Assembly (NCBI GenBank): GCA_035559535.1
Contig: DATMBG010000032.1
Location: 1-64,000, forward strand
Direction of reading: 5' to 3'
DNA from: Candidatus Limnocylindrales bacterium
Lineage (GTDB): Bacteria > Moduliflexota > Moduliflexia > Moduliflexales > JAUQPW01
DNA: 64,000 nt
Position 1 is the stretch's first letter; each line of letters opens with the position of its first letter. The position numbers and the translations under genes were made by a program. Below the pieces are notes generated by a model that was given only the letters and a program-made list of their open reading frames with translations, ran no database searches and was not told the origin of the DNA. Positions 1 through 64,000 of this stretch are shown here, one piece after another.

Positions 1-101
1 GGCCTCCCGCCCCTACACAGGAGAGGAGGAAGGGGAGGAGGCAGAGGGTCACACTCCCGGCTCAGCCTTACCGACCCGGTATCACGAACCCCGCCCCCAG
101 G
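1..101. other. non-coding window edge
   Basis: The first hundred bases hold no readable gene. They are C/G-rich and end at the stop codon of the radical SAM gene, so they are probably its 3' flank. I see no clear hairpin with a T run. Confidence 0.4.
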
Positions 102-2351
102 CTATCCCTCCAAAATACCTTGCGCGTAAAGCTCTTTCAAATAGGATAAGGTTCTGCGGCGATATTTTTTTCCTATTCTCGTTAGGATTTGCCGAATAGT
201 TTTTGTTCCATCACATAGATAAAGTAATTCCCGGACTTCTTCGGAAATATATAAAGCTGTCTGTCCTTTTCTGAAAAGATACCAGCTGGGGAGCGGATAA
301 ACTCTGGGTAAATCCTGCACAACTTTCTCATAAAGGGCCCGCTCAACACTTCGATTCTTTTCTACCAGGATTTCCTGAAGTTGAGCTTCCGAATGGGAGA
401 GATAATCATGGATTTCATTCAAGTTGAAGGTAAGCCGCTTGAGTTGGATTCCCGGTTTTATCCGGGGCGTCAAGGTCTGAAACTCCCGGCTCTGGATAGA
501 GGGAGTTTGAGGTTTACTTCCATGGGTCGTTAACGACTGCCGGAGAATCTTGAAGATATCTTTTCCATAACGGTCAAAATAAAGCTGACTGTGGGCCACG
601 CTGACCGTTCCGGCCCAGGGATAAGTTCTTAGTTTAAAGTATCGGGAGAGTTCGTCGATCCGTTCATCTAACCGAAGACGATCCTCGTCGGTCTTGTAGG
701 GTTTATCCATCTGATAGCAGCAGTGGGTCTTGAATTCATCTCCCCGGAGATAGTAGATTTCCTGGATGTGGTACCGTTCCGGCTCCAAAGCGGTTCTTGA
801 ACCGGCCTCCAGGTCGTAGGTACCTACGACAAACAGGCTTACGTGGTCCAGATTCCGGGCGATAAAATCCAACGTATCTTCGGCTTCAGAGCGTGTTTCG
901 GTAGGAAAATCCAGAAAAGTCATGATTTGCGGAGCAATACCGGCGGCAGAAAGGTTCCGGACCACCTTTTCGGCTTCTTCTACCCGAATACCCTTGTCCA
1001 TCAGATCCAGGATCCGTTGATTTCCCGATTCCAGTCCCAAGGCAACCGAGACGCAACCACCCTTTTTGAGGGTCTGGCACCGTTCCAGAGTGAAGGTTTT
1101 CTCCAACCGCATATCACTGCTCCACTTAATGTTTAACCCTTTTTGGATCAGGAGCTCAGAAAGCTTGAGTGTGAGCCGGGGAGAGATTAAATCATCGGAG
1201 AAATAAAAATAACAGGTTTGATGCTTCTCCGAAAGGGTTTGTAGATCTTCGAGGATCAACTCGGCTTTTCTTTCCCGATAGGGGGCTGTGGCTTTATCAG
1301 TCAGTCCGTAATGGCAAAAGGCACACTTTTCCCAATAGCACCCCCGGGTGGGAGCATAGAGAAGAACCAACTGAGGTGTTAAATAGAGATCCAGGGGAAA
1401 CCCTTCATAGTTCGGACAGGGTAAAGCGTTAATATCTTCCAGATAAGGATCTGGATTCAAAAATAGCCGGTCCTTCTCCCGATCATAGGTGATCACATGG
1501 GGTAAATTCTGGAGAGGTCGACCTTCCTGTAAGCAGCTTAGAAGGTTATAAAGCGCATGTTCTCCTTCATAGACAACGATACTATCCAGATGGGCAAAGA
1601 GCCTGGTAAGGGTCGGCTTTTCTATTCGAATCGCCATTTGGGTTATGGCAGGCCCCCCAACCGTCACATGAACATGAGGAAAAGTCCGTTTGATCAGGTC
1701 GCAGAGGACCAGGGCCTGGAGTAACTGGGCAGGAAAGACTATGGAAATACCGACCACATCGGGTTGCTCACTGGCTATGAACGGCATCAGTCGGTCCTGA
1801 TAATAGACCATGAAGGGATCCGGAGGGTCCTGGGAATCTTTCCTGCGCCGGATCTCGCGCTGGAGTTCGGCATAGGAGGTCATGTAAAGGGGAACGTTGT
1901 ATTGGGTGAAGGTCAATTCCAGGGGATAATAAACCGCCGAGAGAAATTTTAAAGCCTTGTTGATAATACAAACGGCCCAGTCGTATTTTTCCGGATCAAA
2001 AAAAGTTTCCGGGTTTTTTAAAACCTCCTTTGCTTCCTGGATATGTTCGAGGATGTCTTCGATCTCAGGATAAATAAGATACAGACCAAAATACTCCTTC
2101 TGTTCTTCAAAGCTCAAGGCATGGGACTTCTTCCTTCCCTGACCTGGCTCGTAAAAATTTAATTTATCCAGGAATTTCTCATAAAGCTGTTTTAAAAAGC
2201 CCGGCTCCAAAATAAAATGATAGGCTTCTATATTGGCATCCTTGATGAGGACCTCTTCCCCTCGTTCCTTCAAAAAAGCGCTTAAATAAGCCAGGCTGAG
2301 ATAAGGCTGAGTGGGGTCTGAAGTCGGTGGATAAATTAAAAGCGTTTTCAT
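102..2351 (-). CDS. B12-binding radical SAM protein with C-terminal PqqD-like domain
   Basis: A 749-residue probable radical SAM enzyme of the cobalamin-binding class. The N-terminal 250 residues form a Rossmann-like region ending in a GGP motif (VTVGGPAI), typical of the B12-binding module. The cluster-binding motif GCYWEKCAFC lies near residues 336-345 with spacing CX4CX2C, a variant of the usual CX3CX2C seen in RiPP-type B12/radical SAM enzymes. The last 60 residues (around LYISEEVRELLYLCDG) resemble PqqD, the RiPP leader-binding fold. It starts 3 bases after the stop of the MFS gene upstream on the same strand, so the two are probably co-transcribed. No precursor peptide gene is recognisable nearby. 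The enzyme class is well supported; the substrate is unknown. Confidence 0.85.
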   Translation of the reverse strand: MKTLLIYPPTSDPTQPYLSLAYLSAFLKERGEEVLIKDANIEAYHFILEPGFLKQLYEKFLDKLNFYEPGQGRKKSHALSFEEQKEYFGLYLIYPEIEDILEHIQEAKEVLKNPETFFDPEKYDWAVCIINKALKFLSAVYYPLELTFTQYNVPLYMTSYAELQREIRRRKDSQDPPDPFMVYYQDRLMPFIASEQPDVVGISIVFPAQLLQALVLCDLIKRTFPHVHVTVGGPAITQMAIRIEKPTLTRLFAHLDSIVVYEGEHALYNLLSCLQEGRPLQNLPHVITYDREKDRLFLNPDPYLEDINALPCPNYEGFPLDLYLTPQLVLLYAPTRGCYWEKCAFCHYGLTDKATAPYRERKAELILEDLQTLSEKHQTCYFYFSDDLISPRLTLKLSELLIQKGLNIKWSSDMRLEKTFTLERCQTLKKGGCVSVALGLESGNQRILDLMDKGIRVEEAEKVVRNLSAAGIAPQIMTFLDFPTETRSEAEDTLDFIARNLDHVSLFVVGTYDLEAGSRTALEPERYHIQEIYYLRGDEFKTHCCYQMDKPYKTDEDRLRLDERIDELSRYFKLRTYPWAGTVSVAHSQLYFDRYGKDIFKILRQSLTTHGSKPQTPSIQSREFQTLTPRIKPGIQLKRLTFNLNEIHDYLSHSEAQLQEILVEKNRSVERALYEKVVQDLPRVYPLPSWYLFRKGQTALYISEEVRELLYLCDGTKTIRQILTRIGKKYRRRTLSYLKELYAQGILEG

Positions 2352-2354
2352 AAC

Positions 2355-3614
2355 TCAATAATTCATCGGTTCGTTATCCGTTGTCCAGGACTTATCCCGG
2401 GTGGTAGCCGGGGATTGAGCCTTAGCTGCAGCGAAGGGGCTATAGGCTTCCGATAACGAACTACCGACGGTACCGGTTTTGCGGCGGGCAGGTAAGAACA
2501 GGGACAGAATAACTCCCAGGAAAGCAACGGCAGTGAGGGCAAAGAAGGCATTTCCGAGACCTACCCGGTCTGCGAGGCGACCGACCAGCATAGGAGAAAA
2601 AGAAGAAAAGATTTGAGCAGAACCGAAAACCAGACCGACGGTGGTTCCTATTTTTTCACCCTTTGTAAGTTCTGCCGCAAAGGCCATTCCGACTGGAAAT
2701 AGAGAAAGGGTAAAAAAGCCCACGCAAATGGAAAATATAATTGCAAGGGTTCCCTGGGTGTTCAGAAAAGCAAAGGTAAACACGGTCAAAAAACCAAAGG
2801 ATGTTAAGAAAACAAAACGTCCTCCGAACCTATCGAAGAGTATACCGCCGATGGGTTGGGCAATCAATCCCGCAATGAACATACAGGAAGTTAAAATACC
2901 TGCATGGGAAAGGGTTGCGCCTTTTTCCACATAAAACGTGGGTAAAAAAGTTGTAAATCCGCTATGGACCATGGAATCCAGTCCGTATACCACAGACAAT
3001 AAGATAAGGGCAGAGGGGAGATTTCTGGTAAATCCCCTGTTCCCCCGGGCTTCTGGCTCTTCCAAAAGCTTCCAGATCAAAGGAATGATAAAAATCCCGG
3101 GAAGAACCAGCAGAAAAGAGCTTTTCCGCCAGCCAAAATGATCCACGAGAAACCCTACCGTAAGGGGGGCCAAAACAAAACCGAGGCTCCCACCTATTCC
3201 GTGGATTCCCTGGGCCTTTCCTTGATTTCCTCGAAAATATTTCGATAAGAAATTGGCACTTTGGGGATGGTAGGTACTCGCTCCTACCCCGATAACCAGG
3301 CAGAGCAGGAAAAAAACCCAATAAGCCGGAGCCAATCCAAGGGAAGCGATACCGATCCCGTAAAGGACGAAACCCATCATGAGAATGGCTTTACGCTTTC
3401 GGTGCAGATCAGCAAAGTAGCCAACCGTAGGTTGAAGGATGGCCTGGACAAAAATACTGGTAAAAGATAAAAGTCCTACTTGAAAATGGCTGAGGCCAAA
3501 AGTTTTTATCACGGCCGGTAACAACGGAGGTAAAACCCAATTATAAAAGTCATTAAAGGTATGACACAACGTTAAGCCTGCTAAAATCGCTGTTTTGTCT
3601 TTAGAAAATTTCAT
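2355..3614 (-). CDS. MFS transporter, fosmidomycin-resistance (Fsr)-like
   Basis: A 419-residue inner-membrane protein with about twelve hydrophobic segments, of normal MFS length. The N-terminus (HTFNDFYNWVLPPLLP) and following segments match the Fsr-like subfamily of drug or metabolite exporters. The conserved MFS loop appears as GYFADLHRKRKAI after the second segment. The C-terminal 40 residues are polar and include codons from a dispersed TCCGTTGTCC repeat, suggesting the end of the reading frame was altered by repeat DNA. It is the first gene of a two-gene unit with the radical SAM protein. It may export that enzyme's product, which is inference. Confidence 0.82.
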   Translation of the reverse strand: MKFSKDKTAILAGLTLCHTFNDFYNWVLPPLLPAVIKTFGLSHFQVGLLSFTSIFVQAILQPTVGYFADLHRKRKAILMMGFVLYGIGIASLGLAPAYWVFFLLCLVIGVGASTYHPQSANFLSKYFRGNQGKAQGIHGIGGSLGFVLAPLTVGFLVDHFGWRKSSFLLVLPGIFIIPLIWKLLEEPEARGNRGFTRNLPSALILLSVVYGLDSMVHSGFTTFLPTFYVEKGATLSHAGILTSCMFIAGLIAQPIGGILFDRFGGRFVFLTSFGFLTVFTFAFLNTQGTLAIIFSICVGFFTLSLFPVGMAFAAELTKGEKIGTTVGLVFGSAQIFSSFSPMLVGRLADRVGLGNAFFALTAVAFLGVILSLFLPARRKTGTVGSSLSEAYSPFAAAKAQSPATTRDKSWTTDNEPMNY

Positions 3615-3657
3615 GTACGTCCGTTTTTGTCCGTTGTCCGTTGTTTATCTAAGCCCC

Positions 3658-3714
3658 AGAGACCCCAAGAATCCAGAGAAAATAACTATCTATCTCTGGG
3701 TTCTTGGGGTCTCT
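3658..3714. repeat. long inverted repeat (AGAATCCAGAG family)
   Basis: The arms 3658-3679 and 3693-3714 are 22 bases long with one mismatch and a 13-base loop, so the transcript would form a very stable hairpin. It lies between the stop of the PfpI gene and the start of the MFS gene, both on the minus strand. The core AAGAATCCAGAG is shared with the hairpin at 13310-13358 and an imperfect copy near 21949. It may act as an attenuator or stabiliser. Confidence 0.75.
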
Positions 3715-3749
3715 ATCGCAAAGAACAGAGGACGATAGACGAGTTAAGT

Positions 3750-4268
3750 TTATTTCGCCAGCGCTTTAATAATTTCCCTGCAAAAATCCGGAAGATCCGC
3801 AGGAACCCGAGAAGTAATAAGATTGCCATCTACCACAACGGGTTGATCTACATACTCGGCTCCGGCGTTTTTCACATCGTCTTTAATGGCGGATACACAG
3901 GTCATCCGCTTTCCTTTAACGATTCCGGCTGAAACCGGTACCCATCCCGCATGGCAAATAGCGGCCACCACCTTGCCGGTCTCAAAGGCATCTCGTACGA
4001 TGGTCAATACCTGTTCGGATCTGCGTAACCGATCCGGAGCAAAACCCCCTGGGATAACCACCGCATCAAAATCTGCTGCCCGGCATTGGCTTACATCGGT
4101 GTCTACTTCCACCGGATATCCTTTACGTCCTTTATATACTTTCTCTCCTAATCCGGCTACCGTGACCTTCGCCCCGGCCTCGGTTAAGCGAAGCTTCGGG
4201 TACCAAAGCTCCAGATCCTCATATTCATCTGCTGCAAAGATTAAAACTTTTTTTCCTGAAAGTTCCAT
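3750..4268 (-). CDS. DJ-1/PfpI family protein
   Basis: A 172-residue protein of the DJ-1/PfpI superfamily (glyoxalase III, deglycase or stress protease-like, cytoplasmic). It opens with MELSGKKVLIFAADEYEDLEL; the Glu of YEDLELWYP and the nucleophile Cys in AAICHAGW followed by His form the usual active site. I chose the ATG at 4268 because the family begins there; an upstream ATG adds 12 residues encoded by repeat-like DNA. The family assignment is firm, but these enzymes have disputed activities. Confidence 0.88.
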   Translation of the reverse strand: MELSGKKVLIFAADEYEDLELWYPKLRLTEAGAKVTVAGLGEKVYKGRKGYPVEVDTDVSQCRAADFDAVVIPGGFAPDRLRRSEQVLTIVRDAFETGKVVAAICHAGWVPVSAGIVKGKRMTCVSAIKDDVKNAGAEYVDQPVVVDGNLITSRVPADLPDFCREIIKALAK

Positions 4269-4278
4269 AATCCCATAG

Positions 4279-4410
4279 TCAGGAGTCAGAAGCCCGAATA
4301 CCAAAACCTCTGACTTCTAACTCCGACTGCTGTTTTACTTCCGTAGTTAAGTTCTCAGGAGTCCGAATAACAAAAATTTCTAACTTCCGATTTCTGTTTT
4401 ACTTCCGTTC
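4279..4410. repeat. tandem ~60-base direct repeat duplicating a gene end
   Basis: Two related units lie side by side, about 4279-4343 and 4355-4408. Both start TCAGGAGTC and end CTGTTTTACTTCCGT, with small internal differences. The second unit's end is the stop region of the tautomerase gene, so the first is a duplicated copy of that gene end plus flank. The AGTCAGAAG/CTTCTGACTTCT words recur at 39127-39180. Confidence 0.65.
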
Positions 4411-4587
4411 GGAGAAAAATTTACCCCCACGGGCCCAGTCCTCTTTTGATTTCTCTTGAATGATAACGGTAACGGCTTCTTTGTCTACCCCGTATTCTTT
4501 GCAGATCACCTCCGTAATCCCTTCCATAGCCCTTCGCTTCTGCTCTTGAGTTCTTCCTTCCATTTGATAAATGAAAACCAATGGCAT
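4399..4587 (-). CDS. 4-oxalocrotonate tautomerase family protein
   Basis: A 62-residue protein, the classic length of 4-OT monomers. After removal of Met the catalytic Pro1 is exposed (MPLVFIYQMEGRT). The segment AVTVIIQEKSKEDWARGGK matches the strand and loop that carry the conserved family Arg and Gly. Such hexameric enzymes catalyse keto-enol tautomerisation; the physiological substrate cannot be told from sequence. An AGGGAGGG ribosome-binding site precedes the start. The gene stands alone. Confidence 0.88.
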   Translation of the reverse strand: MPLVFIYQMEGRTQEQKRRAMEGITEVICKEYGVDKEAVTVIIQEKSKEDWARGGKFFSERK

Positions 4588-4855
4588 AGGCTTATCCCTC
4601 CCTAAAAAATTTCCTCCGGGTTTAAACTTTATCAGATTTATCTTGTCAACTTTTATATATTAAACTGCCTGTTTCGGTTTGCAACCAATTTTTCGCCTTC
4701 AAAATTTTTATTGAAAACTTTTTAATCGCTTTTACTCCAGGCAAATTAAATTTTATCCCATTAACTCCTTGACATTTTAAGCTGGAAATGAGATGAGATA
4801 AGCTTGATATATGGCCTATCTTAACGAGAGAAGTCAGGAATAAACGGGAGAAATT

Positions 4856-7495
4856 ATGAAGACGATCAGCTATAAATTTTTTGTACTCATTATATTTTTT
4901 ATTTTGGTTCCTCTCATTGCTCTGGGATTTATTTCCTTTACCGTTGCCAGCCGGGCGCTTCAAGAAAATTCCCGCAAGCAGTACGAGCAAATGGTTTGGA
5001 ACTCCAAGGAAAGAATCGATGAGCGATTAGCCGATCGGATTAAACGGATCGAGAGTATTCGAGGGAGTAGTACCCTGCTATTATTTTCGGGTTTCACGGG
5101 AGTAGGTTCTAACAGAACCAGTGTCGATAATGAAGTTTATGCTTTACAAAAAGGTAACGGTCTGGCCTTTGAACCCCCTACTCAGGAAGGAGATCTCCTT
5201 AACTTTGGGATTATGCTGGTTCATCCTGGTAACCAGAAGATTAGAGATTTTGGAGTATTTCCCTCAGAAGAGTACGTGGGGCTCGATGGGGTAGTTAAGC
5301 AGCATATCTATGCTGGAGGATCCAATGATGAAGATTTTACGGCTAAAGATCTCACCAAGCTGAATCGTTCTGACGAAGTATGGTTCCAGGAAGCTAAAAA
5401 TGGAAGGGTTTACATCTCAGACCCTCGTCCGGTCAAGTTGTATTTAAAGGAATACAAACCTTCCGAAGGTAAACACCCAGAGAAAGTCGTTGAAAAAAAA
5501 TTAATCGTTATCGCAATGCCCCATCTGGTTCAAAATCAAGTGCGAGGAGTTCTCATGGTTACTACCACGCCGGATTTCTTATACCAGGAGATGGAACGGT
5601 TGAAACCCGAGCATGGTCAAGCCTTTATTATTAACTCGAAGGGCTGGGTGATCGGACATAGCGATAAAAGCCTGATAGATACCCAACTGGATAACTCTCT
5701 CGTTCAGGCTATTCTGGAACCCTCTATGAAAGAAGCAGATTATAATGATAACTCAAGCACTTCCGATAAATCCTCCACGTCACTGATGGAGAAAAGAGGA
5801 ATGAACACAGGATGGACGGCTTATCAGGACAATTTAATTATTTCTCGTAAAAGCCAGATGGCGGATTGGACGATAGGTCTTTATGTTCCCCAAAAGGATA
5901 TCCTCAGTGCAGTAAATACCTTATGGTCTAAAACCCTTTGGATCATCGTAATTACATTGGGTGTTGTATGGGTCGGAGTAAGTCTGTTTACACGTAAATT
6001 CATCATCATGCCCCTTAAAGAGATGGTTACTTTTGCGGAAGCCATTCGAAATGGAGATCTTACGAGAAATCTTCCCGTTAAAACCGAGGATGAAATAGGA
6101 AAGCTGGGAAAGGCTTTGAACGCCATGTTAGCCACCTTAAGAACCGCAACGAGTCGTATTCGGGAGTCATCCACCCGATTTACCACCACCGCCGAAGCCC
6201 TTCGAGGCCAGGCCAGAACGGTCGGCATAGGAGCAGAAGAACAGCTTAACTCTGTAGAAAAGATCTTTACTTCTACCCGTCAATTGGATCAGTCTATCCA
6301 GGGACTTTCACGGGATGCAGAAAATCTCTCATCGGCTTCTGAAGAGACTTCAGCTTCCACGCTGGAAATGAAGGCGACCTTCGAAGAAGTTACAGAATTA
6401 ATGGAAGATTTATCCTCCTCGGTCAATGAAACGGCTTCTTCTATAGAACAGATGATGATGTCGGTGAGGGAAGTCAGTAAGAACACCCATCAACTCTTAA
6501 CAAATGCCGAGACGACTTATAAGGCCATCGATAAAATTAATGCATCTATCCAGGAAGTTTCTTCCAATGTAGATCACTCCCGTAAACTATCGGAAGAAAC
6601 CACCCAGGCTGCCGTAGCGGGCCAAAACTCCATGCAATCCACTTTAGAAGGGATGCGGGAAATTAAAGATGTGGTGTTAAGATCGGCTCAGGTTATTCAA
6701 ACCCTGGGGGATCGTACGGAAGAAATTGGAGCCATCCTGGACGTGATCAATGATATTGCCGAGCAGACCTCCCTACTCGCCCTCAATGCCTCGATTATAG
6801 CAGCCCAGGCCGGGGAACACGGTAAAGGTTTTGCGGTTGTGGCCGGAGAAGTCCGAGAACTGGCCAATCGCTCGACCCTATCGGCTAAAGAAATCGGGAA
6901 TTTAATTAAAAATGTACAAAAAGAAGCCCTTATGGCTATTCAGGCTATGCAGGAGGGAATCAAAAAAGTTGAAGAGGGGGTAAGGTTGGCAGATGTGACC
7001 GGGGAGATGTTAAAGCAAATTATTACGCGGGCCGAAAAATCAGCCTCAACCGTCTCCAAAATTACCCAGGCCACTCAAGAACAGGCTGACAGTAGCCGAC
7101 GAATTATGCAATATATGGAAAATGTAACCCACATGATTGCAGAGATAACCAAAGCCACCGGCGAACAACAGAAAAGCTCTTCACAAATTATTACGGCCGT
7201 AGAAAATATGAGAAACCTGGCAGCCCATGTCAAGATGGCCATGGGGGAACAGACCAAAGGAGTTGCCCAGGTCATCCGGGCTATGGACACGGTTACGGAA
7301 ATTGCCCTCAGGGCAAAAAATATTACCACCGATCAGACCCGGGAAGCCTCCCAAATCGTCTCGGCCATTCAGGCCATCCGTGAAGTCATAGAGAAGAATC
7401 TGGAAAGTATTAAAAAGACCACCCAGATTGCCGATGACCTCCTGGAACACTCCAAGGGTCTTCTAGAAACGGTAAGTCAGTATAAGATTGAATAA
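4856..7495 (+). CDS. methyl-accepting chemotaxis protein
   Basis: An 879-residue transmembrane chemoreceptor. TM1 spans about residues 7-30, a Cache-type periplasmic sensor follows to about 355, TM2 is near 358-376, then HAMP (KFIIMPLKEMVTFAEAIRNG) and a long cytoplasmic coiled coil. The signalling tip reads DIAEQTSLLALNASIIAAQ, then AGEHGKGFAVVAGEVRELA. It matches the tip consensus except that Ile replaces the usual Glu of NAAIEAA and Ser replaces Asn of QTNLL. The start ATG follows a GGAGAAATT ribosome-binding site. No other chemotaxis genes are nearby; it may feed a remote Che system or a pilus-linked pathway. Confidence 0.93.
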   Translation: MKTISYKFFVLIIFFILVPLIALGFISFTVASRALQENSRKQYEQMVWNSKERIDERLADRIKRIESIRGSSTLLLFSGFTGVGSNRTSVDNEVYALQKGNGLAFEPPTQEGDLLNFGIMLVHPGNQKIRDFGVFPSEEYVGLDGVVKQHIYAGGSNDEDFTAKDLTKLNRSDEVWFQEAKNGRVYISDPRPVKLYLKEYKPSEGKHPEKVVEKKLIVIAMPHLVQNQVRGVLMVTTTPDFLYQEMERLKPEHGQAFIINSKGWVIGHSDKSLIDTQLDNSLVQAILEPSMKEADYNDNSSTSDKSSTSLMEKRGMNTGWTAYQDNLIISRKSQMADWTIGLYVPQKDILSAVNTLWSKTLWIIVITLGVVWVGVSLFTRKFIIMPLKEMVTFAEAIRNGDLTRNLPVKTEDEIGKLGKALNAMLATLRTATSRIRESSTRFTTTAEALRGQARTVGIGAEEQLNSVEKIFTSTRQLDQSIQGLSRDAENLSSASEETSASTLEMKATFEEVTELMEDLSSSVNETASSIEQMMMSVREVSKNTHQLLTNAETTYKAIDKINASIQEVSSNVDHSRKLSEETTQAAVAGQNSMQSTLEGMREIKDVVLRSAQVIQTLGDRTEEIGAILDVINDIAEQTSLLALNASIIAAQAGEHGKGFAVVAGEVRELANRSTLSAKEIGNLIKNVQKEALMAIQAMQEGIKKVEEGVRLADVTGEMLKQIITRAEKSASTVSKITQATQEQADSSRRIMQYMENVTHMIAEITKATGEQQKSSSQIITAVENMRNLAAHVKMAMGEQTKGVAQVIRAMDTVTEIALRAKNITTDQTREASQIVSAIQAIREVIEKNLESIKKTTQIADDLLEHSKGLLETVSQYKIE

Positions 7496-7577
7496 GTGTG
7501 GGAGTATGGGGGGTGTGGAAGTGTGGAAGTACTCCCATACCCCCATACCCTCACACCCCCATACTCCCATACTCCTG
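7496..7577. repeat. G-rich palindrome filling a convergent gap
   Basis: An imperfect inverted repeat built of GGGAGTATGGGGG / GTGTGG words on one side and their complements on the other. It begins directly after the MCP stop and ends 5 bases before the stop of the PrpD gene. It belongs to the same word family as 54979-55120. It may act as a two-way terminator; the G runs also suit G-quadruplex formation. Confidence 0.75.
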
Positions 7578-7582
7578 AAAGG

Positions 7583-8953
7583 CTAGGCCAGGAGCTTGGT
7601 AAAATCCCTTAAATGGGAATAACCTTCCAGCTTTTTAACGTGATCAACGATTTCCCTCTGATGGGAATCTGAGAAAATTCCCCGGGTCAGGGTGTTAAAT
7701 TTAGTAACGATCTCTTCTCGACTCAGGGGATTTTCCGGATCTCCCTTGGGATATTCAATCTGGCTCTCTAACTTCCTCCCATCCTGGGTTTCCAGGATAA
7801 CCCGGCTTTTCCATTTCTTAGGAAATTCGGCCTCCAGTTCGGGCATGGTTACACAGGAGACTTTTCTCATGAGTTCCTGGATTTGGGGATGATGAAGATT
7901 CTCCACGGAAAACTCATCTAAAAAGGCCCTTCGTTTTAGTACGGCAACAGCGGCTCCGAAGGGTGCACTAAATTGAGCATCAACGATGTTCTGGGGATTT
8001 ACTTTTTGCTCCGGGGGATCTGCAACCAGGAGTCGTCCGGCAGATAGAATACCTAGCGTGATGTGTCGAATATCGGACGGGGTCAGATGGTAGCGTGTTA
8101 CAAGATCCAGAACGCCATCGATGGGCGGTTGCATGTAACGGCAACAGGCATGGGGCTTTAAACTGGTGCGCATAATCTCAAAATTCTTTCCCAGACCTTC
8201 AAAGACCTTCTCCAGATCCGGCTTATCCGAATAAGAGTGAAGAAATCCAAATTTTCCTTCGATTATTTCATGGGGGCCGGTAAATCCGGTTTTTGCCAGT
8301 AAGGCTGCTAAAATCCCACTGTGGGAAGCCCATCCGGGATGAAATCGCTTGGTCCAGGCTCCATTTTGGAGATAAGCCATGGAACCTGCTGCCTGACTTC
8401 CGGCAATTCCAAAGGCATGGTGCATTTGGTCCTCGGTAAGGTTAAAGATCTTGGAGGCAACTACCGTAGCGGCGAAAACTCCGCAAGTCGCCGTTGGATG
8501 GAAACCATGCCGATAATGCTCTGCCGGATTAATCCCTTTTCCAAGGCGTATAATCACATCGTATCCCGCCACTACCGCCTCGATAAAGGCTTCTCCACTG
8601 CAATTCACCATTTCTCCTGCGGCGAAGGCCGTCGGAAATACCACAACCCCCGGATGAAGGGAAGATTCGTTCTCTACGTCGTCTAACTCCAGGCTGTGGG
8701 CAGCAACGCCGTTGGCCAAAGCGGCATACTCTCCGGCCGCTTTAAGATCGGTTCCTATAATGGTGCCCTCTCCCGGACGGTTCAGATCTTTAACAAATTT
8801 TTGAGAAACCATCCCTGAATCCGAGACAGAACCCCTCGTAACAACTCCTAAGAAATCCAGACAAAGATCTTTAACCTTTTCCACAACTTCTTCAGGCAAA
8901 TTCCGAAATTTGAGCTGATGATAAAAATGGACCAGATCTTTAGTTGTGTTCAT
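7583..8953 (-). CDS. MmgE/PrpD family protein
   Basis: A 456-residue protein with the full length of the MmgE/PrpD family (2-methylcitrate dehydratase, cis-aconitate decarboxylase and related enzymes). Family hallmarks are FLGVVTRGSVSDSGM near the N-terminus, AAHSLELDDVENESSLHPG (the Asp-Asp/His region), and GFHPTATCGVFAA. No other methylcitrate-cycle genes are nearby, so the substrate is open. Its start overlaps the end of the upstream DUF3943-like gene by 14 bases, implying translational coupling in the waaA operon. Confidence 0.9.
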   Translation of the reverse strand: MNTTKDLVHFYHQLKFRNLPEEVVEKVKDLCLDFLGVVTRGSVSDSGMVSQKFVKDLNRPGEGTIIGTDLKAAGEYAALANGVAAHSLELDDVENESSLHPGVVVFPTAFAAGEMVNCSGEAFIEAVVAGYDVIIRLGKGINPAEHYRHGFHPTATCGVFAATVVASKIFNLTEDQMHHAFGIAGSQAAGSMAYLQNGAWTKRFHPGWASHSGILAALLAKTGFTGPHEIIEGKFGFLHSYSDKPDLEKVFEGLGKNFEIMRTSLKPHACCRYMQPPIDGVLDLVTRYHLTPSDIRHITLGILSAGRLLVADPPEQKVNPQNIVDAQFSAPFGAAVAVLKRRAFLDEFSVENLHHPQIQELMRKVSCVTMPELEAEFPKKWKSRVILETQDGRKLESQIEYPKGDPENPLSREEIVTKFNTLTRGIFSDSHQREIVDHVKKLEGYSHLRDFTKLLA

Positions 8954-9686
8954 GGGGAAGAACTAACCACTCAGGGGTCAAGAAAATCTCCGGCTTGATC
9001 CATTTTGGAATCCTCGACGCCTGGGTAGCTGGTTTTTTCAATAATTTATCATTTAAGACATTAAAAGGATTCATATAGTAAAACAGGTAATGATAAAACC
9101 TTCTACTCTCTGTGTTTAATTTTTTCTCTCCATAACGGGAAACTCGATCCAAAACAAAAATGCCAACTATAGAAGCCGAATAATCCGTTACAAGATCCTT
9201 CCCAGAAGGCGGGAAGGCACTCCCTTCAATGGCAAATTCCCAAGCAATATTGTGTATCTGAGTAAAAAGAAGCGCCGTCCAATCCCTGTAACCCCGCTCC
9301 TTTAAATAGAGGCCCATTCCAGCATAGGCTAGAGGATGTGCGATATAGTTAATGAGAAAAGGATCATCATCCAAACGGGTTCCTTTCTTTATACGAAGAA
9401 CAGGATTTCTAAAATTATCAACAACATTTTCAAAAGCCCCTGATTCTTGAATAGCTTTCTGTATATTTTCACGAGCAAAAACAACCCCTGTAGTAACTCC
9501 ACCTATAAATAAAACATCCAAGCCCAATCGGGTTAGCTTTTTTTTAAAAGGTCTATTCTTCTGAGATAGATCTTCATCCTTCTTTAGAGTGACACGCCAC
9601 TCTGACTCTTTAATCCCTTTTATAGAAGGATCTTCAAGGGGATGGAATACGAAACTCAGGAAAAATAGCCATGTCCACACTTGCAT
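8940..9686 (-). CDS. DUF3943-like membrane-associated protein
   Basis: A 248-residue protein with a hydrophobic N-terminus that could be a signal peptide. The region YIAHPLAYAGMGLYLKERGY, then WEFAIEGSAFPPSGKDLVTD, resembles the DUF3943 pattern (HP.Y....Y...R..G, W E, PS..D), a family of envelope proteins of unknown function. It sits 10 bases after waaA and overlaps the PrpD gene. The operon position suggests an envelope role; the function is unknown. Confidence 0.7.
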   Translation of the reverse strand: MQVWTWLFFLSFVFHPLEDPSIKGIKESEWRVTLKKDEDLSQKNRPFKKKLTRLGLDVLFIGGVTTGVVFARENIQKAIQESGAFENVVDNFRNPVLRIKKGTRLDDDPFLINYIAHPLAYAGMGLYLKERGYRDWTALLFTQIHNIAWEFAIEGSAFPPSGKDLVTDYSASIVGIFVLDRVSRYGEKKLNTESRRFYHYLFYYMNPFNVLNDKLLKKPATQASRIPKWIKPEIFLTPEWLVLPHEHN

Positions 9687-9696
9687 GTAAAGTCCT

Positions 9697-10995
9697 TTAC
9701 AAGTACGCCTCCAGATATTTCAGAATTTTATCGGTAGCTCCCCGATTTTCCAAAATCAGGTTCCTGGCAGCTTCTCCCATTCGTTGTAGTAAAGCAGGGT
9801 GATCCAACAATCTGGAAAGCCAGCTTATTAATTCCAGATCGTTTTTTACCACCTTACCCCCTCCACGCTCCAGCAACCGAATGGCTTCCAGAGCTTTGTG
9901 AATAGCCGGGCCAAAAAGTACCGGCTTACCCATGGCTGCCGGTTCCATCACATTATGGATACCGGCTCCAAACCCTCCCCCCACGAAGGCAATATCTGCA
10001 ACGGCGTAAAGGCCGGCCAGGATACCTATCTGATCTACGATAATGACCTGATTGGAATCTGGAGCCTCTAAGTTCTTGGTTTGAGAGGTAAAAATCGGAA
10101 CCAGGCCGTGTTTTTTCAGTTCTTGAGAGATTGATCCCAGTCGTCGGGGAGAAGGTTCATGGGGCACCAAAATCAACCGTAAATCGGGATATTGGGGAGA
10201 AAGGACCTTAAAAGCCTTTATCAGATACTTTTCATCAACTTCCCAGGTACTCCCGGCGACGAGCTTTCTTCCTTCAAAGGAAAACCTTCGAAGCAAATCC
10301 TTCTGATTCTGAACGGATTGGCTTCTCAAATAGACCTGGTCATAGCGCGTTTCTCCAACGGTTATAATCCGCGTAGCTTCCAGGCCCATCTGTTGGAACC
10401 TTTGGGCATCCGCCGGGGATATGGCAAAAATCATCTGTAAGTGGCGATAAACCCATCGATTCAAAGATCTAATTCCGGGATAGAGTCTTTTAGAGGACGG
10501 GGGTAAAGAGGCAGATACCAGGAAAATGGGAATTTTCAATTCTGCAGCGGCCCAGACATGATTGGGCCAGACATCGTATTTTAGTAAAATCCATATATCG
10601 GGTTGAAGCAGGTGAATCAGCTTCCTCGCTTGAAAAGGGGTATCTAAAGGGAGGTAAAAGACCAGGTCGGCTAAGGGATAATTTCGCGCAGGCTCATAAC
10701 CCGAAGGGGAGAAGAAGCTGACGACAATTTTGATTTTTTCCCCATACCGTTCTTTCAATCCGGCGATAAGAGGCTTTCCCTGTTCAAATTCACCCAGGGA
10801 AGCACTATGAAACCAGATGATCTTGAAATCTCCCTGGTCTTTCCACAAAGCCCGCCTGGCCGCCAGATCTATAAACAAATTCTTTCTACCTTCCAGGCCT
10901 TTTCGGATCTTCTCGTTGAAGTAGTAACCTATCTGAAAAGTAAGGTAAAGCAGGGGAACCACCAAGAAATTATAGATTAAGTACCACAAAACCAT
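9697..10995 (-). CDS. waaA: 3-deoxy-D-manno-octulosonic acid transferase
   Basis: A 432-residue protein that transfers Kdo from CMP-Kdo to lipid A precursor at the inner membrane. It has an N-terminal membrane anchor (YLIYNFLVVPLLYLTFQIGYY), the acceptor-site motif SLGEFEQGKPLI with the catalytic Glu, and SASLPPSSKRLY. The C-terminal GT-B half has VFGGGFG-like FVGGGFGAGIHNVMEPAAMG. The length is standard. Its presence marks the organism as making Kdo-based LPS. Confidence 0.94.
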   Translation of the reverse strand: MVLWYLIYNFLVVPLLYLTFQIGYYFNEKIRKGLEGRKNLFIDLAARRALWKDQGDFKIIWFHSASLGEFEQGKPLIAGLKERYGEKIKIVVSFFSPSGYEPARNYPLADLVFYLPLDTPFQARKLIHLLQPDIWILLKYDVWPNHVWAAAELKIPIFLVSASLPPSSKRLYPGIRSLNRWVYRHLQMIFAISPADAQRFQQMGLEATRIITVGETRYDQVYLRSQSVQNQKDLLRRFSFEGRKLVAGSTWEVDEKYLIKAFKVLSPQYPDLRLILVPHEPSPRRLGSISQELKKHGLVPIFTSQTKNLEAPDSNQVIIVDQIGILAGLYAVADIAFVGGGFGAGIHNVMEPAAMGKPVLFGPAIHKALEAIRLLERGGGKVVKNDLELISWLSRLLDHPALLQRMGEAARNLILENRGATDKILKYLEAYL

Positions 10996-11219
10996 CAGAA
11001 CGCAGGGACGCAGAAGCCCACGGGTATTGACTTACGGAGTTCCTCATCAAAGGATCCACTCCCCAACCCCTTGAGCTTTCCAGGGGTAAGTTTTTTATAA
11101 CCTGCCTCCCCCCTCCTCAACATGGGAAGAGACCTGGAGATGATTTCTTTATCCTTCCATCTCTGGGCCTCTGGGTCCCTTTCAGCTTTCATAAGCCTTT
11201 AGTAATAGTTAAAATCTCT

Positions 11220-11948
11220 TCAGCGGGCTAAAAACATCAAAAACTCTACATTACCTTTAGTTCCCTTTATGGGTGACGGGATAACACCCCGGACTTCTAA
11301 ACCCAACTTTTTGGCAAATTGTCGAAGAGATTCTAAAACCTGTCGATGTTTTTCAGGGGATTTGACAATCCCCCCTTTTCCCACTTCTCCCTTTCCTACC
11401 TCAAACTGCGGTTTAACCAGTGCGATAATCTCTGCCGTTGGCTCGAGTAGATCCAAAATAACCGGCAGGACTTTTGTCAGAGAGATAAAAGAAACATCAA
11501 TGACGGCCAGTTGCATTTTTTCCTTAAACAGGTCCGGAGTTACATAGCGAATATTGGTCCTCTCCAGCGCTATGACCCTGGGATCCTGTTTGAGTTTCCA
11601 GGCTAATTGTCCGTAACCTACATCCACGGCATAAACCTTCCTGGCCCCATGTTGGAGGAGGCAATCGGTAAACCCGCCGGTGGAAGCGCCGACATCTATA
11701 GCAATTTTATCCTGAACCGAAATTTTAAACTCCTGGAGTGCTTTTTCCAGCTTTAATCCCCCCCGGCTGACATAAGGATGGTCTGCTCCTATCACACGAA
11801 TATTTGCGTTTTCATCGACCAGAGTCCCGGGTTTATCTATTTTTTGTTCGTTAACCAGAACAACTCCGGCCAGGATTAAACTCTGACTCCGCTCTCGCGT
11901 TGGCGCCAATCCTCTAAGGACTAACAACTTATCTAATCGCTGTTTCAT
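11220..11948 (-). CDS. tlyA: TlyA-family rRNA 2'-O-methyltransferase
   Basis: A 242-residue cytoplasmic protein made of an N-terminal S4 RNA-binding domain (LDKLLVLRGLAPTRERSQ, residues 3-60) and an FtsJ-like methyltransferase domain. The SAM site reads DVGASTGGFTDCLLQ, and the K-D-K-E residues are traceable in VIDVSFISL and VKPQFEVGKG. The family methylates 16S/23S rRNA cytidines. I chose the ATG at 11948 because MKQRLDKLL is the conserved start. The hemolysin name sometimes given is historical. Confidence 0.92.
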   Translation of the reverse strand: MKQRLDKLLVLRGLAPTRERSQSLILAGVVLVNEQKIDKPGTLVDENANIRVIGADHPYVSRGGLKLEKALQEFKISVQDKIAIDVGASTGGFTDCLLQHGARKVYAVDVGYGQLAWKLKQDPRVIALERTNIRYVTPDLFKEKMQLAVIDVSFISLTKVLPVILDLLEPTAEIIALVKPQFEVGKGEVGKGGIVKSPEKHRQVLESLRQFAKKLGLEVRGVIPSPIKGTKGNVEFLMFLAR

Positions 11949-12004
11949 AGTAGATACCCTATAAACAGATAACCAACCTGTCAATGGTTTTTACCGTTTT
12001 TCTG

Positions 12005-12031
12005 TTGACCGAATTCTGTAGAGTCTATAAA
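12005..12031 (+). promoter_or_regulatory. possible sigma-70 promoter
   Basis: TTGACC is followed after 15 bases by TATAAA. The spacing is short but both boxes are good. It would give a leader of about 200 bases for the small gene at 12245. Confidence 0.3.
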
Positions 12032-12068
12032 ATATATTCCGATTAAGCTATTCGTTCACTCAAGGTAT

Positions 12069-12162
12069 CAACGATCGGAAAAAGATGTCAGGCGAGGAAC
12101 CCTTCAATTCAGCTCAAAACCTGCCCTGAGCCCGTTGAAGGGATGAATTCGTGGAGAAGCAA
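12069..12162. repeat. short CCTGAGCCCGTTGAAGGG-type repeat
   Basis: The gap between tlyA and the small gene contains GGAACCCTTCAATTCAGCTC and CCCTGAGCCCGTTGAAGGGA. This resembles the widespread intergenic repeat CCCTGAGCC-GTTGAAGGG known from many bacteria, with an inverted partial partner (CCCTTCAA / TTGAAGGG). The rest of the gap holds no gene. Confidence 0.5.
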
Positions 12163-12244
12163 TTCGGTTTAGTGGGGGATAACATCGAAGCCTTTGTTTT
12201 GCTTCCTTCGGTGCCCTCGTCATGATAATGGCAGAGAAATAAGG

Positions 12245-12502
12245 ATGAAATCTCTAATTAGCAAGCTCAAAGAACTCATAGATCAGGATAGACAGGTGGT
12301 GATAGAACTCGGTAAGGCTCATTTTTATCAAGGCCATGTGATGGCTATTTTAAATGATGAACTTGTCCAGTTGAAAGTCAAAGGTGAGCGAAAAGCCAAG
12401 GAAATTGTCGTGTATATTCCTATCGATAAAATTTTGGCTTTTTGGGAGGGAGATGTGGAAAAATCGATCCCTTCTGTTGGTTTTCTCATAAGGGAAAGTT
12501 GA
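12245..12502 (+). CDS. small Sm/SH3-like barrel protein, unknown function
   Basis: An 85-residue protein starting MKSLISKLKELIDQDRQVVI. After a short helix it shows an alternating strand pattern (VVIELGKAHFYQGHVMAI, LVQLKVKG, IVVYIPIDKILAFW) typical of small Sm-like or SH3-like barrels. The helix-then-barrel layout is like Hfq, but the second Sm motif is not recognisable. I use the ATG at 12245, preceded by ATAAGG; an upstream ATG would add 17 unlike residues. I do not recognise a named family. Confidence 0.65.
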   Translation: MKSLISKLKELIDQDRQVVIELGKAHFYQGHVMAILNDELVQLKVKGERKAKEIVVYIPIDKILAFWEGDVEKSIPSVGFLIRES

Positions 12503-12539
12503 AAAGTTTTTTATTTCCATCAACCTTCCCTTCAGGAGC

Positions 12540-12556
12540 GCAGGCCTTTTGCCTGC
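12540..12556. terminator. hairpin between convergent genes
   Basis: GCAGGC-CTTTT-GCCTGC forms a 6-bp stem with a 5-base loop between the small barrel gene and pdxJ. No T run follows, so any terminator role is tentative. Confidence 0.4.
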
Positions 12557-12576
12557 ATATACGTTGGTAATAAACT

Positions 12577-13299
12577 TTACCGGATAAGTTGAATCATTTC
12601 CCGGACTGCCCGTTCTATACCCACAAAAATGGATCGTGAAATGATACTATGACCAATATTGAGGGCTTCCATTTCTGGAATACGTGCAATGGGAATTACA
12701 TTACGATAATTAAGGCCGTGTCCCGCAAAGACATGGAGTCCAAGTTGCGCAGCCTGTCTGGCTGCATTGGTAAGTCTGGTTAATTCTTGCTGAATATCTT
12801 CTTTTTTTAATGCATTGGCATAGGTTCCCGTATGGAGTTCGACGGCATCTGCTCCCAGTTCTGCGGAAGCCTGAATTACTTCAGGATCCGGATCCACAAA
12901 TAAACTGACCTCTATGCCGGCGCCTTTAAGGGTTTCCAGAACTCCCTTAATGATCTCTTTTTGTCCCAGAACATCGAGACCTCCTTCGGTGGTAATTTCT
13001 TCTCGCCTTTCAGGTACCAAAGTTGCGAAATGGGGGCGGGTAGCCAACGCTTTTTTTACAATGTCCGGAGCTACCGACATTTCAAAATCAAGTCCAATCT
13101 GGAGAACCTCCTTAAGCCGATCCACATCCCGATCTTGAATATGCCGACGATCTTCCCGTAAATGGATTGTAATCCAATCGGCTCCGGCCAGTTCCGCTAA
13201 AAGGGCCGCGGTAACAGGTTCCGGCTCAATCCCCCGTCGGGCCTGGCGAAGGGTAGCAACATGATCGATGTTAACCCCTAATTTAACCACAAGCTTCAA
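12577..13299 (-). CDS. pdxJ: pyridoxine 5'-phosphate synthase
   Basis: A 240-residue TIM-barrel enzyme that condenses 1-deoxyxylulose 5-phosphate with 3-amino-2-oxopropyl phosphate in the DXP-dependent vitamin B6 route. Hallmarks are [17 protein letters not shown] at the N-terminus, [30 protein letters not shown] and the phosphate-binding end [17 protein letters not shown]. Length and start are standard. It is downstream of the TGA-containing redoxin on the same strand, separated by a strong hairpin. Confidence 0.95.
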
Positions 13300-13309
13300 G
13301 AGGAGAAAT

Positions 13310-13358
13310 CAAGGGTCAGAATCCAGAGATCCTTGGGATTTCTGGATTCTAACCCTTG
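13310..13358 (-). repeat. 18-bp hairpin between redoxin and pdxJ
   Basis: The arms 13310-13327 and 13341-13358 pair along 18 positions with a single wobble and a 13-base loop. The core AGAATCCAGA / TCTGGATTCT is shared with the repeat at 3658-3714. It follows the redoxin stop by 17 bases and may terminate or stabilise that mRNA. No strong T run is visible. Confidence 0.7.
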
Positions 13359-13375
13359 GTTTCTGCATTTTTTAC

Positions 13376-13930
13376 CTATTGTAACAGCAATTTAAGGATT
13401 TCACGACCTTCCTCGCTATCCCAGTTACGATCTCCTACCGAACTTCCCAGAGCTCTTCCCTCACGATCGATTAAAAAAACCGTAGGAGTTCCTCGAACCC
13501 CATAGTTTTTAGTAACCTCCCCCGTCTCATCCAGCAGTACAGGAAAATCATAACCCCGTTCTTTAACGGCTTTTGCTACAGTGTTGAGATCCTCTTTAAA
13601 ATCGACAAATAAAAAGACAATTCCCTGATCTTTAAATTCGTTGTAAACCTTATTGACAGAAGGTAACTCCTTCTTACATATTCCTCACCACGTAGCCCAG
13701 AAATACAGCATAACGGGTTTTCCTCTGTAATCCTTTAAGCTTACCACATTCCCATTTAAATCCTTGAGTTGAAAATCTGGGGCCAGAGGTTTCTCCTTGA
13801 GTTCCGTAACTTTAAATGCTGCAAAGGCTTCTGATAAGGTCTTCGCCTCTGTTATTAAAGGGGTCAGGGCCAAAAACCCTATCCCTATCATGATATATCC
13901 GACAAGGGTTTGGATTTTTAACTTTTTCAT
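13376..13930 (-). CDS. TlpA/thioredoxin-like redoxin with in-frame TGA (probable selenoprotein)
   Basis: A 184-codon thioredoxin-fold protein, probably exported: the N-terminus (KIQTLVGYIMIGIGFLALTP) is a signal peptide or anchor. The redoxin domain runs APDFQLKDLNGNVVSLKDYR, then LYFWATW-[TGA]-GIC. TGA at 13685-13687 (codon 82) stands exactly where the first Cys of the CxxC site belongs. The same frame continues for about 100 codons with intact family features: LPSVNKVYNEF, the VDFKED strand, the cis-Pro motif RGTPTVFLIDREG, and a normal C-terminus to a TAG stop at 13376-13378. A perfect 6-bp hairpin 14 bases downstream of TGA fits a bacterial SECIS. I read the product as a UxxC selenoprotein. 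The alternative is a recent nonsense mutation of TGC or TGT. The start ATG at 13930 follows GGAGGTAAAAAA. Confidence 0.85.
13658..13674 (-). promoter_or_regulatory. candidate bacterial SECIS hairpin
   Basis: In the mRNA, AGAAGG-AGUUA-CCUUCU forms a perfect 6-bp stem with a 5-base loop. The loop begins 16 bases after UGA and has G at its second position. This fits the published bacterial SECIS rules (stem just downstream of UGA, G in the first two loop positions). It lies inside the coding sequence, as bacterial SECIS elements do. Confidence 0.7.
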
Positions 13931-14095
13931 TTTTTTACCTCCTCTATCTAGGAAGTTATCCTGAAAAGAAACTCCTGTCAAGGGAACTCCCCGGGTCTAA
14001 TCCTCTATTTTTAACGGAACTTATACGTATAGTACCCGGTAAAAAGTTAAGTAACCATTTTACCCTTATTTACCCTTACCCCTTCACACCATAGG

Positions 14096-14135
14096 CACCT
14101 TAACCTGACCCCTATGGGGGTTAGAAGGTTAGGTG
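14096..14135. repeat. strong hairpin after a secreted-protein gene
   Basis: CACCTTAACCT pairs with AGGTTAGGTG (one bulge) around an inner ACCCC-TAT-GGGGT stem. It lies 20 bases beyond the stop of the 14155-14505 gene and may be its transcript end, though no T run follows. Confidence 0.5.
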
Positions 14136-14154
14136 GAAAACCCCCCATACCGGA

Positions 14155-14505
14155 TTACTCAGCCGAACAGCTTTCAGGTCTTGGGTCAAAATAGATGGAG
14201 ACTTTCTCAACTTCTGCTCCCACAATCTTATCACTTAATTTATAGTTCCCGACCCGCATACACCGATCTATGAGCAAATTATGAAGTTCGGGTTTCACCC
14301 GATTCTTTATTCCCCACTCTATAACAATTTGAAAAACATAGCTATCGGTATTATAGATGAGTTGTTCGAAATCGACCCGGGTCGTGTCCCCTTCTTTGAA
14401 AAGCTTTACATTCTGAATGGCTCCATCGGCATAGAGAATCTCAGTTGATAAAACTCCTGTCATAAAAATTAGAATGAATAAACCACAACTCTTTAATTTG
14501 AACAT
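14155..14505 (-). CDS. small exported protein, unknown function
   Basis: A 116-residue protein with a clear signal peptide (MFKLKSCGLFILIFMTGVLS) probably cleaved near ILYADG. The mature part has mixed strands (NVKLFKEGDTTRVDFEQLIY, KVSIYFDPRPESC) and two Cys residues (CMRVG and the C-terminal ESC). No family is recognised. It is alone between repeat-rich gaps and is likely periplasmic. Confidence 0.7.
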   Translation of the reverse strand: MFKLKSCGLFILIFMTGVLSTEILYADGAIQNVKLFKEGDTTRVDFEQLIYNTDSYVFQIVIEWGIKNRVKPELHNLLIDRCMRVGNYKLSDKIVGAEVEKVSIYFDPRPESCSAE

Positions 14506-14733
14506 ATTAGTAGGAATGATTCTACTCCCCTGGAAGGGGTCGTATAACTCATTCGATGTGGCCTTATTTAAAGGTAGCTACTCAGGCCCTCACTCCCACT
14601 TTCTCCCCCTTTCGGATTTTGTATTGTCCTTTTCCATATAATTCAAAAGTTGTCTGAGAAAAAGAATATTTCAAAATAGTCGGGGAATTCAAGGGAAACT
14701 TTTAAATTTCTCCCAGAGGGCTAAACCACATTA

Positions 14734-14758
14734 TCAAACGAGGATGTTTAACCTACTA
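14734..14758 (+). repeat. AAACG-AGGA-CGTTT hairpin repeat, copy 1
   Basis: TCAAACGAGGATGTTTAACC with trailing TACTA. The stem is AAACG/TGTTT (one G-T wobble) with an AGGA loop. It overlaps the stop codon of the MrfAB-like gene. Confidence 0.7.
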
Positions 14759-17700
14759 TCTAAACCACTCCACAGCTAATCGCATCAACCCTTTTTCCTT
14801 ATCTTCATAAAGAAGATATCCTTTTTCCATTCCGTACTGAAAAAGATCTCGAGTTAATTCAACATCTCGACGGCAATGCTCAATAACCTTATCCAATCTT
14901 CCTTCCTTAAACCACTGCACCGTCTGTAATCCATCTCCCAACTTACCCTGATTCAAGGTCTTTTCGCATAAATCCCCTAAAGATAATCGAAATTTGAACT
15001 TCTTATAAATTTCTTCTAAAATATCCAGAGTAGGCAGTTGGTTGAAATCAAAGGAGGTATAAGCCTGGAGCACTGCATAGTCAAAATTTTTGATATTAAA
15101 TCCTACGATGAGATCGGCTTTTTTCAGCTTTTCAATCAGTTGCGGAACCTGGGCTTCGGTATACAAATAAAACTGTTCCTCCAGACTGTCATAGATAGCC
15201 CCAATAGCCAGTCCCATAAGATGTTTGTTCTGCCAGCCTCCTACCTCCTCGGCACTCCGCTGGGTCTCGATATCGAAATAGATTATGCGAGGGGCCGAAG
15301 ATAAAAGCCGGGGAGTAACTGTAATCAACCGGTTTCTATCTATTTTTTGCTCCAGGCTTTCTCTGTAACTCACCATCTTCTTTACGGTTTCCGATCCCTC
15401 TTTCTGGAGCAGGGTTTTTTGTAAGAATTCTGGTTGGCAGGCACTTTCACCCTGTTCCACCCTTTCAGAGGGGAAAGGATCTCGACCCGTCCCTTCACTT
15501 CCTTGCAGAGCAGGCCCTGATCCCCTGCTCCCTGCTTCCTGTTTCGCCATCAGGGCTTTTAGAATTTGCACAGCCGCCTGCTTATCTAAAGGTTTATTCC
15601 CGTTCCCACATTTAGGGGAATGGATACACGAAGGGCATCCTTCTTCACAAGGACACTCTTGAATAGTCAGCAGGGTACGGCTCAAAAGCTCTTCGATCAT
15701 CTCATAACCCCTACGGGTTAATCCAATTCCCCCCGGGTAACCATCATAAATAAAAATGGCAGACTTGCCAACTTGAGGATGATAGGCATAGCTGATACCC
15801 CCGATATCATTTCGATCACAGATGGCAAATAGAGGAAAAAGGGAAATGGCCGCATGCTCTACGGCATGAATCCCCCCCATAAAATGGAGCATTTGCCATT
15901 CCACCATCTCCACCACTGGCTCTTCGATCTCAATCCAAAACCCGCGGGTTTCAAAACTCTGGGGGGGTAAATCCAGGGGGTGTACGCTCAGGAGGTCCTG
16001 CCCAAAGATTCGACGTTTCTCAAATCCTATGATCCGTTCGGTTACTTTTAACCGACCTTCACAAACCTTAAAATTGGCAACTAACTTACTCTGATCACAA
16101 CTCAAGATCTGGGTATCTTTCTCTCCCAACGGTTTTGTGAAATAATCTACATTTACGGGTTCTACATAGATATTCTTTTGACCCAGGTCCAATTCAATGA
16201 CCCGATATTGTTGAGCCCGATGGAGATAAATAGCTCCCGCATGGCATTCACTAAAAACTCGACCTCCGTTGACATGCCCGATGATTTTCCGATCCTTCGC
16301 CGAAAGGATCATATAACCTTCTCCAATGGATCGAATATCGACCCATCGATGGGGATTTTTGGAGGAGGAGAACCATTTAGCCTCCGTTTCACTCTGGAGG
16401 AGTTTTCCCTCTTTAACCAAATCGGACAGGGCTTGTTGGACTTTCTCATTCTGATAGAAAGCCTCTCCACCTTGAAGGGGAAGTTCGGCAGCAGCACAGA
16501 GGAGATGAGATTTCAAAATAATCTCATTATCTGGATCCACAATGGCTTTTTCATAACTGCGATGAAAGAAATCTTCCGGATGATGCATGAAGTATTGGTC
16601 CAAAGCATCGGGAAGGGCTAATAAAACGATAAGGGCTTCGTTATCACCACGTCCTACTCGTCCACTACGCTGCCAGGTACTGACTATACTACCGGGATAC
16701 CCTACCAGGATACAACAATCCAGACCACCGATATCAATTCCCATTTCCAGAGCACTGGTAGAAATAACTCCTATGAGTTCTCCCCGAAAGAGTTTTTGTT
16801 CGATCTCTCGACGCTCCTCGGGTAGAAATCCCGCCCGGTAGGAGCTAATTTTATTCTGAAGTTCCGGATGGGATTGAAGAATCCAGGTATAGATAAGCTC
16901 GGTAATTTTCCGAGCCTTGGTAAAAACAATGGTTTTAAGCCCGGCTTTAAGGGCCAGAATCATCAACCTGGCAGCCTCGGTATAAGGGCTGCTGAAAGTG
17001 GGATTTAAAAATAGAAAATGCTTACCTCGACGAGGGGCTCCACTTTCTAAAATGACCTCAAAGGAACTGCCAAAGAGTTGCACAGCCAATTCATCGGCGT
17101 TAGCTATGGTCGCTGAAGCGGAGATAAATTGGGGATCAGCTTGATAATAACGGCAGATTCGATTAAACCTCCTGAAAACATGGAGAACATGGGAACCAAA
17201 AACACCTTTGTAGGTATGAAGTTCATCGACCACTACATACCGCAGATGGCTGAAGAACTCTCGCCATTTGTAATGATATGCCAGGATTCCCAAATGGAGC
17301 ATATCCGGTGTGGTCAGCAAAATATGAGGGAGTTGAGATCGGATTTTCTCTCGCTGATAAGCCGGGGTATCTCCATCGTAAATCTCTGCTTTTATAACTC
17401 CCCCAAGCCGATTACTCAGGTTTCGAATGATTTTGAGCTGATCTTGTTCTAAGGCTTTCAGGGGAAAAATAAACAAAGCCCGCGTGGTCGGATTACTTAA
17501 GATCTTCTGGAAGACAGGAACATTATAAACCAGGGTTTTACCGCTGGCCGTAGGAGTGCCTATCAGAAGATGTCGACCCTTCTGAATCTGTTCTATAGCT
17601 TCGGCTTGATGGCTGTAAAACGAGTGGATTCCCTCCTCCCTGAGGGCTTTACATAAATCAGGATGGAGTGTCTGAAATATATCCCGATAGCGGGCCTTTT

Positions 17701-17809
17701 GGGAAGGGATGAAATGGTAATAGGTCAAGATCTGCCGATACTCCTCCCCCTGACTTAGTTTTTCTACAAAACGCCTGAGATCGTATTCCATACGAAATCT
17801 ATCCATCAA
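14756..17809 (-). CDS. MrfA-MrfB fusion: DEAD/DEAH helicase with 4-Cys cluster plus DnaQ-like exonuclease
   Basis: A 1017-residue DNA repair protein. Residues 1-780 match MrfA (YprA): Walker A TPTASGKT at 85-92, DELH at 195-198, SATIAN, the helicase C domain (SALEMGIDIGGLD, QRSGRVGRG) and a DUF1998-type region with the Cys cluster CPCEEGCPSCIHSPKCGN near 720-740. Residues about 835-1017 match MrfB (YprB, RNase_H_2/DnaQ fold): ExoI FDIET, ExoII GFNIKNFDY and ExoIII HCRRDVELT. In Bacillus subtilis MrfA and MrfB are separate proteins of mitomycin C repair; here they are one chain. A low-complexity linker near 780-835 joins them. The gene stands alone. Confidence 0.92.
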   Translation of the reverse strand: MMDRFRMEYDLRRFVEKLSQGEEYRQILTYYHFIPSQKARYRDIFQTLHPDLCKALREEGIHSFYSHQAEAIEQIQKGRHLLIGTPTASGKTLVYNVPVFQKILSNPTTRALFIFPLKALEQDQLKIIRNLSNRLGGVIKAEIYDGDTPAYQREKIRSQLPHILLTTPDMLHLGILAYHYKWREFFSHLRYVVVDELHTYKGVFGSHVLHVFRRFNRICRYYQADPQFISASATIANADELAVQLFGSSFEVILESGAPRRGKHFLFLNPTFSSPYTEAARLMILALKAGLKTIVFTKARKITELIYTWILQSHPELQNKISSYRAGFLPEERREIEQKLFRGELIGVISTSALEMGIDIGGLDCCILVGYPGSIVSTWQRSGRVGRGDNEALIVLLALPDALDQYFMHHPEDFFHRSYEKAIVDPDNEIILKSHLLCAAAELPLQGGEAFYQNEKVQQALSDLVKEGKLLQSETEAKWFSSSKNPHRWVDIRSIGEGYMILSAKDRKIIGHVNGGRVFSECHAGAIYLHRAQQYRVIELDLGQKNIYVEPVNVDYFTKPLGEKDTQILSCDQSKLVANFKVCEGRLKVTERIIGFEKRRIFGQDLLSVHPLDLPPQSFETRGFWIEIEEPVVEMVEWQMLHFMGGIHAVEHAAISLFPLFAICDRNDIGGISYAYHPQVGKSAIFIYDGYPGGIGLTRRGYEMIEELLSRTLLTIQECPCEEGCPSCIHSPKCGNGNKPLDKQAAVQILKALMAKQEAGSRGSGPALQGSEGTGRDPFPSERVEQGESACQPEFLQKTLLQKEGSETVKKMVSYRESLEQKIDRNRLITVTPRLLSSAPRIIYFDIETQRSAEEVGGWQNKHLMGLAIGAIYDSLEEQFYLYTEAQVPQLIEKLKKADLIVGFNIKNFDYAVLQAYTSFDFNQLPTLDILEEIYKKFKFRLSLGDLCEKTLNQGKLGDGLQTVQWFKEGRLDKVIEHCRRDVELTRDLFQYGMEKGYLLYEDKEKGLMRLAVEWFR

Positions 17810-17964
17810 AAAAACGCCTGTTTTTTATCAAGCAGCCACTCCACAGGCCTTTAACCTATTCATTCCGGGCATGAGACCTTGTTTCTTTGGCACAAGCCTC
17901 GGCTAAACCCTCAACAGAACCCAGGAAAGCATCTCGTCTTATAAATCTAAATTAACACTCCCAT

Positions 17965-19803
17965 TCAGGAAGCGTCCATCCTTTTTAGGATCTTAATTCC
18001 AAAATGATGATCGGTAAGCGGCTCATAAAAGATCCGTTCTAAAGGGATATAGGAACTCTTCACCCAATCCAGGATAGGCTTTCCAAAGTTGGGATCCCTA
18101 CCAAAATATCCCACACCATGCTCACTGCTATCGCTGTGGACAAGAATAATAAACTCCGGAGGATGGGCTTTAAAGGATTCCAGAACCTGTTCGCTTCCAC
18201 CGTTCATTTCAAGACCTATGGGCATGTTGTAGATATATCGGGTTGGACTTATCCTGCGGGATAAATAGTTTAGCATCACACCCTCCGGAAGGGCGACAAA
18301 TCCTATGTCACGGGGTATTAACTCTTCAATCCGTTGAAGGGCCTGTACCATAGCAACTCCGGTAAGATCCACCCGGGGGCTATAGGTCAGGATGGTATCT
18401 CCATTTTCCCCCACGGCAAAATCTTTGTAGCGATAAAACCTGTTTGATACCTGAAAATGGAAAACTATTCCAGCTATGATTAAAGCTATCATGAGACCTT
18501 GAAAGAGATCTCCTGGTTTGTATTTCTTACCAGGTAACTCTGGAAGAAGACCGAGGAGCACGGCCACCAGTAGAAGGGTAGCCGGCATGGCAAGGACAAA
18601 GCCGTAATTGAACAGGCGAGCATTTAGAATGATTTTCCCCAGGAGTACAAAGGCAAACATGGCCCACAGGGCCATTGCGCCCATCCGAATTTTAACATCA
18701 GGCCTGGTATGCTTCCTCAAACAAAGGATGATACAGACTGCGCCCACTACTAAAGTGATCGGTGGGAGCGCCCGACCTAGGCTAAACCAGGGTATCAGCC
18801 CGGGTTTTACTATGAGTAAACCGCCAAAACCAATACTGAGGAGAATAACCGGAATCACCCGGCGGGTCCATAAAGGACACAAACTCCTGTCGGCTATTAA
18901 ACAGCTTCCTATCCAAAGGATCATCCCTCCCAATACCTTTAACATGAGAAAAAAATTGGACCCAGGCTGATCCAGCCCGGAACTCCTGAGATAAAAGGTA
19001 CGATTGAGGACCGGACTTCCCGTCAGGGACGTCCAGGCTCCAGCCGTTGCACGAACTGCCTCACCCAGAGGCATATACCGGGAGAAAAAAATAAAGAACA
19101 ACAGCGAAGGTAACAGGGCTACTGCATGGAATCCAAGCATCACTTTCAGGATTTGTGACTTCGGAGCCTGGGTAAAGTTACCGATCAGTACCAGTCCAAG
19201 TTCCGCAGTTGCAAAGGCTGCCAGACCTACTTCCGGCTTGGTTAAGAAAACTAACCCCAGACATAGCCCAGCCCCTCCTATGAAACCCGGATGTCGCCCA
19301 AGCAGGTAACGGATAAAGAAGAAAATCATCCCCATCGTCAAGGCAGTTCCATGGGTGAGGGCATGGGAATAGGGACAAACAAAATTATAATTCCCATTGG
19401 GAACATACTGGGAAAAGGCAAAGATAAAAAGAAAAACCAGACTACATAAGGTTGCTATAAAGTAGTTAAACATGGCTTTGAAAATCCGATAAATCAAAAC
19501 GGTCACTCCGGCCAGAATGAGCAGATTACAGACTATCAAAGTTGTCAGGGAAACCCCAAAGAGACGGAACCAGAGGGCGTTGAGATAAGAAGGGAGGGGA
19601 CCAAAGTACCAAAATATATCCCTATACAATACCTTTCCTTGGGAAAGTTGCCAGGGAATATAAAGCTCGTGCCCAAAATCTACCAGGATGTCCGGCCATT
19701 TACGCCAGCTCCAGATGGATAACGCCAAAAAAGTTACACCCAGCAGGCTTATACACCAGGCCTCTTCACGAAGGGAGGAATTCTTCGTTTTTTCAATTTC
19801 CAT
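17965..19803 (-). CDS. GT-C type membrane glycosyltransferase-like protein
   Basis: A 612-residue protein with about 11-12 membrane segments. The first periplasmic loop reads DFGHELYIPWQLSQGKVLYR, then DIFWYFGPLPSYLNALWFRLFG. This is the acidic-loop pattern of GT-C (GT39/PMT-like) enzymes that use polyprenyl-phosphate sugars. The soluble C-terminal part (FVALPEGVMLNYLSRR, HPPEFIILVHSDSSEHG) is typical of uncharacterised family members. It faces the glycan genes that start at 20.1 kb on the other strand and resembles the protein at 44.5-47.5 kb. The acceptor is unknown. Confidence 0.75.
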   Translation of the reverse strand: MEIEKTKNSSLREEAWCISLLGVTFLALSIWSWRKWPDILVDFGHELYIPWQLSQGKVLYRDIFWYFGPLPSYLNALWFRLFGVSLTTLIVCNLLILAGVTVLIYRIFKAMFNYFIATLCSLVFLFIFAFSQYVPNGNYNFVCPYSHALTHGTALTMGMIFFFIRYLLGRHPGFIGGAGLCLGLVFLTKPEVGLAAFATAELGLVLIGNFTQAPKSQILKVMLGFHAVALLPSLLFFIFFSRYMPLGEAVRATAGAWTSLTGSPVLNRTFYLRSSGLDQPGSNFFLMLKVLGGMILWIGSCLIADRSLCPLWTRRVIPVILLSIGFGGLLIVKPGLIPWFSLGRALPPITLVVGAVCIILCLRKHTRPDVKIRMGAMALWAMFAFVLLGKIILNARLFNYGFVLAMPATLLLVAVLLGLLPELPGKKYKPGDLFQGLMIALIIAGIVFHFQVSNRFYRYKDFAVGENGDTILTYSPRVDLTGVAMVQALQRIEELIPRDIGFVALPEGVMLNYLSRRISPTRYIYNMPIGLEMNGGSEQVLESFKAHPPEFIILVHSDSSEHGVGYFGRDPNFGKPILDWVKSSYIPLERIFYEPLTDHHFGIKILKRMDAS

Positions 19804-20125
19804 GGCTCAGGTATTTATAAACTCTTCTGCCTCCCAGGAAAGAAATACCTTTCCAGGTCCGGAAGGAATCTGTCCTGACGGAAAACACTGCGAGCCGAAG
19901 CCTAAGGGAAGGGATAAACGATTGCTTTGCTTCTACCCCTAACCAAACAGATTGTTTTGTTTCGCACCTACCATTGCCTCCAATGCCAGACTCGGTATTA
20001 TTTTTAATTTGAAAAGGTATACCTTTTAAAGGGGTATCCGTCAAGCACTTTTTACTTGACACCTGTCGGCTTATTGCCATAGTCTTCGAACATAAGAGCA
20101 TTTATTGAAAATGGAGAGATAAGTT
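19804..20125. other. divergent intergenic region
   Basis: A 322-base gap between two divergently read glycan genes. Beyond the promoter at 20056-20083 it contains a palindromic stretch around AAAGGTATACCTTTTAAAGG near 20012. No gene is supported. Confidence 0.5.
20056..20083 (+). promoter_or_regulatory. probable sigma-70 promoter of the glycan cluster
   Basis: TTGACA is followed after 16 bases by CATAGT, about 40 bases before the GTG start of the UbiA-family gene. Confidence 0.45.
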
Positions 20126-21037
20126 GTGATTACGGTAAAAACAAAGCGAACCGACTTAATGGCTCTAAAAGCCATTCTAAAGACCATGCGTCCCAAGCAG
20201 TGGACGAAAAACCTCATCATCTTTGCAGGTCTCATTTTCTCTTTGAATTTATTTAAGCCTCCTTTATTTGTAAAAACCTTTGCTGCTTTTGTGGTCTTCT
20301 GCCTTCTATCTGGAGCCGTTTATATTATCAATGATATAAAAGATCTGGAGAGGGATAAAAATCATCCCTTGAAATCTAAAAGGCCCCTCGCTTCGGGGGA
20401 ACTTACCATTTCTTCAGCCATTTTAGCCCTGATTCTTCTGATTCCGGGGTCTCTCCTGGTTTCTTTTATGCTTAACCCCGGTTTTGGCTATATTGCCGTA
20501 CTTTATTTAATTCTCTCAACTCTGTACTCATTTTATTTTAAACACACGGTTATTCTGGATGTATTGATTAATTCCATGGGATTTGTTTTAAGGGCGGTCG
20601 CAGGAGCAGTAGTCATTCAGGTGGTAATCTCTCCCTGGCTTTTTATCTGTACCATCCTTCTGGCCCTTTTCCTGGGTCTTGGAAAGCGAAGGCACGAGTT
20701 AGTCCTTTTAGGAGACGGAGCCCTGAATCATCGAAAGATTCTAGAAGAATACAGCCCGGAGCTTTTAGATCAAATGATCGCCGTGGTAACGGCTTCAACG
20801 GTGATGGCCTACTCCCTATATACCATGGCCCCCGAGACCAAAGAAAAATTGCATACCCCGTATATGAATCTGACGATCCCCTTCGTACTTTACGGGATCT
20901 TTCGCTATCTTTACCTGATTCATAAACGAGAGGAGGGAGGAGATCCTTCCTTAGTTTTGTTGACAGATAAGCCGATGCTCATTGATGTGATCTTATGGAT
21001 GCTAACCACGGTAATTTTGATTTACTATGTCCATTGA
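20126..21037 (+). CDS. UbiA-family prenyltransferase, decaprenyl-phosphate phosphoribosyltransferase-like
   Basis: A 303-residue inner-membrane protein with eight or nine helices. The motif RPKQWTKNLIIFAGLIFS and the first Asp motif NDIKDLERDKNHPLKSKRP place it with the Rv3806c-like branch of UbiA, which attaches phosphoribose to polyprenyl phosphate. The second Asp-rich motif (LGKRRHELVLLGD) follows. It starts with GTG; ATG at codon 12 is an alternative. It heads a + strand glycan cluster, so a role in making a lipid-linked sugar donor is likely. Confidence 0.85.
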   Translation: MITVKTKRTDLMALKAILKTMRPKQWTKNLIIFAGLIFSLNLFKPPLFVKTFAAFVVFCLLSGAVYIINDIKDLERDKNHPLKSKRPLASGELTISSAILALILLIPGSLLVSFMLNPGFGYIAVLYLILSTLYSFYFKHTVILDVLINSMGFVLRAVAGAVVIQVVISPWLFICTILLALFLGLGKRRHELVLLGDGALNHRKILEEYSPELLDQMIAVVTASTVMAYSLYTMAPETKEKLHTPYMNLTIPFVLYGIFRYLYLIHKREEGGDPSLVLLTDKPMLIDVILWMLTTVILIYYVH

Positions 21038-21150
21038 TCGGCAGAACCCTCCGCTGTTTCGTGAAAGAACGAATCAGCCCTTTGGAAGAGGAGGTTAGGG
21101 GTATAGGCGTCAGGATAAGAGTGAGGTCCATGAGGAAGGCCCCCTTAATG

Positions 21151-21173
21151 TCAAACGAGACGTTTAACCTACT
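21151..21173 (+). repeat. AAACG-AGGA-CGTTT hairpin repeat, copy 2
   Basis: TCAAACGAGACGTTTAACCT with trailing ACT. The stem AAACG/CGTTT is intact with a 3-base AGA loop. Confidence 0.7.
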
Positions 21174-21290
21174 CGCCTTCCCTCGCTTTGCAGGGGAAGG
21201 AACTTTGAAGCGAAGTTTCCTCCCCTGTGAAACGGGGAAGGGACAGGGCGGAGGCGCCTTAACCTGGCGCGTATGGGGGCCGGGGGGTGT

Positions 21291-21367
21291 CACTTAAAAG
21301 TCAAGCAAAACTAAGTAAACAACGTACTAATACACTGTTTACTTAGTTTTGGCTTAACTTTTAAGTG
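21291..21367. mobile_element. 77-base MITE-like palindromic element
   Basis: The terminal arms 21291-21321 and 21336-21367 pair over about 31 positions with one substitution and one inserted base, around a 14-base centre ACGTACTAATACAC-like. The outer ends read CACTTAAAAGT and ACTTTTAAGTG. No transposase is encoded here. A partial copy follows at 21435-21467, so the sequence has been duplicated locally. Confidence 0.65.
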
Positions 21368-21434
21368 GCCCTTACCCCAGGTCCCTCTTCCACGCTGCGG
21401 GAGAGGGGGTTGGGGAGTGAAAGCAGCCCTATAA

Positions 21435-21467
21435 GGCCAAAACTAAGTAAACAACGTACTGATTATT
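21435..21467. repeat. half copy of the MITE-like element
   Basis: CAAAACTAAGTAAACAACGT and the following bases repeat the left arm and centre of the 21291-21367 element almost exactly. The copy runs straight into the ATG of the next gene, so it forms that gene's whole leader and leaves no visible ribosome-binding site. Confidence 0.65.
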
Positions 21468-21944
21468 ATGGAGACCTTTTCGATTAACACAGAAGAGATA
21501 GATGTTGCAAAGATCATGAAGCAAATCCAGGAGCGGGTCTTGGAGAAAAAAAAGGCCGGAATTTATACCGATGAAGAGATCCGGGAAGTGAGCGAACTGA
21601 AAAACCAAATTTCGCCCCAGAAAGAAGGATCCTATGGAGAGCTGGCCTTGCATTTGCGACGTTTGCATCATAACTGGGATATAGCCAATAGTGCGGCCTT
21701 AATCACCTCCCACCGCAAGATTCTGGGACCTTTTATCGTTGCTTTAAAAAAAATAGGATTTCGTATCTTTCGATTTATTGCCCATCCCTTTGTTATCCGA
21801 CAAACCGAATTTAATGCCGCCTCCGTTCGATTTGCTTCGGTCCTGATGGATGAACTTTCTCGACTAGTACAGGAAAATAAAGAACTCAAAGAAAAGCAGG
21901 AAAAACTCTTGCAGGAGATGGAGGAGCTGAAACGTAAGATTTAA
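21468..21944 (+). CDS. glycosyltransferase-associated coiled-coil protein
   Basis: A 158-residue cytoplasmic-type protein. It begins with an acidic helix pattern (EIDVAKIMKQIQERVLEKKK), has the central words SHRKILGPFIVALKKIGFRI and RQTEFNAASVRF, and ends in a coiled coil (LVQENKELKEKQEKLLQEME). This layout is familiar from stand-alone or N-terminal modules beside glycan-assembly glycosyltransferases, but I know no tested function. It lies 82 bases before a GT4 gene. Confidence 0.7.
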   Translation: METFSINTEEIDVAKIMKQIQERVLEKKKAGIYTDEEIREVSELKNQISPQKEGSYGELALHLRRLHHNWDIANSAALITSHRKILGPFIVALKKIGFRIFRFIAHPFVIRQTEFNAASVRFASVLMDELSRLVQENKELKEKQEKLLQEMEELKRKI

Positions 21945-22026
21945 GCTATCAGAATCCAGAGGACTTGAGGGCCTTATATAAAAATTTTTAATAACCCCGG
22001 ATTCTCTGGGTTCCGGTGGCTTCTCT

Positions 22027-23220
22027 ATGAAAATCGCCTTTGTTGTCCAAAGATACGGCCTGGAGGTGCAGGGGGGCTCTGAAAGTCTTTGTCGTTCCAT
22101 CGCAGAACGGATGAAAAAGTACTTCCAGGTAGAGGTCTTGACAACTTGTGCAGTGGATTACCTGACCTGGAAGGATTATTATCCATTGGGTCCGGTGGAG
22201 ATTAACGGGGTCCTCGTCCGCAGGTTCTCAACCCATCTACCCCGAGATATGAACCGATTCAATACGTTTGTTCGAAAACGTATTGCAAACCAAAAACCTT
22301 CTCTGCCGGATCAGATAGAATGGATGTGGCTTCAGGGGCCGCTTACCTTTGATTTAATAAGATATCTTAAAGAATTCCGAGAGGAATATGATTTATTTAT
22401 CTTCTTTACTTACAGTTACTTTACCACTTACCTGGGAATTCAAATCGTTCCGGATAAAAGCCTCTTAGTTCCAACCGCCCATGACGAACCTCACCTTTAT
22501 CTTGACATTTTTAAACCGATTTTTCATCTCCCCAGGGCTATCATTTACAATACAGAAGAGGAAAAACGTTTAGTCCAGCGGGTATTCGGTAATACCCATA
22601 TTCCCAGTGAAGTCGTGGGAAGTGGGGTTTCTGAACTGGAAGATTCCGGCGTTGAGAGTTTCGAGAGTCCCTCCATAACGGGTCCTTATATTCTCTACAT
22701 AGGAAGGATTGATGTCATGAAAGGCTGCAAAGAGCTTCTGGATTATTTTATCCGCTATGTGGAGGATACCGGCAGAGACATAAAACTGGTTTTGGTGGGA
22801 AATAATTTCATGCCAATTCCAAAACACCCTCAAATCTCCCATGTGGGGTATGTGGGGCAAAGGGCAAAATATAAGCTTATGGAACAGGCCAGGGTTTTAG
22901 TTAACCCTTCTGAGTACGAAAGTCTGTCTTTGAGTGTATTGGAATCCTGGTCCGTTGGAACACCGGTATTGGTTAATGGTTGCTCGGAGGTTCTGGTAGG
23001 CCATTGTTTACGAAGCCAGGGAGGACTCTATTATACCAACTACGGAGAATTCAGCCTTTGCCTGGATCTGCTCCTCTCTCAACCCGAACTTCGAGTAAAA
23101 ATGGGTGAATACGGGCGTCAGTATGTACGCACCAACTATGCCTGGGATACGGTTGAAGAAAAATATCTTAAGTTGATTACGGCTGTTAAAAGCCAGGGGG
23201 TAGGAGATCCTGGGCTGTGA
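22027..23220 (+). CDS. GT4-type glycosyltransferase
   Basis: A 397-residue GT-B fold glycosyltransferase. The N-terminal donor-side loop reads FVVQRYGLEVQGGSESLCRS; the C-terminal half has YIGRIDVMKGCKELLDYF and the family-4 motif NPSEYESLSLSVLESWSVG, with the EX7E glutamates. It is cytoplasmic or peripheral and builds surface glycans on a lipid carrier. The exact sugar is unknown. Confidence 0.9.
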   Translation: MKIAFVVQRYGLEVQGGSESLCRSIAERMKKYFQVEVLTTCAVDYLTWKDYYPLGPVEINGVLVRRFSTHLPRDMNRFNTFVRKRIANQKPSLPDQIEWMWLQGPLTFDLIRYLKEFREEYDLFIFFTYSYFTTYLGIQIVPDKSLLVPTAHDEPHLYLDIFKPIFHLPRAIIYNTEEEKRLVQRVFGNTHIPSEVVGSGVSELEDSGVESFESPSITGPYILYIGRIDVMKGCKELLDYFIRYVEDTGRDIKLVLVGNNFMPIPKHPQISHVGYVGQRAKYKLMEQARVLVNPSEYESLSLSVLESWSVGTPVLVNGCSEVLVGHCLRSQGGLYYTNYGEFSLCLDLLLSQPELRVKMGEYGRQYVRTNYAWDTVEEKYLKLITAVKSQGVGDPGL

Positions 23221-23316
23221 AAGCTTTCAAGAACAAAAACTATTGCCTTTAAAAATAAGAATAAGAACTTCTCGGACGAGAAGCTTTCTGGCCTACTCTC
23301 TACTGCCCATGGATCA

Positions 23317-24393
23317 GTGACTGCGGTAATGAGACAGATTCATCAAATCCTTCCTTGTCTAACTTCTGGAGATGCCATCGGGAATCATACCTTGGAAATT
23401 CAAGAGATTCTTCGTAGGTGGGGATACCCTTCTCACATCTTTGCCGATGATATCCACCAAGAGATGCGCCCATTTGCGAAACCTTACCTTCAATACAAGA
23501 AGTATAGCTCGCCGGATAACCTGTTGATTTATCATTTCTCAGTAGGATCTCCTATCTCAAAACTGGTCCGGACATTACCCGATAAAAAGATCCTGATCTA
23601 TCATAACATTACGCCTCCGGAATTTTTGAGGGGATTTGAAGATTTCACCTACGAAGTTCTTAAAAGAGGCCGGGATGAACTGAGAGATTATCGAGAGGTC
23701 TGTCAACTGGCTTTAGGAGACTCCGAGTTTAACCGATTAGAGCTGGAGGAAATGGGTTTTAAATCAACCGGAGTTTTACCGATTATCATAGATTTTGACA
23801 AATACAAGACCCCTCCCCGGCTATCCATCGTGGAAAAGTATCGGGATGATTATGTTAACCTGCTGTTTGTAGGTCGGATCATACCCAACAAAAGACAGGA
23901 GGATGTTCTCCTGTCTTTTTATTTTTATAAAAAATATATCAATCCCAAATCCCGGCTCTTCCTGGTAGGGCTCAACGGGATTGAGAGATATGACTTCATG
24001 CTGGAAGAGTTGATAAGAAGGCTAAAACTGGACGATGTTTATTTCACCGGGAAGGTTCCGTTTGAAGAGCTGCTGGCTTATTATCACATCGCCCATGTAT
24101 TTCTTTGCCTGAGTGAACACGAGGGATTTTGTGTTCCCCTGGTCGAGTCCATGTATTTTAAAATTCCCATAATCGCCTACAATGCGGGAAGTATCCCCTA
24201 TACCCTGGGCAATTCAGGTATCCTGGTTCATTCCAAAAAATACGAAGAAATTGCCGAAATGATCCATCTCCTGGTGGAGGATTCCGATTTCAGGAGAAAA
24301 GTAATCGAATCCCAGACGCAACGACTGGCCTTCTTCCATAAATCCAGACTCGAAGAGATCCTCAGAAAGTATATCCGGCAGGTAGTGGGTTGA
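23317..24393 (+). CDS. GT4-type glycosyltransferase (paralogue A)
   Basis: A 358-residue GT-B glycosyltransferase. Key features are SGDAIGNHTLEIQEIL at the N-terminus, FVGRIIPNKRQEDVLLSF and CLSEHEGFCVPLVESMYFKI, which holds the EX7E catalytic motif. It starts with GTG at 23317; ATG at 23329 is equally possible. It is closely related to the next gene, sharing the words LIYHNITPP, LGDSEFNR and YEEIAEMIHLL. Confidence 0.9.
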   Translation: MTAVMRQIHQILPCLTSGDAIGNHTLEIQEILRRWGYPSHIFADDIHQEMRPFAKPYLQYKKYSSPDNLLIYHFSVGSPISKLVRTLPDKKILIYHNITPPEFLRGFEDFTYEVLKRGRDELRDYREVCQLALGDSEFNRLELEEMGFKSTGVLPIIIDFDKYKTPPRLSIVEKYRDDYVNLLFVGRIIPNKRQEDVLLSFYFYKKYINPKSRLFLVGLNGIERYDFMLEELIRRLKLDDVYFTGKVPFEELLAYYHIAHVFLCLSEHEGFCVPLVESMYFKIPIIAYNAGSIPYTLGNSGILVHSKKYEEIAEMIHLLVEDSDFRRKVIESQTQRLAFFHKSRLEEILRKYIRQVVG

Positions 24394-24462
24394 AAGACGC
24401 AAGGGATTGGTTTTCTCTCTTTGCGTCCTAAAAATCCCCACGTTCTGTATTCCGGGGTTAGC

Positions 24463-25539
24463 ATGATTATCCAACTTCTCCCGTCTGTCCATAGTGGTGA
24501 TGCTGTAGGAGATAGCGCCTTTGAGATAAGTAAGGCACTTTCGGAGATAGGAATTGAAAATCATATCCTGGGGATTCATATTGACGACCCCCTTCGGGAT
24601 AAGGTAATAGATTTTAAGGAGTTTAAGACTTACGATACGCCTGATACCGTCCACATCTACCATTTTGCAGTCCCTTCTCCCATTACCTATGTCTTCCAGG
24701 AAGCTCAAGGGAAGAAAATCCTTATCTATCACAACATTACCCCTCCCCACTTTTTTGAAGGCTACTATCCGGAACTGGTGCAGATGACCGTAACCGGTCG
24801 TCACGAGATCAAGCTTCTTGCGGACTGTACAGATCTGGCCCTGGGAGATTCGGAATTTAATCGTAGGGAACTGGAAGCCTACGGATTTAAAAAGACCGGA
24901 GTACTCCCTTTACTCATTGATTTCGATAAATATAAAGTTCCACCTGATTCCACTATTTTGAAAAAGTTCGGCTCTAAAACGGTGGGTACAGAGAAAACCA
25001 TTAATCTTCTCTTTGTTGGACGGGTCTCGCCCAACAAAAAACACGAAGACCTTATCAAAACTTTCTACTTTTACCAGAAATACATTTATCCCTCCTCGCG
25101 ACTGCTGTTGGTCGGTAAATATAAAGGCATGGAAAAGTACCTTCAATTTTTACAAGGCCTGGTGAAAAAACTTCAACTATCTGAAGTTCACTTTGTCGGA
25201 CATGTCTCTTTAGAAGAGTTGATAGCTTTTTATAAAGTATCCCACGTGTTTTTATGCCTGAGCGAACATGAAGGATTTTGCGTTCCTCTGCTGGAAAGTA
25301 TGGTTTTCGATCTTCCCATTTTAGCTTACCGCTCCACGGCAGTCCCCTTCACCCTCGGATCTTCTGGAGTCCTTATCAACGAAAAGCGTTATGAAGAAAT
25401 AGCCGAGATGATCCATCTGCTCATAACCGACCCGGCTTTACGGGAAGCCATTATTCAGGCCCAAAGAAAACGATTGATGTTTTTTTCAAGGGAACGGGTA
25501 AAGGGGATACTCCTTAACTACCTCAAAACCGTGATTTAA
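24463..25539 (+). CDS. GT4-type glycosyltransferase (paralogue B)
   Basis: A 358-residue glycosyltransferase, the tandem paralogue of the preceding gene. It carries SGDAVGDSAFEISKAL, FVGRVSPNKKHEDLIKTF and CLSEHEGFCVPLLESMVFDL with EX7E. I take the ATG at 24463 because it matches the paralogue's start; a TTG 14 codons upstream is unlikely. The pair probably adds related sugars in successive steps. Confidence 0.9.
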   Translation: MIIQLLPSVHSGDAVGDSAFEISKALSEIGIENHILGIHIDDPLRDKVIDFKEFKTYDTPDTVHIYHFAVPSPITYVFQEAQGKKILIYHNITPPHFFEGYYPELVQMTVTGRHEIKLLADCTDLALGDSEFNRRELEAYGFKKTGVLPLLIDFDKYKVPPDSTILKKFGSKTVGTEKTINLLFVGRVSPNKKHEDLIKTFYFYQKYIYPSSRLLLVGKYKGMEKYLQFLQGLVKKLQLSEVHFVGHVSLEELIAFYKVSHVFLCLSEHEGFCVPLLESMVFDLPILAYRSTAVPFTLGSSGVLINEKRYEEIAEMIHLLITDPALREAIIQAQRKRLMFFSRERVKGILLNYLKTVI

Positions 25540-25631
25540 CATCAACTTTACGCTAAATCAACTGTATAGCCGGCTTCAGGGGAACCGGGTTGGGTTTTAG
25601 AGAATATTTCAATCTAACCGGGTATTATATC

Positions 25632-25659
25632 TTGACTCTGTCGGCAGGTAGGATATAAT
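25632..25659 (+). promoter_or_regulatory. sigma-70-type promoter of the SBP-OmpA operon
   Basis: TTGACT, a 16-base spacer and a perfect TATAAT lie 34 bases before the start codon. This is the best housekeeping-type promoter seen in the window. Confidence 0.7.
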
Positions 25660-25692
25660 TAGGTTAAATCCTCTAGAAAGGAACGGACAGAG

Positions 25693-27348
25693 ATGTTAAA
25701 GAAATTTCTTATTACTTTAATTTGTCTGATAATTGCAGGCTTTCTGATCATTAATAAATTTTACCCGGAGTTGATTCAGAATCTTGATAAGACTAAGGGG
25801 ACTTCTGAGGAGAAAGCGTCTGGTTCCTTGGAGCAGGGGAAGATCGTGGCCAGCAAAGAACTTCCCCGTCTGGGTCCTCCTGGGGATTATAAACCCCAGG
25901 GAGATACGGTCGATGTAGAGCTTAGTGTCTGGCCGGGCTATGCTCCTTTGATCGTAGCCAATGGAGGACTTAATCCTAATCCAGATTCCTATTTCTTCAG
26001 AAAGTACGGATTCAAGCTCAAGATCGCAATCAGCGAAGCTGAAGCCGAGGCCTGGCAGGCAATTAATAGTGGGAAAAATGCCATCAGTGCCACCACAGTG
26101 GATGTATTAGCCCTGTACGCGAACCAGTTAAAGGTAGAGGTTCCGATACAATTGGACTTTTCCCGGGGAGGGGATGGGATCCTGACCCGGAAGGAAATCA
26201 ACAGTATCAATCAGCTCAAAGGGAAAGTCCTCACGGTAGCCCAATTTACAGAGTCAGACTTTTTCATTCGATTTTTAGCCCAAGAAGCCGGATTACAGGT
26301 TAAACCTCTGAAAGGATTGAAAGACCCCATAGACCCGGAACGGGTTAATCTGCTCTTCACAGAAACGGCCTTTGATGCAGCCGATGCCTTTGTAGAAAGT
26401 GTGGAGAAGGGAGATCAAATGATTAGTGGAGCGGTAACCTGGTCCCCGAAAACCATCGAAGTCCCCAAGGCCTATCCGGATAAGATCAAGCTATTGACCT
26501 CGAATCGGAACCTGTTGGTTGTTGCAGATATTTTGATTGTAAATGCCGGATTTGCCCGACAGAATCCGAAGATTATGAAGGGACTGGTGGAAGGAATCTT
26601 GATGGGCGTGGAGATGATTCGTAAAGATCCAGAAAATACTTTACCGGTTGTTGCCAAGGCTTTTAATATGAGTCTGGAAGAACTACGGGAATCCCTACAA
26701 GACGTTCATTTATCGAATCATGCCGAGAACCTATTATTTTTCTCTTCAGAGCCCGGGCAAATCGGAAGTTTTAATGAGTTATATTATTCGGCGGTATACG
26801 CCTATGGGAAAGAAGTGATTAAGGATGTTGTGGCACCGGAGAAGTTAGTCAATAAAACTTATCTGGAAGAGCTTGCCCGGGAAGGGCTTTTCCAGGGACA
26901 AACCGTTGAACTGGCTCCGATTAAAAGTACGGAGAAAGCCGAGGCCCTGGAGAGGAATCCCTTGTTGACCAAGCAAATTCGGTTTTACTTTGATCCCAAC
27001 ACGAGTAGCCTGGACCTGACGAATCCCACAAACCAACAGACATTAAAAGATCTTGCAACCCTGCTTAAAATCTCGCCGGGATCTTATTTACTCTTGAGAG
27101 GACATCTGGATAACACCAAGGTCGAAGAGTTTAAACAGAAAGGAGAGGCCTTTTATCGTAAGCAAGCGGTACGGGCTGTTGAAATGTCCAAGCAACGCGC
27201 CGAATCTGTAAAAGCCACTTTGGTTAAAAACTATCCCATAGACCCGAAGCGAATTGACACGGAAGGGCGGGGTTGGGATGAGCCATTACCCGGTGCACAG
27301 CCAGAAGAAAATCGTCGGGTGGAAGTCCAGTTATTTACCCTGGAATAA
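25693..27348 (+). CDS. NMT1/NitT-type periplasmic binding protein fused to an OmpA-like domain
   Basis: A 551-residue membrane-anchored envelope protein. One N-terminal membrane segment (LITLICLIIAGFLIINKF) is followed by a periplasmic binding fold, about residues 65-350, starting VELSVWPGYAPLIVANGG and of the nitrate/taurine or NMT1 class. Residues about 428-551 form an OmpA-like peptidoglycan-binding domain: FYFDPNTSS, LRGHLDN, RAESVKATLV and the end EENRRVEVQ. The anchor plus OmpA domain would tie a ligand sensor to the cell wall rather than to an ABC importer. It heads a tight three-gene operon (gaps of 20 and 5 bases) with a coiled-coil membrane protein and a VWA lipoprotein. The ligand is unknown. 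Confidence 0.85.
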   Translation: MLKKFLITLICLIIAGFLIINKFYPELIQNLDKTKGTSEEKASGSLEQGKIVASKELPRLGPPGDYKPQGDTVDVELSVWPGYAPLIVANGGLNPNPDSYFFRKYGFKLKIAISEAEAEAWQAINSGKNAISATTVDVLALYANQLKVEVPIQLDFSRGGDGILTRKEINSINQLKGKVLTVAQFTESDFFIRFLAQEAGLQVKPLKGLKDPIDPERVNLLFTETAFDAADAFVESVEKGDQMISGAVTWSPKTIEVPKAYPDKIKLLTSNRNLLVVADILIVNAGFARQNPKIMKGLVEGILMGVEMIRKDPENTLPVVAKAFNMSLEELRESLQDVHLSNHAENLLFFSSEPGQIGSFNELYYSAVYAYGKEVIKDVVAPEKLVNKTYLEELAREGLFQGQTVELAPIKSTEKAEALERNPLLTKQIRFYFDPNTSSLDLTNPTNQQTLKDLATLLKISPGSYLLLRGHLDNTKVEEFKQKGEAFYRKQAVRAVEMSKQRAESVKATLVKNYPIDPKRIDTEGRGWDEPLPGAQPEENRRVEVQLFTLE

Positions 27349-27368
27349 GGGGTTAGAGAAGAAATTTT

Positions 27369-28169
27369 ATGTCGCCGGTCCTCAAAGATCTCAAAGAAAA
27401 ATATTCTATCTTACTCAAGGATCCCTACTTTTGGATGATCCGGGGGGTGATCGGTCTGGCCGGGGCTCTTTATACACCCTGGGCTTTTGCCATTCTTCCT
27501 ATTGGAGAGGTTTTAGGATTAACCTGGTTCGATCAACTCTTTAAAGATAAGCTGGAACGGCAAAGGATAACGGCTCTGGAGAAAGAAAAGGAAAATCTCT
27601 TAAAGCTGCTTCCGGATAAGGATAAAGCCCGGTACATGCGGGTAGTCGCCTATATTGAGCAGGTAAAAAAACAATTAACCGACCCAGAATATCAGGAGCA
27701 GATTAATTTTGATGAGCTTTCCCTGGATTTTATTAAGAGACTGGTTCTTTTAAGAAAGGTTGAAGAGGCCGCCCGTTACATGTCCGAGGAAGCCATCACC
27801 GATGAAATCAGCAGGCTGGAAGAAATGCTTAAACAGGAAACCAACACCCGGGTTCGTACCGCTTTATCTGAGCGTTTAACCCTGCAGCAGCAACGTCTGG
27901 AACTTAAAAAAAAGGTGAATTCGAAGATACGAGAAATGGAAGCGCAGCTTGGTTTGATCGAAGATCAGATTCTTCACCTGAGGGATCTGGCCATCTCCTC
28001 ACGGATTCAAGATAAGGCAAGCCAGGAGGCTGTTTCGAGTTTACTCGGGTCCGATGTGAGCGATAAAATTGCAGATTTGAGTCAACAACTCCGGATCTCA
28101 TCAGAAATTGCCGAAGAGATGCAGGCGATGTTGGAAGACCCCTCCCATCGACCGCTTATGGAAAAATAA
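27369..28169 (+). CDS. membrane-anchored coiled-coil protein, unknown function
   Basis: A 266-residue protein. A hydrophobic region at residues 20-50 (WMIRGVIGLAGALYTPWAFA) gives one or two membrane segments; the rest is charged helix with long coiled-coil tracts (RLEEMLKQETNTRVRTALSE, LTLQQQRLELKKKVNSKIRE). No enzyme motif is visible. It sits between the SBP-OmpA fusion and the VWA lipoprotein and is probably their inner-membrane partner. Confidence 0.75.
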   Translation: MSPVLKDLKEKYSILLKDPYFWMIRGVIGLAGALYTPWAFAILPIGEVLGLTWFDQLFKDKLERQRITALEKEKENLLKLLPDKDKARYMRVVAYIEQVKKQLTDPEYQEQINFDELSLDFIKRLVLLRKVEEAARYMSEEAITDEISRLEEMLKQETNTRVRTALSERLTLQQQRLELKKKVNSKIREMEAQLGLIEDQILHLRDLAISSRIQDKASQEAVSSLLGSDVSDKIADLSQQLRISSEIAEEMQAMLEDPSHRPLMEK

Positions 28170-28174
28170 AATCT

Positions 28175-28990
28175 GTGAAAACCCTACGATTTCAACAACT
28201 TGGGCTCATAATGCTCCTTTTGTGGGGATACACAGGGCTCCTGACGGGATGTGAACAAAATCCTTCCCCTAAAAAACCCCCAGAAACCCCAACTCCTAAA
28301 TCCAATGAATCCAAAGTTCAAGCCATTGGACCTACCCCAACACCCTATCAGATTGATCTGTCTGAGGTTCCTCTACCGACTTCCGAAACCCTTCAGAGGG
28401 ATACACTGGGTTTGTTTTTCTGTCTGGATATTTCTGGAAGTATGGGAGGGTGGATAGGGAACAAAAAGAAAATCGATATCTCTAAAGAGGCCATGCGGAA
28501 GGTTTTTACCCAAATAGCCTCCTATGTCCAATCCCATCCAGAAAAGAAAGTCGAGGTGGGACTTTGTTCCTTTGATCACCGTGTGAATCTCTTACAACCC
28601 CTGGAGACCTTCGACCAAGACAAACTGGAAAGGATGATCCAACCCTTACAACCCTCGGGTAACACTGCTATCGGGGATGCCATCCTCCTGGCATTTAAAG
28701 AGATCCTCAAATCGGGAGTTGAAACCAAGGCAATTCTGGTAATGACCGATGGAGAAAATAATCGAGGGATTTCTCCGGAACTGGCCGTTGATGCCATCAA
28801 ACAGGATCGAAACAATCGACAGGTTCTAACGGCAGATGTTGATGTGTTCCTCATCGCCTTCGATGTCAATGCCAGCGTGTTTGAAGGCGTTAAAAAGGCC
28901 GGTGCCATTGTCGTAGAGTCCAGAGACCAGAAATCTCTGGAAGGGGTTTTAAGCTCCATTGTGGAACAGGTTTTGCTGGAAGCTAAGTAA
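28175..28990 (+). CDS. von Willebrand factor A domain lipoprotein
   Basis: A 271-residue lipoprotein starting at GTG, 5 bases after the preceding gene. The signal peptide ends in lipobox LTGC with Cys26. A Pro-rich linker precedes a VWA domain from about residue 78, with a complete MIDAS: DISGSM near 84, the Thr of SGNTAIGDAI, and the Asp of VMTDGENN. Such domains bind metal and protein partners in the periplasm. The operon suggests it works with the SBP-OmpA protein. Confidence 0.88.
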   Translation: MKTLRFQQLGLIMLLLWGYTGLLTGCEQNPSPKKPPETPTPKSNESKVQAIGPTPTPYQIDLSEVPLPTSETLQRDTLGLFFCLDISGSMGGWIGNKKKIDISKEAMRKVFTQIASYVQSHPEKKVEVGLCSFDHRVNLLQPLETFDQDKLERMIQPLQPSGNTAIGDAILLAFKEILKSGVETKAILVMTDGENNRGISPELAVDAIKQDRNNRQVLTADVDVFLIAFDVNASVFEGVKKAGAIVVESRDQKSLEGVLSSIVEQVLLEAK

Positions 28991-29066
28991 CGCCGGATGG
29001 TTTCCAAAGGGTCTTGACGGTTCCAGATTGGGAAGGATACTTTGAGGAGGTCTAAGCAAGGGAGAT

Positions 29067-29954
29067 TTACCTTTTCTGAAGCAGAACGATATCCTGATGC
29101 GCGTTCAATCCCCCCGGAATGTAATCCAATATCTCGAAATACGCAGAATACTGATCAAGAATATATTTTTGCGTGTGATAAGCCGTTTGATACCAGTCTG
29201 GGAATATACCCTTCCAACTATTTAAGGCTTTAAAGACAAAACCGGCTTTTTCTATTTTGTTCACCTCCTCCCAGGGAAGATTCTTCCAAAAATGATAACC
29301 GTGAACGGTTAAAAGGAGGATACCTTCAAACTTGATTACCCGACGGAGTTCCTGTAACCAGCGAAACTGATAATCTTCATTGAGATGGGTAAAGACGGAT
29401 ATGGCATAAACCAAATCAAATTTCTCCGAAGCATACTCCAGAGGTGGTAGGGGATGGTTAAGGCTAAAGCTGGCAAAATGAAGGTTATGGTGGCACCAGG
29501 CGATGGCTTCTCGATCGATATCCGTTCCATAGAAATGGGTAGATAAGGAACGATCTGCAAACCAGAGGAGGATACGACCACAACCACAGCCAAAATCCAG
29601 AATATGTTGAAAGGAACTCAAATTTTTACCTATCCTCAACAGAGCGGCCTCAATATCCTGACTACACCGTTTACCTACTTCTAAGAAACTTTTAATATAG
29701 GGATCCCCATGCACGCGATATCGTAAAGATGCCGGCGGGATAGGAGCAAATCCAGCCTGCCCGCCTGTCAGGTAGACCGATCGAAGATATCTTTGATCCC
29801 ACAAACCCATATATCGGCAAAGCAGTTTCATATAGCACCTTCGGTAAAGGAAGGTAACAATCGGCAGAGCTTTAGCAGGTAAGTAAGGTTTGAGGATATT
29901 CCAGGTACCTTTAAGGCTGAACATTTTTTCCTTTGTTTTAAGGTAAAGGTTCAT
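29067..29954 (-). CDS. class I SAM-dependent methyltransferase
   Basis: A 295-residue protein. The SAM-binding motif I is ILDFGCGCGRILLWF, followed by motif II around FYGTDIDREAIAWC and motif IV FDLVYAISVFTHLNED. About 100 residues precede the domain (RYMGLWDQRYLRSVYLTGGQ). It probably acts in glycan or secondary metabolism, but the acceptor is unknown. It is convergent with the VWA gene. Confidence 0.85.
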   Translation of the reverse strand: MNLYLKTKEKMFSLKGTWNILKPYLPAKALPIVTFLYRRCYMKLLCRYMGLWDQRYLRSVYLTGGQAGFAPIPPASLRYRVHGDPYIKSFLEVGKRCSQDIEAALLRIGKNLSSFQHILDFGCGCGRILLWFADRSLSTHFYGTDIDREAIAWCHHNLHFASFSLNHPLPPLEYASEKFDLVYAISVFTHLNEDYQFRWLQELRRVIKFEGILLLTVHGYHFWKNLPWEEVNKIEKAGFVFKALNSWKGIFPDWYQTAYHTQKYILDQYSAYFEILDYIPGGLNAHQDIVLLQKR

Positions 29955-30245
29955 CTACAGGCTCTTTCGTTCGTTTTATGATCCTATGATTTCCTTTTAT
30001 CCCTGTCAAGGGTCTGCCCGGGAAAAGTTCAAATTTCACCAGGCCGGTTCCTGGTCGTTTAGCCCTGGAGCTTTGCCGATACAGGTCGCTCCTGCGGAGG
30101 AAGGTCAGGAAAGGAACCCTTCAGGTATCTCGCTCTTATCCTGGTACGTAGGGGAGTGGGCGGATCAGGTCCAAAAAATATCCTTGAAAGAGATGGGGCC
30201 CGGGGATCAGGGTATTTTTTGAAATGCAAATGGGTAGCAAATCCC

Positions 30246-33200
30246 TTAGGGGACTTCATAGATACTGATGGTCCCTGTTCCTTCTCCTACGGCGAGAAGC
30301 TTACCATCGGGGCTGAAAGCGATCGATGAAGTGACATACCCTGATTCAGACAACGTTTTAATTATTTGACCACCGGCTACATCCCAAAGGGTTAGAGAAT
30401 GATTTTCATCGGCCCCTTCAGAAACCAATATCCTCCCGTCCGGACTAAATAGAACCCTTCCGGTACTGAACACTGTGTGAAGAACCTGACCGCTTTCTAC
30501 ATTCCACAGGGCTACTTTACCCAGCTCATCCTTTAAGGCAAGGAGTTTACCGTCAGGACTAAAAATTATAGAAGATAAGGGTAGGGAAGAATAGATCTCC
30601 CGCTGTAAAGTTTTTATAACCTGGCCGGTTTGAGCATCCAGGAGCAGGACTGAGTTGTTTCGACTAATCACAACCAGGGTTTTGAAATCGGGACTGACGG
30701 TAACATATTGGATATTTCCTATATCCGTCAACTCTACCCGTGAGTTACTCCGGACCGGGTTAAAGAAAAAACCATACAGGGGGAAGACCTGCAAAATTCT
30801 GTCCACCCCTCCACTTTCCCTGTTCCAGAACAAAATAGAATCCTGACTTTGAGAAGCCAGCAATTGAGCATCCGGACTAAAAAACAGGGAAACAATATCA
30901 CTGGAAGGACCGGCCAATACCTTGGCAATATCTACGGCCCTTACATCCCAGAGAAGGAGTAAGCCGTCCTCACTTCCTGTAGCTAATAAGCGATGTACCG
31001 GATCAAAGGCCAGGGAAGTAATTTTGTGATCTGTACCGCTTAAAACGGTAAGCGTTTTACCACTGCTTACCTCCCAGGAGGCAAAGGTCTTATAGCCCGG
31101 ATTACCCATTGCGGCGATAATCTGACCATCCGAGCTGAAGGTGACAGAAGAAACAGGTACCTCGGATTTTTCAAAAGTTTTAATGAGACTCCCCCGCTGA
31201 CTATCCCAGAGAGTTACCTGATCCTGTAAAAGGGTGGCCAAGAATCGCCCATCGGGACTAAAGACGACCGGACCTGTAAAACCTGAACTTTCTAAGCTTG
31301 TAAGCGTACTCCCTTTAGTTACATCCCACAAAATGATTTTATCATATCCCCCCGACGCAAAGACTTTACCATCCGGACTAAAGGAAAGAAAATCAAAGGG
31401 GCGGCTTGCCTCAAATGTTTTCAAAGGCTGCCCGGTAGTTCCATTCCAGAAAATAATTTTGCCATAACTGGTGGTAGCCAGCAGATTCTCCGAACTAAAT
31501 ACAAGACCCGTAATAGGGGTCTCATGCCCTTTAAGGGTCTTTAAGACCTGGCCATTTTCGATGCTTCGAAGGGCTATCCAATTCTGTTGGGGGCCCGTGG
31601 GAGAGATTAAAAATTTACTATCCGGGCTAAACACCAGAAGCCTAGTGGGAAGTTCGGACTCTGGAAGGGTCAAAATTGCGTTCCCATTCTGGACGTTCCA
31701 GAGTACTACTTCTGAGTGATCCGAGGAAATCAATGCCTGACCACTTGGACTAAAAAGAAGAACCTGAACAGGGTCCTTATGCCTGGCGAGCTTTTTTACC
31801 ACTTTCTTCACCTCTACATCCCACAAAACAATCTGATTATCCTTTGTAACCAGGGCCAATAACCTTCCATCCGGACTAAAAGTCAGGGGGGCATTTTCAA
31901 GGGGGTCTTGGTTAAGGATCACAAAGGTATCTCCTGTTGGGATATCCCACAGTAAGACGGTATCCGAAACCAGAACCAATTGTTTTCCATCGGGTCGAAA
32001 GACCAGATTATGAATCCGATGGTGAGGGCCTCTAAAGGATTTTAAAAGTTTTCCACGTTCCAGATCCCAAAGAAAAATAGGATGATCCGGGCCTGTACCT
32101 GCAGAAGCTAAGTAGTAACGACCGCTGGAATCCTTTTTACTAAAAGCAAGGGAGGTTATCGGGGTATCATGGCCTTCCAGAACTTTAAGTAACTTCCTGT
32201 CGGCCAGATTCCATAAAGCCACTTTTTTATCTGAGCTTCCGGCTGCGAGGGTCTGGGCATCCGGACTAAAGGAAAGAGATTGAATTGAACCCGGGTGAGA
32301 TTGACTGACCTGAAGAACCTGACCATCTTCTGCATTCCACAGGCTTATAGCCCCCCCGGCAACTCCCAACGTGCGACCATCCGGACTGTAGGTTACAATC
32401 TGAGGAAGGTCGTAATCTGTTGAAAAGGTCTTCACTACCTGATTCTCCAAAATATTCCATAAAATGAGGCTTTTATCCGTACTCCCTAAAACCAGAGTAT
32501 GGCCGTCTGGGCTGAAATCGGCAGATAAAATCCTTGCAGAAGAACGATCCATCAAAGAACTGGTAGGTAAAGAAGTATTTCCGTTCTGACTTGATAAAGG
32601 AGGAAGACAGGGTTGAGTACTTCCGCAGTCTGGAGAGGTAACCATCGAAGTATTGTTCCTGGCCTGTTGAAGGAAAGTTTCTGTAAGCGTGGCAACCTGC
32701 CTTCGGTTCATGGGATCCCACAAAACGAGGGTTCCATTTCTATCGATAGAGGCCAAAAGTTGGCCGTTAGGACTGAAAGCTATTTTATAAATCTCGGATC
32801 CATATTGTTCTAAAGTTCCCAGCAGGGATGTGGCACTCTGGATCCCACCCGTATTCCAGAGTAGGATTTTTCCATCATCTCCCCCTGAAGCCAGTAACTT
32901 TCCTTCTGGATGAAAGGCCAGGGTATTGATCCATCCTGTATGTCCTTTTAGCCTCCCTATCTTTTCTCCCCTGTCTGGATTCCAGAGTGTAACCAGATTA
33001 TCATAACCCCCTGAAGCTAAAAGCTGCCCATCAGGACTGAAGGAAAGGGCCAGGACTTTCTGATCTGTCTGTAGAGTTTTAAGCAAGTTTCCGCTTTTCA
33101 AATTCCAGAGAACAATATTATTTCCCTGGGCAATAGCTACTCGATCTCCACTTCGATCCACCGCCATGGCGGTATAGGGTTCTGAAGAAGCGTTAAAGGT

Positions 33201-33482
33201 ACGAACGAGTTGTAAAGTCTGGGCGTCCAGGAGTTCTAATCGATCTGGAGTTAAGCCTACTAAATACTTACCTTCCGGTAGATACTGAAGATTTTTAAAT
33301 TCCGCCCCACGTCCCAGTTTAAAAAGAGGCTCTTGAGCTCTGGGACGCAGGGATGGGGTTGATTTAACCTGTGAAGGCTGAGCGGGGGGTTTAATGGGTT
33401 TTGAAGGAGTTCCACAACTTATTACAAAGATCAGAATCAGCAATGTTCCAAGAACAGGTAATTTAATGCTATTCATAGGCAA
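30246..33482 (-). CDS. very long WD40-repeat lipoprotein
   Basis: A 1078-residue surface or periplasmic lipoprotein. The signal peptide ends in lipobox VISC with Cys23, followed by a Pro/Lys linker. The rest is WD40-like blades, about 23 by counting the recurring LWD/LWN followed by G-x-x-L-K-T-L, each preceded by FSPDG-type turns. That is enough for three propellers of seven or eight blades, with no other domain attached. Such proteins act as protein-binding scaffolds. The gene stands alone; its partner is unknown. Confidence 0.9.
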   Translation of the reverse strand: MPMNSIKLPVLGTLLILIFVISCGTPSKPIKPPAQPSQVKSTPSLRPRAQEPLFKLGRGAEFKNLQYLPEGKYLVGLTPDRLELLDAQTLQLVRTFNASSEPYTAMAVDRSGDRVAIAQGNNIVLWNLKSGNLLKTLQTDQKVLALSFSPDGQLLASGGYDNLVTLWNPDRGEKIGRLKGHTGWINTLAFHPEGKLLASGGDDGKILLWNTGGIQSATSLLGTLEQYGSEIYKIAFSPNGQLLASIDRNGTLVLWDPMNRRQVATLTETFLQQARNNTSMVTSPDCGSTQPCLPPLSSQNGNTSLPTSSLMDRSSARILSADFSPDGHTLVLGSTDKSLILWNILENQVVKTFSTDYDLPQIVTYSPDGRTLGVAGGAISLWNAEDGQVLQVSQSHPGSIQSLSFSPDAQTLAAGSSDKKVALWNLADRKLLKVLEGHDTPITSLAFSKKDSSGRYYLASAGTGPDHPIFLWDLERGKLLKSFRGPHHRIHNLVFRPDGKQLVLVSDTVLLWDIPTGDTFVILNQDPLENAPLTFSPDGRLLALVTKDNQIVLWDVEVKKVVKKLARHKDPVQVLLFSPSGQALISSDHSEVVLWNVQNGNAILTLPESELPTRLLVFSPDSKFLISPTGPQQNWIALRSIENGQVLKTLKGHETPITGLVFSSENLLATTSYGKIIFWNGTTGQPLKTFEASRPFDFLSFSPDGKVFASGGYDKIILWDVTKGSTLTSLESSGFTGPVVFSPDGRFLATLLQDQVTLWDSQRGSLIKTFEKSEVPVSSVTFSSDGQIIAAMGNPGYKTFASWEVSSGKTLTVLSGTDHKITSLAFDPVHRLLATGSEDGLLLLWDVRAVDIAKVLAGPSSDIVSLFFSPDAQLLASQSQDSILFWNRESGGVDRILQVFPLYGFFFNPVRSNSRVELTDIGNIQYVTVSPDFKTLVVISRNNSVLLLDAQTGQVIKTLQREIYSSLPLSSIIFSPDGKLLALKDELGKVALWNVESGQVLHTVFSTGRVLFSPDGRILVSEGADENHSLTLWDVAGGQIIKTLSESGYVTSSIAFSPDGKLLAVGEGTGTISIYEVP

Positions 33483-33528
33483 TTATTTGATAATACCACT
33501 GATGATGGGTGAGACACCCACGTTTGAG

Positions 33529-33554
33529 TCAAGCGAGGACGCTTAACCTACCTA
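33529..33554 (+). repeat. AAACG-AGGA-CGTTT hairpin repeat, copy 3
   Basis: TCAAGCGAGGACGCTTAACC with trailing TACCTA. The stem here is AAGCG/CGCTT: both sides changed relative to the other copies, so pairing is kept. It ends exactly at the stop codon of the ThiF-like gene. Confidence 0.75.
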
Positions 33555-34034
33555 GGTGCCCGGATCGAAAACTCTTATATCGGCCAGGGTTATCTCTCGA
33601 TTGAATCTGCGTCCATCTCGAATAAAGATAGCGATAATTTCTGCGACCGTACAAACGACCATGAGGATCAGAGAACGAGAAAGCGCGACATTACAGGGAG
33701 CCTCTGGAAGTGCAGCCGCCTCGTCCGCGATAATCGAACCGTATTTATAAACCTCATTCCATTTTACTTCGGCAAATCCATCATCACTCATACCGGCATG
33801 GATACAGGGAATACCCAATGCCGAACATTCCTTGCCTATGGCTATCCGTGAAGTCCAGTTATCAAAGGTATCCACAACCAGATCGGAACCCTTGAGTAGA
33901 GACTTTGCATTTATCGGGGTAACTTCAAACGAGGACGTTTGACCTACTAACCAACCAAATCGCGCTTCAGGACGTAATACAATCGTTGAAGGATAGGTAT
34001 CTATTACGTAATTCTGGAGTATACCCTCTTGCAA
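33552..34034 (-). pseudogene. N-terminally truncated ThiF/MoeB/HesA-family adenylyltransferase
   Basis: 160 codons from a TTG; the frame stays open to about 34130 but has no ATG. The C-terminal half of an E1-like ThiF domain is present (VVDTFDNWTSRIAIGKECSA, LGIPCIHAGMSDDGF). The N-terminal glycine-rich ATP site (GxGGLG) and the following DxDxVExxN segment are absent, and the bases upstream encode nothing like them. Two copies of a dispersed hairpin repeat lie in it, one encoding LVGQTSSFE in frame and one at its 3' end. It is most likely a decaying fragment; a short, altered protein is less likely. Confidence 0.65.
33925..33949 (+). repeat. AAACG-AGGA-CGTTT hairpin repeat, copy 4
   Basis: TCAAACGAGGACGTTTGACC with trailing TACTA. 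It forms a perfect 7-bp stem TCAAACG/CGTTTGA with an AGGA loop. It lies inside the ThiF-like reading frame. Confidence 0.75.
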
Positions 34035-34411
34035 ATTCAGATAGCGTTCGACCGCTCTTTTTAACCCATCTTCCTGGAGAAGATAATCCCTATCCAGCTC
34101 TTGGGAGTCGATCTCATAGCCAGATATTTTTTATTCCTATCATCATCATAAGGTCACTTATTTATTTTTATTTATTAGACATTTTCTCTATAAAAAGTTT
34201 CGTTGGGGTTATTTTAAAATTGCAGTTAATTTAAGCAAGATCGCTCAGCTTGTCAAGTACCCAAAACTTTCCATTGACAGCCAAAATAGGACGTGATAGA
34301 AAAAAAGAATAAATCTTCTCCTTTAGAGATCAGAGAATCGAATCAACACATGGAAAACACCTTAACTTTTTAGGACGTAGGCGTTTGATATAGTCTGAGT
34401 GAATATACAAT
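34035..34411. other. intergenic region with ThiF remnant and hisD leader
   Basis: The first ~95 bases continue the ThiF frame without a start codon. The middle is A/T-rich. The right part holds a likely hisD promoter (34274-34302) and a leader of about 100 bases. No small gene is supported. Confidence 0.5.
34274..34302 (+). promoter_or_regulatory. possible sigma-70 promoter of hisD
   Basis: A perfect TTGACA is followed by a 17-base spacer and TAGAAA (four of six matches to TATAAT). Confidence 0.45.
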
Positions 34412-35728
34412 ATGAATATTAATTTCTATCACCTCAAGGACCTTTCCAGGTCAGCACGAGACCGATTATTGGAACGAACCCGAGTCGATGCCGAAGAGTA
34501 TGCCGCGTTAGTTAAACCCATTCTTGAAGAGGTTCGAAGGCGCGGTGATCTGGCCGTCATCGAATATACCCAAAAGTATGACGGGGTCGATCTATCCCCC
34601 CATCAACTCAAAATTTCCGAAGCAGAGATTAAATCTGCCTATCAGCGACTTTCTTCTTCTGTTCTTAAGGCTATAGAAACGGCCATTGCCCATGTTCAAG
34701 CTTTTCATCAGAAACAGATGCCGGAGTTATTCTGGATGACTGAGTTATTTCCCGGGATCCAGGCAGGTGAAAAGATTACGCCTATTGAATCGGTAGGGTT
34801 ATATGTTCCCGGGGGGAGGGGATTTTTTCCTTCCACCATGATCATGCTGGGAATTCCAGCCGTGGTAGCTCAAGTTCCTCAAATTGTTGTTTGTACGCCC
34901 CCTTTAAAGGATGGTTCTGTGGACCCAGCTACTCTGGTTGCGGCGGATCTCTGTGGAATTAAAAATATTTATCGAGTTGGAGGGGTTCAGGCCATGGGAG
35001 CCCTGGCTTATGGTACCGAAACCCTTCCTAAGGTCCTTAAAATTATAGGTCCCGGTAGTACCTATGTGACGGCAGCAAAACGAGTTTTGCGAGATGAGGT
35101 CGATGTAGGAATACCCGCCGGTCCCAGCGAATCTCTTATACTGACCGATGATACGGCAGATCCCTATCTGGCCTGTCTGGACCTGTTAATCGAGGCAGAG
35201 CATGGCTCTGATTCATCTGCTTACCTGATTACCTGCTCTGAAAGAGTAGGTCGGGCGGTTCGTCAACTCCTTCCTTCTCTTTTAGAAAAGGTACCCGAAT
35301 GGCGGAGGAAATTTTGTGAAGCTGTCTTTTCTACCTATGGGGGTATTATTATTGCGGAAGATTTAGATGAGGCCATCGCCTTTGTCAATGACTTCGCTCC
35401 TGAACATTTGGAGATCTTGTGCGAAAATCCTTTTGAGATTATGAAAAAAGTTAAAAACGCTGGGGAGATCCTTCTGGGAGAATATACTCCCATTTCGGCT
35501 TCGGTTTATGCCCTGGGAACGAATCATGTTCTTCCCACCACAAGATTTGCCCGGACATACTCGGCTTTATCGGTTTATGACTTTCTCAAAAGAAGTTCTA
35601 TTAGTTATTTAACCCGAGAAGGATTTGAAACTCTTAAAGATCCTGTTATAGCCTTAGCGGAGTATGAAGGATTTTTTACCCATGCTATGGCTGTTCGGGA
35701 ACGAAGGTTCAAATCTGAAAAGGACTGA
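34412..35728 (+). CDS. hisD: histidinol dehydrogenase
   Basis: A 438-residue zinc enzyme that oxidises L-histidinol to L-histidine with two NAD+, the last step of histidine synthesis. Hallmarks are GLYVPGGRGFFPSTMIM, PPLKDGSVDP, GPGSTYVTAAKR, IPAGPSESLIL and EAEHGSDSSAYL, which includes zinc-binding and catalytic residues; PEHLEI follows. Length and start are standard. No other his genes are here. It runs 3 bases before the Hfq-like/ParB-like gene, so the two are co-transcribed. Confidence 0.96.
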   Translation: MNINFYHLKDLSRSARDRLLERTRVDAEEYAALVKPILEEVRRRGDLAVIEYTQKYDGVDLSPHQLKISEAEIKSAYQRLSSSVLKAIETAIAHVQAFHQKQMPELFWMTELFPGIQAGEKITPIESVGLYVPGGRGFFPSTMIMLGIPAVVAQVPQIVVCTPPLKDGSVDPATLVAADLCGIKNIYRVGGVQAMGALAYGTETLPKVLKIIGPGSTYVTAAKRVLRDEVDVGIPAGPSESLILTDDTADPYLACLDLLIEAEHGSDSSAYLITCSERVGRAVRQLLPSLLEKVPEWRRKFCEAVFSTYGGIIIAEDLDEAIAFVNDFAPEHLEILCENPFEIMKKVKNAGEILLGEYTPISASVYALGTNHVLPTTRFARTYSALSVYDFLKRSSISYLTREGFETLKDPVIALAEYEGFFTHAMAVRERRFKSEKD

Positions 35729-35731
35729 TTT

Positions 35732-37345
35732 ATGGGTAAATTAACCCAAATCATTAAAATCAATGAGGCTCTTCAAAAAGGAGATCGAGAAACCGCCGTT
35801 AAACTTTTGAAAGATTTGAAAAAAAGAGCCAAGGATCCCGCTGCCATCAAATTTGCTGAGGATAAATTGAGGGAGTTGGGAATCCGCAATGAGGAAGTAG
35901 CAGAAGGGACGGTTATACGGGAGTATGAGAAGATAGAGCTTAAACCCAAAGGTAATCCTTCGGGTCGTCCCTATGGGTTTCGTAATCCGAGCTTTTCAGA
36001 TAGGAAAATGAGGGTCCAGGAAACTACAGGGTTAAGGACCCGGAAACCGGAGTTACGTTCCCATCAAAGCCCTACCAAGAGACCTTTTACTCAAAAACCG
36101 AAGATAGGTCGGGAGGTGCTGAAGTCCCCTGTCGAGGAAGGTAAGAAGGCAACCGTAAGGCCAGTGTTTCCACATCCTGTTGCTCCCAAATCTCCATCAG
36201 CCTCAACTACACCGGTCCAGAAGAAGCCTTTTAAGAAGAAACAGAAATTTAAACGTAAATCAAAGCTCCTGACTCCTGAAGAAATGGCTCGAAAGGAGGC
36301 AGCTCGTAAGTTAGTTAATACGTACAAAATCAGTTTTACCGGGGCCTATCAAATTGTAGATGGAAAATTAACCCTGGAAGAATATCAGGCCAAGCAGGCA
36401 GAACTGGCGGCTAAACGTGCTGCCTGGCAAGAACAGCGACGAAAACGGGAAGAACGCAAAGCAGCCGCGTTGGCCCTGGCAGAAAAATATAACCTGGATC
36501 CGAGTATTACTTATCAGATTGTAGATGGCCGCTTTACCTTGGAGGAGTATTTGAAGTTAAGGGAATTAAAACCTAAAAAGCTTCTCCTTCGCCGAAGAAA
36601 GGAAGGGGTGGGAAGTTGGTACTTCCAACAGCTCCTGCAACATCAAACCCCCCTCGTTTTTGTACTCTATAATGGACAATCCCTGGTGAGCCCTATCACA
36701 GAAATACAAAAGTATGATTTTCGCCTGGGAGAGCAAATAATTCCCAAACTGCATATTACCCATTGTTACGAAGCCAGCCAGGCCGAAAAGATCAAAGAGT
36801 TGATTCTGGTCAATGAAGAAGTCAAGGCGAAAGGTTTGGTTCCGGCTATCAAACCCATTGACCGTTATCTAATTCCGGATAAGGATTTGGAGCGCTGTCT
36901 GGAAGAAAAAAATCTTGTAACCTTTACAACACTGGGAGGTGAAGTCATCCGAGGCGTAATCGAATGGCTTGATAGTTTCCAGATTAAAGTTAATTTACAA
37001 GAAAATATGGGGGTTGTCGTATTCCGACATGGAATCCACGATGCCATCCTTCAACCGGAAGTTGGAGAAGCATCTGGACAGGCTCCCCCACAACTTGAAA
37101 AAACCCCTGTGGAAATTCCCATTGAAAAAATCTCTGTGGAGTTGGCCATTCATCAAAATACCCGATTGAATCCGGAGATAACTCAAAAAGTTCGGGAACA
37201 GACCAAAACCCTGGGGAAAATTCCGAAGCCGATCTGGGTTGCCTACGATAAAGAACGAGATGTATATGTTTTACTGGACGGGTTTCGGAGATTGACCATC
37301 GCCCAAGAATTAGGATTAAAGACTTTACCGGCAGTGGTCGAGTAA
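35732..37345 (+). CDS. double Hfq-like (Sm) and ParB-like domain protein
   Basis: A 537-residue protein of a kind I do not recognise as named. Residues 1-55 are helical. Residues 60-180 are basic and probably disordered. Two copies of a helical motif follow at about 191-222 and 246-275, sharing YQIVDGxxTLEEY. Residues 295-345 resemble Hfq (helix FQQLLQHQ, then PLVFVLYNGQSLVSPITEI). Residues 385-440 resemble Hfq more clearly: LERCLEEKNLVTFTTLGGEV, then VIEWLDSFQIKV and VVFRHGIHDA, which parallels the YKHAIST motif of Hfq Sm2. Residues 463-537 are like a ParB/Srx N-domain (IHQNTRLNPEIT, LLDGFRRLTIAQELG). This suggests an RNA-binding regulator; its nuclease or CTPase ability is unknown. It is co-transcribed with hisD. 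Confidence 0.8.
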   Translation: MGKLTQIIKINEALQKGDRETAVKLLKDLKKRAKDPAAIKFAEDKLRELGIRNEEVAEGTVIREYEKIELKPKGNPSGRPYGFRNPSFSDRKMRVQETTGLRTRKPELRSHQSPTKRPFTQKPKIGREVLKSPVEEGKKATVRPVFPHPVAPKSPSASTTPVQKKPFKKKQKFKRKSKLLTPEEMARKEAARKLVNTYKISFTGAYQIVDGKLTLEEYQAKQAELAAKRAAWQEQRRKREERKAAALALAEKYNLDPSITYQIVDGRFTLEEYLKLRELKPKKLLLRRRKEGVGSWYFQQLLQHQTPLVFVLYNGQSLVSPITEIQKYDFRLGEQIIPKLHITHCYEASQAEKIKELILVNEEVKAKGLVPAIKPIDRYLIPDKDLERCLEEKNLVTFTTLGGEVIRGVIEWLDSFQIKVNLQENMGVVVFRHGIHDAILQPEVGEASGQAPPQLEKTPVEIPIEKISVELAIHQNTRLNPEITQKVREQTKTLGKIPKPIWVAYDKERDVYVLLDGFRRLTIAQELGLKTLPAVVE

Positions 37346-37364
37346 TCTAAGGATGGTTATTATT

Positions 37365-38234
37365 TTATCCTTTAATTCCTCCGGCCCCCCATCCTTCGAT
37401 CAGGTATTGCTGGATGAAAATGAAGAAAAGAAGTACCGGGATGGTAATAAGGACCCCAGAGGCCATGATCATACCCCAATCTACAACGGTTTGATTAAAA
37501 AGATCCTGAACACCTACCGGAAGGGTCTTGAGAGGATCTGAGGTGATGAGAATACGGGCAAAAATATAATCGTTCCAGGCCAGAATGAGTGTAAAGATAG
37601 CGGTGGCTATAATTCCCGGAGCTGCAAGAGGAAGGACGATGTAAAAAGCAGCTTGCAAATGAGTTGCTCCATCCACCAGAGCGGCCTCTTCAAGTTCTAA
37701 GGGAATGGTTTGAAAAAAGGATCGGAGCAGCCAGAGAGTAAAGGGGAGGCTAAAGGAGGTTAAGGCCAGAACCAGGGCGGTATGGGTATTAACCAATCCT
37801 ATCTTACGGATAAGGATATAAAAGGGAATGATAATCATAATAGGAGCAAACAGGTAAGTTAAAAGCACGAGTTGGGCGAGGAGTTCTTTCCCACGGAATC
37901 GGAATCGGACGAGACCATAGGCTCCTAAAACAGACAGGACTAAGGCACAGGCTGTGGTCAAAATGGAGACTTTCATACTGTTTATAAAATAGGAAAGAAA
38001 GTGAGACCGGGAAAACAGCGCATGAAAATTGGTCAACGTCATATGCCTGGGAAGGAATTCAGGTGGATAGATAAAGATCTCTTCCGTAGGTTTAAATGAG
38101 GTCATGAGCATCCAGATCAGAGGGAAAATACTCCACAGGAGGAGAAGAATACTTCCTCCATAGAGTCCCAGGATACGCCAGGGAAACTTAAATCCCTTTT
38201 TCAGATAAATCCAACACTTTAGCCTACGACCCAT
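37365..38234 (-). CDS. carbohydrate ABC transporter permease (MalG/UgpE type)
   Basis: A 289-residue inner-membrane permease with six helices. The EAA loop reads ELEEAALVDGATHLQAAFYI, then VLPLAAPG, which docks the ATPase. The N-terminal WSIFPLIWMLMTSFKPTEEI is typical of the CUT1 MalG branch. Its gene follows the MalF-type permease by 6 bases. Confidence 0.92.
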   Translation of the reverse strand: MGRRLKCWIYLKKGFKFPWRILGLYGGSILLLLWSIFPLIWMLMTSFKPTEEIFIYPPEFLPRHMTLTNFHALFSRSHFLSYFINSMKVSILTTACALVLSVLGAYGLVRFRFRGKELLAQLVLLTYLFAPIMIIIPFYILIRKIGLVNTHTALVLALTSFSLPFTLWLLRSFFQTIPLELEEAALVDGATHLQAAFYIVLPLAAPGIIATAIFTLILAWNDYIFARILITSDPLKTLPVGVQDLFNQTVVDWGMIMASGVLITIPVLLFFIFIQQYLIEGWGAGGIKG

Positions 38235-38240
38235 CCTTTG

Positions 38241-39107
38241 CTATATTCCTTCTTCTACCTTATAAATTTTAAAATAAATCGCCGCCGCTCCGGCCATGAT
38301 TAAGAGCATCACCATGGCTACCGTTGCCCCAATTCCCGCCTGCCAGTAGGTAAATGTTTTCATGTAGGCATACAGGGGTAAGGTCCGAATATAAAGCCCA
38401 ACGCCCTCGCCTCCGCCCATGAGCCAGACTGTATCAAACTTGGTAAACATCCAGATTCCCCGGAGGAGAATGATAATAAAGAGAACGGTTTTGAGTTGAG
38501 GAAGTGTAATGTAAAAAAATCGCTGAAGGGCCGAAGCTCCGTCCACTTTAGCGGCTTCATAGAGCTCCGGCGGAATAATCTGCAATCGGGCCAGAATCGT
38601 AAGAAATACAAAGGGAAAGAATTGCCAGACACTGACCAGGATCAGGGAGATCATAATGGTATCCTGCCCAAACCACCCAATGGGGTCTTTAATCAGATTA
38701 AGTGCCTGTAGCGTGTAATTAACCAGTCCATAGGTATCGTGAAGGAGCCACTTCCAGAGGAGAACTCCAACGATGGTAGGAACCAGATAAGGAAACAGAA
38801 TCGCACCCCGAAAGAAGTTACGTCCCGGAAAACTCTCATGGAGGAGTAACGCAGCTCCAATTCCAATAACAAGCTGGAGAACCACCGTGACAAGGGAGTA
38901 GATGACTCCAAGTTTAAAACTCATCCAGAACTGGGGATCTTTCAAGACCAGTTCATAGTTTCGAAGCCCTACAAACTTCTCTCCTGGAAGAAATGCATGC
39001 TTATTTAGAAGGCTAAGCCAGACATTATAAACCACCGGATAGAGGGTTAAAGTTCCGATAACCAGCAGGGATGGGAGAAGGAGAAGAAAACCCGTGGATC
39101 TTCTCAT
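38241..39107 (-). CDS. carbohydrate ABC transporter permease (MalF/UgpA type)
   Basis: A 288-residue inner-membrane permease. The start LLLLPSLLVIGTLTLYPVVY and EAA loop ELYEAAKVDGASALQRFFYI mark the CUT1 MalF/UgpA branch. It pairs with the permease after it and the binding protein before it. The substrate is probably a sugar or sugar derivative. Confidence 0.92.
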   Translation of the reverse strand: MRRSTGFLLLLPSLLVIGTLTLYPVVYNVWLSLLNKHAFLPGEKFVGLRNYELVLKDPQFWMSFKLGVIYSLVTVVLQLVIGIGAALLLHESFPGRNFFRGAILFPYLVPTIVGVLLWKWLLHDTYGLVNYTLQALNLIKDPIGWFGQDTIMISLILVSVWQFFPFVFLTILARLQIIPPELYEAAKVDGASALQRFFYITLPQLKTVLFIIILLRGIWMFTKFDTVWLMGGGEGVGLYIRTLPLYAYMKTFTYWQAGIGATVAMVMLLIMAGAAAIYFKIYKVEEGI

Positions 39108-39126
39108 AAGGTGTATAACCTAAAGG

Positions 39127-39180
39127 GTCAGGAGTCAGAATCAAAGAATTCTTTCAACTCCTTTTCTTCTGACTTCTGAT
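39127..39180. repeat. AGTCAGAA / TTCTGACTTCTGA inverted repeat
   Basis: AGGAGTCAGAATC and TTCTTCTGACTTCTGAT form an imperfect palindrome between the binding protein and the MalF-type permease. The same words appear at 4279-4320. It may modulate relative expression of the binding protein. Confidence 0.5.
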
Positions 39181-40544
39181 TACCATTTCCTGTATCCCAG
39201 TTGTTCGATAAGTTCTTCGGCGGCTTTTTGAGCTTTCGCCGCCTCTTCTTCGGGCTGCCCCCCGGCGGTTACCCGTTGAATTAAATCGGCTACAATACCT
39301 GAGCCATCCAGCTCGGCCAGGAAGGGAAGGGTAGCATCGGCTTCAGAGACCATTCCGATAGGGGATGCTAACTTTTCATCAAAAATTTTCTGAGCCGTCT
39401 CCTGCCATTGGCTCCACTTCTGGATCGTGGGGTTATTCAAATATTCCGGCGATTTCGCTACAGATAAAAGAATCGGACTCAAATGAATGGGAACAGTATG
39501 AAGGAGTTTAATGTAGTTATCCTTTTGGTAATAAAGTTTGAGATATTCGACGGCGAGATCTCCGTATTTAGAAGAAGTAAAGATAGCCCAATTTTCCCCA
39601 TCCAGAGGGGTAATTCCCACTTTTCCAGAAGGACCTACCTGTTTGAGACCGGTTGCAAAGTAATTTTGATTTTGCATTTCTTTGGGGGCATATTTCTCGA
39701 TAAATCCGATGGTACGGGCGCCAGCCATGACGACCATGGCGACTTTCCCACTGGCAAATTGGGCCATTGTATCCAGGTAACCACGCCCCGACCAGCCGGG
39801 AGGGCAATATTTGCTCAATTCCTTTACAAAGTAGAGCATTTCAATAAAGGGTTTTTCTGTAAAGGCCGGACGCCAGGTTTCCGGGTCCACCCATCGCCCG
39901 CCATTGCTGGCCAGCCACTCCGCCGGAAGAACAAAGCCCATATAAAGACGCTCTCCCGGAAGGGTAATTCCATAACGATCTATCTTTCCATCTCCGTCGG
40001 TATCTTCCGTCAATTGCTTAGCCGCTTCAACAAGCTCAGCCCAGGTGGTCGGAATTTTAATCCCTTTTTTCTCAAACAAATCCTTCCGATAAATAAATAA
40101 ATTCGCTCCAATCACATGGGCAATCCCGTAATAGTGGCCATCAAAATACTGAAGCTTTCGGACCAGCGGGGTAATATCTTCCTCCCCAATGGCCTGGATC
40201 ACCTCATCTATAGGACGTAACAACCCCTTCTGGTAAAGAGACGCGGTGGCATAGGGTTGAAGTTCGGTTAAATCCGGGGGATCTCCTGCCGCAATGGCTG
40301 CAAAGAGTTTTGTATTCAAATCCCCCCACCCCAATGCTTCTACCTGAACCTTTACATCCGGGTATTTGGCCGTTAGTTGATTCCCTATTTCATTCATTAT
40401 GGCAACGGTGTCCGGATTGACTTCCGTCGTCCAGACGCGAAGGATTTTTTCTGCTGCCCCCACCGTACAGCTTTGATCCAGATTTCCCCCCATAAAACCT
40501 AACCAGACTGAGAGGATGGTTTGAAGAAAAAGTCGTTTTTTCAT
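39180..40544 (-). CDS. extracellular solute-binding protein (CUT1 sugar type)
   Basis: A 454-residue periplasmic binding protein. The signal peptide is MKKRLFLQTILSVWLGFMGG. The mature part has the MalE-like pattern LRVWTTEVNPDTVAIMNEIG, AAIAAGDPPDLTELQPYATA and KKGIKIPTTWAELVEAAKQL. I use the ATG at 40544, preceded by AAGAAGGGG; an upstream ATG would add 23 non-signal residues. It forms an importer with the two permeases downstream; no ATPase gene is in the window. Confidence 0.92.
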   Translation of the reverse strand: MKKRLFLQTILSVWLGFMGGNLDQSCTVGAAEKILRVWTTEVNPDTVAIMNEIGNQLTAKYPDVKVQVEALGWGDLNTKLFAAIAAGDPPDLTELQPYATASLYQKGLLRPIDEVIQAIGEEDITPLVRKLQYFDGHYYGIAHVIGANLFIYRKDLFEKKGIKIPTTWAELVEAAKQLTEDTDGDGKIDRYGITLPGERLYMGFVLPAEWLASNGGRWVDPETWRPAFTEKPFIEMLYFVKELSKYCPPGWSGRGYLDTMAQFASGKVAMVVMAGARTIGFIEKYAPKEMQNQNYFATGLKQVGPSGKVGITPLDGENWAIFTSSKYGDLAVEYLKLYYQKDNYIKLLHTVPIHLSPILLSVAKSPEYLNNPTIQKWSQWQETAQKIFDEKLASPIGMVSEADATLPFLAELDGSGIVADLIQRVTAGGQPEEEAAKAQKAAEELIEQLGYRKW

Positions 40545-40892
40545 GGAAACCCCTTCTTTAAAAGGAAGGTAAAATGAACTCCCCGTGAAAAGGTCACATC
40601 CAGGGTGGAACAATCCCCCATAATGGATTACCTTTCAACCAGGTCACCTCCTTAGGTTACCTTGATCGATCCCCTCTCAACACGAAAGGATATAAGGCCT
40701 AAAAAACTCTGATTAATAAATATTCTGAGATAGGAACTCTCCGGTTGTCAATATTTTCTCGTTGGGACTGAAAAGTTTTGTAGGATTCATTTAAAGGAAA
40801 AGAGTCGTCTTGAGGATTACAAATCTGGAATATCACCTGGATTGGAAGGGGAGTTACAAAGGGAAAGTTTAAACCGTGGAAAAAGTAAGGAA

Positions 40893-40965
40893 GCCCCCGA
40901 GAGGATTTGAACCTCCCCACAGGGATCCGGAGTCCCTTGCTCTATCCGGGCTGAGCTACGGGGGC
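40893..40965 (-). tRNA. tRNA-Arg(CCG)
   Basis: The reverse strand folds as a full cloverleaf. The acceptor GCCCCCG pairs with CGGGGGC at all seven positions, the D arm is GCTC...GAGC, and the anticodon stem AGGGA/TCCCT carries loop CTCCGGA with anticodon CCG. The T arm GGAGG-TTCAAAT-CCTCT has one wobble. CCA is not encoded; the next bases are TTCC. Confidence 0.95.
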
Positions 40966-41091
40966 CTAATTCTAATCCAATAATATCTTTCAATATATTA
41001 CTTCGAGAAACCGGAACCGTCAACGGAAAAATATCTCCCTAACACCTTACGAAATACCTTACGAGATCCCAGGGAAATCCTTTTAAACAGG

Positions 41092-41127
41092 CCCCGCCGA
41101 AAGGATTAACTTCCTTAAGTCGGGGTT
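41092..41127 (-). terminator. hairpin after the PilT-like gene
   Basis: CCCCG...CGGGG outer and AAGGA...TCCTT inner stems, separated by an internal loop, lie just beyond the stop codon. Only a weak T run follows, so terminator function is likely but not certain. Confidence 0.45.
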
Positions 41128-42201
41128 TTAGTCAAATAACAAAGCTCTCTTGAAATCCGCGGGATTATCCGATGCACTGAGTGCGGTTTCCAGGGTAATT
41201 TTTCCCGAATTGTAAAGCTCTGTTAAGGCCTGATCAAAGGACTGCATACCGTACTGGGATCGTCCGGCTTCAATCACTTCCTTGATAAGAGAGGTCTTTT
41301 CAGGTTCCTCGATATAAGCCTGAATAGTTTTGGTACTGATCAAGAGTTCCACGGCAACGACCCGCCCTTTTTCATCTTTTCGAGGCAGCAGACGCTGGGA
41401 GATGATCCCTTTGATATTGGCTGCGAGTTGGAGTCGAATTTGGAGTTGTTGATGGGGGGGAAAGGAATCAATAATACGGTTAATGGTACTCCCTGCATCG
41501 GTTGTATGCAAGGTACTCATAACGAGATGGCCTGTTTCGGCGGCTTTAATGGCGATACTGATGGTTTCAGTATCTCGCATTTCCCCGACCAGGATGATAT
41601 CAGGATCCTGTCGTAAAGCGGCCCTCAAGGCCGTTGAAAAGCTCTCGGTATCTTTTCCCACCTCCCTTTGATTGATGGAGCAGAGTTTATCTTCGTACAA
41701 AAATTCTATAGGATCTTCGATGGTTATAATATGGGCTTTTTTGGTGGTATTAATATAATTAATCATGGAAGCCAGCGTGGTGGATTTACCACTTCCGGTA
41801 ATGCCGGTGACCAAGATAAGCCCTCGCGGTTCCAGGGCTAATTCCTTGACTTTTGGGGGGAGTCCCAGTTCTTCGATGGAAGGAATGGTATAGGGAATAA
41901 CTCTGAAAACCAGGGCAATACTCCCGCGCTGGCGAAAGAGATTAACCCGGAACCGGGAAATTCCAGGGATACTGTAGGAAGTATCATACTCGGATTTAGA
42001 TTGGAATCCTTCCCATTCTCTGGGACTTAATAAACTTTTTGCCAGAATCTCGGTATCTTGTGGCGTTAATTTTCTAAAGTTAGCCGGAATCAATTCTCCT
42101 CTCGCACGTAACAAAGGGGGGCTTCCGGCTTTAAAATGTAAATCCGAAACATCTTCCTTCAGCAGGGAGATGAGAAGTTTATCAACTTGTGAAGAAGCCA
42201 T
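41128..42201 (-). CDS. PilT-like ATPase, second copy
   Basis: A 357-residue hexameric retraction-type ATPase. Walker A is GITGSGKSTTLASM, the Asp box is HIITIEDPIEFLYED, Walker B is DPDIILVGEMRD and the His box is AETGHLVMSTLHTT. The C-terminal region IQAYIEEPEKTSLIKEVIEA replaces the AIRNLIRE motif needed for retraction in canonical PilT, so this is closer to PilU or PilT2-type paralogues. It stands away from the main pilus cluster, which has its own pilT. Confidence 0.88.
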   Translation of the reverse strand: MASSQVDKLLISLLKEDVSDLHFKAGSPPLLRARGELIPANFRKLTPQDTEILAKSLLSPREWEGFQSKSEYDTSYSIPGISRFRVNLFRQRGSIALVFRVIPYTIPSIEELGLPPKVKELALEPRGLILVTGITGSGKSTTLASMINYINTTKKAHIITIEDPIEFLYEDKLCSINQREVGKDTESFSTALRAALRQDPDIILVGEMRDTETISIAIKAAETGHLVMSTLHTTDAGSTINRIIDSFPPHQQLQIRLQLAANIKGIISQRLLPRKDEKGRVVAVELLISTKTIQAYIEEPEKTSLIKEVIEAGRSQYGMQSFDQALTELYNSGKITLETALSASDNPADFKRALLFD

Positions 42202-42286
42202 AATTTTTACTCCCCATGTAAAGATTATTTAAACACGCTTCCTTTATTCCTTAACCGGATAGGGCTGGGCTATCTGGGACATAATT

Positions 42287-42874
42287 TTAGCGAGGGGGTG
42301 GCGGCGGGGGTGGTTTAGAAAGTGTAGTGGGACTCAAATCGATAAGAATTCCTCCGGTTATCTGAAAGCTGCCGGCATTATCGCCATCAAAATCCACAAA
42401 ATTCCGACCCCCTTCTATGAAGAAATTAACCGGTCGATCTTCAAAGAACTTAATTCCTCCAAAAATTCTGACTCCAAACTCCGTACTGGAATTACTTTTT
42501 CCACTGGCAAAATCTCTATCAAAAAAATAAGGACCTAATCCGAGCCCTACATAGGGGGTCGTGCTATACCTGGGAAGAAAGTTATACTGGGCACTAAAAA
42601 TAAGAGGAACAACCGTTACATCTCCCCCCAGCGTAGAGCTTTTGCTATCGGACGAATAATATTCCACACTAATTCCCAATTGCAACCCCAAGTTACTATC
42701 CAATCCGAGGACCCCACCTAACAGAAGATCGGTATCAAATTCACTGTTAAAAGGAGCCTCGCTGGGAATATAAGCCCCGGTTTTAAACCCTATCTCTATT
42801 TCAGCAGAAACAATCCTTACCCAACCGACCACTAAAAATAAAACCAACACCCAAAATCTCTCTATCCTTTGCAT
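42287..42874 (-). CDS. outer-membrane beta-barrel protein
   Basis: A 195-residue protein with a signal peptide (FWVLVLFLVVGWVRIVSAE). Alternating strands with Gly and aromatic residues (EIGFKTGAYIPSEAPFNSEF, TPYVGLGLGPYFF, VNFFIEGGRNFVDFDG) indicate an eight-stranded OmpW/OmpX-like barrel. The C-terminus ends in a Pro run rather than a terminal aromatic, which is odd for BAM substrates. Its role is unknown. Confidence 0.8.
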   Translation of the reverse strand: MQRIERFWVLVLFLVVGWVRIVSAEIEIGFKTGAYIPSEAPFNSEFDTDLLLGGVLGLDSNLGLQLGISVEYYSSDSKSSTLGGDVTVVPLIFSAQYNFLPRYSTTPYVGLGLGPYFFDRDFASGKSNSSTEFGVRIFGGIKFFEDRPVNFFIEGGRNFVDFDGDNAGSFQITGGILIDLSPTTLSKPPPPPPPR

Positions 42875-43061
42875 AAGTTATCTGTCTCCTGTTCGAGGGT
42901 ATAAACGGTTTGTTAATGTTAAGAGGCGATCTCTTTTTATGAAACTACCAGCCACTCTAAATAAAGTCCCAGATTGTCAAATCGATGGAATTGTATTATC
43001 AGAAATCCCTATACCTGTCAAGGGATTCCTTTCTTAAACTTTATGGCTCTAAATTTAATTC

Positions 43062-43089
43062 TTGACTTTAGGGTCCATGTTCATTTAAA
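43062..43089 (+). promoter_or_regulatory. possible sigma-70 promoter
   Basis: TTGACT, a 16-base spacer and TTTAAA lie about 70 bases before the response-regulator start. Confidence 0.4.
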
Positions 43090-43156
43090 AATAGGTAGAA
43101 AAACTCCAAAGTATATGGTCTTGATAAGGTTTTATTACAACTCCGGAGGATAAATT

Positions 43157-43834
43157 ATGCGTGATCCAGGGCAAACAGGTAAGTTCAATTTAAAGGATCA
43201 AGAAAAAGGTAAGGTTCTGGTTGCAGAGACCGTAGCTGAAATAAGAAGGGACATTAAAAATTTGTTAGAATCTAAAGGATTTGAGGTTATTACCGCTGAA
43301 GACGGAAAAGCTGCCATAAGTAAGGTTGAAGAAGATCGCCCTGAATTGATCATCGTAGATACCATGCTCCCCGGCATAGATGGGATTCAACTCTGTAAAG
43401 TTCTGAGAAACAAACAAGAAACCAGGCTTTTACCCATTGTTCTGCTAACTTCTAAAACGGGTCTGGAGGATAAAGCCCGGGGCTTTGAAAGTGGGGCGGA
43501 TGATTATATTATAAAACCCTTCCATCCCTATGAGTTGTTAATTCGAGTAAGATCCCTCCTGGCTATGCGCAGGTTACAAATTCAGGCTTCCGAGTCGGAG
43601 AAACTTGCCGTAATCCGCGAACTATGCACGGCCCTGGAATTCGAGATTAGCCACTCTACCGATACCATTCTGAATTGTACGACTTATCTGGAAAATGCGC
43701 TTAAAACCCATCAAGACCCGGTGCTCCTCTCGCGGGCTCAAACTATTTCCTATCACACTTCCAGAATCAAAATGATGTTAAGTAAATTAATCGAAATTAC
43801 CGGAGATCCCGACACTAAAGTCAGGTTGGAGTAG
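43157..43834 (+). CDS. response regulator with HisKA-like tail but no ATPase domain
   Basis: A 225-residue protein. A receiver domain (about residues 18-140) has the phosphoacceptor Asp in LIIVDTMLPGIDG, the Thr/Ser in VLLTSKTG and the Lys in DYIIKPFHPYEL. The usual first acidic pair is replaced (VLVAETVAEIR instead of DD). After a linker, the C-terminal 75 residues look like a dimerisation helix pair with an H-box-like segment (ALEFEISHSTDTILNCTTYL), but no HATPase follows before the stop. A GGAGG site precedes the start. The output is unknown; it could be a phosphotransfer or decoy protein. Confidence 0.82.
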   Translation: MRDPGQTGKFNLKDQEKGKVLVAETVAEIRRDIKNLLESKGFEVITAEDGKAAISKVEEDRPELIIVDTMLPGIDGIQLCKVLRNKQETRLLPIVLLTSKTGLEDKARGFESGADDYIIKPFHPYELLIRVRSLLAMRRLQIQASESEKLAVIRELCTALEFEISHSTDTILNCTTYLENALKTHQDPVLLSRAQTISYHTSRIKMMLSKLIEITGDPDTKVRLE

Positions 43835-43867
43835 TGTGTAATTGTTAGGACCCATGGGGACAAAATT

Positions 43868-44455
43868 TTACGTTTTCTGGAGCAGGTTTTGTCGTATATA
43901 CAAACTTTGTAAAGCAATAATGGTTTTACCATCACAGATCTCCCCGGTTTCTATCATCTGTAAGGCCTTTTCGAAAGGTAATTCCAGGAGTTGAATATCT
44001 TCATGCTCAGAAGCCAGACCTCCCCCCGGGTTAATCCGCTCGGCCTCATCTAAATACCCTAGATAGACCTGAATCGTTTCACAACTGCTACCGGGAGTTG
44101 GATAAAATTTACACAGGGGAATCAGGTTTTGTATACGGTAACCCACTTCTTCCAGAACTTCATCCCGGGCCGTCGTAAGAGGATCTCGCCCCTTGTCTTG
44201 AATTCCGGCTACAACCTCGATCAACCAGCCAGGTCCTCCGTGTAAGTAAGCAGCACAACGGAATTGTTTAATCAGCAAAACGGTATTTTTTTCTCGATGG
44301 TAAAGAAGAATGGCCACTGCATGGCCCCGATCAAGAACCAGACGCTCGACGACCTCGCTCATAGTTCCGTCAAACTTTTCATGGCGGAAAATCACTTTAT
44401 CCAACTTAAAATAACCGTCATACTCTCGTTGGATCTGTTTTATTTCAACTTTCAC
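43868..44455 (-). CDS. Nudix hydrolase, NudK/ADP-ribose pyrophosphatase type
   Basis: A 195-residue nucleoside-diphosphate-sugar hydrolase. The region LLIKQFRCAAYLHGGPGWLI resembles the YffH/NudK branch. The Nudix box GIQDKGRDPLTTARDEVLEE, then VGY, keeps the LEEVG core, but Arg and Asp sit where Glu and Arg occur in the strict consensus, as in GDP-mannose hydrolases of this group. The substrate may be GDP-mannose or ADP-ribose. Confidence 0.87.
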   Translation of the reverse strand: MKVEIKQIQREYDGYFKLDKVIFRHEKFDGTMSEVVERLVLDRGHAVAILLYHREKNTVLLIKQFRCAAYLHGGPGWLIEVVAGIQDKGRDPLTTARDEVLEEVGYRIQNLIPLCKFYPTPGSSCETIQVYLGYLDEAERINPGGGLASEHEDIQLLELPFEKALQMIETGEICDGKTIIALQSLYIRQNLLQKT

Positions 44456-44468
44456 AATCTGTAGTCTA

Positions 44469-44525
44469 CCATCCGTTGTCCGTTGATTTTTACTTTTTCC
44501 CTAACTCATAACGGACAACAGACAG
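44469..44525. repeat. GTTGTCCGTT palindrome
   Basis: CCGTTGTCCGTT near 44472 and AACGGACAAC near 44510 pair around an A/T-rich loop, in the gap before the Nudix start. The same TCCGTTGTCC word is at 3619-3643 and 2376-2387. Confidence 0.55.
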
Positions 44526-44532
44526 AGATTTT

Positions 44533-47478
44533 TTAGAGTTCTCCCATCAATTGAATGGATTGGATTTCAACCAATCCTCCCCCAGTTCCTAAATCCAGGC
44601 GGAGTCCTGTAATTTTATTAACCCAAACCCATGCCGGTAAAGAGGATAGCTGAATGACATAGGGATGAAAGGTTCCATCTGCCCGGAGACTGAAAACAAG
44701 ACTGCTTTGGCTGTTAAAACCCCTTTGATCGACGGCCCAGAGTAGCTGCCCTTGCTTTCCTTGATGGACCCTCATATTTACAATAAAATAAGTGACAGGT
44801 TTTGGATCTAGTCCGTCCACCTCCCATTCTATTCCTTGATTTACCAGACGTACTCCATCCCCCGGGAATTTCCACTCCTTGAGGATCCGATGACCGGGTA
44901 AAATTTCTTCCAGTCGATCTCTTCCCCACAAAAAGGGAACATAACCAAAATCCACAGCATGAAAGAGATAAGATCCATAAGATTCTTCCACGGCCTGGAT
45001 GGTACCGGGTTCTAAAAGGATAAAGTTAGCTATCCGGGCAGCCGGTTTATAATGCCGGAGCAGATAATGGGAGAGGAGATAATGTCGTAAGTAGGTATCT
45101 ACTCCGTCTATCTCGTCCCAATGGGTTTGGGAACGAAAGATAATAAATTTGGGAGGGTGCTGCTCCAAATCCCGGATCACTTCCCTCTGTTGCTCCTCGG
45201 TAATAACAAGCTGGGTCAGAGCATAACGGGTCGGATTCTTTCTATCTGCAAGAAAATAAAAGGCTCCATGATTGGTAAAGTCCCAGATATAATCCGTTGG
45301 GAGGGTCATTTTTGCAAAAAAATTAAGTACCTGTGCCATAGTATGGGCTTGTTCGGGTGAGAGAAAGAGTTGACCCAATCTGGGCTCTGAGACCCTGATA
45401 CGTCCTGTTACCTGAATAGAGTTTTTGGTAGAAAATCGACTCAGTTGATCAGGCAAGGTTGTTTTTCCTTCCCGTCGGGTTGGCGTTGGAATAAATAAAG
45501 AGGCTGCTAAGAAGAGATAAATCAAGGCATACCTTGGATGGAACCGAACCGCTTTGGTGAGTAAAAATAACAATAAAATCCACCCGAAATGGCTTCCCAT
45601 CAAAGCATGTCCGGAATCTGAGCGATCCAATCCTCGTTTATAATAAACAATATTAACTAATAAAAGAAGGATTAGAATCCAATCTTCAGGTGAAGTCCAT
45701 TGTCCGGCCCTTAGTTTAAATCTTAACAGAACGAGGACCAATAAAATAAGAAGGGGGAGGAGATAGCCTTCCCAAAAATCATAATGATCGTTAATACCCA
45801 GAATGAGCGTTTTAAAAGGAAGGGAACTCCAGTGATCATAGGCTCTGAAGATTTCCTTGTAAGTAGAAATAAAGGGCTCCCAGGCCTTTAGTTTGATAAG
45901 ATATATGGCAAAGGGGACAAAGCTGATCCAAAGGGTTAGGGTATAAATAAAAACCGGTTTCCATCCTTTTCCCCTCTCCTTTTTCCACATTCCCAATCCC
46001 AGGAGAATCCCTAGGCCTCCTTCTGCCAGAATAACTGCGAACCCTGTATCGTTGGCAATAAGAAAGCTTAAAAAGGCTGTAAAAGCCGAAAGGCATAAAT
46101 ACCAGGTTCGATGATATCTTAGATACGCAACGGTCCATAAAAGGCTCAGGTTAGCAATCAGGGTTCTCTCAGTGGCAAGGATAGGAAATAGCCCTGTTAA
46201 AATCAGAGAAACCAATAAAAGCGCCCCTTCATAAGGAAGGCATAAGAGTCCCAGATAGTAATAAGAAACGACGGCTAAAGGACTTATAATATTTTCCAGA
46301 ATTCGGAATCCTTCAAGGGATTGCCCAAAAAGCTTGAATCCAAGGAGAGGCATTCCGATATCGGCAAACAAGCCGTGAACGAAAAAGATATCTTTATAGG
46401 GAATTTTTCCATCCAGAAAAGCCCGGGCGGGGACCAACTTTTCCCCTTCATGAAAAAAATCCACGTCTCGCTGAATATTGGGATGAAAGAAAAGAGAATA
46501 AATGAGGATCGGAAACAAACCCCAGAAGAAGATTTTCAAAAAAAGTCCTTTAGGATCCCCTGTTCCTGGATTCCGGATAACCCAAATCCAAATGGCCGTG
46601 GAAACCACAAGGGTTACAAGGATTAAGAGGGACCTGTGATAAGGGACGTTATACCACTCCAAGACTTTACCATCCTGGATATATTCTGCCCAGAAGAGGG
46701 TTTCCAGGGATAAAATAGCAAAAGGTAAAAAGGTTAGAGCGATCTGAGGGAGAACTTCAGATCTGGATTGGGATTTACGTTGGGCAATAAAATGAGAAAC
46801 AAGCCACCAAACGATCCAGCTCGAACCTCCCATAGCCAGCAGGATCCAGAAGCTGTATACTTCCAGAATACTTGAAGAATCGAAACGTCTTCGACCGGGC
46901 ATTGCAAGAAGAAAGAGACCGGGACAGGTTCCAAGCAAAAAAACCCCTAGGGATATCAAGAAGAGATCCCGTTTTTTATTATAGTTTTCATAAAAAAAGG
47001 GTATCAGAAGGTTTATGCCGATAAAAGCGAGACCCAGGGTGAGAACGATGGGGCTTAGAAAGAATTCTTCATTACGATAAGGTGCATAAAAAAGTAGGGG
47101 AACTAAAAACCAGATGGCGTAACTGAATGCCGTAAGTTTTAAATTTTCTGGGGGGGTTATAGAACAGAATTTCTGTTGAAAGGCGGTTAGAGGAAACCAA
47201 AGCAGATAGCCGAAGAAAGTTATCAGGGGAACGATTAAGAGGGTTAACAGATACAGGAAGGATTCACGCTGCTCAGGGTAGAGGCGGAGGGCAGCAAAGC
47301 CTACGGTTCCTTTATAAGAGTGGTACTCGAAGGGAAGAATCTCTTGGAGAATGAGGAGGATCCCCAATCCCGAAAAGAAACTTCCTATAAGGACAATAGC
47401 CTGCCAGAGCGTTAAGTCATATTTTTTAGCTTCTTCGCGAAGGAAGGTTACGGACTTTAAATCCAGTTGGGCAAACAT
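44533..47478 (-). CDS. large GT-C-like membrane protein
   Basis: A 981-residue protein with around 16 hydrophobic segments. The loop RDVDFFHEGEKLVPARAFLD, followed by PYKDIFFVHGLFADIGMPLLG, is the same acidic-loop pattern as the 17.9-19.8 kb protein, but a longer extra membrane domain precedes it. The C-terminal 300 residues are extracytoplasmic with strand-rich segments. It is a likely polyprenyl-phosphate-sugar-dependent glycosyltransferase. The ATG at 47478 (MFAQLDLKSVTF) is favoured; one at 47520 adds 14 residues. It is read in the same direction as rimO with a 90-base gap. Confidence 0.72.
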   Translation of the reverse strand: MFAQLDLKSVTFLREEAKKYDLTLWQAIVLIGSFFSGLGILLILQEILPFEYHSYKGTVGFAALRLYPEQRESFLYLLTLLIVPLITFFGYLLWFPLTAFQQKFCSITPPENLKLTAFSYAIWFLVPLLFYAPYRNEEFFLSPIVLTLGLAFIGINLLIPFFYENYNKKRDLFLISLGVFLLGTCPGLFLLAMPGRRRFDSSSILEVYSFWILLAMGGSSWIVWWLVSHFIAQRKSQSRSEVLPQIALTFLPFAILSLETLFWAEYIQDGKVLEWYNVPYHRSLLILVTLVVSTAIWIWVIRNPGTGDPKGLFLKIFFWGLFPILIYSLFFHPNIQRDVDFFHEGEKLVPARAFLDGKIPYKDIFFVHGLFADIGMPLLGFKLFGQSLEGFRILENIISPLAVVSYYYLGLLCLPYEGALLLVSLILTGLFPILATERTLIANLSLLWTVAYLRYHRTWYLCLSAFTAFLSFLIANDTGFAVILAEGGLGILLGLGMWKKERGKGWKPVFIYTLTLWISFVPFAIYLIKLKAWEPFISTYKEIFRAYDHWSSLPFKTLILGINDHYDFWEGYLLPLLILLVLVLLRFKLRAGQWTSPEDWILILLLLVNIVYYKRGLDRSDSGHALMGSHFGWILLLFLLTKAVRFHPRYALIYLFLAASLFIPTPTRREGKTTLPDQLSRFSTKNSIQVTGRIRVSEPRLGQLFLSPEQAHTMAQVLNFFAKMTLPTDYIWDFTNHGAFYFLADRKNPTRYALTQLVITEEQQREVIRDLEQHPPKFIIFRSQTHWDEIDGVDTYLRHYLLSHYLLRHYKPAARIANFILLEPGTIQAVEESYGSYLFHAVDFGYVPFLWGRDRLEEILPGHRILKEWKFPGDGVRLVNQGIEWEVDGLDPKPVTYFIVNMRVHQGKQGQLLWAVDQRGFNSQSSLVFSLRADGTFHPYVIQLSSLPAWVWVNKITGLRLDLGTGGGLVEIQSIQLMGEL

Positions 47479-47568
47479 GTATTGAGTGCCAGGAAAGAAC
47501 CAGCTTGTCTCCCTTCCCAAAACCTCGGGAGAAGGGTTAGAGGTGAGAATCTGACCGGCTATCGTTTA

Positions 47569-48930
47569 TTAAAGGATTCTTCCGGCCAGATCGTAGGTAT
47601 AGGCGTTGGTAATCTCCACGTCTTCCAGTCTTCCCTGCTCAGTCTGGCCCTCGTTGAGGTAAACGACGCCATCAATTTCGGGGGCCTGATTCTGCATCCG
47701 TCCTACCAACAGGAGAGGGGTTTCCGGGGACACGCCATCAACCAGAACACGTTGCTTGGTTCCTATCAGGGCTTTATTTTTCTCTCTGGAGATAGCCGCC
47801 TGTATCTTCATCAGCCGTCGGTATCGTTTATCCTTAACTTTAGCCGGTACCTCGTTTTTAAGGGTTGCGGCAACGGTTCCTTCTTCTTTAGAGTATTTGA
47901 AAACCCCCACCCGATCAAATTGCGTTTCTTGAACAAATTCCACCAGTCGTTCAAAGGCTTCTTCGGTTTCTCCGGGAAATCCTACAATAAAGGTAGTTCT
48001 TAGCGAAACTCCTGGAATTGTTTCCCGTATAGTTTGAATTAATTCCTTTATTTTTTTAGAAGAGCTGGGTCGATTCATGGCCTTGAGTAGGGCATCGTCA
48101 ATATGTTGTAAGGGAAGGTCTATATACTTACAGATTTTAGGTTCCCGGGCGATGGTTTCCATAAGGGGCTTTCTAAGGGTCGTCGGATAGGCATATAAAA
48201 ATCGAATCCATTCAATTCCATCCACCCGGACCAATTCTTCCAGAAGACGGGAAAGGGTTACCTCTTTTCCCTGGTCTTTTCCATAGGCGGTTGTATCCTG
48301 GGCAATCAGGTTAATCTCTTTAACCCCCTGGTCTGCCAGGCGTTTTACTTCTTCGACTACCGATGAAATCGTTCTACTTCGGAACCGTCCGCGCATAGAA
48401 GGAATAGCACAAAACGTACAGGTATAATCACATCCTTCGGCAATCTTAACATAAGCCGTGTGGGGAGGCCCTAAATTGACCCGTGGAGTAGTATGATTAT
48501 AAAGATACGTGGATTGGTAAGCTCCTTGAGAAATAAGGTTAAGGGATAAACGGTGGGTCCGCTCTTCAGAAGAATGTTTGCCTGTTAACTCATCACAAAC
48601 CCTGGCGATGTGAGGGATATCGTCCAGCCCCAGGAAGACATCGACTTCTGGAAGCTCTCTGGCCAGATCCTTGGGGTACCGCTGGACCAGACAACCCGTT
48701 ACAATGAGATATCGGCATTGACCCGCTTCCTTCCATTGAGCGACTTCTAATATGGTATCGATAGATTCCTCTTTAGCCGGGTTAATAAAGCCACAGGTGT
48801 TTACAATGATAATGTCTGCATTGGCTTCGGAAGTCAGCTCATAATTCGCTTCCCGAAGGAAGCCTGCCATAACTTCGGCATCTACCGTATTCTTGGCACA
48901 TCCTAACGTGATAATCCCAACCTTTTTCAT
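47569..48930 (-). CDS. rimO: ribosomal protein S12 methylthiotransferase
   Basis: A 453-residue radical SAM enzyme that methylthiolates Asp89 of ribosomal protein S12. The N-terminal UPF0004 domain has GCAKNTVDAEVM and two further Cys residues (NTCGFI, VTGCLVQRY) for the auxiliary cluster. The radical SAM motif is CDYTCTFCAIPSMRGRFRSR. RimO-specific residues and a C-terminal TRAM domain (VLVDGVSPE...) follow. I use the ATG at 48930, where MKKVGIITLGC begins. Confidence 0.95.
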   Translation of the reverse strand: MKKVGIITLGCAKNTVDAEVMAGFLREANYELTSEANADIIIVNTCGFINPAKEESIDTILEVAQWKEAGQCRYLIVTGCLVQRYPKDLARELPEVDVFLGLDDIPHIARVCDELTGKHSSEERTHRLSLNLISQGAYQSTYLYNHTTPRVNLGPPHTAYVKIAEGCDYTCTFCAIPSMRGRFRSRTISSVVEEVKRLADQGVKEINLIAQDTTAYGKDQGKEVTLSRLLEELVRVDGIEWIRFLYAYPTTLRKPLMETIAREPKICKYIDLPLQHIDDALLKAMNRPSSSKKIKELIQTIRETIPGVSLRTTFIVGFPGETEEAFERLVEFVQETQFDRVGVFKYSKEEGTVAATLKNEVPAKVKDKRYRRLMKIQAAISREKNKALIGTKQRVLVDGVSPETPLLLVGRMQNQAPEIDGVVYLNEGQTEQGRLEDVEITNAYTYDLAGRIL

Positions 48931-49064
48931 CGTTAAAAGAATACAAACTTTCCAGGCTTTTTTCAAGCGAAATTCTTTACCATGTAACTGTAACAATTTC
49001 TTACGAAAATCGTCTTACGATTTTCATGCTTCGTGAGGCCCTGAGAGGAATATCAAGCTCTTTA

Positions 49065-51236
49065 CTATTCGGCGCGCTTCTGGATCCTCACCTTTTGAAA
49101 GAAATGGGCACAGATCCAAACCCCTGAAATCAGAAGGGTCAGTAAGGTTAAAAATAATCCCAGCTTATATGAAGTGGGTTCATATCGAAATTGTACCACA
49201 TGTTCTCCTTTCGGGATTTTCACGGCCCGTTGTATATAGTTTGCCCGCCGGATCTCAACTTCTGTCTTATCGATAAAGGCTTTCCAGCCGGGATAAAAGG
49301 TCTCTCGTAAAAGGAGTAAACCCTCTGTAGGACGCTGCGTCTGAAGGGTTATCCGAGTAGGATGATATTCTCTGATAAGGACAGGATTCAACTTCTCGGA
49401 TTCCAGCACCGCAGATTCACGTGTAGAAAGCTCCCCATTTTGAACGGTGGATTTTGAAGAGGGTGCTAAAATGACGTGATGAACGGGATCAAAGTTCTCC
49501 TGGATCATATTATTGAGCACATCTATTTTACTTTCCAGGTAAGCCACAGGAATTACCCAATTTGCCCTCGGAGCAAATTTTTTAAGGCGATAAACCCAAA
49601 ACCTGGGTTCTTCAGAGAGGAAAGCCACTTCCAGGTTTTCGTTTTCTAGGGGTTCAAAGGTCAGCAGAAAGGCTGCATTGAGCATTTCAAGAAGTTTAAT
49701 CCTCAGAGGTAAAGGGGTGAGCTCAATAGCTTTCAGGATAGTATGGTAATGGGCCAGTCCTGCAGGTACGAATCCTTCTACATCGGAAATATGATAGAGC
49801 ATGCCGATATTGGATTCCAGGGTATCCCTCTGTCCGTACATATTACGATAAGATGCTGTACCGAATATATCCGTAAGGGGAGAGGGACGATAAATGCGGA
49901 ATGGTTCGTCTTCTGATTTCTCCTGCTCTAAATAAGAAACCAGAAGGGGTCTCTCCAGATAGAGTGTCTCATCGGCCAGGGAAATAACCCGGCTGTTGAC
50001 CCGGTATAAATCCAGGATAACCAGCAGAAGAAGACTCGGGAAAATAAAACGGATTTTGGGAAAGGTACCAATATAACCGGTACCTACACGGCATCGCTTC
50101 AAAACCTGATCTGCTCCAAATCCTGCCAAAGCAGCTCCGGCAAAGGTTGTCCAAAAAAGATATTTCTCCGGGTTCGGGATCATCCGAAATAAGGGAATCG
50201 TTTCGTAAAGGAAATAATAAAAAGGTGTGTATTTACCCATGGCCAGGATTAAGGAGAACAGAAAAGAGAGGGTCAGAAAAAGGGTAGTTTTGCTTCTTTG
50301 GGAGAAGATCCCCAACAAAAGGGATGGCAAAAGGAGAGCTCCCAAATATACACTGGGAAATAAAACGATTCCATCGGAAAAAAAGGATCTTCCCCAGAAA
50401 GACTCTGGAGGATTCAAGGTGCCTAAAAGATTCGGTATGAAAAATTCCAGAATTCTTATGGGATGAAAAGAAAATTTGGTTAAATACGCATAGTCTGCCT
50501 CCTGGCTCCTTAAAGCAAATTGAACCAATTCCAGCGTAGGTAAGAACTGTACCATAGAGAAACCAAGGGCATAACTAACTATCCCGATTAGCTTCAGAAT
50601 GATCTCCCTGCCCCTTTCCCGGACATAGAGACCTGCGTATCCTACAAGGGCCAGGCCGGTTAACATGACAGGGACGAAATCTCCTCCCAGCAATTGAAGA
50701 GCCAAAACCATACCAGCTCCCAAGGGAGGAAGGATAGATCGACCCTGTAGGGTCTTTTCAAAGAAATAGATAACCAGAGGAAGCCAGGACAGGGGAAATA
50801 AAATGTTTAAGTAGCTAATCGAGGAAATGGTAAAACCCCCATAGGTGAAAATAATGGCCGAAAAAAGAGAGGCTTCCAGAGATAATCCCCAATTTCTGGC
50901 CAGAAGGTACATAAACATTGAGGAGAGAAAGTAGGTCAGTACCAGGAGTAAGGTATATCCATAGGGAAAAGATAAGAAATAGAAAATAAAACTTACAGGG
51001 TGGAAAACGGCCGGTTCCAGAGTAGCTAAATGGGGAACACCAGATAAGACGTAAGGGTTCCAGAGAGGAAGGTATCCGGCTTGAATCGCTTCCTTATTAA
51101 AGGAAACCATAGGATAAAAAAAGGGAAGAATATCTTTTTGATGGAAGACTTTCCCCAAAAAAAGAGGTTTGTGAAAAAACAAAAGGAGGGTAAAGAGTAA
51201 AAGGAAAAAAGCTAAAGGAGAGCCCTGTCTATTCAC
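49065..51236 (-). CDS. YfhO-family membrane protein
   Basis: A roughly 723-residue protein with about 13 membrane segments. The opening loop FFYPMVSFNKEAIQAGYLPL, then WNPYVLSGVPHLATLEPAVF, and the C-terminal ETFYPGWKAFIDKTEVEIRR are classic YfhO features. These proteins are implicated in lipoteichoic acid or glycan modification. The GTG at 51236 overlaps the STT3 stop by 8 bases and fits best; ATG starts at 51284 or 51314 would overlap by 56-86 bases. Confidence 0.82.
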   Translation of the reverse strand: MNRQGSPLAFFLLLFTLLLFFHKPLFLGKVFHQKDILPFFYPMVSFNKEAIQAGYLPLWNPYVLSGVPHLATLEPAVFHPVSFIFYFLSFPYGYTLLLVLTYFLSSMFMYLLARNWGLSLEASLFSAIIFTYGGFTISSISYLNILFPLSWLPLVIYFFEKTLQGRSILPPLGAGMVLALQLLGGDFVPVMLTGLALVGYAGLYVRERGREIILKLIGIVSYALGFSMVQFLPTLELVQFALRSQEADYAYLTKFSFHPIRILEFFIPNLLGTLNPPESFWGRSFFSDGIVLFPSVYLGALLLPSLLLGIFSQRSKTTLFLTLSFLFSLILAMGKYTPFYYFLYETIPLFRMIPNPEKYLFWTTFAGAALAGFGADQVLKRCRVGTGYIGTFPKIRFIFPSLLLLVILDLYRVNSRVISLADETLYLERPLLVSYLEQEKSEDEPFRIYRPSPLTDIFGTASYRNMYGQRDTLESNIGMLYHISDVEGFVPAGLAHYHTILKAIELTPLPLRIKLLEMLNAAFLLTFEPLENENLEVAFLSEEPRFWVYRLKKFAPRANWVIPVAYLESKIDVLNNMIQENFDPVHHVILAPSSKSTVQNGELSTRESAVLESEKLNPVLIREYHPTRITLQTQRPTEGLLLLRETFYPGWKAFIDKTEVEIRRANYIQRAVKIPKGEHVVQFRYEPTSYKLGLFLTLLTLLISGVWICAHFFQKVRIQKRAE

Positions 51237-53658
51237 AGGCCCTTTCCAAAATAATGTCTTTTCCACGTCTAATGGCTTCTTCATCGACTTGAACTTGCTG
51301 AAGTCCTGTGTCACATTTTAGCAGGTAAAAATCAGAAGTATGAATAGAAGCTATGGACTTATCGGTTGAATAGGGAACGGTAAACTTGAAATTTCCCGCC
51401 ATATCGCTCCTGGTAACATTCAAATAGGAGAATATCCGTTGTTGATTCGTTTGAACCTTGAGAAGGATGGATACAGGAATCTCTGCCCTGGTTTTACCGA
51501 TAATACGAGCGCCTGGTACATACTCAAACACCTTAATCCAGTGAACCGGTCGTGGCCTTCCTTCAGATAAAATCGTGTCGGACTCGTATAAGAGCCTGTA
51601 GTGTTCCAGCGCAGGAATCCATTTTTCTCTCTTAATGGCGGTTCCATCAAACTCATAGAGCCTTGTTTGCATCAAAGAATAAAATCGTTCAGTGGGAATA
51701 GCGAGCTGGGTCTGCCCGGACTCTTGAGGCAACGTTTTCATTTCAAAATAGGTGGCCGGATTTAACCCTATGGCTGCTGCATAACGAGGAAAGGCCCGAA
51801 GAAGATCAGAAACCAGGATATAACGGGCTTTTTTTTCGGTCAAGATTTGATTGGCCGTATCTTCATCCTCTGCCAAAAAAAACCGGGTGGATTCTTCAAA
51901 GGCGTAACCGTCATTGTCGGCTATTGCAGGTCGGTGTCCAATGTAGTTAATCCAACGACCAAAAGACCAATTGGCCAGAATTCCATATTGAGGTTGTTGG
52001 CGCAAACTGTAAAAATCCCCAGGTTCCGGAGAGAGTTGTTTGAGTTGGAGAAGGGTCTGATAGATATCTCGGGGAGGCCCCACAGGCAACTTAGAAAGCC
52101 CGGACAGATATTGCAAACCCGGGAAAAGAATCCAGATAACCATAGCAAAAAGTACCCCAAGACCTGTTTTTTGTTCAACCAAAATCTGAAAAAAGGGACT
52201 CTTTGTTTTCCATAAATTCCCATAGGCTTGCAGAAGGCGAAAAAACTTTTCAACAAAAAATCCGAGATAAATAGAACAAACTACAGAAAACAGGTACGTA
52301 TAACGATGCTGAAAGAGGGCCATGAATCCACTCAAAAGTGTCCAGGCGAGGAGAAAAAAAAGTCTGTAAAAATCACCTGAAGGGCTTTTTTTAACCTTTA
52401 CGGCGAAATAGACCCAGAAAAAGGGTACCAAATAAAAAATTCGAGAGAGAACTTTTTCTGCATAGGAAGTATCGAAGGAACCTTCGATAAAGAAAAGGGG
52501 TTTGTATTCTGAAATAGTTTGTATCCAGGCCTTTGAAGAAGACTGGATAACTTCATTCTCCCTTAAAACGGTTTCATCGGTTCTATTGGCCAGATAGATA
52601 GCTCCTTTCAAAATAGATGATCCCAGGAGCAGCGTAAGGGCCAGGAGAGAAAGACTTAGCAAAATAGCCGGTAAAATCATCCTTCGCCTCTGTTCCTTTG
52701 GCTTCTGTCTAAAAGAACCCATCAGGGACAGGAGGAGGATCAGAATCAGGCAAAGGAGGGTAAAAAAGAAATGGAACCAGGAAAACGTGACATAGGAGAG
52801 GATGGTAAACCGACCTGAATTCCAGAGATACCAGAAGGTTACGGTACCTATGAACAGAAGGGCAAGGAGATAAGCCTTGACGATTTCACGGAGAAGAGAG
52901 GTATCAAGCTTTTTTCTAAAAGCTTGATATCCCAGATAGATCAGAAGGTAAAGGGTTATAAACCCTATAAAAACTACGGATCCCTGCCAGACCAGAATGC
53001 AACCGGCCATTCCAATCCCCAGGAGTCGGGACGCGGGGACGCGTCCCCCTACCTCCGGGTCTTCGAAGCGAGAGATCAGTCTGAGGAGTGCTACAAACGT
53101 AAAGGTTGAACAAAAAACCTCAGCCAGATGCTGATCCGTCATTCCGATGGTCGAAATGGTAACATGAGCCGGAAGTACGGCGAGAAATAGAGCACTGTAG
53201 AGGCCGATGGTAGAATTAAAAATTTCCCGGGCTAATAGATAAATCGGAAAAATGGTCAGAGCACCTATAATCGGAGGGACCAAAGCTCCAACAACCTCGG
53301 TAAGATAGGTAGAAGGATTTCCCAGTCCAACTACCTTGGCAATCAAGGCAATAAAAAAATCGAAGAGAGGCGGCCAGATAATGTATCCGCCATGGGGATA
53401 ATTGGTATAAGGATCAAAGGCAGGTACCGTTGGAAAGTATTGGACCGTCAAGAGAACCCGTTTCATGTGATAGTAAGCATCCGGTCCATCAAAAAATACG
53501 GTATTCCCTTTAAAAACCGCGGGATAGGGAAGAAGTCGGATGAAGAGGGCCAGGATAAAAACTAAAACGAGTCTTGTCGCTAACTTCCTTTGAGAAAAGG
53601 AAGGAGGTCTGGGGGAGATTAAGAAGTCATCTATAGATTCTTGAACAGTGCGTTTCAA
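51229..53658 (-). CDS. STT3-type oligosaccharyltransferase (PglB/AglB-like)
   Basis: An 809-residue enzyme that transfers lipid-linked oligosaccharide to Asn of secreted proteins. About 13 helices precede a periplasmic C-domain. The first acidic motif FFDGPDAYYHMKRV and the second GMTDQHLAEV (D-x-H-x-x-E) match the metal-binding STT3 loops; ISEYKP resembles the SVSE-type loop. The peptide-recognition WWDYG motif appears as NWSFG near residue 560 (ANWSFGRWINYIGHRPAIAD), with Ser instead of Asp. The far C-terminus (VFEYVPGARIIGKTRAEIPV) resembles AglB. It lies next to the pilin gene. Confidence 0.88.
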   Translation of the reverse strand: MKRTVQESIDDFLISPRPPSFSQRKLATRLVLVFILALFIRLLPYPAVFKGNTVFFDGPDAYYHMKRVLLTVQYFPTVPAFDPYTNYPHGGYIIWPPLFDFFIALIAKVVGLGNPSTYLTEVVGALVPPIIGALTIFPIYLLAREIFNSTIGLYSALFLAVLPAHVTISTIGMTDQHLAEVFCSTFTFVALLRLISRFEDPEVGGRVPASRLLGIGMAGCILVWQGSVVFIGFITLYLLIYLGYQAFRKKLDTSLLREIVKAYLLALLFIGTVTFWYLWNSGRFTILSYVTFSWFHFFFTLLCLILILLLSLMGSFRQKPKEQRRRMILPAILLSLSLLALTLLLGSSILKGAIYLANRTDETVLRENEVIQSSSKAWIQTISEYKPLFFIEGSFDTSYAEKVLSRIFYLVPFFWVYFAVKVKKSPSGDFYRLFFLLAWTLLSGFMALFQHRYTYLFSVVCSIYLGFFVEKFFRLLQAYGNLWKTKSPFFQILVEQKTGLGVLFAMVIWILFPGLQYLSGLSKLPVGPPRDIYQTLLQLKQLSPEPGDFYSLRQQPQYGILANWSFGRWINYIGHRPAIADNDGYAFEESTRFFLAEDEDTANQILTEKKARYILVSDLLRAFPRYAAAIGLNPATYFEMKTLPQESGQTQLAIPTERFYSLMQTRLYEFDGTAIKREKWIPALEHYRLLYESDTILSEGRPRPVHWIKVFEYVPGARIIGKTRAEIPVSILLKVQTNQQRIFSYLNVTRSDMAGNFKFTVPYSTDKSIASIHTSDFYLLKCDTGLQQVQVDEEAIRRGKDIILERACE

Positions 53659-53774
53659 AAACCTGGGTTTACGTCATGGCTCCGTATCATCTATAGAAAC
53701 GTCGTACATGGCGTTTTTACCAGAAAGAGTATTTAGTTGTTATTGGATAGATCATTCTAACAAAATTTAAAGAA

Positions 53775-53801
53775 GGCACAGCAGCAAAAACCTGCTGTGC
53801 C
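53775..53801 (-). terminator. Rho-independent terminator of the pilin gene
   Basis: A perfect 10-bp stem GGCACAGCAG/CTGCTGTGCC with a 7-base loop follows the pilin stop by about 20 bases, with a T-rich tail TTCTTTAAATTTT on the transcript strand. Confidence 0.8.
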
Positions 53802-53819
53802 GGATATAAAGATATAAAA

Positions 53820-54287
53820 TTAAGTTCCTGAATCTGGGGATGCGATGAAGATTCCGTTACTGATCATCAAGTCATGGTCCCAGTTCCGATCATTACGAGT
53901 AGACGGAGTATTGATGGCACCGTCTCGCCCAGGACTTATAAGGGTGTAGGCATCTTTCGCTGTGGTCGTATAGACGAATGTATTCCCCCATCCATCTTGA
54001 TCGGGAATCGCAGCTATATATGTGGGGACTAAGCTCGAGATAAAAGCACTACCTGAAGCAGCCGGGTTACCGGAGTATTGAATGGCAATGCTTGCGTCCT
54101 GCATGTACTGACCCACTGCATTGGCGATCGTCTTCATGTCACCCATGGTTCGACGTTGCTTGGCCCTTTGGGTGGCATCCAAGAGGTTAGGGATCGCTAT
54201 AGCTGCGATGATACCGATAATGGCCACGACAATCAACAATTCGATTAAAGTAAAGCCGTGTTCGTTCTTTCTCAATTTCATTAGCAT
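53820..54287 (-). CDS. type IV pilin / GspG-like pseudopilin
   Basis: A 155-residue prepilin. The 11-residue leader MLMKLRKNEHG is cleaved before FTLIELLIVVAIIGIIAA, with the invariant Glu5. The C-terminal half (DQDGWGNTFVYTTTAKDAYT, ISPGRDGA) is GspG-like, so it could be a major pseudopilin or a pilin of the short globular kind. I use the ATG at 54287, preceded by GGAGGAAATATTGT. A strong terminator and a sigma-54-type promoter flank it, implying high, regulated expression. Confidence 0.9.
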   Translation of the reverse strand: MLMKLRKNEHGFTLIELLIVVAIIGIIAAIAIPNLLDATQRAKQRRTMGDMKTIANAVGQYMQDASIAIQYSGNPAASGSAFISSLVPTYIAAIPDQDGWGNTFVYTTTAKDAYTLISPGRDGAINTPSTRNDRNWDHDLMISNGIFIASPDSGT

Positions 54288-54356
54288 ACAATATTTCCTC
54301 CTTATCAAAAGGGAACAAAGTTAATTTCTCACCGATAACAACACAGCTTTATGGAG

Positions 54357-54372
54357 TGCAGAATATATGCCA
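54357..54372 (-). promoter_or_regulatory. sigma-54 (-24/-12) promoter of the pilin gene
   Basis: On the minus strand TGGCATATATTCTGCA has the -24 GG and -12 GC exactly 10 bases apart, matching TGGCAC-N5-TTGCA closely. It lies about 70 bases before the pilin start. PilR, encoded 2.3 kb away, is a sigma-54 activator. Confidence 0.75.
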
Positions 54373-54534
54373 GGGGAAAAAAGATCTGTAGCAGGGTTCC
54401 TGGAAAAGCTCTCCTTTGGGAATTCACGGGGAAGAGATAGGCGTTAAAGGAAAAAGAATTGAAGGAATAAGGGGAGGGTATCTGACAATTATTGTAGAAA
54501 TTGAGTGACGTATTTTGTCGACTTTCGACTCCAT

Positions 54535-56478
54535 CTAATTCCTGATCGAATACTTCTCTAAAAGAGCCGTTACCTCTTCTAATTTCTTCTGATAAGAAAT
54601 CCGTAAGGGAAATAACTCCACGGCCCTTTTCGTTTCAACGTAAGCACCGGCCAGATCTCCTTTCAGAAGGTACGCCTCTGCCAGATAAGCATGAAACCTG
54701 GGTACTCTAGGGTCCAGTTCAATAGCTTTTTGAAAGGCCTGAGTAGCTTCTTCGGGTCTTTTCAACTCCAGGAGTAACACCCCGGAGATTTCTTGCAACG
54801 AAGGACTTTTCGGATTATAAAAGAGGGCTTTTTGAGCCGTCTCATAAGCCTTTCCAAGATCCTTCTGCTCCCAACTCTCCTTAATCTGCTGGAGGTAACC
54901 CCGGGTAAGATAGAGTTGGGTGTTGACGGTGAAAAGATACAAACTCAGACCGACGAGGGAGAGATGAAGAATATAAAGGGGTATGGAAGTATGGGAGGGT
55001 GGGAGGATGGGGGGATGGGAGTGTGGAGGGATGGGGGGGTGAAGATCTGTAGAAGATCCTCCCATCCTCCCACCCTCCCATACTTCCATCCTCCTACACC
55101 CCCATCCTCCCACACTCCTGTTCCCCCCCAGCCCCAGCAGCATAAACCCCATCAATCCCAGGGAAGGCACATAGAGATCGTAATCCATAAGATTATGAAA
55201 ACAAAAGCATAGTCCGGCCAGAAAAAGACCCTGAACTAAAATCCGGTTATCCCCATCGCCAAGAGCAGTTAATCTGGTAAGTCCTCGGAGTATCCAGACT
55301 CCGGCAGCATAACAGATGGCTAAGAGTCCGGGCAGGCCGAGTTCTGACCCGATTTGGAGGTAAGAATTATGGACGAAGTTAGCCTCATTGGCGCCGGGGA
55401 GCATGTATTGAGGGTATATAATTTTAAAAGTACCCAATCCGGCTCCGGTCCATGGATAATCCATAAGGATAGAAAGGGCGCTTTTCCAGTTTAGAAGCCT
55501 TAAATAGGCCGGATGACGAGGGTCGTTTAAATCCCAAAGATAGATGCCCCGGCTATAGCCAATTAAGGTCAGGACCATAAAGATCCCCAGACAAAAAACC
55601 ATAAGATTCACAGCCTTTTTAAGAATCCCCTTTTTATCGATCCCTGTTGGTTTAAATAGGGGTAGAAAGGATTCTTTTTTGAGGTTTAGAAAGGACCCTG
55701 CCGGGGAACCCAGGAAAGAATAGGATAAAGTCAAGGTCAGGGCAAATAGCAAAGAAAGCCAGGCTCCATAGGATTTTGTTAAAAATAATCCGATAAAATT
55801 AACTCCCAGAGCAAGAATCCAACCGATGCGTTTCCATAGAGTTGGCGTCAGCCGGATCAAGGCCCAATTAACCGGAATGATCAGGATAAGATATCCGGCC
55901 AGATGGGAGGGCAATAAAAAATGAGAAAAGATTCTCCCGGATAAATCGGCCACCCGATTTTTCATCATCTCCAGAGTGAAGGGATCGAACTCTTGAGCAT
56001 ATTCGGTCAGATAAGGTAGGTAAGCAGGGTAGCGATAGAATTTTTGAAAAAGGCCATCTAAGGATACCAGGACGGCTATAATAACCAGGAACTGACAAAT
56101 CCTTTTTATTAGGTGTTTAGAAAAATAAGATTGGTTTATCAAATCGTAGAGGACGCAGTAAAGGAAAAAATCGAGAAAAGTCGATCGACTGGTAGAGGGG
56201 CTTAGGCTCCAGAGAAAGGATAGAAGCCCCCATCCTGACCCCAGGAATAGAAATTTATTCCAAAGGATAGGATCCTTTGAGGTATCCGGTTGAATTAAGC
56301 CCCGCATTCCTCTTATACAGACATATCCTAAGATAGAAGCTCGTACCATGAAGGGGCCGATTTCTTCGGAAGGGTATAGGGGAAGGATTCCTATGGGGAT
56401 TAAAACCAAAAGGATCAGGAGTGGATCTGTGGGGGAGGGCCGGGTAGCCGGCAAATTTTCCGATGTAAAACCTTCCAC
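54535..56478 (-). CDS. O-antigen ligase-like (Wzy/WaaL) protein with TPR tail
   Basis: A 647-residue membrane protein. About 11 helices include a large loop with the ligase signature DYPWTGAGLGTFKIIYPQYM and HNSYLQIGSELG, where the His and Arg are typical of WaaL/PilO-like enzymes. The last 130 residues hold TPR repeats (LGKAYETAQKALFYNPKSPS, EEATQAFQKAIELDPRVPRF). Between them, residues about 453-500 are coded by a G-rich palindrome (see repeat) and read GGWGCRRMEVWEGGRMGG, then Pro/His-rich. It may ligate glycan to pilin or lipid A. Confidence 0.85.
   Translation of the reverse strand: MEGFTSENLPATRPSPTDPLLILLVLIPIGILPLYPSEEIGPFMVRASILGYVCIRGMRGLIQPDTSKDPILWNKFLFLGSGWGLLSFLWSLSPSTSRSTFLDFFLYCVLYDLINQSYFSKHLIKRICQFLVIIAVLVSLDGLFQKFYRYPAYLPYLTEYAQEFDPFTLEMMKNRVADLSGRIFSHFLLPSHLAGYLILIIPVNWALIRLTPTLWKRIGWILALGVNFIGLFLTKSYGAWLSLLFALTLTLSYSFLGSPAGSFLNLKKESFLPLFKPTGIDKKGILKKAVNLMVFCLGIFMVLTLIGYSRGIYLWDLNDPRHPAYLRLLNWKSALSILMDYPWTGAGLGTFKIIYPQYMLPGANEANFVHNSYLQIGSELGLPGLLAICYAAGVWILRGLTRLTALGDGDNRILVQGLFLAGLCFCFHNLMDYDLYVPSLGLMGFMLLGLGGNRSVGGWGCRRMEVWEGGRMGGSSTDLHPPIPPHSHPPILPPSHTSIPLYILHLSLVGLSLYLFTVNTQLYLTRGYLQQIKESWEQKDLGKAYETAQKALFYNPKSPSLQEISGVLLLELKRPEEATQAFQKAIELDPRVPRFHAYLAEAYLLKGDLAGAYVETKRAVELFPLRISYQKKLEEVTALLEKYSIRN
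54979..55120. repeat. G-rich palindrome inside a coding region
   Basis: Perfect 27-base arms at 54985-55011 and 55061-55087 surround a 49-base G-rich centre. The element is composed of GGAGGATGGG / GTGTGG words, the family seen at 7496-7577. It keeps the reading frame of the ligase-like gene open and codes a Gly/Pro/His-rich insert. Confidence 0.85.
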
Positions 56479-56548
56479 GTGTAGATTTTAACGTAAGAGC
56501 AACCTGTAGTCGCTCATACCCATCGATGAATTTCTATAAGTCTGGAGT

Positions 56549-57943
56549 TTAAAAAGGTTTCTCAGGCTTATCGATATCGAACTTATCTAATCGGTACCGA
56601 AGGGATCTAAAGCTTAAGTGGAGCATTTTAGCAGCCTGTTTTTTCACCCAACCGGATTTTTGCAGAGCCTTCATTAAAAGGCCCTTTTCGACTTCATTTA
56701 CAATATTTTCCAGATCGACCCCTTCCGGGGGGATATCCGGAATGAAAGGTTTAATCCGGGTGGATAATCCCCGTACACTATCCGGTAGACTATTTACCGA
56801 GATGACAGAACCGGATTCCAAAGCAACGGCACGTTCAATGGCATTTTCTAATTCTCGGATATTACCGGGCCAGTCGTAATCCATGAGCACCTTCATAGCC
56901 TCATCGGTTATGCCTGAAAAGGTTTTACCCAGTTCCTCACCATACTTTCTCAGAAAATGATTAACCAACAAGGGAATGTCTTCCTTTCTGTTTCTGAGGG
57001 GTTCAATATAGATGGGGATTACGTTGAGTCGGTAGAAAAGATCCTCCCGGAACGTGCCCTCCTGAACCATTTTTTCCAGATCTTTATTGGATGCAGCGAT
57101 AATTCGGACATCTACTTTAATATCTACGGTTCCCCCGACCCGCTTAAATTGTCTATCTTGCAGAACCCTCAAGAGCTTTACCTGGATGGTTGGGGTTGTC
57201 TCTCCAATTTCATCCAGGAAGAAGGTTCCTCCATCTGCCAGTTCAAATAACCCTTGCTTGTTTGCAATGGCTCCTGTAAAGGCACCTTTCATATGTCCAA
57301 AAAGCTCGCTTTCTAGAAGGTGTTCTGGAATGGCTCCACAATTTACCGTAACAAAAGGCTTGTTTCGTCGGGGACTGTTCTGATGAATGGCTCTAGCTAC
57401 GAGTTCCTTTCCGGTCCCACTCTCTCCCAGGATCAGTACAGTACTTCGATTATAGCTGACCTTCTCAATCATTTTTAGAACCCGCTGAAGGGCCGGGCTT
57501 TCACCAATGATAGCTGCCGAGGTATGCTTGGACTCCAGTTCTCGTTTAAGGTACCTGTTTTCTTCAGATAACCTTTTGCGTTCCAAAGCATTTCGAACGA
57601 TGAGCTTGATTTCTTCCACCTCGAAAGGTTTGGAGATATAATCAAGGGCCCCCTGTTTCATAGCTTTAACCGCGTCTTGGGTTGAAGAGAAAGCCGTAAT
57701 CATAATGACCAGGGTTTCAGGAGATAACTCTTTAATGGTTTGTAGGACCTGGAGTCCATCTACCCCGGGCATTTTAATATCGGTAATGACGAGATCGAAA
57801 ATGTCTTTTTGAATGGCTTTGATGGCCTGATTTCCATCTTCCACCACCGTCACCTGGTAACCCTCTTTTTTTAGCATGATGGCCAGGAAATCCCTCATGC
57901 TCCGCTCATCATCTACGACTAGAATTGAAAAGGTCTCATCCAT
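56549..57943 (-). CDS. pilR: sigma-54-dependent response regulator
   Basis: A 464-residue NtrC-family activator. The receiver domain has Asp of LVITDIKMPGVDG; the AAA+ domain has Walker A GESGTGKE, GAFTGA for sigma-54 contact and the R-finger region; and the C-terminus is a Fis-type helix-turn-helix (KSGWVKKQAAKMLHLSFRSL). Lying next to pilS and the pilin promoter, it is read as PilR. Confidence 0.92.
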   Translation of the reverse strand: MDETFSILVVDDERSMRDFLAIMLKKEGYQVTVVEDGNQAIKAIQKDIFDLVITDIKMPGVDGLQVLQTIKELSPETLVIMITAFSSTQDAVKAMKQGALDYISKPFEVEEIKLIVRNALERKRLSEENRYLKRELESKHTSAAIIGESPALQRVLKMIEKVSYNRSTVLILGESGTGKELVARAIHQNSPRRNKPFVTVNCGAIPEHLLESELFGHMKGAFTGAIANKQGLFELADGGTFFLDEIGETTPTIQVKLLRVLQDRQFKRVGGTVDIKVDVRIIAASNKDLEKMVQEGTFREDLFYRLNVIPIYIEPLRNRKEDIPLLVNHFLRKYGEELGKTFSGITDEAMKVLMDYDWPGNIRELENAIERAVALESGSVISVNSLPDSVRGLSTRIKPFIPDIPPEGVDLENIVNEVEKGLLMKALQKSGWVKKQAAKMLHLSFRSLRYRLDKFDIDKPEKPF

Positions 57944-58019
57944 GGAAATTCGGTGAACAACTCCTTCTTAGCAATTCATCACGGTTGAATCCTCAAGAAT
58001 TGCTAAGGGGGAATCGTAT

Positions 58020-59753
58020 TTATTCAGAACAAGGTAAACTTACTTCAAAAATTGTACCCTCGTTAATTTTACTTTTTACTTTAATAATCCCCTGATGATT
58101 CTCGATAATGTTATGTACGATAGCCAATCCCAGCCCTGTTCCGTTTTCCTTAGTGGTAAAAAACGGAACAAAGATCTTTTCTAAGTCTTCCGACTTTATT
58201 CCATAACCGGTATCCTGAATGGTAATTGTACACCAGGAGCGTCGGCTATTTTTAATTTCAGGAGGAGCTAATTTTTTAGATGGAGAGATATCTTTTCCAT
58301 CCAGGTTTCCTTCGATTTTCTTTACAGAGATCAGGAGAATTCCTCCTCTTGGCATGGCTTGAACAGCGTTGAGGCACAAATTCCATAAAACCTGACGCAT
58401 TTGTTGTCGATCACATACGACCCAGAGGGGTTCCTGGGGATAGATTTTCTCGATATGAATGAGATCTGAGCATTCCGGGCTATTTTTGAGGAGAACGAGT
58501 GTAGGATCAATGATCTCGCGGATGATGTCAAATTTATTAAGGGTTAAAGGAGTCGGACGGGCATACACCAAAAAATCGGTAATGATATTGTTGAGGCGGG
58601 TGGACTCACGAATAATAATATCCATGAGGGTTCGGCTTTCTTCTTCCAGCTTAAGATCGGCTTTTAGCATCTGAACGGATCCCTTAATAGAAGCCAGGGG
58701 ATTTCTTATTTCGTGGGCTATTCCTGCGGCTAACTCTCCTAATGCAGCCAGACGATCGGACCGCCTAACCTGCTCTTCCATTTCTCGGAGTTCTGTAAGA
58801 TCCTGAAAGATAATGGTTAACCCTGTTACTTCATTCCGCCGAATATTTTTAAGAATAGAGGCCGTCATCCCCAGATACATAGTAGTGCCGTCCTTAGACT
58901 TAACCATTTTTTGAAAGCGGTACGAGGATTGGTTCGTTTTTTCCATCATGTCAAAGATTTCTTTAACACAGACTCCGGGCAATATCTGATCCAGATCGGC
59001 CCCATAGGCCTCTTCAAATTTATATCCGGTTATTTCCTCGGCAGCTCGATTGTAGGAGGTAATTTTCCCTACAAGATTGGTTGTTAAGAGACCACTACTC
59101 ATACTCTGCAGGATATTTTTGTGGAATACTTGAAGTTCGTTGAGGTCACTGGAAGTTTCTTGCAGTTGTTCATGGGTTATTTTTAGGGATTCGGCCAGGT
59201 AACTACTCAGGAAAGCTACGAGATAAAAAGCACAGACATTGAGAAAGATATTATAGTAGAAGGAACTGATATTTAAGGTTGTAAAGGGGAATCCTGGAGG
59301 TCCATAGATAGGGATAATTTCATAATACTGGAGGGTCGCTAAAGTCCCGTACAATAAACTACTCAGGGAAGCCATCACAAAGGCGCCTTTACGGAACAAG
59401 ATAATGCTGGCGGCGATAATCGAAAAAATATAGGTAAAAGAGAAAAAACTTTTAATTCCACCGGTTACATAAACAAATCCGGTTTCAAAAAGTAAATCAC
59501 TGATAATTTGAAAGTAGGCCAGAATGTAAAAATTTCGAATGATTTTTAGAAGAATAATTGAAAAAACTGCGAAGAGGTAAGCAAAGATAATGAAGTTATA
59601 GAGAGGATCCAGTGCAGCCGGGTTTGCATTTTGAAGTTGAAACAGCAGGGCAGAACCCAAAGTTAACGTAATGACCACGATTCGAAGAAAAATCAGCCAT
59701 TTTATTTTATTAAATCCTGTTTCATTTTTAGAGTCATCTATATTCCGGCTCAT
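58020..59753 (-). CDS. pilS: sensor histidine kinase
   Basis: A 577-residue kinase with six N-terminal membrane helices (residues 20-190), a PAS domain (NILQSMSSGLLTTNLVGKIT), HisKA with phospho-His in GIAHEIRNPLASIKG, and HATPase with N and G boxes (LWNLCLNAVQAM, GTGLGLAIVHNIIENHQG). The six-helix input is the PilS hallmark, where it senses pilin levels. It lies 76 bases before pilR. Confidence 0.93.
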   Translation of the reverse strand: MSRNIDDSKNETGFNKIKWLIFLRIVVITLTLGSALLFQLQNANPAALDPLYNFIIFAYLFAVFSIILLKIIRNFYILAYFQIISDLLFETGFVYVTGGIKSFFSFTYIFSIIAASIILFRKGAFVMASLSSLLYGTLATLQYYEIIPIYGPPGFPFTTLNISSFYYNIFLNVCAFYLVAFLSSYLAESLKITHEQLQETSSDLNELQVFHKNILQSMSSGLLTTNLVGKITSYNRAAEEITGYKFEEAYGADLDQILPGVCVKEIFDMMEKTNQSSYRFQKMVKSKDGTTMYLGMTASILKNIRRNEVTGLTIIFQDLTELREMEEQVRRSDRLAALGELAAGIAHEIRNPLASIKGSVQMLKADLKLEEESRTLMDIIIRESTRLNNIITDFLVYARPTPLTLNKFDIIREIIDPTLVLLKNSPECSDLIHIEKIYPQEPLWVVCDRQQMRQVLWNLCLNAVQAMPRGGILLISVKKIEGNLDGKDISPSKKLAPPEIKNSRRSWCTITIQDTGYGIKSEDLEKIFVPFFTTKENGTGLGLAIVHNIIENHQGIIKVKSKINEGTIFEVSLPCSE

Positions 59754-59934
59754 TCATATTGGGTAGAGCAATTACACTCACCCTCCTTAGAGGGTGGGCT
59801 ATGCTCACCATAAAAAATCAATTTATTTCTTCGATGAGAAGAATTTATAAACTTAGTTTGTTGTACCCCCATGAATCTGAGAAGGGAGAATCATCTTTTT
59901 TCTATGACTTGCAGAAAGAAATCTAAAGGATTTA

Positions 59935-61149
59935 TTATCCGATATGCTTAATCAGACTAAAGATAGGCAGGTACATAGAGATAACGATCCCTCCCACGGT
60001 AATTCCCAGGAAAACAATCATCAAAGGTTCCAACAAGGAGGTTAAATTTTCTACGGCGCGATCTACTTCCTCCTCATAGAAGTCGGCGATTTTAGCCAAC
60101 ATGCTGTCTAAAGCCCCGCTCTGTTCGCCCACACTGACCATTTGAACGACCATAGGTGGAAAAACCTCGGTCAGTTCCAGGGGTTCTGCAATAGTTTTTC
60201 CCTCTTTAATACTGTTTCTTGTTTCCATTACGGCCAGCTCGATAATGGCGTTACCTGCGGTACGGGCTGTGATCTCCAATCCATCCAGTATAGGCACCCC
60301 ACTGCTAATCAGGGTACCCAGAGTTCTGGTAAATCGGGCAACGGAAGCCTTGGTAACCAGGTCTCCAAATATGGGGAGTTTCAAAATAAACGCATCGACC
60401 GTGCGGCGACCATTTTCGGTCGCATAGTATTTTTTGAAGAGGTAGCCGGCCACAACCAGACCAACCGCCAGGAAAGGTCCGAATCTGACTAAAAATTGAC
60501 TTAAGGCCATCACAAACAGAGTGGGACCCGGTAAGGGAGCTCCTAATCCTGTAAACAGCGAAGCAAAGGTAGGAATCACAAAGATAAGCAAGAACACCAC
60601 GACGACAATGGCTACGGTGATCACGGTAATGGGATAAATCATGGCCGATTTGATTTTGGCCCTTAAAGCCTGGGCTTTTTCCAGGTATCCGGCTAATCGG
60701 TTCAGGATGGTATCCAGAATACCACCGGCTTCTCCAGCTTCTACAAGGTTGGTAAACAAGTTATCAAAAACCTTCGGGTGTTTTCGTAAGGCATCTGCAA
60801 AGGTAGAGCCTTCTTCCACATCCACACGGAGTTTTTTAATAACTTCGGCGAAGGTTGGATTTTCTTGCTGATTCCCTAAAATTTCCAGACATTGGACCAG
60901 AGGGAGCCCTGCGTCGATCATGGTTGCAAACTGCCGGGTAAAAATAACCACGTCCTTCGTCTTAATTTTAGGCTTCATCATCGACGACAGGAAAGGAATT
61001 TCGATAGGCTTCGATTTAGGTTTAACCGAGTTGACATCTGCCCCTGTTTTATTTTTTATAAGCCGGATGGCAGCTTCCTTGTTGGGAGCTTCAATGGTTT
61101 TTTTAATCTTCCTACCCGCTATTTTAATTTTATATGTAAATTCCGGCAT
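59935..61149 (-). CDS. pilC: type IV pilus inner-membrane platform protein
   Basis: A 404-residue protein with two GspF repeats, each with cytoplasmic helices and membrane segments. Features are TRQFATMIDAGLPLVQCLEI (first repeat) and FTRTLGTLISSGVPILDGLE (second), with LVEAGEAGGILD and MVSVGEQSGALD. It connects PilB/PilT to the pilus. Confidence 0.95.
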   Translation of the reverse strand: MPEFTYKIKIAGRKIKKTIEAPNKEAAIRLIKNKTGADVNSVKPKSKPIEIPFLSSMMKPKIKTKDVVIFTRQFATMIDAGLPLVQCLEILGNQQENPTFAEVIKKLRVDVEEGSTFADALRKHPKVFDNLFTNLVEAGEAGGILDTILNRLAGYLEKAQALRAKIKSAMIYPITVITVAIVVVVFLLIFVIPTFASLFTGLGAPLPGPTLFVMALSQFLVRFGPFLAVGLVVAGYLFKKYYATENGRRTVDAFILKLPIFGDLVTKASVARFTRTLGTLISSGVPILDGLEITARTAGNAIIELAVMETRNSIKEGKTIAEPLELTEVFPPMVVQMVSVGEQSGALDSMLAKIADFYEEEVDRAVENLTSLLEPLMIVFLGITVGGIVISMYLPIFSLIKHIG

Positions 61150-61221
61150 AGTTGTTAAGTTCTAAAGGTCGGGTTCTAGTTTTATAGGGATTCTATGAAC
61201 TTAGAACTTAGATCTTAGAAC

Positions 61222-62316
61222 CTATACGGATAAACGATCCATAACGGCACCTTCCCGAGCCATCATTTGCTCGAATTCATCTAGATTAGGTGATCTCTTA
61301 AAAGCCTCGTTTTTACTGATCAAGCGTCTTTTGAACAGGCTGAGGAGGGATTGATTCATGGTCTGCATCCCGGTCTTTTCCTGTCCAACCTGCATCTGGG
61401 AATAAATCTGGTGGACTTTATCTTCCCGAATAAGGGCTCGAATAGCCGGGTTAGGGATCATGACTTCAACGGCCAAGACACGACCTCGCCCACTGGCCTT
61501 AGGGATCAGTTGCTGCGTGATAACCCCTTCCAGGACAAAGGACAGTTGAGCTCTGACCTGGGATTGTTGATAAGGTGGAAACACATCGATGATTCGATTG
61601 ATAGTTTGGGCACAGGAATTGGTATGCAGGGTAGCAAAAACCAGGTGTCCGGTTTCGGCGATAACCAAAGCCGATTCAATAGTTTCAAGATCCCGCATTT
61701 CGCCGATCAGGATAATATCTGGATCTTGTCTTAATACGTATTTAAGGGCTGCCTTAAAGGATTTGGTATCAGCCTGAACCTCTCGTTGATTGACGATACA
61801 ATTTTTATGTTCATGTAAATACTCGATGGGATCTTCGATAGTTATAATATGATCGTGGCGTTCGGTATTGATTTTATCAATCAAAGCCGCCAGGGTGGTC
61901 GACTTACCGCTTCCTGTAGGACCTGTCACGAGGACAAGACCCTGGGGTTTTTCAGCTAATTTGGAAACGGAGGGGGGGAGTCCCAACTCTTGAAAAGAGG
62001 GGATTTTATAAGGGATCGTTCTGAAGGCAGCCGCTACGGCCCCCCGTTGTTGAAAGGCATTACCCCGGAAGCGACTGAGTCCTTTCACACCAAAAGAAAA
62101 ATCCAACTCATTATTTTCCTCAAAGGTATGTTTTTGTGAATCGGTTAAAACGCTATAGACCAGCCGCTTGGTATCTGCCGGGGTGAGAGGTTCTTCCCCA
62201 TCGATGGGAATCAGGCTCCCATCTATACGGATTTGGGGAGGAGAACCACTGGTAATATGTAAATCCGAAGCACCCCGTTCAAACATTATTCTGAGTAACT
62301 CATGCAGATCGGACAT
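61222..62316 (-). CDS. pilT: type IV pilus retraction ATPase
   Basis: A 364-residue hexameric ATPase. Walker A is GPTGSGKSTTLAAL, the Asp box HIITIEDPIEYLHEH, Walker B DPDIILIGEMRD and the His box AETGHLVFATLHTN. The C-terminal AIRALIREDKVHQIYSQMQ is the retraction motif, unlike the second PilT at 41.1 kb. It lies 2 bases after pilB and 72 before pilC. Confidence 0.95.
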   Translation of the reverse strand: MSDLHELLRIMFERGASDLHITSGSPPQIRIDGSLIPIDGEEPLTPADTKRLVYSVLTDSQKHTFEENNELDFSFGVKGLSRFRGNAFQQRGAVAAAFRTIPYKIPSFQELGLPPSVSKLAEKPQGLVLVTGPTGSGKSTTLAALIDKINTERHDHIITIEDPIEYLHEHKNCIVNQREVQADTKSFKAALKYVLRQDPDIILIGEMRDLETIESALVIAETGHLVFATLHTNSCAQTINRIIDVFPPYQQSQVRAQLSFVLEGVITQQLIPKASGRGRVLAVEVMIPNPAIRALIREDKVHQIYSQMQVGQEKTGMQTMNQSLLSLFKRRLISKNEAFKRSPNLDEFEQMMAREGAVMDRLSV

Positions 62317-62318
62317 AC

Positions 62319-64000
62319 TTAATCTCCTAAGGTAACACTTAAAACCTGTTCCAGAGAGGTAATCCCTTCTTTAAGTTTGGCAAGTCCACTGGCCCTCAGG
62401 GTTAACATTCCGTTTTGAATAGCCTGAGCTTTCAATTCATCGGTCGAGGCTCCCCTCAGGATTAACTCCCGAATATTGGGTTTGACGACCATGACCTCAT
62501 ACAGAGCAATACGCCCCTTATACCCCGTCTTATTACACATTTCACACCCTTTACCCTTGTAAGGCGTAATGGTTCTGGCTTCTTCCTCACTCAATCCAGC
62601 TCGAATGAGGACATCCATAGGAAGTTTTTCAGGTTCCTTACATTTTTGGCATATTTTCTTCAGCAATCTTTGCGCCACAATCAATAAGACCGAAGACGCT
62701 ACCAGAAAAGGCTCTATCCCCATATTTAAAAGGCGATTCACCGTGCTGGGGGCATCATTGGTATGAAGGGTACTCAAGACTAAATGCCCGGTAAGAGCGG
62801 CTTTGATGGCTATTTCAGCCGTTTCAAAATCTCGTATCTCCCCAACCAGAATAATATCCGGATCCTGGCGCAGGAAAGCCCTCAAGGCACTGGCAAAGGT
62901 AAGACCCACATCTTCCCGCATCTGCACCTGATTGATTCCCATAAGATTAAACTCTACCGGATCCTCAGCCGTCACAATGTTTACATCGGTGGTATTTAAC
63001 GACTGCAAGGCCGAATAAAGGGTCGTTGTTTTACCACTTCCCGTGGGTCCGGTTACCAGGATCATTCCGTAAGGTTTACGAATTGCCTCCTTAAAGTCTT
63101 CCAGGGATTGAGGTTCAAACCCGAGTTTGGTTAAGTCCAGTTGTAAGGTAGATTTATCCAGTAACCGTAAAACAATTTTTTCTCCAAACAGGGTGGGAAG
63201 CGTAGAAACCCGAAAATCGATCTCTTTTTTCTTACCCAGTTTCAATTTGATACGCCCATCCTGGGGGAGCCGTTTCTCCGCGATGTCCAGGTTGGACATA
63301 ATTTTAATTCTGGAGACCACGGAATTCTTTAAAGTAAGCGGTAAACTCATGACCGGATACAGGTCCCCATCCAGTCGATACCGAACTCTGAAAACTTTTT
63401 CATAAGGCTCGATATGGATATCGCTGACTTTCCTTTGTACAGCATTGAGAAGGATCCCGTTCACAAGCTTTACAATGGGGGCATCCACCTCGGTAATAAC
63501 CCCTTCCTCCTCTTTTTCTTCTACCACCTCGACATTTTCTATGGCTCCCTTAACAATTTTATCAAATTCATTAATATCGACGGTGGGACTCATCTCCATT
63601 TCTATGGTATCCCCCTCGATCTCATCTTCCGTCATGGAGAAATCCTTATAATTAATCGCTTCGACCTTCTTTTCTTCTTGTCCTTCAGAGGCGGCTGCTT
63701 TTTTATCCTTTTTACCGTAATGTCGATTAATTGCTTCTATGATAGAGCTTTCAGAGGCAACGACCGGCTCGATGTTGTAATTCGTCATAAACTTGATATC
63801 ATCCATGGCGAAAACATCGGAGGGGTCTGCCATAGCAAGGGTCAAGATATTTCCCACACGACTGATGGGAATGACCATATACTTCTTAGCTACGGAAACC
63901 GGGATAGTCTCAAGAACCGACTCTTCAATATGAAAAGTATCTAAATCGATGGCAGGAACTCCAAACTGACTACTTAAACAGGAAAGGATCGAGTCTTCAT
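62319..64000 (-). CDS. pilB: type IV pilus extension ATPase, 5' end outside window
   Basis: A partial PilB/GspE ATPase; the reading frame continues past 64000 with T2SSE_N-type sequence (FGVPAIDLDTFHIEE, then TIPVSVAKKYMVIPI). It contains Walker A GPTGSGKTTTLYSA, EDPVEFNLMGINQVQMREDV, Walker B DPDIILVGEIRDFETAE and a C-terminal zinc site (CQKCKEPE, CEMCNKTGYKGR). It powers pilus assembly and heads the pilB-T-C-S-R order. Confidence 0.95.
   Translation of the reverse strand, partial: EDSILSCLSSQFGVPAIDLDTFHIEESVLETIPVSVAKKYMVIPISRVGNILTLAMADPSDVFAMDDIKFMTNYNIEPVVASESSIIEAINRHYGKKDKKAAASEGQEEKKVEAINYKDFSMTEDEIEGDTIEMEMSPTVDINEFDKIVKGAIENVEVVEEKEEEGVITEVDAPIVKLVNGILLNAVQRKVSDIHIEPYEKVFRVRYRLDGDLYPVMSLPLTLKNSVVSRIKIMSNLDIAEKRLPQDGRIKLKLGKKKEIDFRVSTLPTLFGEKIVLRLLDKSTLQLDLTKLGFEPQSLEDFKEAIRKPYGMILVTGPTGSGKTTTLYSALQSLNTTDVNIVTAEDPVEFNLMGINQVQMREDVGLTFASALRAFLRQDPDIILVGEIRDFETAEIAIKAALTGHLVLSTLHTNDAPSTVNRLLNMGIEPFLVASSVLLIVAQRLLKKICQKCKEPEKLPMDVLIRAGLSEEEARTITPYKGKGCEMCNKTGYKGRIALYEVMVVKPNIRELILRGASTDELKAQAIQNGMLTLRASGLAKLKEGITSLEQVLSVTLGD

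Follow-up and report, generated by a model that had tools for sequence, protein, structure and literature searches.

Post-transcriptional control of the Hfq type is central in bacteria, and many phyla are without a recognisable hfq. The window discussed here, which is the whole 64,000-nucleotide stretch of DNA that was analysed, contains an open reading frame whose product was described in an initial annotation as a new class of RNA-binding regulator, with two Hfq-like domains, two YQIVDG repeats and a ParB-like domain in one chain. The question raised by this locus is whether such a chain is a genuine relative of Hfq and, if it is, what work it might perform in its host. The frame begins with ATG and encodes 537 amino acids at positions 35732-37345 of the forward strand, on which all features of the gene given below also lie, while the opposite strand is rich in stop codons. 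The gene as a whole is assigned here to a tandem-Sm (tSm) protein.

The tSm gene directly follows hisD (34412-35728, forward strand), assigned by eye as encoding histidinol dehydrogenase. Only 3 nt separate the hisD stop codon from the tSm start codon, and an AAGGA sequence upstream of the tSm gene overlaps the 3' end of hisD. This gene order is repeated in the sister genome (GTDB record JAUQPW010000051.1, “bacterium isolate JZ-2.bins.100”), the sole genome of the same genus compared, where a full-length copy of the protein with 92% identity is present. Between the two genomes, dN/dS is 0.10 for the YQIVDG repeats, 0.11 for Sm unit 1, 0.10 for the second half of the Sm region and 0.05 for the ParB-like tail, the latter being among the lowest values in the protein, and 0 for the N-terminal hairpin, where no amino acid has changed; the corresponding values are 0.09 for hisD and 0.81 for the basic linker. 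Judged from this pair of sequences, purifying selection acts on all domains except the linker. Given the closely similar sister copy and these low ratios, the features first noted in the protein are not products of chance, and each of them is under constraint, which the linker is not.

Among the loci examined, the linkage to hisD is confined to the genus of the window, and a search across phyla for a conserved genomic or operon partner of tSm genes returned none. An origin of the window gene from a phage or plasmid was rejected, as tblastn against plasmids and phages gave no match and a scan of viral contigs gave no relative. The reverse strand of the window also holds a 1078-residue lipoprotein-like protein composed, by eye, almost entirely of WD40-type repeats (30246-33482) and a 160-residue frame resembling a fragment of a ThiF/E1-type adenylating enzyme, likewise by eye (33552-34034).

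Two Sm units in a single chain

The motifs quoted in the initial annotation, LVFVLYNGQSL, LVTFTTLGGEVIRG, VVFRHGIHDA and LLDGFRRLTIAQELG, are all present in the protein. Sm unit 1 spans residues 293-347 (36608-36772) and Sm unit 2 residues 383-440 (36878-37051), each as a helix followed by five strands, with two short helices modelled by AlphaFold between them at residues 348-366 (36773-36829). The AlphaFold model of the 157-residue double-Sm region produced this helix and five-strand order twice, with a pLDDT of 93.8 and a pTM of 0.89, the latter high enough to suggest that the two units are held in a fixed arrangement. When this model was compared with the PDB using Foldseek, the 50 best matches were all Hfq, at TM-scores of about 0.7-0.9 relative to the target, each match spanning about one Sm unit. 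Fold matches in BFVD were uninformative, consisting of large-rmsd repeats or single Sm-like barrels.

The sequence evidence is strongest for the second unit. Searches of Pfam, NCBIfam and the PDB with the single protein touched Hfq in unit 2 only, and below cut-off: the Pfam match to Hfq had an E-value of 0.0014-0.0021 (PF17209, 18.1 bits against a cut-off of 27) and the NCBIfam match an E-value of 5e-5 (TIGR02383, 23 against 61.7), and unit 1 is too divergent to give any Pfam match. A profile built from 42 relatives, by contrast with the single sequence, reached Bacillus subtilis Hfq (3ahu) in the PDB at an E-value of 2e-8 through unit 2, followed by dozens of further Hfq chains. In profile-profile comparison against a small Hfq set, unit 2 scored a probability of 98.6 and unit 1 a probability of 85% (E 6e-6), a result that is merely supportive for unit 1 owing to the single-comparison E-values and the small size of the set; the two units compared with each other scored 74. 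In one relative (L012), unit 1 matched Hfq_1 at an E-value of 3e-5 and unit 2 matched Hfq at 1e-4, both below the Pfam cut-off. The proposal of two Sm units in one chain is thus borne out by structure prediction and by the family profile. An Sm fold is virtually certain for unit 2 and very probable for unit 1, and the resemblance to Hfq is one of homology rather than coincidence.

The residues retained in each unit are of particular interest with respect to RNA. Unit 2 carries FRHG, a KH-type Sm2 motif that places Arg432-His433 where Hfq has Lys56-His57. Of the 42 relatives, 35 share the Arg and 37 the His of this motif. In unit 2, Gly403 and Gly408 are invariant among the relatives. At the equivalent place in unit 1 the Lys alone is kept (38 of 42), so that the near-invariant Lys339 occupies the position of Hfq Lys56 and no His accompanies it. 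These correspondences to Hfq numbering were read by eye from alignments. Such a pattern would be expected if both units serve an RNA face and their roles have diverged.

The window protein therefore shares with Hfq (PF17209, TIGR02383) and the Hfq-related PF21979 a modelled Sm fold in both units, the G-x4-G loop and the basic-His pair at the KH position, in the form of Arg-His in unit 2. Unlike Hfq, it combines two non-identical units in a 537-residue chain with a long N-terminal arm and a ParB-like tail, falls below the curated Hfq cut-offs and lacks the His in unit 1.

The N-terminal arm, the YQIVDG repeats and the C-terminal tail

The arm begins with a helical hairpin at residues 1-55 (35732-35896), which is TPR-like by eye only and is 33% identical to the N-terminus of two other tSm proteins (L115 and L117). 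It is followed by a basic linker at residues 56-180 (35897-36271), which has a net charge of +23 and is probably disordered. Two repeats of 42 residues each (36290-36415 and 36455-36580) then precede Sm unit 1, with the YQIVDG motif at residues 206 and 261. They are 43% identical to one another and are modelled by AlphaFold as helical with a pLDDT of approximately 95, so the duplication first seen by eye has proved to be a real helical repeat. The same double repeat lies upstream of tSm in genomes G351 and G507, which belong to one phylum. The G507 repeat was not in the set from which the first repeat model was built, and it matched that model at an E-value of 3e-12. This member was detected apart from the repeat search of 385 genomes, in which full matches were limited to the genus of the window and G351, the remainder being short and weak. 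The lack of other full matches in those genomes suggests that the repeat is tied to the tSm family. Because the repeats are basic, helical and adjoin an Sm unit, docking of RNA or of a partner is a natural guess for their role.

The C-terminal segment, residues 463-537 (37118-37342), contains the motif GFRRLTIA and is constrained, although its model is of low confidence. Aligned alone to Pfam ParB_N (PF02195) it gave an E-value of 8e-4 and 19.9 bits against a cut-off of 26.3, and in the PDB it matched ParB at an E-value of 0.016 and the free serine kinase at 0.07, with 7o0n and 5x0j among the matches. AlphaFold returned a pLDDT of only about 50, probably because a single tail-bearing relative was available, with a helix-strand-strand-helix order that is compatible with the ParB/Srx fold. 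The N-domain of ParB/RepB/Spo0J and SerK share with the tail roughly 75 aligned residues, a GxRRxxxA motif and a compatible order of elements; the tail differs from them in its sub-threshold score, in the lack of a helix-turn-helix and a dimer domain, and in its placement after the Sm units. The ParB-like part extends for 75 residues before the chain terminates, and neither a helix-turn-helix nor a C-terminal dimer domain was found.

The tail claim of the initial annotation accordingly survives in part. The similarity is present, the segment is strongly constrained and the predicted order agrees, whereas the scores remain sub-threshold and the model poor. A ParB/Srx fold is likely on this evidence, and binding of a nucleotide by the tail is doubtful. 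The suggested link to a DNA- and CTP-binding partition function was not upheld, and a ParB partition protein is ruled out by the missing helix-turn-helix and the score below cut-off. Weak matches of the window protein to HABP4, MnmG, KfrA and similar families were at chance level.

A family across phyla, its fusions and the distribution of Hfq

Relatives in several further phyla were found when 385 genomes were searched with the single protein, and the tSm module is now placed in at least seven phyla, that of the window included. G319, G042 and G187 represent one of these and G046 and G191 another, with G347, G098, G351 and G074 outside those two and outside one another's listed phyla. The module is most prevalent in the phylum of G319, where it occurs in 81 of 85 genomes and in all 56 of those of good quality, with up to five copies. 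More divergent copies over both units were found in G130 and G266 (E 6e-9 and 2e-9); both of these genomes also have, at the N-terminus, a hairpin that shares 33% identity with residues 6-64 of the window protein. A profile search of the 385 genomes gave a clean split: tandem proteins scored above 100 bits across the whole profile, in contrast to single Hfq proteins, which aligned to its second half only, at about 30-50 bits; the divergent G130 and G266 copies scored about 38 bits. Of the tSm proteins in its genome, the window protein is the larger. What the members of this broad family have in common is the double Sm, whereas the ParB-like tail was confined, among the loci examined, to the genus of the window, the other tSm relatives being without it. 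As first stated, the layout has no named family, in that no family model covering it was found in the libraries used.

The module is frequently joined to other domains. An N-terminal cold-shock domain was recognised by Pfam at E-values of 1e-20 and 1e-14 in two relatives, and the cold-shock fusion is the commonest tSm form in the phylum of G319, in nearly every genome of which it occurs. Further fusions in that phylum involve Sacsin/TmtA, a UvrD helicase with GIY-YIG and GrpE, GmrSD_N, and an RNase-H-type exonuclease. In L074 (1545-5576) and L080 (738-4196), one chain comprises a UvrD helicase, a GIY-YIG nuclease, GrpE and tSm, a combination of which we know no other example; the L074 protein additionally bears S1, and it is this S1-bearing protein that PADLOC matched to GajB. 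Sacsin-like ATPases (PADLOC TmtA) carry tSm at the C-terminus in L072 (1027-4758) and at the N-terminus in L075 (4495-8355). L076 (1213-4593) joins GmrSD_N of type IV restriction, which we take to belong to the ParB/Srx fold class, to two tSm-like stretches with a cold-shock-like domain after each of them, and L079 (3376-4464, reverse strand) joins an RNase_H_2-type domain, resembling a 3'-5' exonuclease, to tSm.

The genome of the window itself has a second, stand-alone tSm gene, encoding 142 residues, on contig C12 (L034, 6682-7110), which overlaps by 4 nt a gene for an Eco57I/TaqI_C N6 methylase (L034, 7107-9395). The product of this second tSm gene reaches the Hfq_1 cut-off (27.1 against 27). 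In the sister genome, the corresponding gene carries an in-frame TAA stop.

A stand-alone Hfq was not found in the genome of the window, nor in any of the 33 genomes checked, where every Hfq-model match that reached threshold lay inside a tSm protein. Hfq matches above cut-off occurred in only 62 of the 385 comparison genomes (16%) and were missing from 84%. Owing to this rarity, the absence of Hfq from tSm genomes (0 of 13, against 62 of the 372 others) is not significant (Fisher p = 0.14), and replacement of Hfq by tSm, while plausible, is unproven as a statistical claim.

A different tandem Hfq protein of 167-174 residues is encoded beside a response-regulator gene in L141 (542-1045) and L142 (635-1159). 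It resembles the window protein in having two Sm units per chain at similar spacing and differs from it in a near-canonical second unit (YKSAIST), the lack of extra domains and its co-occurrence with a normal hfq. From this separate protein it follows that two Sm units per chain arose more than once or are older than they look. FlgV (BB0268) was formerly annotated as the Hfq of Borrelia. It is a two-transmembrane flagellar protein (PMC11607428), and although it, like tSm, has been linked to Hfq in phyla that are little studied, the window protein is without its two-transmembrane layout. No description of a tandem or double Hfq/Sm protein, or of an Hfq-cold-shock fusion, was found in the open-access literature, a search whose limitation to such papers leaves novelty unproven. 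The Sm fold is known, and a tandem family that combines this layout with such fusions is apparently undescribed.

Proposed function and its alternatives

The window protein is, with reasonable probability, a tandem-Sm RNA-binding scaffold that assembles as a three-chain, Hfq-like ring, performs work of the Hfq type and bears a genus-specific tail. In such a model, the two different Sm units of one chain would be held in a fixed arrangement, and three chains would close into an Hfq-like ring of six units with the two unit types alternating. U-rich RNA would bind the Hfq-like face through Lys339 of unit 1 and Arg432/His433 of unit 2, while the N-terminal hairpin, the basic linker and the YQIVDG repeats may add docking for RNA or partners. 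The ParB/Srx-like tail would be an add-on of the genus, possibly nucleotide-binding, and the whole would probably carry out Hfq-type post-transcriptional work in genomes that lack hfq. Confidence differs among these parts: RNA binding appears quite likely, the three-chain ring has about an even chance, and Hfq-like regulation falls slightly short of that.

The enzymes to which the module is fused invite another explanation, that tSm is mainly a nucleic-acid sensor in defence or mobile-element conflict systems, in which case the window protein would be a domesticated relative and not a global regulator of the Hfq type. The Sacsin/TmtA, GajB-like UvrD helicase and GIY-YIG, GmrSD and exonuclease fusions fit this explanation, as do the overlap of the second tSm gene with a methylase gene and the interrupted sister copy. 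It is nonetheless unlikely, as the window gene is stable behind hisD, intact in both genomes and without a match among the PADLOC defence models, and in the phylum of G319 the module most often takes the form of the cold-shock fusion, whose presence in nearly every genome looks like housekeeping. The conserved basic residues bear on a further possibility, that the Sm units form a scaffold, protein-protein or ribosome-associated, which has no sequence-preferring RNA binding and is possibly coupled to translation or to histidine synthesis. Sm-like barrels can be purely structural, and hisD lies directly upstream across the 3-nt gap; the conserved Lys and Arg-His at RNA-contacting positions of Hfq, the recurrent fusions to cold-shock and S1 domains, which bind nucleic acids, and the restriction of the hisD linkage to one genus among the loci examined make this scaffold improbable. 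The active part might instead be the tail, as a nucleotide-hydrolysing or kinase-like enzyme that the Sm units just target to RNA or DNA. Its very low dN/dS, the resemblance of GFRRLTIA to the nucleotide-binding motif of ParB, the matches to ParB and the free serine kinase and the joining of GmrSD_N to tSm in another phylum speak for such an enzyme, but the matches lie below curated cut-offs, the model is poor, and the tail comprises only some 75 residues, which no tSm relative outside the genus possesses, so that this, too, is improbable, and marginally more so than the scaffold.

Returning to the RNA-binding ring, a broader and distinctly tentative proposal is that tandem-Sm proteins constitute a third branch, of ancient origin, among the Sm proteins of bacteria, beside single-domain Hfq and its direct relatives. 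This branch would form heteromeric rings from one gene and fill the role of Hfq in several phyla that lack it, and defence proteins of the restriction, helicase and Sacsin types would have put it to new use as a module for sensing RNA. The tSm family provides a concrete candidate RNA chaperone for bacteria without a recognisable hfq and would be a bacterial counterpart, made from one gene, of the heteromeric Sm rings found in eukaryotes. Where the module is fused to defence-type enzymes, the systems concerned may include a step of RNA sensing.
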